Source: an uncultured Bacteroidales bacterium (GTDB taxonomy: Bacteria; Bacteroidota; Bacteroidia; Bacteroidales; UBA3824). From it: a stretch of 53,790 nucleotides of DNA. Below the pieces are notes generated by a model. The model searched no databases and was not told the DNA's origin. It saw nothing but the letters and a program-made list of their open reading frames with translations. Shown here piece by piece: positions 1-53,790 of this stretch; the first letter of the stretch is position 1, and each line of letters starts with the position of its first letter. The stretch is from the NCBI GenBank assembly GCA_946409405.1, contig CAMJWL010000003.1, forward strand, positions 1 to 53,790. Direction: 5' to 3'. The position numbers and the translations under genes are program-made.

Positions 1-3000
1 CAATACTCGTAACACTGTTTGGAATGGTTACTGAGGCAAGGCTTATGCAAGATATAAACGCACTCTCACCAATACTCGAAACACTGTTTGGAATGGTTAC
101 TGAGGCAAGTTTTGTGCAGCTTTGAAACGCACCCTCACCAATACTCGTAACACCGTCTGAAATGGTTACAGAAGTAAGATCGTAGCAGTTTTCAAACGCA
201 TTATTACCGATGCTCGTAACAGTATATGTCTTGTCATTCGATAGAATAGTAGAAGGAATGCTTAAAACTGAGAGTAATTTCTCCGTATGTCCGCTCACTT
301 TCGCAGTGCGATAATCATCATCGAAAGTGTAAATGATGCCTTGGTTGTCGGTATCGCCATCTTCAAGAATAACCTTATCGCCAACAAATGCGACGTTTAC
401 AACACCTTGAAATTTTGTGTTCCATTGTTCAAGATAATTTATTAGCACGTGGCACTTGGTGGCACGACCTGATTGGAAGTCGTTACAACTCCAATCATCC
501 CAAGACAAGTTATCAGGATTTGCATAGCAATAAACGTCGGTAATGTTTGAACATAGGTAGAACGCGTCCCGACCAATACTCGTAACACTGTTTGGAATGG
601 TTACTGTGGTAAGGGATGAGCAATTATAAAACGCATAATCACCTATACTCGTAACGCTGTTTGGAATGGTTACTGAGGTAAGTCCTGTACAATACCTAAA
701 CACAAACGCACCAATACTCGTAACACTGTTAGGAATGGTTACTGTGGTAAGACCTTTGCAACTCTCAAACGCACTCTCTCCTATACTCGTAACACCGTCT
801 GGAATGGTTACTGAAGTAAGGCTTTTGCAGCCTAAAAACGCATTCTCAGCAATACTCGTAACACTGTTAGGAATGATTACTGAGGCAAGGTTGTTGCACT
901 TTTGAAATACTCTTTTTGCAATGCTCGTAACTCTGTTTGGAATGGTTACTGAGGTAAGGGACGAGCAGTCTCTAAACGCATCATTACCAATACTCGAAAC
1001 ACTGTTTGGAATGGTTACTGAGGCAAGTTTTTCGCAGCTTTGAAACACTCTCTCACCAATACTCTCAACACTGTTAGGAATAGTTACAGAAGTAAGATCG
1101 TAGCAGTCTGCAAACGCATCATTACCGATGCTCGTAACAGTATATGTCTTATCATTCGATAGAATATTAATAGTAGAAGGAATGCTTAAAACTGAGAGTA
1201 ATTTCTTCGTATGTCCACTCACTTTCGCAGTGCGAGAATCATCATCGAAAGTGTAAATGATGCCTTGGTTGTCGGTATCGCCATCTTCAAGAATAACCTT
1301 ATCGCCAACAAATGCGACGTTTACAACACCTTGAAATTTTGTGTTCCATTGTTCAAGATAATTTATTAGCACGTGGCACTTGGTGGCGCGACCTGATTTG
1401 AAGTCATTACAATTATATTCGTTCCAAGTCAAAAGTTCAGGGTCTGCATAGCAATAAACGTCGGTAATGCTTGTACAATCAAAGAATGCATCCTGATCAA
1501 TACTCGTAACACTGCTTGGAATGTTTACTGAAGTAAGACCTGAGTAAGCAAACGCTGCCTTACCAATACTCGTAACACTATTTGGAATGGTTACAGAGGT
1601 AAGGGCTGTGCAAGATTCAAACGCACAATTACCAATACTCGTAACACTGTTTGGAATAGTTACTGAGGTAAGTCCTGTACAATACCAAAACGCACTATTA
1701 CCAATACTCGTAACACTGTTTGAAATAGTTACTGAGGTAAGTCCTGTGTTAGAAAACGCACTATTACCAATACTCGTAACACTGCTTGGAATGTTTACTG
1801 AGGTAAGTTTAGAACAATTTTTAAACGCACTCTCACCAATACTCGTAACACCGTTTGTAATGGTTACTGAGGCAAGGGCTGTGCAAGATTCAAACGCACT
1901 ATTACCAAAACTCGTAACTTTGTTTGGAATGGTTACTGAGGTAAGTCCTGTGTTATAAAACGCACAATCACCAATACTCGTAACACTGTTTGGAATGGTT
2001 ACAGAGGTAAGGCCTGTTTTATAAAACGAATTCTTACCAATACTCGTAACACTGTTTGGAATGGTTACAGAGGTGATTTTTTCGCAATCTTTAAATCCAT
2101 TACCACTGTTAGCAATGCTCGTAACACTGTACGTTTTCCCATTCGATACGACGGTTTCGGGAATGTCTATTTCAGACTTTATAGTCTCCGAGTTGTAGCC
2201 GCTCACGTCCGCCGTGAGATTATCATAGAGCGTGTACTTGATGCCTTGGTAGTCGGTGTTGTTTACATCAAGATAGGAATTTTCGCCAACAAATGTAAAT
2301 TCGGTCGATGCACCAAACTTTTCCTGCCACTTGGTGAGATACGCACTTGGCACGTGAACATTATTTGCGACGTGTTTTTCATAAAACCCAAATTTTCCAT
2401 CCCAACTCAAATTTTCGGGATTGCAATAGAAATAAACGTCGGTAATGCTTGAACACGACGCGAATAATTTTTTTCCAATGTTCGTAACACTGCTTGGTAT
2501 GATTACAGATGTAAGATTAAAGCACTGATTAAAGGCAGCATCACCAATACTCGTGACACTGTTTGGTATGTTTACAGAGGTAAAACCACAGTTGGAAAAC
2601 GCCGTAGAACCAATACTCGTAACACCATTTTGTATGGTTACAGAGGTAAGACCACTGGCCATAAACGCCGCAGCACCAATACTCGTGACACTGTTTGGTA
2701 TGGTTACAGAGGTAAGAACATTGTTGCAAAACGCCTTATCACCAATACTCGTGACACTGTTTGGTATGGTTACAGAGGTAAGATCACAGGCTATAAACGC
2801 CTTATAACCAATACTCGTAACACTGTACTCTGTTCCATTCAATTGGATAGTTGCGGGAATGACTATTTTGGATTGTAAATTATCCGTGTGTCCGCTCACA
2901 GTCGCTGTGTGAGTTGTGCCGTTAGTGGTGAGGGTGTACTTGATGCCTTGTCCGTCGGTGTATTCTGTTTGCGCGAAAACCGACACCGCACAAAACATCA

Positions 3001-3031
3001 TTACTACAAAGAGCAAAATTCTTTTTGTCAT
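1..3031 (-). CDS. BspA-like leucine-rich-repeat (LRR_5) secreted surface protein, 3' end beyond window
   Basis: Reverse-strand translation from ATG at 3031: MTKRILLFVVMMFCAVSVFAQTEYTDGQGIKYTL..., then many ~23-aa repeats (LTSVTIPNSVTSIGxxAF). The three sampled positions (25, 667, 3031) share one phase. Absent from the ORF track because its stop lies outside the window. Confidence 0.93.
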   Translation of the reverse strand, partial: MTKRILLFVVMMFCAVSVFAQTEYTDGQGIKYTLTTNGTTHTATVSGHTDNLQSKIVIPATIQLNGTEYSVTSIGYKAFIACDLTSVTIPNSVTSIGDKAFCNNVLTSVTIPNSVTSIGAAAFMASGLTSVTIQNGVTSIGSTAFSNCGFTSVNIPNSVTSIGDAAFNQCFNLTSVIIPSSVTNIGKKLFASCSSITDVYFYCNPENLSWDGKFGFYEKHVANNVHVPSAYLTKWQEKFGASTEFTFVGENSYLDVNNTDYQGIKYTLYDNLTADVSGYNSETIKSEIDIPETVVSNGKTYSVTSIANSGNGFKDCEKITSVTIPNSVTSIGKNSFYKTGLTSVTIPNSVTSIGDCAFYNTGLTSVTIPNKVTSFGNSAFESCTALASVTITNGVTSIGESAFKNCSKLTSVNIPSSVTSIGNSAFSNTGLTSVTISNSVTSIGNSAFWYCTGLTSVTIPNSVTSIGNCAFESCTALTSVTIPNSVTSIGKAAFAYSGLTSVNIPSSVTSIDQDAFFDCTSITDVYCYADPELLTWNEYNCNDFKSGRATKCHVLINYLEQWNTKFQGVVNVAFVGDKVILEDGDTDNQGIIYTFDDDSRTAKVSGHTKKLLSVLSIPSTINILSNDKTYTVTSIGNDAFADCYDLTSVTIPNSVESIGERVFQSCEKLASVTIPNSVSSIGNDAFRDCSSLTSVTIPNRVTSIAKRVFQKCNNLASVIIPNSVTSIAENAFLGCKSLTSVTIPDGVTSIGESAFESCKGLTTVTIPNSVTSIGAFVFRYCTGLTSVTIPNSVTSIGDYAFYNCSSLTTVTIPNSVTSIGRDAFYLCSNITDVYCYANPDNLSWDDWSCNDFQSGRATKCHVLINYLEQWNTKFQGVVNVAFVGDKVILEDGDTDNQGIIYTFDDDYRTAKVSGHTEKLLSVLSIPSTILSNDKTYTVTSIGNNAFENCYDLTSVTISDGVTSIGEGAFQSCTKLASVTIPNSVSSIGESAFISCISLASVTIPNSVTSI

Positions 3032-3226
3032 TTTTTTGATACTATTTTTATTGTGGTTAATATTCAGATTGTTGTTGCCGAGACCAACGAGAATTTGCAG
3101 CGTTGGCAACATAGTATGCCGCACCGTGAAGGAATATTGCTTTGTCACGGCGGAGAAAAAAGGATGGTGGTCTTGTATATTTGATTAGGAATGTTATATT
3201 TACGCGCGAGGCCGCGCTCCTCGATC

Positions 3227-3249
3227 GTGTGTGTGTGTGTGTGTGTGTG
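3227..3249. repeat. (GT)n dinucleotide microsatellite, 23 nt, in the predicted LRR-gene leader
   Basis: Uninterrupted GTGTGTGTGTGTGTGTGTGTGTG. Confidence 0.95.
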
Positions 3250-3342
3250 CGGTCACCCAGCGCAAGTCAGAGGTGGCTTGTGCTACTGTGAGGCGGTATG
3301 TGGATGTCGCAGTCATACTCAATGATTTTCGTTAACACGGCG

Positions 3343-3374
3343 CAAAGGTAATGGATTTTTTTGAAATGTGCAAA
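3343..3374 (-). promoter_or_regulatory. Bacteroidetes-type promoter for the LRR gene (TTTG-N20-TACCTTTG)
   Basis: Reverse strand: TTTG at 3374-3371, 20 nt, TACCTTTG at 3350-3343, matching the Bacteroides sigma consensus TTTG-N19-21-TAnnTTTG. Confidence 0.7.
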
Positions 3375-3475
3375 AAAAATTAAAAAAAATTATTATAAAA
3401 ACAAACTCTGATTTTTTTTTGTAAATTCAGCCAATTTTTTTCATATTTGCAGTTGGAAAATTAAAAGAGAAAATT

Positions 3476-3768
3476 ATGAAACAGATTCCAATCGGCATAC
3501 AGTCGTTTCCGTCATTGATAAACGAAGGCTTTGTCTATCTCGACAAGACCGATATGATATATCGTCTCGCCAATAGAAAAGCGTGTTACTTTCTGTCTCG
3601 TCCGAGGCGTTTTGGCAAAAGTCTGACGGTGAGTACATTGAAGGCATATTTTGACGGTCAGAAAGAGTTGTTTGCCGGAACGAAAATTGAGAAGTTGGAA
3701 ACTAAATGGGAATTGGCGTAAGTTTCTCCTCCGAGACACGGAAGGTGGCAGAATGGGTAAAGGAATAA
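3476..3768 (+). pseudogene. Internally deleted AAA-ATPase-like/PD-(D/E)XK (DUF1703-type) gene remnant
   Basis: N-terminus MKQIPIGIQSFPSLINEGFVYLDKTDMIYRLANRKACYFLSRPRRFGKSLTVSTLKAYFDGQKELFAG is typical of the family. After the stop, a different frame (3715-3768) reads GVSFSSETRKVAEWVKE*, the family's usual C-terminus. Confidence 0.8.
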
Positions 3769-3769
3769 T

Positions 3770-6700
3770 TCACCTCAGATACAGCAACTTTTCCCGCGCC
3801 ATTGCCTTCTTGCCCTCCTGATTGCGGATGCGAAGCCGATAGAAATACACGCCACGTGCTATGCGGTTGCCAAAATTGTCAAGACCGTCCCAATCGATTG
3901 GCCCACAGCGAGATTCGCCGCCCGACAATGTGCCTGTCAACGTCTTGACAATCTTGCCCGACATCGTGAAAATGGTGATTTCATAATCAATGAAACCGTC
4001 CACGCCGTTTTGCTCAAAATAAAAACCCGTGTGGTCGGTGAAAGGATTGGGATAATTGAGCAAATGCGAAATTGCAAATTTGGAAGTGCCTGAAACATTG
4101 AAAGTTGCAGTGATTTCGTTGGAATTGTTGAGATTGTCCCACGCCTTCAATTTCAATGTGTGCGTACCATCTTTGAGTTCGGGCAGTTGGTAGGAGATTG
4201 TGCCTCCGTTGCAATTGTCTTTTGCAGCGGTATAATAGTCTGTCAATGTGTGAGTTGCATTATTATCGTCTATAATTAATGTGATGTCGTGACCGCGACC
4301 GGCTGTGTTGATGCCCGAAGTATCTGAAAGACTGATTGTTATGGACGGACGATTAACAGTGAAATTTGCACCGTCGATTGATTTGCCGTCGGAAGTGGTG
4401 ATTGTGATTTTTGGACCTGTGAAATCGTCGGGCGCATTGGACGCGGACGAACCAACAATGATTTTTTTATTGACGCCCGAAGCCTCAATGCCGCCGTCCA
4501 AAACCGCGTAAAGGCTTAATTTTCCATTACTTGCATTATAATCAATGTCTTTTGGAACAGTGAATTTGACGCTAAATTTGCCGTCCTTGACCGTCGCCGA
4601 ACCGCTGAAAAATTTGGTCGTATAATCCTCGTATTGGAACGCGCCGTGTCCGTCGTTGTCGAGGGTCTGCACCTGCGACGGTTTGTCATAGAATGTTACC
4701 CACGCCGTACCCGAGGCTCCAACATTTAAATCATTGATACGCAAATCAATACGGTGAGTTGACATAGCCTTGATTGTGTCCTTGAATTGGTCGAAATCTA
4801 CGCCGTCGATGCTTTCTACCTCGATTCCCTTGGTTGGGAACGGCACTATCATTGCCGGGTCGCCCAACAGCGTGAAACTCAACATATTATAATCGTTGGT
4901 TTCCAATTTCGCCTGACGGATTACGTCGCCGAGACGCATCGCGCCACCGTGGTCGGCTTTCGAGTCGTAAAGAAATTGCTGAATATTTTTGCTCAAAGCG
5001 AAATTTGGCGACGACAAAACCTCGCGAGTGGTTGTAAACAAGGCAATTGCGCCACCGTCAGGATTTAGCAAAAGTCGTTCTGCGGGCGAATCAACGGTCT
5101 TGTCGGTGCTGCGTTCATAATAATCAAAATGACCGATGTTGCACGACGCAGTGATGAAAATCGGCAGCCGCGCACCGTTTTTGGCGGAGTTGATGTCGCT
5201 GAGGGTGAGGATGCGCTCGTCAGCAAAAAATTTCATACCGCCGTGTCCGACGTAAGTTATTGAAAATGCGCCCTGTTGCAAGAGACGGTTGATGTCTTCG
5301 CGGGCTTTCGGATAGGTATTGCCGGTGGCGGAAGATTCCTGTTTGTAAGCGTCAATGTAAATCTTTCGGACGTCGTATTCGGGGTGCAATTCCTCCAACT
5401 GCGCCGCCATATAGTCCGCCTGAGTGTTGTGGACGTTGTTGTTTTCGTCGTCGGCAATGAAGGCAGCGGTCTTGCGCCACGGCGACGTGAAATCGCCTTT
5501 CTGATATGCTGCAATCTTGCGCACAACAGCCTCCGCCTCGGCTTCGTTTTTCACGGGAAGGCGACCGATGGCAACATCAAGCCCACCGTCGGTCTCGCCC
5601 TCGTCGTCGCCCAAAAGTCCAAAATAATCGTCGCTCACGATGCTCGAATGTCCGTTTTCGTTGAGCGAACTCGCTGATTGATAAGTCGGTATAAGGTTGG
5701 GATTATTTTCGCTAATAGTAATATTGTCCACAGAACCATCGCCAAAAAGAAGGACGTATTTCAGGCGGCGACCGTTGTCGTTTTTGTCATAAAGATATTT
5801 AATAAAATCCCTAATCGCCGAAACGTCCGTCATTCCCGACGAAAACTCATTGTAAATCTGCGTGTTAGAGACTATTTCTGTGGTCAATTCGGGATGCAAA
5901 TCCTTGATGCGCTGCGCATATTTAGTAAATTTTGACGGCGCAATTATCAGATAATCAGGAGTTTTGATGCCGTGGAGATTTTGATTGGCTATTACATCCA
6001 AATATTCCGGCTCAGGCGTATTGTTAATGTCGAAAACAACATATCTACCTGATTCTGACGGCGTTGCGGAGAACAATCCCGCGCCGTTTTCAGTGCGAGA
6101 ATCAAGCAAAATAGGATTATTAGCATCCGTAACGTCCAACGCTGCAAAACCTTGATTTGGCGCATTATTAACGGCAAAATTCACCGCCGCGCCACCGCCA
6201 TTGTAACTGAAAATCAATTGTTTGCCATTGTATTTCAACGGCTCAATTGTATTAATGACAACATAATCGAGATAACATTCCGCCGAAGATGTTTTTTTAT
6301 TAAAAGTAATTTTAACTGATTGTTTGTCAGTATTTTGCGGCTTACATTGGAAGGAGATTTGCTTGGTGTCGGCGTATGCTCCGCCGCTCGTTACAGGCTC
6401 AAAAGTTTCCGCGCCTGAGCCGTCCCCCCACTCCACCGTGTAGCCATTCTTCACCGACGAGCGACAAATCATCGACGTAATTATCTTGCCCGATTTTGGC
6501 GCGGCATTGCACTGAAAATCAATCTGTTGTTCATTATTGTAAAAAAAATTTTCGCCGTACCAACTGCGCCCGCTCATCGTCAAATTCACCAAATCGTCCT
6601 CGTGTCCGTACCAAAAATTACCTTCCGTAACTTGCTGACCTGCCGATTGATACGCGGACTTTGGCATCGAATTGTCTGAGCCGTTGTCATTGTCGGTCAA

Positions 6701-7072
6701 AAAATAAAAAGCCTTCCTATTATATAAGTGTCGCCGTGGCAAAATCATATCCGCCTCCGCATCCCGTGCCCAAACATCCGCGCCCGTTGCGTAAAAAAAG
6801 ATGGCGTCGTTGCTGCGAAAAACCGTGTTTTCGTGCAAATCGTTGGTGCGCGGCGCGTTGTTCACGAAAGGCAACATCCCGTCGTGATTGCCGTAAACTC
6901 TCACTTTTTGCGGGTCGGCGAATCCGAGCGACCTCAATTTTGAATACGGCAAACGATACACGCCATCGGTCTCCACGGCGACCTGCACCCATCGCCCCGT
7001 CCGCAAAACCGACTGCGCGGCACACCCCACCGCAATCAAAACGTTAATTAACAAAAAAAGGATTCGCTTCAT
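3770..7072 (-). CDS. porU: Type IX secretion system sortase PorU (C25 gingipain-like peptidase)
   Basis: 1100 aa with signal peptide; C25 motifs ITYVGHGGMKFFADERILTLSDINS and FITASCNIGHFD; C-terminal FlgD-like/T9SS segment NYPNPFTDHTGF...WDGLDNFGNRIARGVYFYRL. Confidence 0.9.
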   Translation of the reverse strand: MKRILFLLINVLIAVGCAAQSVLRTGRWVQVAVETDGVYRLPYSKLRSLGFADPQKVRVYGNHDGMLPFVNNAPRTNDLHENTVFRSNDAIFFYATGADVWARDAEADMILPRRHLYNRKAFYFLTDNDNGSDNSMPKSAYQSAGQQVTEGNFWYGHEDDLVNLTMSGRSWYGENFFYNNEQQIDFQCNAAPKSGKIITSMICRSSVKNGYTVEWGDGSGAETFEPVTSGGAYADTKQISFQCKPQNTDKQSVKITFNKKTSSAECYLDYVVINTIEPLKYNGKQLIFSYNGGGAAVNFAVNNAPNQGFAALDVTDANNPILLDSRTENGAGLFSATPSESGRYVVFDINNTPEPEYLDVIANQNLHGIKTPDYLIIAPSKFTKYAQRIKDLHPELTTEIVSNTQIYNEFSSGMTDVSAIRDFIKYLYDKNDNGRRLKYVLLFGDGSVDNITISENNPNLIPTYQSASSLNENGHSSIVSDDYFGLLGDDEGETDGGLDVAIGRLPVKNEAEAEAVVRKIAAYQKGDFTSPWRKTAAFIADDENNNVHNTQADYMAAQLEELHPEYDVRKIYIDAYKQESSATGNTYPKAREDINRLLQQGAFSITYVGHGGMKFFADERILTLSDINSAKNGARLPIFITASCNIGHFDYYERSTDKTVDSPAERLLLNPDGGAIALFTTTREVLSSPNFALSKNIQQFLYDSKADHGGAMRLGDVIRQAKLETNDYNMLSFTLLGDPAMIVPFPTKGIEVESIDGVDFDQFKDTIKAMSTHRIDLRINDLNVGASGTAWVTFYDKPSQVQTLDNDGHGAFQYEDYTTKFFSGSATVKDGKFSVKFTVPKDIDYNASNGKLSLYAVLDGGIEASGVNKKIIVGSSASNAPDDFTGPKITITTSDGKSIDGANFTVNRPSITISLSDTSGINTAGRGHDITLIIDDNNATHTLTDYYTAAKDNCNGGTISYQLPELKDGTHTLKLKAWDNLNNSNEITATFNVSGTSKFAISHLLNYPNPFTDHTGFYFEQNGVDGFIDYEITIFTMSGKIVKTLTGTLSGGESRCGPIDWDGLDNFGNRIARGVYFYRLRIRNQEGKKAMAREKLLYLR

Positions 7073-7082
7073 AAACGTAAAT

Positions 7083-7240
7083 TTCTGTGAGACAACCGCC
7101 TTGCGGCGGCTGTTGTTTTTTTTGGAACGTCAATTACCGTCAATTTTTTCGTCAATTACCATCAATTTCTTTTTAAAAAAAATTGACGGTCATTTTCGTT
7201 TAATTGACGGTAATTGACGTTTACCCCTCCGTCGCCGTAG
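7083..7240 (-). repeat. Intergenic composite element copy A (CGTCAATT inverted array plus GCAA-loop hairpin)
   Basis: Repeated CGTCAATT/AATTGACG words between cca and porU. GCAA-loop stem ACAGCCGCC-GCAA-GGCGGTTGT on the minus strand near 7092-7116. GCCGCCTACGGCGACG shared with copy B. Confidence 0.75.
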
Positions 7241-8666
7241 GCGGCGGCAACGTCTTGACCGGCGTAAGCCCGTTTTCCGCACCTTTTTGCAGCATCAATT
7301 CGCGTGCTGCGTCGAAGGTGTTTTCGATTTTGCCGTCGAGGATGGAGTCTTTGATGCAGTCTTTGATGACACCAACAAGGCGGCAGGGTTTGAGGTCGAA
7401 GGTCTCCATAATGTAATTGCCGTCGATGGGCGGCTGCCACGTGCGGCGGAAGTCCTTGGCCTCCAACTCCTTAATCTTGCGGCGGACAATCTTATAATTT
7501 TCGAGAAATTTCTTCTTTTTCTCCTCGATTTTGGAAGTGATGTCAGCCTCGCAGAGTATCATCAGGTCGTCCAAATCCTCGCCCGCGTCGTACATCAGGC
7601 GGCGCACAGCGGAATCCGAAATGTCGTCGTTGCTGATTGGAATAGCCCTGTGGTGCATCCCAACCATCTTTTGCACAAATTTCATCTTGGCGTCGAGCGG
7701 CAATTTCAATTGCTTGAACAACGCCGGCACCATCTTCGCGCCAATAAATTCGTGGCTGTGGAAAGTCCACGCGCCGTTGACGAATTTTTTGACGTTTGGC
7801 TTGGCGATGTCGTGAAACAATGCCGCCCACCGCAGCCAAATATTGTCGGACACAGCAGCCACATTGTCAAGCACTTGCATCGTGTGGAGGAAAATTTCCT
7901 TGTGTCCGCGCCCTTCCTTGACTTCGATGCCGTGGAGTCGGCAAAGTTGCGGTATGATGAGTTCGAGAAGCCCGGTCTTTTCGAGCATAATGAACGCCTG
8001 CGACGGCTTGTTGGTAGCCATCATCTTATTGAGTTCGTCGGCGATGCGCTCCATCGAAACTATCTTAATGCGCTCACAGTTGCGGGCGATGGCTTGTTCG
8101 GTTGCTTCTTCGATGCGAAATCCCAACCTGCACGCAAACCTGATTGCACGCAACATCCTCAACGGGTCGTCGGAAAAAGTTGTATCGGGTTCCAATGGCG
8201 TGCGGATGATGCCGTTGTGGAGGTCGTCGATGCCGTTGAAAGGGTCGGTCAACTCGCCAAAATTAGCCTTGTTCATCGAAATGCCCATCGCGTTGATGGT
8301 GAAGTCGCGGCGTTTTTGGTCGTCCTCGATAGTGCCGTTTTCAACAATCGGCTTGCGCGAATTGCGGTCGTAGGATTCCTTGCGAGCACCCACAAATTCG
8401 AGTTCGCAACCCTTGTAACGCAGCATTGCAGTCCCAAAATTCCTGTAAACCACCACGTCGCGCTTGCAACGGAGGTGTTCGCCCACTTTCTGCGCAAACT
8501 CGATGCCGCTGCCCGCCACCACAAAGTCGATGTCCTTGCTTGGGATGCCGAGCAGCAAATCCCTCACATAGCCACCTATAACGTATGTTTCCAAGCCGGT
8601 ACGCTCCGCCACGAGGGCGATATGCCCAAAAATCGGATTGTCCAACTTGTGCCTTAAATTAGTCAT
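7221..8666 (-). CDS. cca: CCA tRNA nucleotidyltransferase / HD domain protein
   Basis: YVIGGYVRDLLLGIPSKDIDFVV, RRDFTINAM, DPLRMLRAIRFACRLGF, and HD motif LFHDIAKP. Confidence 0.93.
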   Translation of the reverse strand: MTNLRHKLDNPIFGHIALVAERTGLETYVIGGYVRDLLLGIPSKDIDFVVAGSGIEFAQKVGEHLRCKRDVVVYRNFGTAMLRYKGCELEFVGARKESYDRNSRKPIVENGTIEDDQKRRDFTINAMGISMNKANFGELTDPFNGIDDLHNGIIRTPLEPDTTFSDDPLRMLRAIRFACRLGFRIEEATEQAIARNCERIKIVSMERIADELNKMMATNKPSQAFIMLEKTGLLELIIPQLCRLHGIEVKEGRGHKEIFLHTMQVLDNVAAVSDNIWLRWAALFHDIAKPNVKKFVNGAWTFHSHEFIGAKMVPALFKQLKLPLDAKMKFVQKMVGMHHRAIPISNDDISDSAVRRLMYDAGEDLDDLMILCEADITSKIEEKKKKFLENYKIVRRKIKELEAKDFRRTWQPPIDGNYIMETFDLKPCRLVGVIKDCIKDSILDGKIENTFDAARELMLQKGAENGLTPVKTLPPPTATEG

Positions 8667-8823
8667 AATTGTCAGTTATCGAAATAATTTGCAAAATTAG
8701 ATTAAATTTTTGTAATTTTTGTATGGATAGTTGAGTTTTTTTTGTGAAATTTGCGGCATCAAATCATCTATAGTTTTAGAACATGGCACAATGATTGCTT
8801 TTTTGATGCCATAAAGACAGAAA

Positions 8824-10305
8824 ATGAGGTTCTTGACACACATATTGGTTCTCGTAACGCTGTTAATAATTAGCAGCGCGTCCCTTCGTGCGCAGTACGT
8901 AGTGGATTGGGCGCAGACATACGGAGCCGACGGCTGGGACGAGGCAAACACCTGCATCGAACTCCGCAACGGCGACCTAATGGTAGCGGGATTCGCCAAA
9001 TTGCAGGAGAAAAACCTTTGGATTGTAAGGACGCATCCCAACGGACGTGGACGCTGGGGCAAAATTTTCGACGAATACTTCTCCTCCGCCGCCAACAGCA
9101 TGATTCAAGACACCGATTCCAACATCGTTATCACCGGCTACGCCACACGCAAGCGCGAATATCAGAGCAACCTTCTCCTTATGAAAATGGATACGGACGG
9201 CAATCTCATTTGGCAGAAAACCTTCGGCGGCGACGGTGACGAGGAAGGTTATCAGGTAATAGAATGTAAGGACGGAGGATACGCCGTGGCGGGCTTTACA
9301 AGCAGCAACCTCGATGGCGACCCAAACTGGTACATCATTAAAGTAGATCGCAACGGCAACATGCTTTGGGACCAACAGTTTGGCGGCAGCAACGACGACC
9401 GCGCCCTCGGCATAGCGCAGACATACGACGAAGGTTTTGTGGTAACGGGACACATCGGCGCAGTGGACGGCGGACGCAAACTCATGTCTATCTTAAAACT
9501 GGAAGCCGACGGCTCCGACACATGGTCGCAGTGGTATTACATCAACGACTGGTGCGCTGGCACGTCCATCATAGCCACACGAGACAGCATGATAGTGGCG
9601 GCGGGCTACACCAAGGCCTATACCATCACCGACTACGACGCATTAATAGTAAAGACAGACATGAACGGCGACACCCTTTGGACGCGCACATACGGCGACG
9701 AAGACTGGCAGGAGGCGACGGGACTGATAGAGGCATACGACAACACATACGTAATGAGCGGCTTCACGGCGTCCAACAGGAAAGACCATTCGAGTTTCCT
9801 GATGATGAAATACGACAAACGAGGCAACCTCCTATGGACGCACTCCTTCAAACGAAAAAGCCAGGACTACGCCAAGGCAATCGTGGAAACACGCGACAAC
9901 GGAATTCTATTGGCTGGCACGACCCTCTCATTTGGCAAAGGCTGGGACATGGCGGTGCTAAAAATGCAGCCCGAAGACCGCACCGATTTGTTTTTCTCCT
10001 TCCCAAGCGACACACTATCCACCACACTGCGCAAAACGTTAAACTTTGAGATGTGCCTCAATAGTTTTGGTGTGCCGATAGAAGTGCTTGTATCAGTTAA
10101 CGGCAGGGTACAGATTATCGACAACGACTTCCAGAAACTCACTGCCGAGCAACGCAAAACCGGCTGCGACTATCCCCTCTCCTACCCCGTAAGCCTCAAG
10201 CCCGGCAAAAATATCGTAAAAGTGGAAATAATTGATTATAAGAACTATACATTTTCCAAACAGATAGAAGTCTATCGACTACCAGGCTACGACTTCATCC
10301 GTTGA
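8824..10305 (+). CDS. Secreted repeat protein, beta-propeller-like, unknown function
   Basis: Signal peptide, then recurring D-x-NG-x-x-LW-x-x-TFGG and DGGYAVAGFTSS-type units. Confidence 0.65.
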   Translation: MRFLTHILVLVTLLIISSASLRAQYVVDWAQTYGADGWDEANTCIELRNGDLMVAGFAKLQEKNLWIVRTHPNGRGRWGKIFDEYFSSAANSMIQDTDSNIVITGYATRKREYQSNLLLMKMDTDGNLIWQKTFGGDGDEEGYQVIECKDGGYAVAGFTSSNLDGDPNWYIIKVDRNGNMLWDQQFGGSNDDRALGIAQTYDEGFVVTGHIGAVDGGRKLMSILKLEADGSDTWSQWYYINDWCAGTSIIATRDSMIVAAGYTKAYTITDYDALIVKTDMNGDTLWTRTYGDEDWQEATGLIEAYDNTYVMSGFTASNRKDHSSFLMMKYDKRGNLLWTHSFKRKSQDYAKAIVETRDNGILLAGTTLSFGKGWDMAVLKMQPEDRTDLFFSFPSDTLSTTLRKTLNFEMCLNSFGVPIEVLVSVNGRVQIIDNDFQKLTAEQRKTGCDYPLSYPVSLKPGKNIVKVEIIDYKNYTFSKQIEVYRLPGYDFIR

Positions 10306-10353
10306 CATTAAATACAACAATACAAGTACTTACAAAACCTAAAAAATACTACG

Positions 10354-10926
10354 ATGAAACATATAATGCAAAAAGTTCTGACGATAATTATTCTGACGCT
10401 GACAATGCTACACACCGCCACAGCGCAGAAACCCAACCTCCGCGCAATGTCCAACGAGGTCTATTATTGGTTTTCGGTCAAGATTTCCAACAGCATCGAC
10501 CGCAACACCAAACTGGAGGCATACGCCCTGCGCGTGATTTCGCCCAACATATACAGCGGCAACCTGCGCAAATTCCAAAAAGCACTTTGGGAGGGTTCCA
10601 AACTCGGCACCAAGATAGCCATCGGGCCATTTAATTCGATGGACGAGGCAAAATCCGCCCTCCAAATCTACAAAAACCACAAAGACAGCACAGTGATTGA
10701 TACTTACGACAGCCAGGTGTCGTGGTTTCTCGTGGACATAACGATAATGCCCCGCAGCCGCTCATACCAATTTGAACGAATCCCGGCACGAGTGGCATTC
10801 GGCAACGCGAAGGAGTTCAAGGCGGCACTCAAAGAGAGCCTCTCATTCAAGAAACTTGCTATCGGCCCCTTCATCGACGACATGCAGGCAGAACGGTCAA
10901 AGGCATTATACAGAGTAGAAGAGTAG
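10354..10926 (+). CDS. Secreted SPOR-like repeat protein
   Basis: Signal peptide; two segments ending in AIGPFNSMDEAKSAL and AIGPFIDDMQAERSKAL resemble SPOR repeats. Confidence 0.5.
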   Translation: MKHIMQKVLTIIILTLTMLHTATAQKPNLRAMSNEVYYWFSVKISNSIDRNTKLEAYALRVISPNIYSGNLRKFQKALWEGSKLGTKIAIGPFNSMDEAKSALQIYKNHKDSTVIDTYDSQVSWFLVDITIMPRSRSYQFERIPARVAFGNAKEFKAALKESLSFKKLAIGPFIDDMQAERSKALYRVEE

Positions 10927-10964
10927 CGACGGGCTGTCGTTCATCCCAAAAACATAAAAACGAA

Positions 10965-11579
10965 ATGGATATATTTTTAGACAAAGGAACAATGGAATTT
11001 CTGACCGTAGCGTCAGAATATTGCGCGTTTGTAGAGAAGGCGCGCAAGTTTTCGCGGAGGGATTTTGTTACCAAACTCCACAAGATACTTGCGCTCGTAT
11101 ATCTCAAGATGACGCTCCTCAAAGACGACCCGGAGTGCGACCTCATGGACGGCGAGCCGGAAGCGTTTTTGTCGGAGTACGACTACGAACACATCCGCTC
11201 CATCGTGAGCGCACGGCTTGGGTCGCTCGACCGTTACATCGACATCAGCCACGCCGCCATGCCCGACGAGGAAACCGAACAGATGGAAGTGTCGCAATGC
11301 GTGGCGGACGTATATCACAACCTCAAAAACTTTGTGGAAAACTTCCGCACGGGTTCCGAAGACGCGGCTCAGGCATCAAGGCAAGAGTTGATAGGCGACT
11401 TCCGCGACACATGGGGACCGAGGGCGTTGTCGCTACTTGCGGCGATACACACCTTTGTATATAATCCCGATATAGACGAGGAGGACGAGGACGACTTCAA
11501 CACCCCCTCCTCGCTACCCCACTCCACCGGCAACTCCCTGTTAGACAACTACATGGAGAGTTACCGACGCAAATTGTAA
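10965..11579 (+). CDS. DUF5063 family protein
   Basis: MDIFLDKGTMEFLTVASEYCAFVEKARKF...SLLAAIHTFVYN resembles DUF5063. Confidence 0.65.
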   Translation: MDIFLDKGTMEFLTVASEYCAFVEKARKFSRRDFVTKLHKILALVYLKMTLLKDDPECDLMDGEPEAFLSEYDYEHIRSIVSARLGSLDRYIDISHAAMPDEETEQMEVSQCVADVYHNLKNFVENFRTGSEDAAQASRQELIGDFRDTWGPRALSLLAAIHTFVYNPDIDEEDEDDFNTPSSLPHSTGNSLLDNYMESYRRKL

Positions 11580-11619
11580 ACAATCATCAAAAACTATAAC
11601 ATTTTAATACGAAACAACC

Positions 11620-12840
11620 ATGTTCAAAAAACTACTTTTTCTGGCAATAATCTCCACATTATTGCTCTCGTGCATGAAGACCACGCACAAGACGGTATAT
11701 CGCCCATCAACAACAACTACCACCAGCAACACCAGCAGGACTACCACCAACAGCGGTAGCAGAACTACCACCAACGGCGGCAAAACAACCACTACCACCA
11801 CCGGCGGCAAGACCACCACAAACGGCGGCAAGACTACCGTCAACAACGGCGGCAAGCAGACTCCCACCAAGCCCACCAACAACACCACTGGCGGCAAAAC
11901 CACCTCCAACACCACCGGCGGCGCATCAGGCTCATACGCACAGTATGGCCAGACGTTCAAAACCACCTTCAAAGGCAATGAAGACCTCCAACTCCTCAAA
12001 GAACTGTCCACATGGCTCGGCACTCCCTACCTCTACGGCGCACAAACCAAGGGCAAAGGCACCGACTGCTCCGGCTTCGTGATGATGGCAATCCAAAACA
12101 CCTACGGCATCAAACTCAACCGTACTGCCGGATCGATGCTTGCAAACGTCAATTACGTGGACCGCAACTCACTCGAATGTGGCGACCTCATCTTCTTCGG
12201 TACCAGCAGCAATGTCTATCACGTAGGCCTTTCGCTCGGCGGCGACAGATTCATCCACTCCGCTTCGAGCAACAAGGTAGGCGTTAGAACCGAGACCCTC
12301 ACCCTCAACTACTACAAACAAAACTACTACCGCGCAGGTCGCATCAAGCAACTCGACAAGCGCAACCAGAGGGGCGGCTTCCTGGAACCCGAAGACATCG
12401 AAGTAGTGGAAACCATCGCAGCAAAACCCTCCACAACCACCGAATTTTCGGAGCAGATGGGCGTTAAGTTCGAAGGCAACGAGGACATCAAACTCCTCAC
12501 CGAAATAAGCGAATGGATGGACACTCCGTTCTACACCGGCAAGTCTGAGAAGAACGTAGGCACCGACGGAATCGGCTTTGTAGCAGGCGTTTACAAGAAC
12601 GTCTATGGCATCAACTACGAACACGACATCGAGAAAATCATGGCATCGCTCACCAAGGTAGAGCAGTCTGACCTCCAATTTGGCGACATCGTAGTATATA
12701 AGTACGAAGACAAGTATCCCGTAATCGGCATTTACCTCGCCGACGGCAAAATCGCCTACACCTCAGTAAACGGCGTTGCAACCGTAGAAATGGCAATCGG
12801 CGCATACGAACTCTACTTCTGCGGCCGCCCGGCAAAATAA
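11620..12840 (+). CDS. Lipoprotein with Thr-rich linker and two NlpC/P60-like domains (second degenerate)
   Basis: Lipobox-like LLSCMK; Thr/Gly/Asn linker; domain 1 GTDCSGF...YHVGLSLGGDRFIHSAS; domain 2 GTDGIGF...YPVIGIYLADGKIAYTS. Confidence 0.88.
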   Translation: MFKKLLFLAIISTLLLSCMKTTHKTVYRPSTTTTTSNTSRTTTNSGSRTTTNGGKTTTTTTGGKTTTNGGKTTVNNGGKQTPTKPTNNTTGGKTTSNTTGGASGSYAQYGQTFKTTFKGNEDLQLLKELSTWLGTPYLYGAQTKGKGTDCSGFVMMAIQNTYGIKLNRTAGSMLANVNYVDRNSLECGDLIFFGTSSNVYHVGLSLGGDRFIHSASSNKVGVRTETLTLNYYKQNYYRAGRIKQLDKRNQRGGFLEPEDIEVVETIAAKPSTTTEFSEQMGVKFEGNEDIKLLTEISEWMDTPFYTGKSEKNVGTDGIGFVAGVYKNVYGINYEHDIEKIMASLTKVEQSDLQFGDIVVYKYEDKYPVIGIYLADGKIAYTSVNGVATVEMAIGAYELYFCGRPAK

Positions 12841-12856
12841 ACCACAACCAACTCAA

Positions 12857-12904
12857 AAAACGAATTTAAGCAAAATAGGAAAGCATTTTGTTTAAATTCG
12901 TTTT
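12857..12904. repeat. 20-bp-arm AT-rich inverted repeat between the NlpC/P60 paralogs
   Basis: AAAACGAATTTAAGCAAAAT / ATTTTGTTTAAATTCGTTTT, one mismatch, 8-nt loop. Confidence 0.9.
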
Positions 12905-12928
12905 ATGCGTTATAAAAAACTTATTAAA

Positions 12929-13981
12929 ATGACAAGAAAACTTTTAATGACGGCAACGGTAACAGCGGCATTATTACTATCAACCACATCATGCACCTTT
13001 GCCGAAGACATCGACGACTGGAACCCGCAAACCGACTCCACGCAGACCGTTAACGACGACTACGAAAAATACGGCAAGAAACTCGGCGTAAAATTCAAAG
13101 GCACAGAAGACATCAAACTCATCAAGGAAGTGGCATCGTGGCTCGGCACCCCTTATAAATACGCAAGCAACACCAAAGGCAAAGGCACAGATTGTTCGGG
13201 CTTTGTATCCTCGGTGTTTATGAACGTCTATGGCGAAAAACTATACCGCACCTCCGGCTCCATGGTGCTTAATGTCAACAAGGTGGACCGCGACAAACTC
13301 GAATGTGGCGACATCCTCTTTTTTGCAAACGCCAAGGGCAGCATCTACCACGTCGCCATCTATCTCGGCGACAACATCTTCATCCACTCCGCCACGAGCA
13401 ACAACATAGGCGTAAAGACCGAGACCCTGACGCTCAACTATTATAAGGAGCATTACTACATGGCTGGGCGCGTCAAGAGCCTCGACAAACGCAGCGCGCA
13501 AGCCACGCCGACACACGAAAAACCCGCACAACCCGTGGACGAAATTCACACTATTGCCGAAAAACCAACCACATACGCCGAATTTTCGGAACAGATGGGC
13601 GTAGCCTTCTCCGGCAACGAAAACCAAAAACTCCTCACCGAAATCAGCGAATGGATGGGCACTCCGTTCTATACCGGCAAGGCAGAAAAAAACGTCGGCA
13701 CCGACGGAATCGGCTTTGTAACAAGCGTCTTCAAAAACGTATATGGCATCACCTACGAGCGCAACGTAGAAAAAATGATGGACGCGCTCAAAGAAGTCAA
13801 GCAATCTAACCTCAAATTTGGCGACATCGTAATCTACAAAAAAGACGACAAATACCCTGTAATCGGTATTTATCTCGGCGACAACAAGATTGCCTACACC
13901 TCTATGAAAGGCGTTGCAACCGTAGATATGGCCATCGGAGCATACGAATTGTATTTCTGCGGCCGCCCTTCTACCAAATAA
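12929..13981 (+). CDS. Second tandem NlpC/P60 double-domain lipoprotein
   Basis: MTRKLLMTATVTAALLLSTTSCTF signal/lipobox; domain 1 GTDCSGF; domain 2 GTDGIGF. Start chosen at the internal ATG of the 12905 ORF. Confidence 0.87.
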   Translation: MTRKLLMTATVTAALLLSTTSCTFAEDIDDWNPQTDSTQTVNDDYEKYGKKLGVKFKGTEDIKLIKEVASWLGTPYKYASNTKGKGTDCSGFVSSVFMNVYGEKLYRTSGSMVLNVNKVDRDKLECGDILFFANAKGSIYHVAIYLGDNIFIHSATSNNIGVKTETLTLNYYKEHYYMAGRVKSLDKRSAQATPTHEKPAQPVDEIHTIAEKPTTYAEFSEQMGVAFSGNENQKLLTEISEWMGTPFYTGKAEKNVGTDGIGFVTSVFKNVYGITYERNVEKMMDALKEVKQSNLKFGDIVIYKKDDKYPVIGIYLGDNKIAYTSMKGVATVDMAIGAYELYFCGRPSTK

Positions 13982-14070
13982 TTGACACGCCATAACTCAT
14001 TGAAAACAACCAAGGTAAGACAGTAATAGCAAAAAAATTACAAAAAAATTAAAAAAAATATCGTCAAAAA

Positions 14071-14102
14071 TTTGCACAATTCGCTAAACTGTCTTACCTT
14101 TG
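14071..14102 (+). promoter_or_regulatory. Promoter upstream of the tRNA-Asp pair (TTTG-N20-TACCTTTG)
   Basis: TTTG at 14071-14074, 20 nt, TACCTTTG at 14095-14102. Confidence 0.75.
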
Positions 14103-14142
14103 CATCGCAAAAAGCAAAAGAGGTTCTTTGCAAACATATAAC

Positions 14143-14216
14143 GGTTTGGTAGTTCAGTTGGTTAGAATACATGCCTGTCACGCATGGGGTCGCGAGTTCG
14201 AGTCTCGTCCAGACCG
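14143..14216 (+). tRNA. tRNA-Asp (GTC)
   Basis: GGTTTGG acceptor pairs with CCAGACC; anticodon loop CTGTCAC; T-arm GTTCGAGTC; no encoded CCA. Confidence 0.95.
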
Positions 14217-14338
14217 CTAAAAGATGCAGCTCGAAACAAGCTGCGACGCTCTTTTGAAAACATTATTATTATAAATGAGAAAAAAGATTTTCATTTGCCA
14301 TCCAACAAAACAAAATTTTTTTTACAAAAAATAAGTAA

Positions 14339-14412
14339 GGTTTGGTAGTTCAGTTGGTTAGAATACATGCCTGTCACGCATGGGGTCGCGAGTTCGAGTC
14401 TCGTCCAGACCG
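14339..14412 (+). tRNA. tRNA-Asp (GTC), identical second copy
   Basis: Same 74-nt sequence as 14143-14216. Confidence 0.95.
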
Positions 14413-14442
14413 CAATTAGATGAGATAACTTGTTTTTTTTAG

Positions 14443-14478
14443 AGTCTCTCCAGGCGAATTTTAGGAGAGACTTTTTTT
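14443..14478 (+). terminator. Intrinsic terminator after the tRNA-Asp pair
   Basis: AGTCTCTCC/GGAGAGACT 9-bp perfect stem followed by a T tract. Confidence 0.9.
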
Positions 14479-14590
14479 GTGTCAATACATTAAAAAAAAT
14501 TTCAAATCATACTTGCACATACAATTATTTTTTTTTACCTTAGCCGTCTGAAATAGAATATACACAAAAAAACATAAATTACTGAAATCC

Positions 14591-15592
14591 ATGACGTTAC
14601 TTGAACAAATAAGAGAAAACGCCAAGAAAGTCGGCAAGCGCATTGTGCTTCCCGAAGGCGAAGAAGAACGTACACTCAAAGCCGCCGACACTATCCTCGG
14701 CGAGGGAATCGCACAACTCGTGCTTATCGGCAATCCCGACACAATAGCCAAAGAAGCCGAGAAATTCGGCCTCAAAAACATCTCTAAGGCTACCATCGTT
14801 GATACCAAGACCTGCGACAAGAAACAGGCTTACGCCGAACTCATGGCGCAAATCCGTGCCGCCAAGGGCATGACCGTAGAGAAGGCTCTCAAACAACTCG
14901 ACAGCCCCTACTACCTTGGTACACTGATGATTAAGGCTGGCGACGCCGACGGTATGGTGGCTGGTGCTATCTGCTCCACCGCCGATACAATTCGCCCCGC
15001 GCTCCAATACATCAAGACCGCTCCTGGTATTAGCACAGTGTCAGGCGCATTCGTGGTTGTAGTTCCCAAAAAAGAGTACGGTCAGGACGGCGTGTTCCTC
15101 TTTGCCGACTGCGCTGTAACCATCGCGCCCACCGCTCAGCAACTCGCTGACATCGCGGTAATTAGCGCAAAGACAGCCAAGGATCTCACCGGCATCGACC
15201 CCAAGGTTGCAATGTTGAGCTTCTCCACCAAGGGTTCCGCTCAGAGCGACGAGGTTGACAAGGTGGTTGAGGCCACAAAACTCGCTCAGGCTGCCGCTCC
15301 CGAACTCGACATCGACGGCGAAATGCAAGCCGACGCCGCTATGGTTCAGAAGGTTGCAGACTTGAAAGCCCCTGGCAGCCACGTTGCTGGCAAGGCTAAT
15401 GTGTTGGTATTCCCGTCGTTGGAAGCCGGCAACATCGGTTACAAACTCGTTCAGCGTCTCGCAGGTGCCGACGCAGTTGGTCCCATCCTCCAAGGCATGG
15501 CCGCCCCCGTCAACGACCTCTCCCGTGGATGCTACGTTGAAGACATCATCAACATGGTGGCAATCACAGCACTCCAAGCCGCCGCAAAGTAA
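14591..15592 (+). CDS. pta: Phosphate acetyltransferase
   Basis: MTLLEQIRENAKKVGKRIVLPEGEEERTLKAA...DADGMVAGAICSTADTIRPALQ; followed by ackA. Confidence 0.95.
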   Translation: MTLLEQIRENAKKVGKRIVLPEGEEERTLKAADTILGEGIAQLVLIGNPDTIAKEAEKFGLKNISKATIVDTKTCDKKQAYAELMAQIRAAKGMTVEKALKQLDSPYYLGTLMIKAGDADGMVAGAICSTADTIRPALQYIKTAPGISTVSGAFVVVVPKKEYGQDGVFLFADCAVTIAPTAQQLADIAVISAKTAKDLTGIDPKVAMLSFSTKGSAQSDEVDKVVEATKLAQAAAPELDIDGEMQADAAMVQKVADLKAPGSHVAGKANVLVFPSLEAGNIGYKLVQRLAGADAVGPILQGMAAPVNDLSRGCYVEDIINMVAITALQAAAK

Positions 15593-15600
15593 ACATCAAT

Positions 15601-15760
15601 TGCCGCCTACGGCGACGTTTATTAACGAAAATTACCGTCAATTAAAAAAAATTTTCGTCAATTTTTAATTAAAAAAAATTTTCGATAATTGACGATAAAT
15701 TCACGGTAATTTTCGTTTAGAAATCCAACGCCGCAAGGCTTTGAAAACAACAAAAATTTA
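15601..15760 (+). repeat. Intergenic composite element copy B (pta/ackA)
   Basis: GCCGCCTACGGCGACG hairpin; AACGAAAATTACCGTCAATT ... AATTCACGGTAATTTTCGTTT inverted arms; GCAA-loop hairpin CAACGCC-GCAA-GGCTTTG at 15726-15743. Confidence 0.75.
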
Positions 15761-15776
15761 CGTTACATAACAAAAA

Positions 15777-16979
15777 ATGAAGATATTAGTAATCAATTGC
15801 GGTAGTTCGTCGTTGAAGTACCAACTCATTGATATGCCGTCGGGCGACGTGCTTGCAAAAGGCGGCGTTGAAAAAATCGGCATGGCGGATTCGTTCCTCA
15901 AATGCGCCAAGGGCGACGGCCCCAAGACCCGCATCGACAAGCCGATGAACGACCATCAGGACGCTATCGAACTCGTCCTCAACACTTTGACCGACAAGAA
16001 TCTCGGCGTTATCTCCTCGCTCAGCGAGATTGAGGCTGCCGGACACCGCGTACTCCACGGCGGCGAATTTTTCAAGGAGAGCGTCATCATCAACGACGAC
16101 GTTATCGCCAAGATTGAAGAAATTGCGCCCCTCGGTCCCCTCCACCAGATGGCAAACCTCAAAGGCATCCGCGCCATGAAGAAAGCAATGCCCTCGCTCC
16201 CGCAGGTGGCAGTGTTTGATACGGCATTCCATCAGACCATCCCCGACTACGCTTATATGTACGCAATTCCCTACGAATTGTACGAAAAACTCCATATCCG
16301 CCGTTATGGTTTCCACGGCACAAGCCACAGGTACGTCTCCAAACGCGCCTGCGAAATCCTCGGTCTCGACTACAACAACTCCAAACTCATCACCTGCCAC
16401 ATCGGCAACGGCGCGTCTTTGGCGGCTATCGTCAACGGCAAGGTGGTTGACACATCGATGGGCTTGACCCCGTGCGAAGGCGTTGTGATGGGCACTCGCT
16501 GCGGCGTTATCGACCCCGCCGTGTTCCCGTACCTGTTTGAAAACGGCGCGTTGAAACCCGAAGATATGAACAACTTCATCAACAAGCAATCTGGCGTTTT
16601 GGGCGTTTCGGGCGTTTCGTCGGATATGCGCGATGTGGAGGAGGCAGCATTTGTCCGCAAGGAATACCGCGCCGCCCTCGCCTGCAAGATGCAGGATTAC
16701 AGCATCAAGAAGTACATCGGCGCATACATGGCAGCGATGAACGGTTGCGACGCCATCGTATTCTGCGGCGGCATCGGCGAGAAGGGCGACACCACACGTC
16801 GCGGCGTTGCCATGAACTTGGAGTGGCTCGGCGTGGAGTTTGACGACACCATCAACACCGGTCTCCGCGACAAGGAAATGGTTATCAGCAAGCCGACATC
16901 GAAGGTGAAGGTCGTAGTAGTGCCCACAAACGAGGAACTCGTAATCGCACAGGACACCCTCGACTTGGTAAAACGATAA
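15777..16979 (+). CDS. ackA: Acetate kinase
   Basis: MKILVINCGSSSLKYQLID, RRYGFHGTSHRYVS, HIGNGASLAAI, VFCGGIGEKG. Confidence 0.97.
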   Translation: MKILVINCGSSSLKYQLIDMPSGDVLAKGGVEKIGMADSFLKCAKGDGPKTRIDKPMNDHQDAIELVLNTLTDKNLGVISSLSEIEAAGHRVLHGGEFFKESVIINDDVIAKIEEIAPLGPLHQMANLKGIRAMKKAMPSLPQVAVFDTAFHQTIPDYAYMYAIPYELYEKLHIRRYGFHGTSHRYVSKRACEILGLDYNNSKLITCHIGNGASLAAIVNGKVVDTSMGLTPCEGVVMGTRCGVIDPAVFPYLFENGALKPEDMNNFINKQSGVLGVSGVSSDMRDVEEAAFVRKEYRAALACKMQDYSIKKYIGAYMAAMNGCDAIVFCGGIGEKGDTTRRGVAMNLEWLGVEFDDTINTGLRDKEMVISKPTSKVKVVVVPTNEELVIAQDTLDLVKR

Positions 16980-16989
16980 TTTTTTCAAC

Positions 16990-17074
16990 GCGAATTAAAG
17001 CGAATTATAACGAATTTTAGACGAATTACCCAAAAATGATTCGCTTTAATTCGTTGTAATTCGTTTTAATTTTT
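16990..17074. repeat. Inverted array of 10-bp-phased CGAATT words
   Basis: CGAATTAAAG CGAATTATAA CGAATTTTAG aCGAATTACC, facing ATTCGCTTTA ATTCGTTGTA ATTCGTTTTA. Confidence 0.85.
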
Positions 17075-17100
17075 GTTTTTTTTAAAATCCGACACCGTAG

Positions 17101-18261
17101 GTGACGATTGTACAAACTATGATTTTGTTCTTATTATTATTGTTGACAGCCACGACGGCGGCGGCACAGAATTTTTCGGTGATTAAGGGTCGCGAAAACC
17201 AAAATATAGGCCGCTACGCATACGATTCTACTCACAACACAGTATTTTTTTTGCCAGACATCGACAGCGTAAATACCTGCGGCGTATGGTTCAATTTTGG
17301 TGTAACGGGCTATCGCAGTGATACTTTGCTTACTTTTTCTACCAAATTTGTGCGCGACGTACACTCTCCATTTTTTCCCGTAGTGAGCAATGACAACGTT
17401 AATTTTAAGCGGGTTAGACAGTCGGGGTTTTTGAACTTTTTTAACCTAAAAGTTTTTCCAAAATCCGACACCTTATATATTGCAACAGGTTTTCCATACA
17501 CATATACTCAGTTAAATAGTTTTCTTGACGAAATCAGCGCGTCAAACAATCTCAGCACAGAAACCTTGATTACCACAGACAAAGGTTTGGAGGTCAAACT
17601 GTTGACAATTACCAAAAATCCAAAATCCAAACGCGCAAAACTCGTATGGATCATCTGCCGCCAACACGCCTTTGAAAGTGTTGCAAATTATGTAATGGAA
17701 GGAATGATAAGATACTTATTATCAGACAATTGCGACCAAAAACTATTAAAACAGTACATCTTTAAAATAGTGCCGATGGTGGATGTGGAGAGCGTCTATA
17801 ATGGTCAGACCGGACGAATGTCGCTTCCAAAGGATTATAATAGGGATTGGGGAAAACCATTGCGACCAATCATCAGCCGCATCGAGGAGGAAATCAACAA
17901 AACAGCCCAAGAAAATTGCTACACAATATTTTGGGACGTACACGGAATGTTTCCCGGCGGCTTCGACAGATGCAGTTTTTCGTATTACGACCTTTACGGC
18001 GTGGGTAAGAAACACGCTGATTTACAGAAATATTGGCAACAATTCGCACGGCATACGGGCTACGCGCCAAAGGTAATTTACGATTTTAAAAACGGATACG
18101 ACGGCATGACAGCCGATTGGTGGAACGAAACCGCACACGCTGCCACGCTACGTTTTGCATCCACGATAGAGATAGATTGGAACCTCAACAACAACGGACT
18201 CCCCTACTCCATCAACGACTACTTGGAGATTGGGCGCATGATGATTAAATCACTGGAATAA
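17101..18261 (+). CDS. M14-family zinc carboxypeptidase-like protein (cytosolic carboxypeptidase-like)
   Basis: Signal peptide; IICRQHAFESVANYVMEG (HxxE), KDYNRDW, DVHGMFPGG. GTG start; ATG at 17119 is an alternative. Confidence 0.75.
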   Translation: MTIVQTMILFLLLLLTATTAAAQNFSVIKGRENQNIGRYAYDSTHNTVFFLPDIDSVNTCGVWFNFGVTGYRSDTLLTFSTKFVRDVHSPFFPVVSNDNVNFKRVRQSGFLNFFNLKVFPKSDTLYIATGFPYTYTQLNSFLDEISASNNLSTETLITTDKGLEVKLLTITKNPKSKRAKLVWIICRQHAFESVANYVMEGMIRYLLSDNCDQKLLKQYIFKIVPMVDVESVYNGQTGRMSLPKDYNRDWGKPLRPIISRIEEEINKTAQENCYTIFWDVHGMFPGGFDRCSFSYYDLYGVGKKHADLQKYWQQFARHTGYAPKVIYDFKNGYDGMTADWWNETAHAATLRFASTIEIDWNLNNNGLPYSINDYLEIGRMMIKSLE

Positions 18262-18270
18262 AGGCACTTG

Positions 18271-18975
18271 CTAACGTGGCATTACGCTGCCCGAACCTGT
18301 GATGTACTTGCTTATCATGGATGGTTTGCCGCTGAAAAAAACGCTGCCCGAACCCGCCACTATTACGTTCATGTTGCCATTGGTCTTGGTGAAAATGCTG
18401 CCTGCGCCTCCCACTTTGGCGACCACCGAACCCGCTTCGAGTTGGTCGGCAAACACGTTGCCGGCATCGCGGGTAAAACACGAAAACGTCTTCACACTGC
18501 CCGACAAAGTGATGTTGCCGCTGCCACGGCTCAGTATTTTGATTGCGCCGTCGGACTTGATGCTGCGGATATCGATGTTGCCGCTGCCAAAAGTCCTGAT
18601 TTCGAGGTCGTTGATGGCAAAACCTTCTTTGATATTAATGCCCACGTTGCCCTGAGTTTCTATCGAATTGATGGAAGGCATCAAGATGTTTACGGTGATG
18701 TTGCTCTCCTCGTTTTCCCTGCCGCACTCCACGTACAACTGATCTCCCTTCACCACGGTATTAACATGCTTTATAATATTGTCGTCGGCAGTTACCTTGA
18801 CATCATATTTGGCTGACGGAGTGATAGTTATCGACATTTCGCCACTAACATTGATACCCTCAAAACGGTCCATTTTGCGTACCTCAGTAAGCACGTTGCC
18901 AGAGCCGGTGCGCTGCGTACAAGCCGACACAAGCATCACCGCCATTATCATCATATATGCAAATACTTTTTTCAT
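18271..18975 (-). CDS. DUF2807 (putative auto-transporter adhesin, head GIN domain) protein
   Basis: RTGSGNVLTEVRKMDRFEGINVSGEMSITITPS and repeated GSGNI/GSGSV beta-helix turns. Confidence 0.85.
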   Translation of the reverse strand: MKKVFAYMMIMAVMLVSACTQRTGSGNVLTEVRKMDRFEGINVSGEMSITITPSAKYDVKVTADDNIIKHVNTVVKGDQLYVECGRENEESNITVNILMPSINSIETQGNVGINIKEGFAINDLEIRTFGSGNIDIRSIKSDGAIKILSRGSGNITLSGSVKTFSCFTRDAGNVFADQLEAGSVVAKVGGAGSIFTKTNGNMNVIVAGSGSVFFSGKPSMISKYITGSGSVMPR

Positions 18976-19133
18976 AGCGTTTTTTCTTTATAAACGAAAA
19001 ACATCGTAATTTTGGTGTTAAATACCGTCAAATTTTCTAAAAGATAATTATTTGACTTCACACCGGCAACAAAGTTAAAAAAAATTATATAAATTAGATT
19101 GTAAATTCGGAAAAAAATTTGCAATTTTGGGCT

Positions 19134-20789
19134 ATGAAGAAAAAGTTTTTTAGCATAATAGTAACGCTAATTTTTGCAGTGGCAGCCTACGCGCAAGACT
19201 ACGTGATAGAAATACCGCTTGACAAAGCCGGGGACATCTCGCGTATCTCCCGCGCCGTATCCATAGACGCGATACGCAATGGCAAAATAACCGCATACGC
19301 CAACGAAAGCGAACTCTTGGCACTACGTAAGTTGTTGTCTGACAACGCTTTCCGTGTTCAAAAGCCGTCTATTTCCAAAAGCGCGGATTTTATAGACATG
19401 GCTACCGACATCGCCACGATGCAAGATTGGGCGCATTATCCCACGTATGAGACGTATGTGGCTATGATGCAGGACTTTGCGAATCGTTTCCCTGACCTCG
19501 CAACCCTCGTGGATATTGGCACAAGTGCGAAAGGAAGGTCTCTGTTGGCGTTGAGGATAACAGCCGAAGGCGACACCTTGACGCGCCCGCGTGTGTTCCT
19601 TACTTCCACGATGCACGGCGACGAAACCTGCGGCTTTATTCTGTCGCTGAGGTTAATAGATTATTTATTAACCAACTACGGCACACACCCCACCGCAACC
19701 CGAATTATCAACAATATTGTACTGTATATCAATCCGTTAGCAAATCCAGACGGTACTTACCACGGCGGCAACCACACCGTGGCGGTGGCGCAGCGTTACA
19801 ATGGAAACAATGTAGATTTAAATAGAAACTTCCCGCAACTTGCTTTGTTGGCAAAATCTACGCAAAACCTTGAACCAGAAACAGTTGCTATGATGAATTT
19901 TGCCAAGAGCCGACGTTTTGCATTGTCTGCCAATTTTCATGGTGGCGACGAGGTTTTAAACTATCCTTGGGACAGTTTTTATGAGAATGAAATGCGACTT
20001 GCCGACAAAGATTGGTTCGTGCAAATTTGTCAAAATTATATAGATACTTTACGTACTTTTGCGCCCAGCGGCATGAAATCCGTCAACGAACAGGGCTATG
20101 TCTTTGGCAGCAAATGGTACAAAGTGGCAGGCGGGCGACAGGATTGGATGCTGTTTTCGGAACGTTGCAGGGAGGTAACGATAGAATTGTCTAACATCAA
20201 AATACTCCGTTGCGACCTCTTGGAAAATTATTGGCAGCGCAACCGCGACGCTTTGTTATTGTATATTTGCAATGCGCTGCAAGGCATTAATGGTCAAGTA
20301 GTTGACGCAAACGGACTGCCCATAAAAGCGCGTATCTATCTTGACGGACACGACGTTAATTATTCGTCGGTGGTTTGCGATGCAGAAGGCGTTTTTACAC
20401 GTCTCACCCTCGCCAACAAAACTTACGAAGTATGCGCAGTTGCCGACGGTTATGTTACAGAATGTCAAGTAGTTAACACCAAAGCAAACGAACTCGTAGC
20501 CGCCAACTTCACGCTGACGGAAGGCGTATCGGAATACACGGCTACAAGCGAACAATCTGCCATGAAAAAACCGATGGTTTCACTTGCAGACGGCGCAATC
20601 AAAATAGAATCAGACCGCACAATCAACAGCGTGATAATCAGCGACATACTTGGGCGGACGATAACAAGCCACGCACCGCAGACCAACACCTTCGTCTGCC
20701 CCACATACAATTTAAAGGAAGGTACATACGTTATTAACATACATTCGGGCGGCATCAAAACGTCGTCCAAAATCACAATTACAAAATGA
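19134..20789 (+). CDS. Secreted M14 carboxypeptidase with T9SS C-terminal sorting domain
   Basis: STMHGDETCGFIL, NPLANPDGTYHGGNHTV...VDLNRNFP, FHGGDEVLNYPWD; C-terminal SVIISDILGRTITS...LKEGTYVINIHSGGIKTSSKITITK. MKKKFF start preferred over 19119. Confidence 0.88.
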   Translation: MKKKFFSIIVTLIFAVAAYAQDYVIEIPLDKAGDISRISRAVSIDAIRNGKITAYANESELLALRKLLSDNAFRVQKPSISKSADFIDMATDIATMQDWAHYPTYETYVAMMQDFANRFPDLATLVDIGTSAKGRSLLALRITAEGDTLTRPRVFLTSTMHGDETCGFILSLRLIDYLLTNYGTHPTATRIINNIVLYINPLANPDGTYHGGNHTVAVAQRYNGNNVDLNRNFPQLALLAKSTQNLEPETVAMMNFAKSRRFALSANFHGGDEVLNYPWDSFYENEMRLADKDWFVQICQNYIDTLRTFAPSGMKSVNEQGYVFGSKWYKVAGGRQDWMLFSERCREVTIELSNIKILRCDLLENYWQRNRDALLLYICNALQGINGQVVDANGLPIKARIYLDGHDVNYSSVVCDAEGVFTRLTLANKTYEVCAVADGYVTECQVVNTKANELVAANFTLTEGVSEYTATSEQSAMKKPMVSLADGAIKIESDRTINSVIISDILGRTITSHAPQTNTFVCPTYNLKEGTYVINIHSGGIKTSSKITITK

Positions 20790-22027
20790 AAAAAATAATA
20801 ATCATAGCATCGATACTCGCCTTTGCCTTTGCTGCACAGGCGCAGGACAAAAAACTCGACAAAGTACGCCAACTCTTTGAAGACCAAAACTATACAGAAT
20901 GTATGGAGGCGGTCAAGAAGTACAACGCCGCCAACCTTTCCAAACCCGACGGTTTCTATTATTTGGCGTTTACGTACCACAGGATTTTCCGCCAGACACC
21001 GCAGAAGGAGTACAATCTCACTTCCGCCGAAAACACTCTGTATCAGGCTTTTAACAAGGACAAGGACAAGACCGTCCGCCTCAAATTCAAGACGGAAGTG
21101 GATTCGTTGAAGGCAACGATTACAGAGTTTCAAGACAAATTCTACGCCGCCGGCGACAATAAGAAGGCGGGACAACACGCGATGATGTTGGCGAAGATTT
21201 TTGGCGACACCACGGAGATATACAAGCGCATCTACATGCCCGAACTTTTTGCCGCGCCCGTTACCTACGGCAAGACCCTCGCCGCATACGAAGGACCCAC
21301 CAACCAAACCGACGTAACTGGCAAGAAGATAGGCGTTTGGATAGAGTTGTACCCCAACGGCAACCGCAAATCGCAAATCAATTACGAGGCGGGCAAACCT
21401 CGCGGCGACTTCTACAAATTTTACGAAAAAGGCGGCGTAAGCGCACACCTTTATATGATAGACGACGACCGCGCCTCCGCAATCCTCTACAACGAAAACG
21501 GCGACCGCGTGGCGATGGGATATTATTACCAACGCCAAAAAGACAGCCTCTGGCAGTATTTTGAGAGCGATTCTATTATAGTTGTGGAGGAAAACTACGT
21601 ACGCGGCGTCAAAAACGGCAAAGAAACCACGTATTACCCCTACGGGATTCCGGCAGAGGAGTTAAATTGGAAAAACGGCGAGAAGGACGGCGCGTGGAAA
21701 CGTTACCACGACATCGGCACAATATTGTTTGAGGCGGTGTATGTGAAAGGCAAACTCAACGGTCGCTATTCCAAATACGCATCCAACGGAACTCTCGAAG
21801 TTACAGGCAATTACCGCGACGACGTGAAGGACGGCGAATGGAAGATTTACGACGAAAAAACCAAAAAATACAACACCGAAAAATACATCAACGGCGAACT
21901 CGAAAACGCCAAGGAGGTGGAAGATGCCGCTACAAAAGAGTTTAACAAACAATCGCAAATCGGCATCACGCTCCCCGACCCGCTGGACTTCCACAACAAT
22001 CCAGAAGATTTTTTCCAGAGGCAGTAG
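20786..22027 (+). CDS. MORN-repeat / YwqK-like secreted protein
   Basis: Signal peptide; repeated GNRKSQINYEAGKPRGDFYKFYEKGG and NGKETTYYPYGIPAEELNWKNGEKDGAWKRY motifs; ATGA overlap with the upstream gene. Confidence 0.75.
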   Translation: MKKIIIIASILAFAFAAQAQDKKLDKVRQLFEDQNYTECMEAVKKYNAANLSKPDGFYYLAFTYHRIFRQTPQKEYNLTSAENTLYQAFNKDKDKTVRLKFKTEVDSLKATITEFQDKFYAAGDNKKAGQHAMMLAKIFGDTTEIYKRIYMPELFAAPVTYGKTLAAYEGPTNQTDVTGKKIGVWIELYPNGNRKSQINYEAGKPRGDFYKFYEKGGVSAHLYMIDDDRASAILYNENGDRVAMGYYYQRQKDSLWQYFESDSIIVVEENYVRGVKNGKETTYYPYGIPAEELNWKNGEKDGAWKRYHDIGTILFEAVYVKGKLNGRYSKYASNGTLEVTGNYRDDVKDGEWKIYDEKTKKYNTEKYINGELENAKEVEDAATKEFNKQSQIGITLPDPLDFHNNPEDFFQRQ

Positions 22028-22096
22028 AGATAATTTATTTGTATGTTACCCGAAAAAAACATAACTTTGCACGTCGTAACACAAATACACAAAACA

Positions 22097-23287
22097 ATGA
22101 AAAACTCAGCACTATTAATAATTGCATTGGCGGCAACGGCTCTCGCATCTTGCACCGCGCAAAAAAAATACATCCGCGTGGAGAACATCAACAGCGTCAA
22201 CTCGGTGAAAGACAACCCGATAATCTATTCGCTGCCCAAGACCGCGCTCTCTGTAAAGGTAACTGCCATCAACGAGGTGAGCGTCCGCGGCCCTTATTAC
22301 CAATACGCCCAGAAATACATCGGCACCGACGACATAATCACCAACAATTCAAGCGTTTGGAAACTCGGCAACATAGACATTTCGTCGTATCCCGTGGTGG
22401 ATTCGTCGCGCACATACATCGTGGAAACCAACTATCCTTGCGCAATGAATTTTAGCCCCGAAGGATTTTTGGAAAGCGTCAACACCAAGCCCGATTTTCA
22501 GGAGCGCAACTACCGCGACGACGACACGCACAGCAACCTCAGCAGCGACGACCTGAGCAGCCGACGCAAATTCCAGGACATGAACGTCAACAGGTACGAA
22601 ACCGTTTTTGACACGGTGCTGCACGTTGTGGACGCGGATTCGATATTCACCACCGTGCCGTCTGCCAAGAAAAACCTGATACGCAAATCGCTGGATGAAC
22701 AGGCGCAAGAACTTGCAAATCAGATATTTGTACTCCGCGACGACCGCAACGCACTCCTCAAAGGCGAAAGCGACGGCAAGAGCCTGCCCGACGGCGACGC
22801 GCTCAAATACATGGTGGAGCAACTCAACAAACTCGAAGAATCGTACATGAGCATGTTTGTGGGCAAAAAAATCAAGATTGAAAAGACATACGTCTTCGAT
22901 TATATCCCGACCAAAGGCACGGAACAGGATGTGTTGTTTAAGTTTTCGCCCGAATACGGAATCACGCCCAAGGAAAGTGCCAAGGGTAGTCCTATATTTG
23001 TGGAAATAAACGACTTGAACGACAATATCGTTGTCAACAGATACGACTCTAAACAGAAAAATCTCCGTCAGAGAAACAATTCGGCATCAAGTGCCAACGG
23101 TTTCGCGTACCTCACCAACGCATTTGCCGTGGTCAAGATTCTGCAAAAAAACAATTCGCTGTCCGAGAGAACGTTGAACATCAATCAGTTAGGCACGGTA
23201 AAATACCTTTCGTCAGAACTGATGAAGAGCGACGGATTCAAGTTGATACTCTACCCGCAGACCGGCACAATCAGAAGCGTCAACTAA
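22097..23287 (+). CDS. DUF4831 family lipoprotein
   Basis: MKNSALLIIALAATALASCTAQKKYIRV...GPYYQYAQKYIGTDD; internal start better fits the signal peptide. Confidence 0.7.
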   Translation: MKNSALLIIALAATALASCTAQKKYIRVENINSVNSVKDNPIIYSLPKTALSVKVTAINEVSVRGPYYQYAQKYIGTDDIITNNSSVWKLGNIDISSYPVVDSSRTYIVETNYPCAMNFSPEGFLESVNTKPDFQERNYRDDDTHSNLSSDDLSSRRKFQDMNVNRYETVFDTVLHVVDADSIFTTVPSAKKNLIRKSLDEQAQELANQIFVLRDDRNALLKGESDGKSLPDGDALKYMVEQLNKLEESYMSMFVGKKIKIEKTYVFDYIPTKGTEQDVLFKFSPEYGITPKESAKGSPIFVEINDLNDNIVVNRYDSKQKNLRQRNNSASSANGFAYLTNAFAVVKILQKNNSLSERTLNINQLGTVKYLSSELMKSDGFKLILYPQTGTIRSVN

Positions 23288-23367
23288 TTTGAAAAAATTT
23301 TTGCAAAAAATTTTCGCCGTTACAATTTTTGTTTATATTTTTGGGGAGCAATAATAAAGGAAAAGAT

Positions 23368-24681
23368 ATGTCAAAAATTGCAATCATAGGAGCCGGTATT
23401 TCGGGGCTGACGGCGGCTAAAACGCTGATGGACAGCCACGAAGTTACCGTCTATGAGAGGAACGAAACCGCCGGTGGACTTGCGCAGAGCGTCAAGGCCG
23501 AGGGTTGCGTGTTCCATATTTGCGGCGCAAACTCAATGAAAAATATTTACGAAACCTCACGTCAATTCATTGAGAGCCTGATAGATATGGATGAGGAAGT
23601 AATCGAAATCAAACGAAACAGTGCGATTTTGTTTGAGAACGGCGAGGTCTCCAAACCCGAATTTCACGGAATGTTCAAGAAGAAAATCACTGAAATAGAG
23701 GGAGTTCCGAGTCCGATTGAAAACCATATCTACATGTTTAAGCCCGAAATCCAACAACGCATCATCGCCGACCTCTTCCGCATCAAGGCGAAGGAAAAAA
23801 ACAAGCGCGCTCCCAAATTCCTTGCGACCTATTTTAAGGCGAAGTTCGGGCAGACGCTTTACGACATGTATTTTGGCCCTTACAACGAGAAAGTCTGGCA
23901 CAGCGACCTGCACAAAATTCCGCTCACTTGGCTCGAAGGCCGCCTTGCCGCCCCTACCGCCGACAAGATTATTTTTGCAAATTTCAACCACGACAAGACC
24001 AAATTCCGCTGCGAAAAGACTTTCCTCTACGACATCAACGGCGGCGCACAGAGAATTGTAAACAAACTTGTGGAGATTTTGGGCGACCGTCTGAGGCTCA
24101 ACAACACCGTGCAAAACATCGCAAGGCGCGACGGCAAATGGCTCGTAAACGGCACAGACGAATACGACCAAATAATCTACTGCGCCAACCTGAAATATCT
24201 TCCAAAGATTTTGCAAATCGCTGAAATACAACCGTTTGCAGAATATATTTCAGCGTTAAAATCGCACGGCACCACCTCGGTATTCTGCGAACTTAGCAAG
24301 AATCCATACACCGAAATTTACCTCCCCGGCAAGGAACACCGCGCCCACAAGATTATCTGCACGGGCAATTTTATCGACACCAACAACAGCGAAAACCACC
24401 GCATGACCGGCACTGTGGAGTTTACGGACTACGTGCCGGAAGACGAAATCAGGTTGGAACTCACCCGGATGCCGCTCAATCCGGTATATATCACGCACCG
24501 ATACACCGAATACACGCACGCCATCCAAGACGTTGATACCCGCGAAACTGTTGCCAACCTCAAGAAAGTGTTGCAGCCGTGGGGATTCTACCTCACAGGA
24601 CTTTTGGCGGAATGGGAGCAATACAATGTTAATCAGGCAATTAACGCCGCGATAAGAACCGTAGAATCAATAAAGAATTAA
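23368..24681 (+). CDS. FAD-dependent oxidoreductase (protoporphyrinogen oxidase/UDP-galactopyranose mutase-like fold)
   Basis: MSKIAIIGAGISGLTAAKTLMDSHEVTVYERNETAGGLAQS Rossmann motif; GQTLYDMYFGPYNEKVWHSDL. Confidence 0.75.
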   Translation: MSKIAIIGAGISGLTAAKTLMDSHEVTVYERNETAGGLAQSVKAEGCVFHICGANSMKNIYETSRQFIESLIDMDEEVIEIKRNSAILFENGEVSKPEFHGMFKKKITEIEGVPSPIENHIYMFKPEIQQRIIADLFRIKAKEKNKRAPKFLATYFKAKFGQTLYDMYFGPYNEKVWHSDLHKIPLTWLEGRLAAPTADKIIFANFNHDKTKFRCEKTFLYDINGGAQRIVNKLVEILGDRLRLNNTVQNIARRDGKWLVNGTDEYDQIIYCANLKYLPKILQIAEIQPFAEYISALKSHGTTSVFCELSKNPYTEIYLPGKEHRAHKIICTGNFIDTNNSENHRMTGTVEFTDYVPEDEIRLELTRMPLNPVYITHRYTEYTHAIQDVDTRETVANLKKVLQPWGFYLTGLLAEWEQYNVNQAINAAIRTVESIKN

Positions 24682-24686
24682 AATAA

Positions 24687-25403
24687 ATGAAAATAGAATC
24701 GTTAGCAACAGAACTTTCCCGCACCACGTATCCCGGACGCGGCATCGTGATTGGAAGGAGCAAGGACGGCAAATACGCCGTTACAGCATATTTTATAATG
24801 GGTCGCAGCGAAAATTCGCGCAACCGTGTCTTCGTCCAGGACGGCGAGGGCATCAGGACGGAGGCTTTTGACCCGTCTAAACTCACCGACCCGTCGCTGA
24901 TAATCTACGCGCCAGTCCGCGTACTTGGCAACAACACAATCGTTACCAACGGCGATCAGACCGACACCATCTACGACCTGATGAACGCCGAGCAGACCTT
25001 TGAAATGTCGCTCCGCACACGTCAGTACGAACCTGACGCGCCCAACTTCACGCCGCGCATTTCGGGCATTATGAATGTCAACAACGGCAAATACAATTTC
25101 CAGATGTCGATTTTGAAGTCTGACAACGGACGCCCCGAATCCAACTGCCGCTACACCTTCAATTACGACAACCCCATCGCGGGCGAAGGTCGTTTTATCC
25201 ACACGTATATGGGCGACGGCAACCCGCTGCCGAGTTTTGAGGGCGAGCCTACCTTGGTGGACATCAAGGGCGGCATCGACGAATTTACATCCCTCGTATG
25301 GAACAGCCTCAATGCCGACAACAAGGTGTCTCTCTTCACACGCTTTATCGACATCAAGTCAGGCAGTTACGACAGCAGAATCATCAACAAAAACACGAAA
25401 TAA
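24687..25403 (+). CDS. IMP cyclohydrolase (PurO-like family)
   Basis: TTYPGRGIVIGRSKDGKYAVTAYFIMGRSENSRNRVF resembles the IMP_cyclohyd family; directly followed by the AICARFT gene. Confidence 0.85.
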   Translation: MKIESLATELSRTTYPGRGIVIGRSKDGKYAVTAYFIMGRSENSRNRVFVQDGEGIRTEAFDPSKLTDPSLIIYAPVRVLGNNTIVTNGDQTDTIYDLMNAEQTFEMSLRTRQYEPDAPNFTPRISGIMNVNNGKYNFQMSILKSDNGRPESNCRYTFNYDNPIAGEGRFIHTYMGDGNPLPSFEGEPTLVDIKGGIDEFTSLVWNSLNADNKVSLFTRFIDIKSGSYDSRIINKNTK

Positions 25404-25404
25404 A

Positions 25405-26583
25405 ATGCAGGAATACCAACTCAAATACGGTTGCAACCCCAACCAAAAACCCGCCCGCATCTATATGCCGGAGGGCGAACTTCCCGTGGAGGTTCTCAAC
25501 GGAAGGGGCGGCTACATCAATTTCCTCGACGCTTTCAACGGTTGGCAACTCGTGAGCGAACTCAAAAAGGCCACCGGCATCCCCGCCGCAACGTCTTTCA
25601 AGCACGTTTCGCCCGCAGGTGCAGCCATTGGACTTCCGCTGTCGGACGTTGAGAAGAAGATTTATTGGGCGGACGACTTGAACATCACCTTCACGCCGCT
25701 CGCCAACGCATACATCCGCGCACGTGGCGCAGACAGGATGTCGTCTTTTGGCGATTTCATTGCGCTGTCCGACGTTTGCGACGAGAGCACCGCAATGGTA
25801 ATCAAGCGCGAAGTTTCCGACGGCATCATCGCGCCCGGCTACACCGATGCAGCCCTCAACATCTTGAAAGCCAAGAAGAACGGCAATTATTGCGTCATCA
25901 AGATTGACCCGAATTACAAGCCCGAACCGTTGGAGCGCAAGCAGGTCTTCGGCATCACCTTCGAGCAGGGCCGCAACGAACTTGTTATTGACAGCAATTT
26001 CTTCGACAACATCGTCACCAACAACAAGGCTCTCACCGCACAGGCGAAGACCGACCTCACGATTGCAATGATTACGTTGAAATACACGCAGTCAAATTCG
26101 GTATGTTATGTGAAAAACGGACAGGCAATCGGCATTGGCGCAGGTCAGCAGTCGAGGATTCACTGCACAAGGCTCGCAGGTCAGAAGGCAGACAATTGGT
26201 GGCTTCGTCAGTCGCCGCAAGTGCTTGGATTGCAATTCGTTGACAATATCAAGCGTCCCGACCGCGACAACACCATCGACATCTACATCTCCGACGATTA
26301 TATGGACGTACTCGCGGAAGGCGAATGGCAAAAATACTTCAAGGTAAAGCCCGAAGTGTTTACACGCGAGGCAAAACGCGCTTGGCTCGACAAAAACAGC
26401 GGAGTTTCCGTTGGTTCAGACGCCTTCTTTCCCTTCGGCGACAACGTGGAACGCGCCCACAAGAGCGGCGTCAACTTCATCGCACAACCCGGCGGCTCTG
26501 TCCGTGACGACAATGTTATCGACACCTGCAACAAGTACGGCATCGTGATGAGTTTCACCGGCATAAGGCTGTTCCATCACTAA
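25405..26583 (+). CDS. Stand-alone AICAR formyltransferase (PurH C-terminal domain only)
   Basis: QEYQLKYGCNPNQKPARIYM, SFKHVSPAGAAIG, GAGQQSRIHCTRLAG, SDAFFPFGDNVE; no MGS-like IMPCHase domain. ATG at 25405 replaces the overlong 25237 start. Confidence 0.92.
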   Translation: MQEYQLKYGCNPNQKPARIYMPEGELPVEVLNGRGGYINFLDAFNGWQLVSELKKATGIPAATSFKHVSPAGAAIGLPLSDVEKKIYWADDLNITFTPLANAYIRARGADRMSSFGDFIALSDVCDESTAMVIKREVSDGIIAPGYTDAALNILKAKKNGNYCVIKIDPNYKPEPLERKQVFGITFEQGRNELVIDSNFFDNIVTNNKALTAQAKTDLTIAMITLKYTQSNSVCYVKNGQAIGIGAGQQSRIHCTRLAGQKADNWWLRQSPQVLGLQFVDNIKRPDRDNTIDIYISDDYMDVLAEGEWQKYFKVKPEVFTREAKRAWLDKNSGVSVGSDAFFPFGDNVERAHKSGVNFIAQPGGSVRDDNVIDTCNKYGIVMSFTGIRLFHH

Positions 26584-26602
26584 GATGCGATGCATAATTC
26601 AT

Positions 26603-26656
26603 AATGCATAATGCATAATTAAGCCATCCGGCGGAGTCAATTATGCATTATGCATT
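26603..26656. repeat. Perfect 18-bp inverted repeat between convergent genes
   Basis: AATGCATAATGCATAATT (26603-26620) and AATTATGCATTATGCATT (26639-26656), 18-nt loop. Confidence 0.95.
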
Positions 26657-27658
26657 TTTTTCATCATATTTCCACTTCACGCCGCGCTTGCCTTCGCGAT
26701 ATTCCTTGGGCGTAACGCCGTATTTTTTCCTGAACGCCGTACAAAAATGACTCTGAGACGAAAAGCCCAATTCGGTGGCTATTTCGTTGATTGTCAATTG
26801 ATTTTCGGTGAGAAGCCGAGCCGATTTGTTCATGCGGATGTCGTTCAAATAGTCAAAAATTGTCATCGAAAACATCTGTTTGAAAACCTTTTTCAACGTA
26901 CATTCGTTGGTGCCAACTTCGGCGGCAAGTTCGCGGATTGTGGGCGGATTTTGGAAGTTTTCGGTAAGAATGTCCCGCGCCTTAGAAATCTTGCGGCAGA
27001 TGGTGTAATTGTCGGGCAAAGGCTGATGAAATTGTTCGTAATAATAATTTACAAGACATTCTACTATCAGACCTTCAATGTAATACGGATTTACGGTCTT
27101 GGTTAAGACGGCGTTTTGAACATCGCGGGCAGCCTCCAAAATTTTACCCTCATTGTCTATTACCTCCAACATCACGGGTTTGTTTGATTCCATAAAATTC
27201 TTGTAGCGGGCAAAAATTATCGGGAAACGCTCGTTGTAAATTTTCAAATCGCTCTCCGAAATCATTATGCTGATTTTTGAGAATTTGCAGCCCGCCGCGA
27301 GGTGCATTATGTGTTCGTTTTCCTTGGACATAATGCCCATGTTTACCGCGCCCGCATCGTGTTCCACCTGATGACCGCTGATGATTTCGCAGACCTTGCC
27401 GCCCGTTATCACCGCCCAAATCAGAGCCTTCTCGTCGGTGCGGCTATTTTCGATGATGCAATTTTTGCGCACAAAATATTCGTTGTACATCACAACAGTC
27501 TGATTGTGAACGCACAGCCACGTCGTCATGTCGCAGGTGTCGCGGATGGTACAAGTGTTTGAGAATATCGTGTCTGTCTTGACGTTGAGATCCCCCGCCG
27601 ACGGCATGAACATTGTAATCGGATTTTCACCTTCAATTTTTATGACGCTCTTAAACAT
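26648..27658 (-). CDS. AraC-family transcriptional regulator
   Basis: C-terminal double HTH: TIRELAAEVGTNECTLKKVFKQMF...TINEIATELGFSSQSHFCTAFRKKYGVTPKEYR. Start set at MFKSVIK. Confidence 0.9.
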   Translation of the reverse strand: MFKSVIKIEGENPITMFMPSAGDLNVKTDTIFSNTCTIRDTCDMTTWLCVHNQTVVMYNEYFVRKNCIIENSRTDEKALIWAVITGGKVCEIISGHQVEHDAGAVNMGIMSKENEHIMHLAAGCKFSKISIMISESDLKIYNERFPIIFARYKNFMESNKPVMLEVIDNEGKILEAARDVQNAVLTKTVNPYYIEGLIVECLVNYYYEQFHQPLPDNYTICRKISKARDILTENFQNPPTIRELAAEVGTNECTLKKVFKQMFSMTIFDYLNDIRMNKSARLLTENQLTINEIATELGFSSQSHFCTAFRKKYGVTPKEYREGKRGVKWKYDEKNA

Positions 27659-27966
27659 GGTGCAAATCGGTTTAAGTTTTGCACAAATATATGATTTTTT
27701 TTTCAGACAAACATACAAAACGAATTTTCTTTTTTTGATAGAGCCGTTCTGGAATACTTATTTACCCTTTTTGCATAATTTTTGAAAAAATATTTAAAAT
27801 TCCTGTAACTTATTTCAACCACATCCGTCATACTTGCGAACAAAACAATGAAGGATTGCGCAAATTCCCTTTGATGTAAAATGTTTCAAAAAAATTCCGC
27901 ATTTTGCAACTTGGTTGCAGACAACGCGATGTAATTTTGCAGCGTAAAACAAAACTACAAAAACAA

Positions 27967-30255
27967 ATGAAAAGAATAGCACTTTTACTTCTTTTGATTT
28001 TGCCGCTGATGGTTGCGGCACAGACAGCGAAGATTCAAGGTGTCATCACCGACACCAAGGGCAATCCGCTCCCATTTGTATCGGTAGCCGAGAAGGGTAC
28101 TACCAACGGCACTATTTCTGATTCTGAGGGCAACTTTATCATCAAGGTAAAGCAGATGCCCGCCACGCTCTCATTCAGCAGTCTGGGCTTCACGCCCTAC
28201 GAGCAGACCTTCAATTCGGGCAACGAGAAGGTATCAGTAAAAATGGACGAAGAAACTACTGAAATCGCCGAGGTCAACGTTACCGCCAAGCACGGTCGCA
28301 GCCGCACCGACAACGTAATCATCGGCGTGGAAAACATCCAAATGTCTGAGATGGCGAAAGTTCCCGCGCTGATGGGCGAGCGGGACGTCATCAAATCCAT
28401 CCAACTCCTGCCTGGCATCAAGGCGGAGGGCGACGGTTCGTGTGGATTCCAAGTACGCGGTGGCACCGCCGCTCAAAACCTCATTCTCATCGACAACGCC
28501 GTAATCTACAATGCAGGCCATTTGATGGGCGTTTTCTCTACCTTCAACGACGAGGCTCTCACCAATGCGTCGCTTTATAAAGGTGCTATTCCGGCGCAAT
28601 TTGGTGACGCTTCCTCGTCTGTTTTCGACATCAAGACACGCTCCGGCGACATGGAACATTGGGGTCTCAACGCCTCCATTGGCTTGCTGTCGTCCAAGTT
28701 TGCAGTGGACGGCCCTATCGTGAAAGACCGCGCGTCGCTCTTCTTGGCAGCCCGCCGCACCTACTTTGAGATTTTCCTCAAACCCACCGAGAAGTACAAG
28801 GACAAGGTACTCAACTTCTACGACGTCAACAGCAAAATCTCTGTCAAGACTTCCAAAAACGGCACTTTGAACATGATGTTTTTCCGTGGCAGGGACAATA
28901 TGGACATGGGCAACCACATCGCCGAAATCCATTGGGGCAACACCGCCGCCGCCATCGACTACAAGCACAATTTTGGCAGGACATTCTCGTCCAAGACGGC
29001 TCTCATATACAGCAACTACGATTTCACCGAGTCGATGAATGTATTGAAAGTGAAGGAAAGTTTTGACGGCTACTTGCGCCATCATTCTGTGCGCGAGGAC
29101 ATTGCAATCACTCCCACCGAAAATCAAAAAATCAACCTCGGTTTCCAATTCGACCACATCAACTTGAAATCCGGCGAGTTTGAACTCTCCAACGGGCAGA
29201 ACGACAAGGAGTACCGCGACGGCAACGAGATTTCGTTTTGGGTGGGCGAAGACCTCAAAACCAACTTCGGACTCGAAGTTTCCTTTGGTGCGAGGGGCGT
29301 GGTATTCAACACGTTGGGCGGCAATCCATACTACAACATAGATTCCGACGGCGTTATCCTCGACACCCTTCATTACGGCAAAAAGGAGATTGTAAAAAGT
29401 TTCTTCGCCGTAGAGCCAAGGTTCAGCGCAAAATACCAACTCACTGACCATCAGAGCATCAAGGCGGGTTACTGCCGCACATCTCAGCACGTGCAAAACA
29501 TCTTGAACAATGGTATGTCGTCGCCTATTGGCCGCTCTGTAATCTCGTCAAACATCATCAAGCCGCAGACCGCCGACCAAATCAGCGTTGGCTACATGGC
29601 TGAGACCAACGACAAGAAATACGAATTTTCTGTGGAGGCTTATTACAAGACCATCGACAATGTTTACGACTACAAGGACGGCAAAAACCTCGTTACCGAA
29701 ATCGAGATGGAGCGACTTCTCTCCCGTGGCGAGGGCAGGGCTTACGGCGTGGAGTTTTACGCCAAGAAAAACATCGGCAACTTCTCAGGCTGGTTCTCCT
29801 ACACTCTCTCGTGGTCCGAAAACAAGATTGATGGCATCAACAACAACGATTGGTACACCGCCTCCAACGACCGCAGGCACGATATTTCGATTGTTGCAAT
29901 GTACAAGTTGAACCACAAATGGGATCTTTCCGCAACGTGGGTATATACATCAGGTCAGGCACTTACAGCACCGAGCGCGAAGTACGACATCGACGAGTGG
30001 ACGCATTATTACTACGCCGAACACAACGGCTACCGCGCCCCCGCATACCACCGCCTCGATGTTGGCATCAACAACACCAAGGAGCGTCCCAAATATACAA
30101 GGATTTGGTCGTTTGGAGTTTACAACCTCTACAACCATTACAACCCCTACGTGATAACCTTCGAGAACGACGACACCAAGCCCTCAGGCACCAAGACACA
30201 ACAGATGTCGCTCTTCGGCATCATTCCATCGGTTACTTACACGATAAAATTTTAA
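27967..30255 (+). CDS. TonB-dependent outer-membrane receptor with carboxypeptidase-regulatory-like N-domain
   Basis: MKRIALLLLLILPLMVAAQTAKIQGVITDTKGNPLPFVSVAEKGT; plug QVRGGTAAQNLILIDNAVIYNAGHLMGVFSTFN. Confidence 0.92.
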   Translation: MKRIALLLLLILPLMVAAQTAKIQGVITDTKGNPLPFVSVAEKGTTNGTISDSEGNFIIKVKQMPATLSFSSLGFTPYEQTFNSGNEKVSVKMDEETTEIAEVNVTAKHGRSRTDNVIIGVENIQMSEMAKVPALMGERDVIKSIQLLPGIKAEGDGSCGFQVRGGTAAQNLILIDNAVIYNAGHLMGVFSTFNDEALTNASLYKGAIPAQFGDASSSVFDIKTRSGDMEHWGLNASIGLLSSKFAVDGPIVKDRASLFLAARRTYFEIFLKPTEKYKDKVLNFYDVNSKISVKTSKNGTLNMMFFRGRDNMDMGNHIAEIHWGNTAAAIDYKHNFGRTFSSKTALIYSNYDFTESMNVLKVKESFDGYLRHHSVREDIAITPTENQKINLGFQFDHINLKSGEFELSNGQNDKEYRDGNEISFWVGEDLKTNFGLEVSFGARGVVFNTLGGNPYYNIDSDGVILDTLHYGKKEIVKSFFAVEPRFSAKYQLTDHQSIKAGYCRTSQHVQNILNNGMSSPIGRSVISSNIIKPQTADQISVGYMAETNDKKYEFSVEAYYKTIDNVYDYKDGKNLVTEIEMERLLSRGEGRAYGVEFYAKKNIGNFSGWFSYTLSWSENKIDGINNNDWYTASNDRRHDISIVAMYKLNHKWDLSATWVYTSGQALTAPSAKYDIDEWTHYYYAEHNGYRAPAYHRLDVGINNTKERPKYTRIWSFGVYNLYNHYNPYVITFENDDTKPSGTKTQQMSLFGIIPSVTYTIKF

Positions 30256-30283
30256 TTAACAAACCACGGAGAAAACAAACATT

Positions 30284-31078
30284 ATGAAAAAATTTATATA
30301 TATGTTAGTGGTTGCAACCACATTGTTTTCCTGCACCAAGGAAATCGAACTCGATTACCGCGACGTAGAACCCATTCCCGTTATCGAAGGCCACCTCACC
30401 TCAGATGGCGCGGTGGTAACAATCACCAAATCGCGCAACATGAGCGACTCTACCAAGATGTCCGGCATCAAGGTTGACGACGTGCGGATAATCCTCCCCG
30501 ACGGCAACGAAGTGCCACTCTCCTACAAAACCGACGGCAACTACCGCCCCGACACCGACATCGAACTCCAAAACAACGCTACCTACACATTGAAGGTAAC
30601 TATGGACGGCGTGGAGTACGTTGGCGCGTCAACATTGCAGCCAAAAATCGAAATCACTGAGCCTCAGTTTGTTTGGGCGGAGTTGATGGACTGGATGCAG
30701 GTGTTGGAATTTGAGACGACCAACATCCCCGAAGGTAAGGAGGTATATGGCTGGGCGCGCATACACCGCAACGGCGAGATTTACTTCTCCGATGCTGGCA
30801 CTTGCAAAGGCGATTCGCCCTTCGACATTGGTCTCTACTACGATTCAGACATGGAAAACGACGAGGAGATGATTCTCTACGACGGCGACACCCTCGCATT
30901 GGAGTTTCGCACGATAGACGAAAAAGTCTATAATTACCTCTACGAATACAATAGCACAAGGGTAAATCCGCAACAGTTTTTCACCCCGTCGGTGGAGGGC
31001 AAGGTTTGCATGGGCTTCTTCGCGGTGTATAATTCTGTGAAATACGAGACCATCTACATCAAGACCCCGCACGAATAA
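30284..31078 (+). CDS. DUF4249 family lipoprotein
   Basis: MKKFIYMLVVATTLFSCTKEIELDYRDVEPIPVIEGHLT, directly after a TonB receptor. Confidence 0.85.
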   Translation: MKKFIYMLVVATTLFSCTKEIELDYRDVEPIPVIEGHLTSDGAVVTITKSRNMSDSTKMSGIKVDDVRIILPDGNEVPLSYKTDGNYRPDTDIELQNNATYTLKVTMDGVEYVGASTLQPKIEITEPQFVWAELMDWMQVLEFETTNIPEGKEVYGWARIHRNGEIYFSDAGTCKGDSPFDIGLYYDSDMENDEEMILYDGDTLALEFRTIDEKVYNYLYEYNSTRVNPQQFFTPSVEGKVCMGFFAVYNSVKYETIYIKTPHE

Positions 31079-31111
31079 GGATATACTGCAATTTGTATTC
31101 GTTAAATTCGT

Positions 31112-31141
31112 TGTAGAGACGTTGCGCGCAACGTCTCTACA
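31112..31141. repeat. 30-nt perfect palindrome between convergent genes
   Basis: TGTAGAGACGTTGCG/CGCAACGTCTCTACA, no loop, flanked by near-identical TATTCGTTWAATTCGTTGT words. Confidence 0.97.
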
Positions 31142-31161
31142 TTCGCAGCAAAAAAAACGAT

Positions 31162-32102
31162 TTATTCGTTTAATTCGTTGTTAAATGTAATTGCCTTATT
31201 TTCAACATCTTTCCGCCTCAGCCACGCCGCATAAACCGCGCCCGAAATATTGTGCCACGTGCTAAACACTGCGCCGGGGATTGTTGCCAAGGGATATTGA
31301 GCAAAATGAGCGGCGGCAAGTCCGGCGGCAAGTCCCGAATTTTGCATACCGACCTCGATGGAGAGGGCGCGGCATTTGGGATCTTGGAGTTTTAGCAATT
31401 TGCCAACAGCGTATCCGGCGGCAAATCCGCAGAGATTGTGGAGAATTACAACAACGATTATCAACGCACTCGTATTCAATGCGTTAAGAAGTTTTTCGGA
31501 ACTTGCCGAAACCACCGCCGCCACGATTACAGCAATGGCGAGCGTTGAAACAGCAGGCAGCAATTTTACGATTTTTTGGGTGAAATTGCCAAAAAACTTA
31601 TTGACCAACAATCCCAAAATTATCGGTATCAAAACCACCTTCACTATCGAAAAAAACATATCCAAGATGTTGACATCCACCATCTCGCCAATATATATTT
31701 GCGTGAAAAGCGGTGTCAAAAACGGCGCGAATATAGTGGAAACTATCGTCATGCCTACCGACAAGGCCACGTCGCCTTTCGCCATATAAGTGATTACATT
31801 AGAGGCAGTTCCGCCCGGACACGTGCCAACAAGAATTACGCCGACAGCGAGTTCGGGGTTGAGCGCAAACACTTTAATAAGTACGTAGGCAATCAGCGGC
31901 ATCAACGCAAACTGCGCCAAAAAACCAATTATCACCTCCTTGGGTCGTGAAAAAACTATCTTGAAATCTTCGGCTTTGAGCGTCAAGCCCATGCCAAACA
32001 TCACCACGCCAAGCAAGTAATTGACCGCTCCGGTCTTAATCCAATTGCAGGTCTGCGGCTGCCACAATGCCAAGGCAGCCGCGCCTACAACTATAAATGC
32101 CA
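31162..32102 (-). CDS. Bile acid:sodium symporter (BASS) family transporter
   Basis: GVVMFGMGLTLKAEDFKIVF, VGTCPGGTASNVITYMAKGDVALSV, SIEVGMQNSGLAAGLA. Approximate start MAFIVVG; the longer ORF begins at 32172. Confidence 0.88.
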
Positions 32103-32158
32103 TATATTTAGCAATATATCGGCAGATTTTTTCTACTGTCTCCACTCTTTCCTCTCTC

Positions 32159-33286
32159 CTACTCAAATGCAACGCCCATCACATGATTGTCGGGCAGGAA
32201 ACCGAAGTAACGCGAATCGTCCTCGGTGCTGCGGTTGTCGCTCAGCACAAAGAAATAATTGCGGCGGAAACGGTACGAAATTTCCTCCTTGCCGTTGATG
32301 AAAATTTTGTCGTTTTTCACCTCCACAGTGTTGCCCTCGTAAGCCTCGATGCAACGGCGGTAAAGCGGAAGGATGTTTACATTGAGTTTGAGCACCTTGC
32401 CCTTCTCCGGCACGAGTATCGGACCAAAGTTGGAGGAGTTCCAATGCAATTTTTCGATGTAGGGGAATACCGTGCGCTCAAAATACTCCTTGGGCATCGA
32501 CACGCGCTGCACCTTGCGCACGAGGTCGCTCTTAACGAGCGCATCGGCGGCATCCTCGGTGAGGGTGTAGAGCATCGCCTGACAGCCAGTAGGAATCGCT
32601 TTGTGGTAGAAACTGATGAGCGTCTCGGCATCCTCGCCACTGTACGCCACTTCGTTCTTGTTGATGCCCAACTGTTCGAGAGCCTCATTGCCCACAAAAC
32701 CGCTCGAAACAGTCAGGAAGGTATATTTGGCAGTCTTGGGGGCTTCAACGGGGTTGTTGTTTACAATCACGTTGTTTTCCTTGATGGCAATCACGTCGCC
32801 AGGCAGAGCCACGCAGCGCGAGAGGATAATCGGACGCTTTTTCTTGCCCTGATAAGCCACAGGATCCACCTTCTTGTTGCACCATGCGTCGCCGTAGAGA
32901 CGGCACATCTTGTAGTAGTTTTTGTCGGGTGCGGAGAGGATTACGCTGTCCGCCTCGGGGTGGCGAAATACGAGGACATCGCCGCGATCCGGCTCTGTAA
33001 ACCTGTTGAACCACACAGTGCTGCCCTTGGCTATTTGGGATTCCATCGAGTTGGACGTGGCTTTAACGCGCCCAAAGATTATCACCCCAGCCAGAATGCC
33101 CAACAGCAACACCACGCCCGCCAAAATAAGCACCTTCATCAGCGTGGAGAGATTGGCCCACCATCCGCCAGACTTGCGGCGAGTGGTAGTGGTGGTGGTC
33201 GTCGTGGTCGTTGTAGTTACCGTCTTCTCTCCGTTGGCGGCTACCTTAGTGGTGGTAGTTACCACTTCTTCTGTTTTTTCTGCCAT
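32159..33286 (-). CDS. lepB: S26 signal peptidase I-like protein with poly-Thr N-terminus
   Basis: TSNSMESQIAKGSTVWFNR (box B), SRCVALPGDVIAI (box D-like), FFVLSDNRSTEDDSRYFGFLPDNHVMG (box E); TTTTTTTTTTTT before the TM helix. Confidence 0.82.
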   Translation of the reverse strand: MAEKTEEVVTTTTKVAANGEKTVTTTTTTTTTTTTRRKSGGWWANLSTLMKVLILAGVVLLLGILAGVIIFGRVKATSNSMESQIAKGSTVWFNRFTEPDRGDVLVFRHPEADSVILSAPDKNYYKMCRLYGDAWCNKKVDPVAYQGKKKRPIILSRCVALPGDVIAIKENNVIVNNNPVEAPKTAKYTFLTVSSGFVGNEALEQLGINKNEVAYSGEDAETLISFYHKAIPTGCQAMLYTLTEDAADALVKSDLVRKVQRVSMPKEYFERTVFPYIEKLHWNSSNFGPILVPEKGKVLKLNVNILPLYRRCIEAYEGNTVEVKNDKIFINGKEEISYRFRRNYFFVLSDNRSTEDDSRYFGFLPDNHVMGVAFE

Positions 33287-33304
33287 AATTCAAGTTATTT
33301 TAAG

Positions 33305-35485
33305 TTAGAATTGGAAATATATAAACGGCTGCAAATCAGACGCTTTGACCTGATAAAGCATAAACACCGTAAACACGCATATCAATATTTTCACCCACAG
33401 CGCGGAGCGGACAAACCAATTGGTGTACCGCTCCTTGAATGGCACCGACAGCCAATGTACCACCATGCCCATCAATATCACGATGAACACTTTGCGGTAA
33501 CTTGCCACCATGGTTGGTATAAGCGAGATGTCGCCCCATCCGTTGAAAAGACGATCCAACATCATCTCCACCGTGTCGGTATCCTGTGCGCGAAACCATA
33601 TCCTTGTAAATGTTATAAAGTTGAAAGTCAGGAAGATGCCCCAAAAATATGGCACAAACTTGCCCGGCTCTTTTATCTGTTGTTTTGTAATTGCAAACAC
33701 GTACCCCGCCAACGCCACCGTCGCCGCCAAGAGCCAACAGATGTTCCAGCCGCCCGTGTGTCCCAAAAAACACAGCCACAACGCCACCAAAAAGTTGCCC
33801 CACAGCAAAAAAGTGGCTCCACGGCTCTGTACATTGCAGGTGGGAAAGTACGTTTTCCAGTTGTCAAAGATATAAAAAATTGCACACGTACCAAAAGTTA
33901 AAAGAATCCAAGACAAAATTTTTGTGTCAGAATTCCAAAGTCCCGTCAAAACCACCGCGCACAGCGATAAAAACGCTATTATAACCACTCCAAGGGCATA
34001 TTTCAGCGGACGGTGCGGACGGGTCTGCGCGAGTTTCACCACCCATACAAAATAACAATATAGCCACACCGCGTCGGCTATTATCCACAGCGCAACGCCA
34101 TGCGGATTGTGCCAAACATCCTGAGTATAAGTGATATACGCGGCAAGGTTGCACAGTGCGAGGATTATCCAACGAAACAACTGGGTTTCGCGTTTCCATA
34201 GTTTATAGACCACGAGACCAAAGCCGTTGTAGCCGCCCCACGTAACAAACATCCAACTCGACCCGTGCCACAGACCGCCCAACAGCATGGTAATCTGATT
34301 GTTCATCATCGTTACCATGGTGTGCTTGAAGTTTGGGAAAAAACTACAGATTATCACCAAAACCACCATCGCCCAAAACAGCACCGCCGCCAAAACCATG
34401 CTGCCGCTCAGCATCACAAACACCAGCAATATCACCACCCAACACGCATAACCGCCAAACGAGCCGTTCCTATTGCCGCCGATTGGGATGTAGAGGTAGT
34501 CTTTGAGCCATGTGGACAGCGAAATATGCCACCTGTGCCAAAATTCAGCCGTGGATTTTGCTTTGTATGGCGAATTGAAATTGATGCTCAGCCTGAAACC
34601 CATCAGCAACGCCAAGCCAATCGCGATGTCGGTGTAGCCGCTAAAATCCGTATAGACCTGCAACGAATACCCGTACAGCGACATCAGAGTTTCAAAACCC
34701 GAATATTTCATCGGCGAATCAAAAACGCGATCCACAAAATTGATTGAGATATAGTCGGAGATAAAAATTTTCTTTACCAACCCTTTGAGTATCATAAAGA
34801 TAGCCATGCCAAAATCTTGTTTGCTCAACGCATACGGCTTGTAAATCTGCGGCACAAACTCCGACGCCCTCACGATTGGCCCCGCCACCAACTGCGGAAA
34901 AAACGACACGTAAAATCCAAAATCCAATACCGACTTGACGGGCTCGATTTTCCTGTTATAGACATCCACACAATAACTTATCGCTTGGAATGTAAAGAAC
35001 GATATACCTACGGGCAAAATGATTTTGTCGGTTACAAAATTGGTTCCAAACAGCGAGTTTGTAGCCAACGAGAAGTAGTTAACCACCTGAAAATCAGTGC
35101 CAAAAATTCCGTTGACCGATTCTACGATGAAGGCGGTGTACTTAAAGTAAAACAATATCATCAGATTGACCACTATGCCCAACGCAAGTATTATTTTTCG
35201 CCGCGTCCCGTCGGGCTGCCGGTGCAACCAGTTGGTGATGTAATATATTGATACAATGGTAAATATGAGTAGCACAAGAAACACGCCGCTCGTCTTGTAA
35301 TAAAAGAAAAAACTCACTGCGAGTAGATAGACGTTGCGCATTGCAATTCGCTTATAAACAAGCACATACAAAGCCATTACAATCACAAAAAATCCCCAAA
35401 AGTAAAACTGTGTGAAAAGCAATGGCTTCTCCGGACGATATAAAAATACATCGCCAATATCAAGTACCGAGAGTAACAAGTCCAT
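33305..35485 (-). CDS. MBOAT family O-acyltransferase (AlgI-like)
   Basis: FFPQLVAGPIVRASEFVPQ, YTDFSGYTDIAIGLALLMGFRLSINFNSPYKAKSTAEFWHRWHISLSTWLKDYLYIPIGGNR, GGLWHGSSW. Confidence 0.93.
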   Translation of the reverse strand: MDLLLSVLDIGDVFLYRPEKPLLFTQFYFWGFFVIVMALYVLVYKRIAMRNVYLLAVSFFFYYKTSGVFLVLLIFTIVSIYYITNWLHRQPDGTRRKIILALGIVVNLMILFYFKYTAFIVESVNGIFGTDFQVVNYFSLATNSLFGTNFVTDKIILPVGISFFTFQAISYCVDVYNRKIEPVKSVLDFGFYVSFFPQLVAGPIVRASEFVPQIYKPYALSKQDFGMAIFMILKGLVKKIFISDYISINFVDRVFDSPMKYSGFETLMSLYGYSLQVYTDFSGYTDIAIGLALLMGFRLSINFNSPYKAKSTAEFWHRWHISLSTWLKDYLYIPIGGNRNGSFGGYACWVVILLVFVMLSGSMVLAAVLFWAMVVLVIICSFFPNFKHTMVTMMNNQITMLLGGLWHGSSWMFVTWGGYNGFGLVVYKLWKRETQLFRWIILALCNLAAYITYTQDVWHNPHGVALWIIADAVWLYCYFVWVVKLAQTRPHRPLKYALGVVIIAFLSLCAVVLTGLWNSDTKILSWILLTFGTCAIFYIFDNWKTYFPTCNVQSRGATFLLWGNFLVALWLCFLGHTGGWNICWLLAATVALAGYVFAITKQQIKEPGKFVPYFWGIFLTFNFITFTRIWFRAQDTDTVEMMLDRLFNGWGDISLIPTMVASYRKVFIVILMGMVVHWLSVPFKERYTNWFVRSALWVKILICVFTVFMLYQVKASDLQPFIYFQF

Positions 35486-35554
35486 TGCGTCTATACTGTT
35501 AGTTAGTTTTTAAAATGTTTGCAGACGCAAAAGTAACAAAAATCGGCTTAATAC

Positions 35555-36793
35555 TCAATTGTTTGAGCGTTTTTTATCTAAATAATTATCAAAAGTCCTC
35601 AAAAAACCATTGAAAAACATATCCGCGCACAATTTGTAGCCCGCTACGGACATGTGTACGCGGTCGCCAGCCATCAGGCCGTGTTCCATCCAGACTTTTG
35701 ACGAGCCAAAGCCGCCCATGCAGTCATAGACGCTGAACATCGATTCGTGGTACTTCTCCACAAGGCGGAGAACCTGTTTTTCTTGCTCCTCGGTGGCGGG
35801 GTTGGGACGCTTGCGGAAGAGGTAACAGTCGTTTGGCACCACAAAAGTTATCACCGCGTCGGGACAATATTGCTTGACACGCGACACCAACTCCACATAG
35901 CCGCTGTAAAACCGTTCGGGATTAAAATTTTGGACGTAGCCATCGTTGGTGCCGAGCAAAAACAGAAACCAGTCGGGCTGCAACAACTGCACTTGCCGCG
36001 CAAAATGTTGACACCGCAGCCACGAAATCAGACTCGCGCCGTTGATGCCAATAGCCGAATATGTGATGCCCGGATTGTCGTTTTCAAGCGAAAAACCGTA
36101 AAGCGTAAACGACTTTTGGTCTTCCCTGTTTTTCATCAACCGGAAACTTGCCACCGATTGGTAACGCTCAAATTTAAAATCGATGCAACCCAATGTGTCA
36201 TTGCGAGTTACGGTATATGCTCCCATCTCTCCGGCGGGAACAATATCGTACATATTGATGTAAGGCGCGGTAAAAATTTTAACCTCGTTGAAGTCGTAGG
36301 CGATTGGGTTGGCGGGGTTCATGGAGATTGCGAGAGAAGCGTTTGGGTCGGTGGTGGTCGCCGAAACGCCCGAAATGCCAAGGTCGCAAGTCTTGCGGTA
36401 CTCCACGTTGCGACAAGTTGTCCAAGTGCCGCTGTATTTGACGGAATAATTGGTGGGGTTGTTGGTCTTGGTCATTCGGTACGGGAACACAAAACCACGC
36501 GCACCAATCAAGCCGGGGTGGAATGTCTGGAGACGCATACGCACTTGGTTGGAGAAAATGTCAGCCTGAGTGTGCGACGCGCCAACCTGAACAATATGTA
36601 GGCTCGATTTGCCAAATCTAATCATTGAATCCAATTTTACATGGATTTTTTCAAACGACGACGAATCGCTCGAAAACACAATCTTCGCCTTGCTGTAATC
36701 TACAAAATTGTAAAACGGAAGGTCGTAAGGATAGTCTTGCGCAGCCACCGCCATCGCATAAAACACCAAGGCAAAAACATAAATGATTTTCAT
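35555..36793 (-). CDS. SGNH/GDSL-like hydrolase family protein (block I GASH)
   Basis: LHIVQVGASHTQADIFSNQVRMRL, FLLGTNDGY, DRVHMSVAGYK; signal peptide. Confidence 0.78.
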   Translation of the reverse strand: MKIIYVFALVFYAMAVAAQDYPYDLPFYNFVDYSKAKIVFSSDSSSFEKIHVKLDSMIRFGKSSLHIVQVGASHTQADIFSNQVRMRLQTFHPGLIGARGFVFPYRMTKTNNPTNYSVKYSGTWTTCRNVEYRKTCDLGISGVSATTTDPNASLAISMNPANPIAYDFNEVKIFTAPYINMYDIVPAGEMGAYTVTRNDTLGCIDFKFERYQSVASFRLMKNREDQKSFTLYGFSLENDNPGITYSAIGINGASLISWLRCQHFARQVQLLQPDWFLFLLGTNDGYVQNFNPERFYSGYVELVSRVKQYCPDAVITFVVPNDCYLFRKRPNPATEEQEKQVLRLVEKYHESMFSVYDCMGGFGSSKVWMEHGLMAGDRVHMSVAGYKLCADMFFNGFLRTFDNYLDKKRSNN

Positions 36794-36857
36794 TTCTCTA
36801 TATTTTTATTTCAACTTTTACTTTACTCTTTATACTTTAATCATTAATCTATCAACT

Positions 36858-36910
36858 TTCCTCTCTCCTCTCTCCTCTTTCCTCTTTCCTCATTCCTCTC
36901 TCACTTCCTC
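36858..36910 (-). repeat. Purine-rich GAGGAA-word array at the SGNH stop codon
   Basis: Reverse strand: AGGAAGTGAGAGAGGAATGAGGAAAGAGGAAAGAGGAGAGAGGAGAGAGGAAAG. Confidence 0.85.
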
Positions 36911-38559
36911 GCCGCGATATACTCGTTGTATCTCGTTATCAGCGCGTTATAAAACATCTTTGCAATAGCGTTTGCGCCGGCTGGATTAAAATGCACAAAA
37001 TCCTTCTCGGCAAGCGGCGGGTCGTGGAAAACCCAATCGGGCATGGTGTTGAGGCCGCCCATAGCCTCGTACATGTCCCAATATGCGCAGTCGTTTTGGA
37101 GGGCGGCAGATTTGAGCAACTCCACCACTGTCGGCAAAATCGGGTAAGTTTCGTACCTGTCCTCCACCTTGATGCTCATGTCGGCGGGACCAATCACGAT
37201 AATCGACACGCCCGGACAAATCCGCCGCAAAAACCTAATCTGCGCCGCAAAATAATTATTGAACGCGCCTACATTATCCTCGTTTAGCCCAGGTATCGCG
37301 TTGCCGCCAAACTGCAATATGATGCACTTGACGTTGAGATCCCTGTACATCGAGCCGAGATGCACACCGTTCATTTTTACGAAAATTGTACCCGAACATC
37401 CGCGCAAAGCCACATTGTCAACCGCCACGCCGCTCAGTCCGTCCATCGCAAATGCGTAAAACTCAGGACTATCCGCGCCCGCAAACTCCATGCGGAAATT
37501 TTCGGGAGTCTGCGCAAAATTCCACGTCTTGACGGCGTAGAAATCGTTTGGCATCAGCGAATCGGCGTACAAAATATGCTCGCCGTCCATCACGCGCACG
37601 CTGCAAGGCTTGGTGTGGTTGCCATAAAACATACGTACCCTCTTGATTGTCTTGGAGTTGCCATATCCGTACTTAAACGGCACAAAATCCAACGAGGCGT
37701 GATAAATCTTTTCGGGTACGGCAGGTTTTGGCGGCACATAGTCGGGGATTTTTGGGATTGCAACAGAATCCGCAGATGCCACCGCCGCAGAATCCGAGTC
37801 GGAAGGCTGCGATATTTGCGGCGAAAGTTTTGGCTCTTCCTTGGGCGGCAGGTTTACAATCGGCGAAAACTTGCCAAACGCCGCCAACGCACCATATTTA
37901 GAATGGTGGACGGCGGTGTCGATAAACGGGAAAATCGTGTAACGCTGCCAGTTGCCGGTACAAATCACCTCGCACGGGGCTTTGTAGTCGTAGGCGGTTT
38001 TGGCGGGGATAAGGCCAGGCCCTGAACCGCCAAATTGCTGTTGGAATTTGTAACGGAGATAGCCGCTAATCCTGTCAGCCTCTATCTGCGAATCGCCATA
38101 ATGCAAAATCCGGACTACCTTGGCAAGTTCGTTGGGATTAGTCAAAGCGTCAAAAAGATTTCTAAGGCATCCGATGCCAGACGCGGGGAGTTCCAACGGT
38201 TGGCGGATTTCTTCTACATTGATTGGGCGCGGCTTAAAATTATACACCGACGAATCAAAAGTGGGTACGCCGCTCATATCCGAAACTTGCAATGTTTCAG
38301 TGGGTTGTATGTTAACAACGGTGTCAATTACCACAACCATCCCGTCCTGTCTGTCCTCCTCCACGAGGTCGGGAATAAAGGCGTTGCCAGAGGACGTATT
38401 TTGTAGCAGTCCGTCGTCCCGCCACCATTCTGAGAACCGAGGAAATTGCAACGTCAAATCCTTAGACACACTGATTCCCTCTTTTGGAAATATCGTCATC
38501 AATATCGCCAAAAGCCCCATGACCGCAATCATGAATAGAAGTGTGGCTAACGGTTTCAT
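36901..38559 (-). CDS. Membrane-anchored SGNH hydrolase family protein
   Basis: N-terminal TM; ILHYGDSQIEADRISGYLRYKFQQQFGGSGPG; IIVIGPADMS; DFVHFNPAGAN. Confidence 0.8.
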   Translation of the reverse strand: MKPLATLLFMIAVMGLLAILMTIFPKEGISVSKDLTLQFPRFSEWWRDDGLLQNTSSGNAFIPDLVEEDRQDGMVVVIDTVVNIQPTETLQVSDMSGVPTFDSSVYNFKPRPINVEEIRQPLELPASGIGCLRNLFDALTNPNELAKVVRILHYGDSQIEADRISGYLRYKFQQQFGGSGPGLIPAKTAYDYKAPCEVICTGNWQRYTIFPFIDTAVHHSKYGALAAFGKFSPIVNLPPKEEPKLSPQISQPSDSDSAAVASADSVAIPKIPDYVPPKPAVPEKIYHASLDFVPFKYGYGNSKTIKRVRMFYGNHTKPCSVRVMDGEHILYADSLMPNDFYAVKTWNFAQTPENFRMEFAGADSPEFYAFAMDGLSGVAVDNVALRGCSGTIFVKMNGVHLGSMYRDLNVKCIILQFGGNAIPGLNEDNVGAFNNYFAAQIRFLRRICPGVSIIVIGPADMSIKVEDRYETYPILPTVVELLKSAALQNDCAYWDMYEAMGGLNTMPDWVFHDPPLAEKDFVHFNPAGANAIAKMFYNALITRYNEYIAARK

Positions 38560-38570
38560 CTATTATTTTC

Positions 38571-38640
38571 GATTTGTTGATTTGTTGATTTGTTGATTTG
38601 TTGATTTGTTGATTTGTTGATTTATTGATTTATTGATTTT
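38571..38640. repeat. Octanucleotide microsatellite (GATTTGTT)6(GATTTATT)2
   Basis: Eight consecutive 8-nt units plus a partial unit, ending 12 nt from the SGNH start codon. Confidence 0.96.
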
Positions 38641-38644
38641 CGTT

Positions 38645-38679
38645 TTCCTCGTTCCTCTTTCCTCATTCCTCTCTCCTCA
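38645..38679 (-). repeat. Purine-rich GAGGAA-word array just after the mltD stop
   Basis: Reverse strand: GAGGAGAGAGGAATGAGGAAAGAGGAACGAGGAAAA. Confidence 0.85.
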
Positions 38680-38684
38680 ACAAA

Positions 38685-40331
38685 TCACTTTTTCCTAATC
38701 TTAATCACCTGTCCGATTTGCAATCTGCGCACGTCGTTGGCTGTGAAACCGTTGATAGTCATAATGTCCTTGTCTGAAATGCCAGGATAATGCGCCGCGA
38801 TGCTACTCAAATTGTCGCCCTTGCGGATGGTGTAATACTCAAATTTTGGGTCGAGGTCTTTGCCCGCCGCCTTGCTTGTCTGCACAATTTGGTTGCTCTT
38901 CATCGACTGTTTTTGCTCAAAAGTCATGTTGTCGACGTTCTTGTAAGAATTGAGGCGTTTGGTGGGGACATATACTGTTATCTTCTGACCTACGTTGATG
39001 CGGTTGCCAGACACGTTGTTCCAACACTTGACCTTGCTGACCGAAACGTCGTACCAGTTGGCAATGAAACCAAACGTATCTCCCTGTTTTACAGTATATA
39101 CCAACTTCGACGTACCTGCGGGGACGGAGTTGTCGCACGGTTCGGGTTCATAATAACGGCTCGATGTGGAAGTGCGCGTAGTGGCTTGTTTGACGTATGC
39201 CTGGGCGTTGACCGGCGCAAAGAAAATAGAATCTTGGTAAGCATAAATTTCCTTTTCCTGAGCCGCAAACCTCACCGAAAAATCAGCGGGCAGCCTCAAC
39301 GCCGACGGTTTGATGTCGCCAGGGATGATGTCTTTCTTGTACTGAGGGTTGAGTTCGCGCAATTCGTCAATAGAAATGCCAAGTACGCCCGACACTTGTC
39401 CGAAATGCAACTTATTGGTAATCATCACAGTATCAGAATATACAGGCATACTTACGTCGATGGGCTGGTAGCCGTGCGCGGCATAATTGTTCATTATGTA
39501 ATTGACGCTGATAAACGCCGGCACGTATCCGCGAGTTTCCTTGGGCAACCACGGGTAAATCTCCCAAAAATCGGTCTTGCCGCCGGAGCGACGTATCGCC
39601 TTGTTGACGTTGCCAGGGCCGCAGTTGTAGGCGGCAATCACGAGTGCCCAGTCGCCGTACATCGCGTACATGTCTTTGAGCAACCTTGCGGCGGCGATGG
39701 TCTCCTTGTCGGGGTCGCGACGCTCGTCAACGAGAGTGGTAACTTGGAGGTCGTACATCTTGCCCGTGCCGTACATAAACTGCCACAATCCAGTTGCGCC
39801 CGCCCTCGACACGGCGCGGGGATTGAGAGCCGATTCCACAACGGTCAGATATTTCAATTCCAACGGGATGCCGTATTGGTCGAGAACTTCCTCAATCCTC
39901 GGAAAATAATATTTTGACAATCCTAAAATAGTGGGAATCAACATCTTGCCGCGACGGATATACATCTCTATCCAGTCCTTGACCTTCTGATTATAGACGA
40001 GCGGGAAAGTTGTGGGGATTTTTTTGAGAGCCGCCTCGTAGATAGAATCCGAGAAAAATACCGGCGTTCCTTCGCTCTCTATGGTTCGCGAATTTTCGGC
40101 GGTGTTAAGGGAGTTTTTCACATACCAAAGCGACATCAGGCTGTCGATGCCGTCGTTCACCTGACTTTCCTCCGTAGCCAGTTCGGAGGGCGTATTGCTC
40201 ACGAGCGGTGCAAAAGTGGTGTCTGCCGCCTCGTCGTCGTTGTATTCGGGGGCGGGAGCCATCGGGTCGGGTTCCTGCGCCGATGCCACGCCTATTCCAA
40301 TGCTCAGTAATGTCAGAAATATCTTTTTCAT
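38685..40331 (-). CDS. mltD: MltD-like membrane-bound lytic transglycosylase with LysM repeats
   Basis: ESALNPRAVSRAGATGLWQFMYGTGKMYDL (SLT), YNCGPGNVNKAI, LysM YTVKQGDTFGFIANWYDVSVSKVKCWN and YYTIRKGDNLSSIAAHY. Confidence 0.92.
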   Translation of the reverse strand: MKKIFLTLLSIGIGVASAQEPDPMAPAPEYNDDEAADTTFAPLVSNTPSELATEESQVNDGIDSLMSLWYVKNSLNTAENSRTIESEGTPVFFSDSIYEAALKKIPTTFPLVYNQKVKDWIEMYIRRGKMLIPTILGLSKYYFPRIEEVLDQYGIPLELKYLTVVESALNPRAVSRAGATGLWQFMYGTGKMYDLQVTTLVDERRDPDKETIAAARLLKDMYAMYGDWALVIAAYNCGPGNVNKAIRRSGGKTDFWEIYPWLPKETRGYVPAFISVNYIMNNYAAHGYQPIDVSMPVYSDTVMITNKLHFGQVSGVLGISIDELRELNPQYKKDIIPGDIKPSALRLPADFSVRFAAQEKEIYAYQDSIFFAPVNAQAYVKQATTRTSTSSRYYEPEPCDNSVPAGTSKLVYTVKQGDTFGFIANWYDVSVSKVKCWNNVSGNRINVGQKITVYVPTKRLNSYKNVDNMTFEQKQSMKSNQIVQTSKAAGKDLDPKFEYYTIRKGDNLSSIAAHYPGISDKDIMTINGFTANDVRRLQIGQVIKIRKK

Positions 40332-40341
40332 AATTTGTTAA

Positions 40342-41061
40342 TCAAAATGTTATCACAATCCTCGCCCCGAAAGCCGGCTTGACGCAGCCAATAAAATTTT
40401 CGGAGGCGAATGGCTCCACCCGCAGCGCGATGTCCTCGCTCACATTATAATCGTATAGGTGCGCGTCCACCACGGCGTCGAATATATTCATCATATATAC
40501 CAAAAACATGCCAAGATAGCATAAGTCCCTATAACGGCGGTACTTACGCATGTATCGTACAATATCGTTTTCGGTGGTAAGCCCATAGAAAGATTTGCCG
40601 GTGTAGGTGGAGTCGCCGTTCATCTGCGCGAGGAGGTAACGCTCGTCGTTTTTCAGTTGTTTGTAACGGACATTATAAAACTGCGACACATATATCAACG
40701 TGCCAAAACCGCCGTAGATAATCGGCACTTTCCAATATTGACCGTTATAGACCTGTCCCGCGCCCGGCACTGCAAACGACAGCCAGCCAGCGAGTTTTGG
40801 ATTTTTGGTGATTTCTTTTACAGAATCCTCCTCGGCAACAAGTGTGCTGTCGTTGAGCAACTGATAGTTTGCGCCTTCGTCCACACTAAAACGCCCCGGC
40901 ATAGTGTCCACCCTGCCCTCGCGGTATCCTTGCTGCACGGCAGGGTCGTCGAGGTCTGGCTGTTCGGCATCCGGCTCTTGCGCCGTGGCAACGTTGATAA
41001 TCCCCGTCAAAACCAATAAAAAGGCTGTTAAAATTATCTTTTGGACGGTCATACGGCACAC
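40342..41061 (-). CDS. DUF5683 family protein
   Basis: KLAGWLSFAVPGAGQVYNGQYWKVPIIYGGFGTLIY; between parB and mltD. Confidence 0.85.
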   Translation of the reverse strand: MCRMTVQKIILTAFLLVLTGIINVATAQEPDAEQPDLDDPAVQQGYREGRVDTMPGRFSVDEGANYQLLNDSTLVAEEDSVKEITKNPKLAGWLSFAVPGAGQVYNGQYWKVPIIYGGFGTLIYVSQFYNVRYKQLKNDERYLLAQMNGDSTYTGKSFYGLTTENDIVRYMRKYRRYRDLCYLGMFLVYMMNIFDAVVDAHLYDYNVSEDIALRVEPFASENFIGCVKPAFGARIVITF

Positions 41062-41063
41062 TA

Positions 41064-42029
41064 TTATAATTGGATGTTGTTGAGCATGCCCACAATCTTC
41101 TCGTAATCTTCGGGCGATTTGAGGTTGAAGGTGAGTTTGTAAGTGCCTTTGCTGTCGAGTTTTAGGTCAACCGGCACGCTGAATTTCTTGGTGAAGTCCT
41201 TTTTGAGTTGCTTTTGGTCGTCGGAGAGTTTGGGACGCGCCGCCTTCACCATCAGTTTCTTGTCGTCGGGGTTTTCGCCAGGGTTTTCGTCGGTAGGTTC
41301 GTCGGATGTCTCCTTCTGTTCGAGTTCAAAGATGTAGCCGTCGGGGTCTTTTACAAGCATCTCCACCTGACGAGCCGAAAGACCGTAGTTCAATACTTTT
41401 TGGAAGAGGTCGAGTTGCAGGTCAGGGTCGTCAAGGCTGATGAGCGGACGTATCTGCCCCTCGGTAATCACCTTGTTGCGCAATGCCGCCTGCATCTGGT
41501 CGGGCAGACGGAGCAATCGGAGCGAATTTGCAATGGTGCTGCGACCCTTGCCAAGCCTCGTGCTGAGTTCCTCCTGCGTCAGATGGCACTCCTCGATAAG
41601 GCGGTTGTATGTGATTGCAACTTCTATCGAATTGAGGTCTTCGCGCTGGATGTTCTCCACGAGAGCCATCTGCAACGCCACACTGTCGTCCGCCTCGGTG
41701 ATGTACGCCGGCACCTCGGTAAGACCCGCAATCTTCGACGCACGGTAACGCCGCTCGCCCGAAATGATTTCGTACTTGTCGTCCTTCATGCGGAGCGTGA
41801 GCGGCTGTATGATACCCAAAGTCTTGATAGACTCGGCAAGTTCGTTGATGGCGTTTTCGTCGAAATCCGTGCGGGGCTGCGTGGGATTTGGCACAATGGA
41901 ATCGATGGCAATCAGGGCGATGCTGCCCGTATTGACCACCTCCTCCGGCTGATTGTTCTCAAAAGTCTTGTTGTCCTGAATAAGGAAGTCCAAACCTCTG
42001 TTGAGACCGCCTATCTTTCCTTTTGCCAT
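41064..42029 (-). CDS. parB: Chromosome-partitioning protein ParB
   Basis: GLNRGLDFLI, IVPNPTQPRTDFDENAINELAESIKTLGIIQPLTLR, GERRYRASKIAGL. Confidence 0.96.
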   Translation of the reverse strand: MAKGKIGGLNRGLDFLIQDNKTFENNQPEEVVNTGSIALIAIDSIVPNPTQPRTDFDENAINELAESIKTLGIIQPLTLRMKDDKYEIISGERRYRASKIAGLTEVPAYITEADDSVALQMALVENIQREDLNSIEVAITYNRLIEECHLTQEELSTRLGKGRSTIANSLRLLRLPDQMQAALRNKVITEGQIRPLISLDDPDLQLDLFQKVLNYGLSARQVEMLVKDPDGYIFELEQKETSDEPTDENPGENPDDKKLMVKAARPKLSDDQKQLKKDFTKKFSVPVDLKLDSKGTYKLTFNLKSPEDYEKIVGMLNNIQL

Positions 42030-42130
42030 GGGTCTTTGAGTTTAAAGTTGATAGATTAAAGTTTCTAAGTTGATAGATTAAAGATTAAAGTTGAATGATT
42101 AAAGTTGAATGATTAACGATTCAAGATTCA
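42030..42130. repeat. Direct repeats AGTTGATAGATTAAAG / AAAGTTGAATGATTAA between parA and parB
   Basis: Two AGTTGATAGATTAAAG and two AAAGTTGAATGATTAA units in ~100 bp. Confidence 0.85.
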
Positions 42131-42133
42131 ATC

Positions 42134-42910
42134 CTATTTTGCCAATGCAGCATCCTTTTCGAGGATTTCTTTGGCAAGGTTGAGGTAGTTGACAGCACCG
42201 TTGGACGCGGCGTCGTACTCTATTACCGGCTTGCCGTATGACGGTGCCTCCGAGAGACGGATATTCCTCAGAATCAACGTCTTGAACACCATATCCTGGA
42301 AGTGTTGGCGCACCTGATCCACCACCTGGTTGGAGAGGCGGAGGCGGCTGTCGTACATGGTGAGGAGGAAGCCTTCAATCTGCAATTCGGGATTGAGCCT
42401 TGCCTGAATCATCTTGACGGTGTTGAGGAGTTTGCCGAGGCCTTCGAGCGCAAAGTATTCGCACTGCACGGGGATAATCACTGCGTCGGCGGCTGTGAGG
42501 GCGTTGACGGTGAGGAGTCCCAACGACGGCGAACAGTCGATGATGATGTAGTCGTACATGTCGCGCACCTTCGAGATAAAGTTTTTGAGCCTGTACTCGC
42601 GGCTTTCGACGTTGAGCAACTCAATCTCCGCGCCCACGAGGTCGATGTGCGAAGGCACGATGTCGAGGCCGTCCGTGCCGGTCTTCAAGATGATGTCCTT
42701 AGGCTCCACATCGTCCGTGAGGGCATCGTAGATGCTTTTTTCGATGGATCTCAACTCAAAGCCGAGACCCGACGTGCAGTTGGCCTGCGGGTCGGCGTCG
42801 ATGAGCAAAATCTTCTTCTCCGAAATCGCAAGCGACGCTCCGAGGTTGATTGACGTTGTAGTCTTGCCAACTCCACCTTTTTGGTTGGCTATTGCAAATA
42901 CTCTTGACAT
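42134..42910 (-). CDS. parA: Chromosome-partitioning ATPase ParA/Soj
   Basis: MSRVFAIANQKGGVGKTTTSINLGASLA Walker A; LIDADPQANCTSGLG. Confidence 0.97.
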   Translation of the reverse strand: MSRVFAIANQKGGVGKTTTSINLGASLAISEKKILLIDADPQANCTSGLGFELRSIEKSIYDALTDDVEPKDIILKTGTDGLDIVPSHIDLVGAEIELLNVESREYRLKNFISKVRDMYDYIIIDCSPSLGLLTVNALTAADAVIIPVQCEYFALEGLGKLLNTVKMIQARLNPELQIEGFLLTMYDSRLRLSNQVVDQVRQHFQDMVFKTLILRNIRLSEAPSYGKPVIEYDAASNGAVNYLNLAKEILEKDAALAK

Positions 42911-42975
42911 ATTATTAAGTATAATGTATTTCTAATCACAATGCGATAGAATCACTGACTGATTCTTTCAGCGTA

Positions 42976-42983
42976 CAAAGGTA
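42976..42983 (-). promoter_or_regulatory. -7 element TACCTTTG upstream of parA
   Basis: Reverse complement of CAAAGGTA; no clear TTTG at -33. Confidence 0.5.
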
Positions 42984-43128
42984 ATAATTTTTTTCGCAAA
43001 AGTCATAGTGTTTCACGGAAAATTTACATTGCCTTAACGTGAAAAATGTTAGTTATGAGGGTTATCAACATATTAAGGTGTTGATTGACAGCGGATTGAG
43101 CAAAATGCAAAAAATTTTTTGGTTCGTC

Positions 43129-43746
43129 TTAAAACTTGAAACCTACGCTGACCACCGTCATCGAATTGTAATCCAACTTCACCGTGCGGTTTTTGCTGAT
43201 GTTGTAGTCGAAACGGCAGACACCTACCGACAACGTCCACGAATGACCCGTTTCGCGCAGCCGGTAACTTATCCCGACGTTTGCGCTCTTGAAACTTGTG
43301 GATCTTTCGTTTAACGCCTTAGATATCTTAAATAGGAACACTGGTGAAAGCATCCGTTTGGGCAATACGCTGTATCTCAGCAACATAGAGATGTTAAAAT
43401 ACATTTTGTCCACACCATGTTGGTCATAGACTATTTGTGTGGACACTTTGCCCGTTTCCTTGCCCGTCTCCACTTCTTCCTCGTGCGTAATTTCCTCCCT
43501 GAACGCATACATCCCACCAATACCGACGCCATAAAAAAGGTGTTCGCTGGCAAAATTGATGCCGCCGTTAATGCCGAATCCATAGACTCCGACATCGCCA
43601 ATGGTGGTCTCGGCATCCAAAATTGCGCTCCACGTACAGAAATTTGGCGTGAAGGTGGTGTCGAGGTCGTCGTCATAGTCATCTTCCTGCGCGACGGCGG
43701 GAAGGGCAACAAATACAATTAATATAAAAAAAAATATTTTTTTCAT
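43129..43746 (-). CDS. Outer-membrane beta-barrel-like secreted protein
   Basis: Signal peptide MKKIFFFILIVFVALPAVAQE; alternating aromatic/glycine strands; C-terminal VVSVGFKF. Confidence 0.55.
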   Translation of the reverse strand: MKKIFFFILIVFVALPAVAQEDDYDDDLDTTFTPNFCTWSAILDAETTIGDVGVYGFGINGGINFASEHLFYGVGIGGMYAFREEITHEEEVETGKETGKVSTQIVYDQHGVDKMYFNISMLLRYSVLPKRMLSPVFLFKISKALNERSTSFKSANVGISYRLRETGHSWTLSVGVCRFDYNISKNRTVKLDYNSMTVVSVGFKF

Positions 43747-43895
43747 GACACACCGTATTTAATTATCTGCAAAAGTACAAAATTAAAATGATTTTGAGAA
43801 AAATTTTTCTGCCGATAAAATAATTTCATTTAAACTTTTTCTTATTTTTTTCGTCAATTATTTGTAAATTTGCATCGAAAACTACATCATCAAAT

Positions 43896-44747
43896 ATGAG
43901 AATTATTGAAAATCAAGAGTTTGGCGGCGAGCGTCCGTTGTATCGTGCGGCGGATACAACGCTGAGAAACGTTACAATACACGTGGGCGAATCGGCGTTG
44001 AAGGAGACGCGAAACATCACCGCCATCGACTGCACTTTTGAAGGCAAATATCCGTTTTGGATAACGGACGGATTCAACGTGCAGCACTGCCGTTTTACAC
44101 CCGGAGCGCGGGCGGCGTTGTGGTATTCCAACGACCTTGTGATGACCGATTCCATCATCGACGCGCCCAAGATGTTTCGCGACAGCCGACGCCTCCACCT
44201 CCAAAACGTGCAACTCACCGACGCGCAGGAGACTTTTTGGCACTGCGACGACATCACGATAGACAATGTGCAGACCAACAATGCGCCGTACATCTTTATG
44301 CACTGCAACAACGTGAAAATCAGCAATTACACCCAAAACGGCAACTATGGGTTCCAATACTGCAAAAACATCGAAATCCGCAATTCAAAGATTTACTCGA
44401 AGGACGCATTTTGGAACAGCGAAAACATCACCGTCTATGATTCGGAAATCATTGGCGAATACCTCGCTTGGCACAGCAAAAATGTCCGCCTTGTCAATTG
44501 CTTAATCGGTGAGACACAGCCACTTTGCTACTGCGACAACCTTGTGTTGGAAAATTGCCGTCTGCGCGAGGATGCCGACTTGGCTTTTGAATATTCGGAG
44601 GTCAATGCCACCATCAACGGCCATATCACAAGCATCAAAAACCCCCGCACAGGCATCATAAAAGCGGATTCCGTCGGCGCAATCATCATCGACGAAAACA
44701 TCAAACCGCCCGCCGATTGTGTGATAACGACAACGACAAACGCCTGA
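43896..44747 (+). CDS. DUF3737 family right-handed beta-helix protein
   Basis: MRIIENQEFGGERPLYRAADTTLRNVTIHVGESALKETRNI and many NITIDNVQ/NIEIRNSKIY turns. Confidence 0.88.
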   Translation: MRIIENQEFGGERPLYRAADTTLRNVTIHVGESALKETRNITAIDCTFEGKYPFWITDGFNVQHCRFTPGARAALWYSNDLVMTDSIIDAPKMFRDSRRLHLQNVQLTDAQETFWHCDDITIDNVQTNNAPYIFMHCNNVKISNYTQNGNYGFQYCKNIEIRNSKIYSKDAFWNSENITVYDSEIIGEYLAWHSKNVRLVNCLIGETQPLCYCDNLVLENCRLREDADLAFEYSEVNATINGHITSIKNPRTGIIKADSVGAIIIDENIKPPADCVITTTTNA

Positions 44748-44770
44748 CGGCGTTTGCTATTTTTTTTTAA
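44738..44770 (+). terminator. Intrinsic terminator overlapping the DUF3737 stop codon
   Basis: CAAACGCC-TGAC-GGCGTTTG stem followed by CTATTTTTTTTT; stop TGA lies in the loop. Confidence 0.8.
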
Positions 44771-44955
44771 ACGAAAATTACCGTCAATTTTATAAAAATT
44801 ACCGTCAATTTTTTTGTTAATTGTAATAAAAATTATCGTCAATTTTTTTTTGTTATTAGCGAAAAATTGACGATAATTGACGAATAAATTCACGGTAATT
44901 TTCGTTTCTAAAAAACAACTGCCGCAAGGCAGTTACAAACAACAAATTAACGTTT
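44770..44955 (+). repeat. Intergenic composite element copy C (DUF3737/patB)
   Basis: AACGAAAATTACCGTCAATT ... AAATTCACGGTAATTTTCGTTT arms, inner CGTCAATT words, perfect hairpin AACTGCC-GCAA-GGCAGTT at 44917-44934. Confidence 0.78.
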
Positions 44956-44963
44956 AGAAAAAA

Positions 44964-46127
44964 ATGAATTTTGACGAGAAAGTAATACGCAGAAATACCA
45001 ACTGTTACAAGTGGGACGTGCAGGACGACCCCGATTTGATTCCAATGTGGATAGCCGATATGGATTTCAGGACGGCTGAACCGATTGTCGAGGCGTTGCA
45101 GCGGAGAGTGTCGCACGGAGTGTTTGGCTATACCAAAGTGCCAAAAGAATACTTCGAGGCGGTGTGCCAATGGTTTGAAAATCAGCACGGTTGGCACATC
45201 GAACCCAAGGAAATCATTTACACCATCGGCGTTGTGCCGGCAATTTCGGCAATCATCAAAGCCGTTACGATGCCGGGCGAAAAAGTCCTGATGACCACGC
45301 CGGTCTATAACTGTTTTTTCTCCTCAATCCGCAACAACGGTTGCCAAGTGGCGGCATCAACTCTCAAAGCCGACAAAAATGGTCGCTACTCGATTGATTT
45401 TGAGGATTTTGAGGCGCAATGTCAAGACCCGAAGACCCGTGTATTTTTGCTCTGCAATCCGCACAACCCCACGTCGAGGGTTTGGACCAAGGACGAACTC
45501 ACACGGATGGCGCAGATTTGCAAGGAAAACGACGTTTTCATCATCTCCGACGAAATCCATTGCGAAATAATGATGCCCGGATTCCAATACACGCCGTTTG
45601 GCACGTTAGACGAGTCTGTTACAGGCAATTACGCCGTCTGCACCTCGCCGTCCAAGGCGTTCAACATCGCCGGTCTGCAAAACGCAAACATCATTTGCCA
45701 CTGCCCAAAGACCCGCCGCAAAATCGACCGCGCAATCAATATCAACGAAGTTTGCGACGTGAATCCTTTTGGCGTAATAGCCCTGATGACCGCCTACACC
45801 GACCCGCGCTGCAAAGAGTGGCTCGACAATCTCAATAATTATATCTACCATAATTATTTGGCAGCCAAGGAAATAATCTCACAAAAGATACCTTCCGCCA
45901 CCATCACTCCGCAGGAAGGTACGTACCTGATGTGGGTCAATTTCCACAACCTCATCAACAACGCACACAACGCCGAACACGCTATGATACAAGATGCCAA
46001 AGTGTGGATTAACGCCGGCACACTCTACGGCGACGACGGCGAACATTGTATGAGAATCAATTTGGCGACGCAACGGGAGAGAGTTGTAGAAGGCGTGGAG
46101 AGAGTGTGTGAGTATTTGGCGAAGTAA
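44964..46127 (+). CDS. patB: PatB/MalY-type PLP-dependent C-S lyase/aminotransferase
   Basis: PMWIADMDFRTAEPIVEALQRRVSHGVFGYT, CNPHNPTSRVWTKDEL, ISDEIHCEIMMPG, SPSKAFNIAGLQNANI. Confidence 0.93.
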   Translation: MNFDEKVIRRNTNCYKWDVQDDPDLIPMWIADMDFRTAEPIVEALQRRVSHGVFGYTKVPKEYFEAVCQWFENQHGWHIEPKEIIYTIGVVPAISAIIKAVTMPGEKVLMTTPVYNCFFSSIRNNGCQVAASTLKADKNGRYSIDFEDFEAQCQDPKTRVFLLCNPHNPTSRVWTKDELTRMAQICKENDVFIISDEIHCEIMMPGFQYTPFGTLDESVTGNYAVCTSPSKAFNIAGLQNANIICHCPKTRRKIDRAININEVCDVNPFGVIALMTAYTDPRCKEWLDNLNNYIYHNYLAAKEIISQKIPSATITPQEGTYLMWVNFHNLINNAHNAEHAMIQDAKVWINAGTLYGDDGEHCMRINLATQRERVVEGVERVCEYLAK

Positions 46128-46132
46128 TCAAT

Positions 46133-48022
46133 TTACCACCCAAACTCTTCCTTCGCATATTCCACAAACGCCTCCGAAACCCTTTTGACGCCCGCAGGTG
46201 TGGGATAATCGCCCGAAAAATACCAATCGCCGGTGTGGTTGGGGATTGCACGGTGAAGGTCGTCGATGGTTTGGAAGACAATCTCGATGTCGGTGTTCAC
46301 GTCTGAGGGGCGGAGAAGTTCCACGATTTTGCGGCTGATGTCCTCGTCCGAAAAACCATCGTAAATCTCCTTCACATAGTTTTGCATCGAGGTTTTGGGC
46401 AGGTTACGCTGCGCGATGCACTTGTCGTAAACATCCCTGACGATGTGCATTTCGTCACGGTCGCGACGGAGCGCAATCGCCGCCTTGAAGGCAATAAACT
46501 CGCTCAGATGGCTCATATCGATGCCATAATAATCAGGATAACGGATTTGCGGCGCACTACTTACGATGACAATTTTCTTGGGGTGCAGACGGTCGAGGAT
46601 GCGGATGACGCTCTCGCGCAACGTGGTGCCGCGCACAATGGAATCGTCAATGACAACGAGATTGTCCTCATACGGGCGCAGACTGCCGTAGGTGATGTCA
46701 TAGACGTGCGCCGCGAGGTCGTTGCGCGAATTGTTTTCGGTGATGAAAGTGCGGAGTTTGATGTCCTTGATGGCAACTTTTTCGCTGCGGATATAACTGT
46801 GGCAAATCTCCGCCAACTCCTCCCGCGACGGTTTGCGGTCAAGGGCGAGAATTTGGTCAATCTTCATCTCGTGGTGGTACTTCTTCAAGCCCTCCAACAT
46901 TCCATAATACGCCACCTCGGCGGTATTGGGAATGAATGAAAATACAGTATTCTTGATGTCGTGGTCGATGGCTTTGAGTATGGTCGGCACCAACAATTCG
47001 CCCAACGCCTTGCGCTCGCGGTAAATCTCCGCATCAGACCCACGGCTAAAATAAATCCTCTCAAACGAACACGATTTTCTCTCCATCGGCGGACGAATAT
47101 TGGCAACAGTTACCTGTCCGTCGCGACTTACGGTAATGGCGTCGCCGGGCATAAGTTCTTGTATGTCATCCACTTCGAGATTGAAAGTGGTCTGCAAAAC
47201 GGGACGCTCGGAGGCAAGCACCACAATTTCATCATCTTTATAATAATACGCCGGACGGATGCCCCACGGGTCGCGCACCGCAAAACATTCGCCGCTGCCC
47301 GTGAAACCACACATCACATACCCGCCGTCCCAACTTTTGGACGAATCTTTGAGCATTTTGCGGATTTGGCGGTGCATATTGTCGTCGATATATTTGGTAA
47401 CGTCAATGCCCGAAAGGTTGCAGCAACGCGCCTCGTCAAAGAGCCTTTCGCTCTCACAGTCAAGGCGATGGCCAAGTTGTTCGAGGATGATGTAAGTGTC
47501 GGATTTGAACCTCGGATACTGACCCTCGGCGGCTATTTCGTCAAAAATATCCTCAAAATTTGCCATATTGAAATTGCCGCAGATGCAGAGGTTTCGCGCC
47601 CGCCAATTGTTGCGCCGTGCGAATGGATGCACATAGTCGAGGCCGCTCTTGCCGGTGGTGGAATAGCGCAAGTGTCCGAGGTAAATCTCGCCCACGAACT
47701 TCTTGTTTTTTTGCACATAATCCACGTCGAGTTCCTGCTCCGGCGTGAGGTCGTGGAAGTTGGAATTGACGGTTTCAAAAATCTCCGTTATCGCGCCCGA
47801 GCCCAACGCCCTTTCGCGAAACATATATTCCTCGCCCGGTTCGCAGTCGAGTTTCAGACAGCCGATTCCCGCCGCCTCCTGACCACGGTTGTGCTGTTTC
47901 TCCATCATCAGATAGAGTTTGTTGAGGGGATAACGCCAAGTGCCGTACTTCTCCTGATAATATTTCAGCGGCTTCAATAGGCGAATCATCGCCACGCCAC
48001 ATTCGTGCTTCAATGGTTCCAT
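46133..48022 (-). CDS. purF: Amidophosphoribosyltransferase-like (PurF family) protein
   Basis: HECGVAMIRLL, HNRGQEAAGIG, GHLRYSTTGKS, PRTase loop LVVIDDSIVRGTTLRESV. Confidence 0.85.
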   Translation of the reverse strand: MEPLKHECGVAMIRLLKPLKYYQEKYGTWRYPLNKLYLMMEKQHNRGQEAAGIGCLKLDCEPGEEYMFRERALGSGAITEIFETVNSNFHDLTPEQELDVDYVQKNKKFVGEIYLGHLRYSTTGKSGLDYVHPFARRNNWRARNLCICGNFNMANFEDIFDEIAAEGQYPRFKSDTYIILEQLGHRLDCESERLFDEARCCNLSGIDVTKYIDDNMHRQIRKMLKDSSKSWDGGYVMCGFTGSGECFAVRDPWGIRPAYYYKDDEIVVLASERPVLQTTFNLEVDDIQELMPGDAITVSRDGQVTVANIRPPMERKSCSFERIYFSRGSDAEIYRERKALGELLVPTILKAIDHDIKNTVFSFIPNTAEVAYYGMLEGLKKYHHEMKIDQILALDRKPSREELAEICHSYIRSEKVAIKDIKLRTFITENNSRNDLAAHVYDITYGSLRPYEDNLVVIDDSIVRGTTLRESVIRILDRLHPKKIVIVSSAPQIRYPDYYGIDMSHLSEFIAFKAAIALRRDRDEMHIVRDVYDKCIAQRNLPKTSMQNYVKEIYDGFSDEDISRKIVELLRPSDVNTDIEIVFQTIDDLHRAIPNHTGDWYFSGDYPTPAGVKRVSEAFVEYAKEEFGW

Positions 48023-48094
48023 TTGTGATATATTTTCCGCCGCAAAAATACCAAAATATTGCGTCAGAAAAGGTACGTGAAATGCGTAAAACCA

Positions 48095-48505
48095 CTACTC
48101 GTCTATAAGTTTCTTAATCGTTGCAATAAAATCATCAACTTTTGGACGGTAATCATTGATTTCTTCTTCGGTGGCAAGGAAGGAAACGTCAAAATCAACT
48201 TTCAACCGCATTGCCTCTAATTGAAAGAAAAAACGACCATACTTTGCATCTATTTTACCCATAAGGACATATTTCTTGCCAAGAACTCGTTTTGCAGAGC
48301 GAAATGACTTAATTGAATTGCCATCTTTTTCAAACAACGCGTTCAAGGCATATAAAATAGCATAATAAAACCTATTGGCAGCCGAATTCCAACGCCCTGA
48401 CTCAATGGACAAGTCTGCATCAGTTAACGTACTTATACTACGTTCCCAATACATTGTCGTAAGTGTTGTCTTATCAATATCTTTAACATTCATAATGCTT
48501 GCCAT
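48095..48505 (-). CDS. HEPN-domain protein (UPF0332-like)
   Basis: WERSISTLTDADLSIESGRWNSAANRFYYAILYALNALF and EAMRLKVDFD resemble the UPF0332/HEPN pattern. Confidence 0.65.
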   Translation of the reverse strand: MASIMNVKDIDKTTLTTMYWERSISTLTDADLSIESGRWNSAANRFYYAILYALNALFEKDGNSIKSFRSAKRVLGKKYVLMGKIDAKYGRFFFQLEAMRLKVDFDVSFLATEEEINDYRPKVDDFIATIKKLIDE

Positions 48506-48803
48506 AAGTTTTTAATACGCCAACTCCTTCATTTTGTCTGCCACAAGCCTTCCAAAATTTTGATTCTGACGACAACTCAAATACCTTGTCATTGATACGA
48601 CAGGGATTAATTTGTGCAGGACTGTCATCGTCAAAGCCACATTGAACTAAAGGCGTAACCTTTTTGTCATTGTAAGTCGATACCAATGCCTCAATGTCAT
48701 TATTGCCGAGAAAGGTCTGAAATTCTCTTTCTTGGCTCCTGAAAATTACAACATCGTGAGCCAATTTCATAGGATATGCACCTTGCCGAGCCATGATCGT
48801 CAA
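48483..48803 (-). CDS. Hypothetical protein overlapping the HEPN gene, possibly truncated
   Basis: 106-aa ORF ending 23 bp inside the HEPN ORF; the same frame stays open upstream of the ATG (NAGVGGENTLTI). Confidence 0.4.
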   Translation of the reverse strand: MTIMARQGAYPMKLAHDVVIFRSQEREFQTFLGNNDIEALVSTYNDKKVTPLVQCGFDDDSPAQINPCRINDKVFELSSESKFWKACGRQNEGVGVLKTYGKHYEC

Positions 48804-48874
48804 AGTGTTTTCTCCTCCAACACCGGCATTAATTATTTAACAGAATCTGCCACCTCGCATCAAGTATATAAATC

Positions 48875-48935
48875 CCAAAGGGTGTACATATAGACAATAT
48901 GTCTATGTACACCCAACGGGATAGCATATACCACC
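48875..48935. repeat. Imperfect hairpin ATCCC-AAA-GGGTGTACATA ... TATGTACACCC-AAC-GGGAT
   Basis: Long inverted repeat near the HEPN region with a small internal asymmetry; boundaries approximate. Confidence 0.8.
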
Positions 48936-49143
48936 CGGAGCATCATCTTCTGCAATGTCTTTGATTCGATAATTATTGAGTTTCTCAGGTTCAATAGCAC
49001 CAAAAACAATGCGTCAGAAAACGCAATCAATATGTATGCACCAAACCAAATGATTCGGCGACGCAAAGTTAGGAAAAATTTTGAGAATCTGAGAAAAATT
49101 GCGAAAAAAAAATTATCTTTGCAAATCCAAAAACACAGTAAAA

Positions 49144-49557
49144 ATGACAATGAATACATCTCTTCATTTGTTTGAAGACAAGAAAGTTCGTGCTATATGG
49201 GACGACAAAGCGGAAAAATGGTATTTCGCTGTGGTTGATGTAATTGCGATATTGACCGACAGCAAAAATCCGCAAACATATTGGCGCGTTTTAAAAAAAC
49301 GTCTTGCCGACGAGGGAAATCAAACCGTTACAAATTGTAACGGTTTGAAAATGCGTGCGGCTGATGGGAAAATGCGCTTAACAGATGTGGCTGATACTGA
49401 GGGTGTTTTCAGAATCATTCAATCTATCCCTTCGCCCAAAGCCGAGCCTTTTAAACAATGGATGGCGCAAGTTGCAAGTCAAAGAATAGACCAAATATTT
49501 CTCCCGCAAAGGCAAGCGACTATATTCTACCACCACAGAAAGATGACGATATTTTGA
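49144..49557 (+). pseudogene. Truncated Bro-N domain protein
   Basis: HLFEDKKVRAIWDDKAEKWYFAVVDVIAILTDSKNPQTYWRVLKKRL...SIPSPKAEPFKQWMAQVASQRID is Bro-N-like; the remaining C-terminal part is short and aberrant. Confidence 0.7.
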
Positions 49558-49590
49558 AACAATAATACTATAAATAAAACATCATCAATA

Positions 49591-50868
49591 ATGAGCGAAT
49601 ACAAAATCAACACAAAATGCGTTCAGGCGGGCTACACGCCTGGCAACGGCGAACCGCGCCAAATTCCTATCATCCAATCGACTACGTTCAAATACAACAC
49701 GTCGGAGGATATGGGCAAACTCTTTGACCTCGAAGCGTCGGGCTACTTCTACACCCGCCTCCAAAACCCCACCAACGACTACGTTGCGGCAAAAATCGCT
49801 GCCCTCGAAGGCGGCACGGCAGCAATGCTGACATCTTCGGGTCAGGCAGCCAACTTCTTCGCATTGTTCAACATCTGCGAATGTGGTAGCCACATCGTTG
49901 CGTCGTCGTCAATATACGGCGGCACATTCAACCTCATTGCAGTTACAATGGCAAAGATGGGCATCAAGACCACATTTGTAAGCCCCGACTGCACCGAGGA
50001 GGAACTCGACGCGGCATTCCAGGACAACACCCGCGCAGTGTTCGGCGAGACCATCGCAAACCCCGCGCTCACCGTCCTCGACATCGAAAAATTTGCAAAG
50101 GCGGCGCACAAGCACGGCGTACCGTTGATTGTTGACAACACCTTCCCAACCCCCGTAAACTGCCGCCCGATAGAATGGGGCGCGGACATCGTTACACACT
50201 CCACAACCAAATATATGGACGGACACGGCGCGGCTGTTGGCGGCTGCATCGTAGATTCTGGCAAATTTGATTGGATGGCGCACGCCGACAAGTTTCCCGG
50301 ACTTTGCACCCCCGACGAATCCTACCACGGCATCACATACGCCGAGAAGTTTGGCAACGCGGGCGCGTTCATCACCAAGGCAACAGCCCAACTGATGCGT
50401 GACTTTGGCAGCATCCAAAGCCCCCAAAACGCCTTCCTCCTCAACCTCGGACTCGAATCCCTGCACGTCCGTATGCCCCGCCACGTGGAAAACGGACAGG
50501 CTGTCGCAGAATTTTTGGAGAGCCATCCCAAGGTGGAGAAGGTAAGTTATTCAGGCTTGAAAAACGACAAATACTACGCCCTCGCGCAGAAATACCTGCC
50601 CAACGGAGGCTGCGGCGTGGTTTCATTCGTAATCAAGGGCGGCCGTCCCGCAGCCGAGGCGTTTATGAAAAAACTCCGCCTTGCTGCCATCGAGACACAC
50701 GTTGCCGATGCGCGTACTTGTTGCCTCAATCCCGCAACCTCCACGCACCGTCAAATGACTGACGCTCAATTGGAAGCCGCCGGAATCCCCGCCGGTCTCG
50801 TCCGTATGTCGTGCGGTCTCGAAGACAAGGAAGACCTCATCGCCGACATCAAACAGGCTTTGGAATAA
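49591..50868 (+). CDS. metY: O-acetylhomoserine aminocarboxypropyltransferase/cysteine synthase
   Basis: TKCVQAGYTPGNGEPRQIPIIQSTTFKYNTSEDMGKLFDLEASGYFYTRLQNPTNDYVAAKIAALEGG; THSTTKYMDGHGAAVGG. Confidence 0.95.
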   Translation: MSEYKINTKCVQAGYTPGNGEPRQIPIIQSTTFKYNTSEDMGKLFDLEASGYFYTRLQNPTNDYVAAKIAALEGGTAAMLTSSGQAANFFALFNICECGSHIVASSSIYGGTFNLIAVTMAKMGIKTTFVSPDCTEEELDAAFQDNTRAVFGETIANPALTVLDIEKFAKAAHKHGVPLIVDNTFPTPVNCRPIEWGADIVTHSTTKYMDGHGAAVGGCIVDSGKFDWMAHADKFPGLCTPDESYHGITYAEKFGNAGAFITKATAQLMRDFGSIQSPQNAFLLNLGLESLHVRMPRHVENGQAVAEFLESHPKVEKVSYSGLKNDKYYALAQKYLPNGGCGVVSFVIKGGRPAAEAFMKKLRLAAIETHVADARTCCLNPATSTHRQMTDAQLEAAGIPAGLVRMSCGLEDKEDLIADIKQALE

Positions 50869-50892
50869 TCTGACAATCAACGCAATAGCAAC

Positions 50893-50937
50893 AAAACGGG
50901 CGGAATCGATTAAAAAATCGTCGATTCCGCCCGTTTT
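50893..50937 (+). terminator. Intrinsic terminator after metY
   Basis: 17-bp perfect stem AAAACGGGCGGAATCGA/TCGATTCCGCCCGTTTT, 11-nt loop. Confidence 0.9.
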
Positions 50938-51033
50938 CTTATATGCCCATTTTCATAACCTCGCCGACGGAATGTACTCAAAGTCAATAAGTTTTGACGT
51001 AACGTTGGAGGATTTGTTTGAGATAGTTATCCC

Positions 51034-51672
51034 CTAAAAATCCGTCATGAACCTCACCTTCAACAAATAAACGATTCCATTCAAATCGCTGCCGTTGGCG
51101 ATGTGGAAACCGCTGCAATGCAGGTTGCCAAACAGCAAATTTCTGTATTCTATGCCTGCCGCAAGTGTTACAAAGTCGTTGATTTCAAAATTGGCAGCCG
51201 CATACGGTTCCAAAGACATCACAAAACTCTTGTCGGCCTTCTGATAGGAAACTGTTCGCGTACCGTCCTCGGGGTTGTAATACTCCTTTTCAACAGTGTG
51301 GTTGCTGTAATTGACGCAGCCAAAACCCAATTTTGCGCCCGCCGTAAGATAAAAGAAGGATTTCCTGAGAAACATCTTGTCGGCATACACTCCGCCATAA
51401 TAGCCGCGAAAACAAAACTCGCAGTCGTCAAAATCGTATTCGAGACGGCTGTCGCACTTGGAAGTGGTCTGAAAACCAGTAAAAAAGACACCCAAACCCA
51501 ATCCGCTCTCAATAGTGAGACCGATATTCGCATTGAAATCGCCCGTCAGCCTCCTGTCAACCCCGTCGGTAAAATTGAATCCACCGGCTGCACCAATTTC
51601 CAAAAATCGCTGTGCAAACGCATGGACAGACAGCGCAATAACACCAAAAATAATTAATAAAATTTTCTTCAT
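51034..51672 (-). CDS. Outer-membrane beta-barrel protein (PorT/OmpW-like size)
   Basis: Signal peptide MKKILLIIFGVIALSVHAFAQRFLEIGAAGGFNF; barrel-like alternation; C-terminal VRFMTDF. Confidence 0.6.
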   Translation of the reverse strand: MKKILLIIFGVIALSVHAFAQRFLEIGAAGGFNFTDGVDRRLTGDFNANIGLTIESGLGLGVFFTGFQTTSKCDSRLEYDFDDCEFCFRGYYGGVYADKMFLRKSFFYLTAGAKLGFGCVNYSNHTVEKEYYNPEDGTRTVSYQKADKSFVMSLEPYAAANFEINDFVTLAAGIEYRNLLFGNLHCSGFHIANGSDLNGIVYLLKVRFMTDF

Positions 51673-51747
51673 GTCGATAGAATTTACGGTTAATAATCGT
51701 TCCCAAAAATACGAAAAAAAATTATTAAAAAAAAATTTTCATATTCA

Positions 51748-51779
51748 TTTGTTTTTTTGCACGTAATTTGATAATTTTG
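51748..51779 (+). promoter_or_regulatory. Promoter upstream of the chemoreceptor gene (TTTG-N20-TAATTTTG)
   Basis: TTTG 51748-51751, 20 nt, TAATTTTG 51772-51779. Confidence 0.7.
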
Positions 51780-51813
51780 GATTTTGAAAGTACATCTTAT
51801 TTATGAGAAGACT

Positions 51814-53688
51814 ATGGCTACAAAACACAAAATAAACAAACTCGGACTTTTGCAGAGAATCAACATCACGCTGATAACAATAGGCGTTGTTTCGCTGTTG
51901 ATTGTCAACGTGTTTGTTACATATATGCTCAACGAGTTCAAGGGCGAATCATCGGAGCAAAACGTAGTTACCGATTTAAAGGCGATTGTTGCTCTTGTGG
52001 ACGCTCAATACAAAAACAACGGCGAGAGCAACCTGTTGTATCTCAACACAATAGACCGCTATCTTGAACTTCGTGGCGGCATCGTCCAAATAGATTCGAC
52101 GTGCAATTTTGTGGGACACCGGGTTCCCGCGTGGAAACTTGGCACACACATCATGCAAGGAGACACCAATTTTCCCATGACACTTTCCAAAGCGTCAGAA
52201 GGACGCGAACTTACGATATTCCAAAAAGCCCCCGAAGGCTACATAAGAATCTGTACATCAATTAGAAACTCCGACGGCTCATTCGCTATTGGCACAATGA
52301 TAGACAACAATTCGGCGGTGGCAAAGACCGTGGATCGAGGCGAAATTTTCTACGACAAGACCAACATCCTCGGCAAACCGTACATTGCAACCTACAAACC
52401 GCTGTATATCAACGGCAAAGTGGCTGGTATGCTATTCACTGGCTGCGAGGAAAACAAGGTACTGATGCAAAACCGCGAATTTGGCGCGGCAAAGATACTC
52501 GGCAACGGTTTCGCGCTATGGATCGACACCAACAACGAGTGCATCATGCGTCCAAACGACCAATGGAAAAACCTTCCCAACGACGTTTGGCAGCAAATAT
52601 CAGACAACCGTTCCGGCAAGGCGAGCAAAGTAAAATTCAAAAAAGACCGCAAAAGGTACGAAATGATTTACATTTTTGACAACAACCTTCACAACTTCAT
52701 CTCCTTCGTATATCCTGAAAGCGACAAATTGCAAGGTGTTGGCAAAATCCTGTGGCCCATGTCGATAGCCATCAGCATCATCATTTTGATAATATTGTTT
52801 GTAATCAACATCATCACCAAGGGCGTAATCCGCAAGATTGGCGGCGAACCCGACAAGGTGCGCGAAATCGTGGGCAACATTGCCAAGGGCGACTTCCGTC
52901 AAGAGAAAAATGCCCGCAACGCCACCGGCATCCTCCGCTCCTGCACCGACCTCGCCACCGACCTCGGCAACACCCTCAAAGGCGTTATTGCCGGTGCAGA
53001 CCACCTCTCCGGTCTTAGCGGCGAAATCACCAACGCCACCCAACTTCTCTCGCAGAATGCCAACGAACAGGCGGCTACATCAGACCAAATAGTGCAGTCG
53101 ATGTCGTACATCCAACAGGAAATCGCCAACAACACCAACAACACCCGCGAAGCAAAGAACATCGTACACAAAATTGCAGACGACATCATAAACATCCAGA
53201 CGGCGCAGAACGACAGCCTTGTGTCGGTACGCGACATTTCGGAGAAGATACAGATAATCAACGACATAGCCTTCCAGACCAACATCCTCGCGCTCAATGC
53301 CGCAGTGGAGGCGGCACGTGCGGGCGAACACGGCAAGGGTTTTGCCGTCGTTGCGTCGGAAATCCGCAAACTCGCCGAAAAGAGCAAAAAATCCGCCAAC
53401 GACATCATCGATGGCGCGGCAAATTCGTTGAAGGCAACTGAAACCTCCACCGAAATGCTCAACAACATCGTGCCGTCCATCCAAAAGAGCACCGACCTCA
53501 TCACCAACATCGAGGAGTCGGGCAGCAGTCAGATGAACACAATCGAACAGATAGAGGACGTAATCAGGCAACTCAACGGCGCCATCCAAGGCAACGCCGC
53601 CGCGAGCGAGGAACTTGCCGTAAACGCCGAACAACTTAACAGTCAGGCAGATACATTCAGGGAATCGACCACAGTATTCAAGTTCTAA
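51814..53688 (+). CDS. Methyl-accepting chemotaxis protein with periplasmic Cache domain
   Basis: Two TM segments; [35 protein letters not shown] Cache signature; signalling hairpin [40 protein letters not shown]. Confidence 0.95.
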
Positions 53689-53710
53689 AAAAAATTTTTT
53701 AGCATACCAA

Positions 53711-53790
53711 ATGGCAAAGACACAGGAAATGACCTACGGGCGGCCGTTTCCGTTGATAATAAAATTCGCCCTGCCCCTCATCGCGGGCAA
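53711..53790 (+). CDS. MATE-family efflux transporter, N-terminus only
   Basis: MAKTQEMTYGRPFPLIIKFALPLIAG; runs off the right edge. Confidence 0.75.
   Translation, partial: MAKTQEMTYGRPFPLIIKFALPLIAG

Follow-up and report, generated by a model that had tools for sequence, protein, structure and literature searches.

BOX elements of Streptococcus pneumoniae are dispersed, intergenic, MITE-like and folded, combine fixed ends with variable interior modules and occur in few close species, and SPRITE elements of the same bacterium resemble intrinsic terminators and lie close to gene 3′ ends (PMC3049150). The ERIC, Correia and RUP MITEs of enterobacteria, Neisseria and pneumococcus are shorter than about 200 bp, A+T-rich and intergenic, with TA ends and long stem-loop transcripts (PMC2229807). 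Within the order Bacteroidales, BrickBuilt of Porphyromonas gingivalis is an intergenic MITE of limited host range, with 19 copies and internal repeats of about two helical turns (PMC4596501). REP and BIME elements are palindromes, paired in opposite orientation, that lie between cistrons at the 3′ ends of genes. An mRNA that carries an ERIC, Correia or REP element is altered in its partial termination, cleavage or stability.

Each of these kinds resembles in part a family of about 50 intergenic palindromic copies in a 3.56-Mb genome of a rumen Bacteroidales bacterium, including three (copies A, B and C) in the window, the stretch of 53,790 nucleotides analysed here. The family matches bacterial MITEs as reviewed (PMC2229807, PMC10969869), being short, non-coding and A+T-rich, with many dispersed copies and terminal inverted repeats. 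Its construction is nevertheless distinct, as BOX is composed of boxA-B-C modules and SPRITE of one 18-bp duplex plus a T-rich tract (PMC3049150), whereas here two facing hairpins surround a large palindrome and frame interchangeable arms of AATT words. Unlike ERIC, Correia and RUP, the family belongs to Bacteroidales, has GC hairpins just inside its ends and often shares its terminus with a neighbor's stop codon. We know of no sequence relation between BOX and this family. BrickBuilt, which has promoter activity, consists of 1-23 direct 23-nt tandem repeats together with a long leader and tail (PMC4596501), whereas the repeats here are inverted, without a long leader or tail, and no promoter box is seen. 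In contrast to REP and BIME, no Y1/REP-associated (RAYT-type) transposase (PF01797) was found in this genome, which is 88% complete, in a search whose controls worked. The kind of element is known but this family is itself undescribed; no description was found in the open-access literature searched, which is not proof of absence.

The initial annotation had described three copies of one ordered layout, and every part of that layout was found where it had been placed at junctions A, B and C. Word searches and BLAST, however, recovered further copies in this genome. The sequence AATTACCGTCAATT has 93 exact matches genome-wide and 149 at no more than one mismatch, against 0 for its reversed control, and copy C as a BLAST query returned 103 pieces at about 45 places, nearly all of which were retrieved and had every junction read. 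Because a further 764 kb from other large contigs of the same genome contained no element cluster, we consider the site list nearly complete at about 50. Median identity between copies is only about 67%, which argues against a recent burst of copying.

The layout of the element is TA-AACGtnAATT, a GC hairpin with its T-run, AACGAAAATTACCGTCAATTttttCGTCAATTACCGTCAATT, a spacer, the inverted arm, an A-run with a GC hairpin, and AATTnaCGTT-TA; the consensus runs CCGCCTTGCGGCGG, T-run, AACGAAAATTACCGTCAATTTTTTCGTCAATTACCGTCAATT, AT-rich centre, AATTGACGGTAATTGACGAAAAAATTGACGGTAATTTTCGTT, A-run and CGCCGTAGGCGGCG, and CCGCCTTGCGGCGG occurs 15 times in element loci and never in the 764-kb background. 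Elements are about 110-220 bp long and measure 63-169 bp from arm to arm, and at each end the T-run of the GC hairpin faces inward. The two arms are AT-rich (29.5% GC), with two double words each, and are built of AATT words at 10- and 12-bp steps (159 pairs at 10 bp, 52 at 12 bp and 97 at 22 bp), the two steps together making a 22-bp composite of about two helical turns. The whole is an imperfect, nested inverted repeat that reads alike on both strands. The co-oriented layout first described is thus mostly illusory, since the unit has a hairpin at each end and no real orientation; it appeared because a symmetric element was viewed between three tandem gene pairs. Similarly, the AAATTTACGTT stretch that had been taken as a signal before the start codon is the element terminus: the outer word AACGtnAATT lies beyond the hairpins in 29 of 53 outer flanks (55%), compared with 6.5% of AT-rich background windows, and many of these words, read by eye, are preceded by TA.

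Copy A has a terminus TA-AACGTAAATT at 7072-7083, which overlaps the start codon of porU (minus strand) and was placed from the sequence and from the enrichment of outer words beside family hairpins. The porU-side hairpin ACAGCCGCC-GCAA-GGCGGTTGT follows at 7092-7113 on the minus strand, folding with a 9-bp stem and showing a TTGC loop and T-run on the plus strand. The arms AACGTCAATTACCGTCAATT... and ...AATTGACGGTAATTGACGTT at 7126-7221, defined by repeat search, folding and genome-wide words, form a 20-nt perfect inverted repeat of AATT-phased words around an AT-rich centre. The outer hairpin CCGCCGCC-TAC-GGCGACGG (about 7229-7247, minus strand) falls within the reading frame of cca, a short way ahead of the stop codon, and extends past the end of 7240 first assigned to the copy. 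The C-terminal tail of cca (window 7221-7250) is encoded by the repeat hairpin and relatives differ there, and annotators should be aware that such tails derive from repeat sequence.

In copy B, the TAA within the terminus TA-AACATCAATT (15590-15601; sequence, outer-word and stop-codon counts) is the pta stop codon. It is followed by the first GC hairpin at 15600-15615 (plus strand; sequence and hairpin scoring), the arms AACGAAAATTACCGTCAATT... and ...GGTAATTTTCGTT at 15624-15718 (repeat search and folding), the GCAA hairpin CAACGCC-GCAA-GGCTTTG at 15724-15745 (plus strand; sequence and hairpin scoring) and, before ackA, a second terminus AATTTACGTT-A at 15755-15765 (sequence and outer-word count). 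The first GC hairpin of copy C, AAACGCC-TGAC-GGCGTTT at 44738-44755 (plus strand; sequence, folding and stop-codon count), holds the TGA stop of the upstream gene. Its arms contain an extra word repeat (44770-44907; repeat search and folding) and lead to the GCAA hairpin AACTGCC-GCAA-GGCAGTT at 44917-44934 (plus strand; folding) and the second terminus AATTAACGTT-TA at 44945-44956 (sequence and outer-word count), before patB.

Junctions A, B and C fold markedly better than dinucleotide shuffles (z-scores of -10.8, -5.5 and -10.1, respectively). The GCAA loop, however, is not invariant as had been stated: in T-run orientation it reads TTGC and is the commonest loop, found in 25 of 57 scored hairpins, the rest having TAC, TGAC and others. 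The proposed selection on stem structure is supported, as the fifth stem pair of 24 hairpins picked by the core CCTTGCGG alone varies (CG 14, AT 8, TA 1, GC 1) yet is always paired, compared with 50% in shuffles; because the copies are related, this count indicates that pairing is maintained but does not amount to a formal R-scape test. The hairpins have the form of intrinsic terminators, a GC-rich stem followed by a T-run. Nevertheless, we rejected the idea that they are generic terminators of the genome, since the 764-kb background holds only 18 terminator-like hairpin records, none with a TTGC loop, and the hairpins are thus a feature of the element.

Placement relative to genes was scored on simple longest-ORF calls, which limit the placement, stop-codon and promoter counts alike. 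Elements occur in convergent gaps as well as between tandem genes of either strand. Tandem gaps account for 26 of the 41 scored sites, convergent gaps for 11 and divergent gaps for 4, of which one or more rests on a doubtful gene call; the background gaps number 177, 39 and 64, respectively. Nearby stop codons are TAA in 38 of 48 cases, many within about 50 bp of the arms, and TAA followed by AC(G/A) was found at 13 of the 48 stops beside elements versus 10 of 578 in the background (p = 4e-10). These flanking stops frequently fall on the TA(A)ACG terminus itself, such that the ACG or ACA after the TAA is the element's own. The box TAnnTTTG is the -7 box of Bacteroidota. Only 4 of 26 genes whose start faces an element have it within 200 bp, versus 89 of 163 (p = 2e-4). 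The downstream genes therefore lack the usual promoter box, which suggests that copies mostly occupy gaps between cistrons or the 3′ ends of genes.

The spread of the family is patchy and clade-limited, confined to a small set of related rumen bacteria. Of the 84,980 species genomes in GTDB r220, only four others contain the exact paired words, all Bacteroidales: RGIG6546, RGIG10068 and RGIG1595, named as ruminant samples, and UBA3824. The pattern is absent from the remaining genomes of that release and from viral contigs, and a phage or virus origin was rejected for want of a viral match. Within the genus, elements are abundant in 4 of 18 members checked, with dozens of words each in G007, G010 and G011, and number one to a few in three others (G014, G016 and G017); G001 has a single match, in coding-like sequence, and most other members checked have no words. 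A genus-wide feature was rejected as well, as 326 kb of G002 is without such arrays, though a few matches to the sister word family described below occur there.

Comparison of orthologous sites shows insertion polymorphism. More than 12 sites are filled in both species compared, but the L043/L147 site is filled here and cleanly empty in G010, where TTTTTGTC-TA-AACGAG...GTCGT-TA-GAATTTC corresponds to TTTTCGTC-TA-AAATTTC, as fits a TA duplication. Conversely, G011 carries an element at the L106/L068 site where this genome is empty; no clear TA is seen there and the junction fits overlap of a T-run, so the duplication is clean at only one of the two empty sites. The pta/ackA junction is likewise polymorphic across the genus: in seven of eight more distant species read it is short, without hairpin or array, and in G008 it aligns with a short gap. 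In G011, copy C is halved and L049 is down to one hairpin. The family provides a marker, with sites in close species distinguishable as filled, empty, collapsed or interior-swapped.

The interior-swapped state involves a sister word family, type II. A type II element lies at 16969-17095, directly 3′ of ackA, whose TAA stop falls inside the element's terminal word; its arms are built of CGAATT words at 10-12 bp spacing, and the hairpin CACC-GTA-GGTG stands just beyond (read from the sequence). Type II matches number 28 in this genome, 66 in G010 and few in G002, G004 and G005, in counts that take both strands of one palindrome and so exceed site numbers, and species therefore differ in their mixture of word families. 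At pta/ackA in G010 and G007, both hairpins are kept around CGAATT arms and another nested repeat, and L230, compared with L054, combines the two word families as a mosaic within the same hairpins. A further dispersed repeat of about 110 bp, with hairpins GTCC-TTGC-GGAC and TCGCGAAGCGA (L040:4990-5360; L079/L148, the pta/ackA site in G010), is nested inside elements of either family.

We propose, with a probability of roughly 0.7, that these copies are an undescribed family of non-autonomous, MITE-like palindromic repeats. A mobile intergenic repeat was one of two options in the initial annotation, and it is favored by the copy number, the patchy, clade-limited spread, the empty orthologous sites and the TA-flanked termini. 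Hypothetically, the family spread by copying into TA targets through an unseen transposase. The candidates tried as mobilizer were rejected: neither Y1 nor an IS630-type transposase (PF13358; searched in this genome, 88% complete, and six relatives) was found, and DDE_Tnp_1 (PF01609) matches in G010 and G011 lack ends matching the element. Rpn (PF12784) was rejected as an autonomous partner or general source, as it has 15 matches in the genome, of which just the C118 and C49 genes are flanked by family words. We hypothesize that a TA target joined to an AACG terminus would recreate TAA, so that insertion at a stop codon would leave the protein intact, and that copies survive beside stop codons because TAA is restored and promoters are avoided. 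Most copies would then sit inside operon transcripts, where the element is predicted to fold as hairpin, long AU stem and hairpin, three stem-loops in all, and may alter how the joined mRNA is partially terminated, cleaved or stabilized.

The other option of the initial annotation would make the copies structured 5′ leaders or riboregulators acting on the gene downstream. In its favor, copies A-C each lie shortly upstream of a start codon and fold well. Placement largely refutes it, and we regard it as very improbable: start-codon distance varies widely, the neighboring genes are diverse, no gene lies downstream of a copy in a convergent gap, promoter boxes are depleted, and an Rfam search of the window matched two tRNAs only and none of the elements. 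A stronger contender, though still a doubtful one, is that the copies are bidirectional intrinsic terminator cassettes whose inward-facing hairpins stop transcription from both sides and which spread by insulating genes. SPRITE is a precedent (PMC3049150), a hairpin and T-run stand at both element ends, nearby stops are mostly TAA and often close to the arms, convergent sites are over-represented and few other terminator-like hairpins exist in the genome. Most scored sites, however, lie between tandem genes such as pta and ackA, and with a promoter box so rare within 200 bp of the genes behind them, full termination would silence those genes; a role at 3′ ends is possible as a secondary one.

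The regularity of the arms invites another explanation, namely that they are a binding-site array for a putative DNA-binding or nucleoid protein, kept by selection and not by transposition. The AATT words are symmetrical, strongly regular in spacing and on one helical face (10 + 12 bp in a 22-bp repeat), and a solo palindrome lies upstream of Rpn-type genes in G000 and G017, near the promoter. We nonetheless think it unlikely, because the words at a given site vary with the sister family, and one protein would not be expected to bind both sets, and because hairpins and termini are also common to the copies, neither of which a binding site needs. More speculative still is a modular element whose constant hairpin frames and TA(A)ACG termini carry helically phased AATT arrays that can be exchanged for one another (CGTCAATT, CGAATT and AAAGAATT "dialects"). 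A separate protein would read each array, with a possible tie to the Rpn-type nuclease genes that have the solo palindrome upstream, and arrays would be swapped at a fixed site rather than moved whole. We hold this to be quite improbable as a whole, yet the exchange of interiors between word families inside constant hairpins is neither explained nor predicted by simple MITE transposition. The MITE-like family that we favor accounts for a feature that recurs in these rumen genomes, and suggests a style of insertion that spares proteins by recreating the stop codon.

Rpn-type nuclease genes, and likewise an antitoxin/RelE-like pair, have the solo palindrome AAATTACCGTCAATTT...AAATTGACGGTAATTTTTGTTTATAAG immediately ahead of a promoter-like box (L065:2791-3797 and 8074-9147; L050:4134-4202; G017 L214 and L216), which holds in a species with few full elements as well. 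Elsewhere in the window, positions 1-2850 are a large repetitive stretch with coding-like 66-69 bp repeats and a 924-bp duplication, and a tandem 8-bp repeat, TTGTTGAT.., at 38558-38647 upstream of a minus-strand gene may be a length-variable tract. The two tRNA genes, at 14143-14216 and 14339-14412, are in close tandem and have equal Rfam scores.
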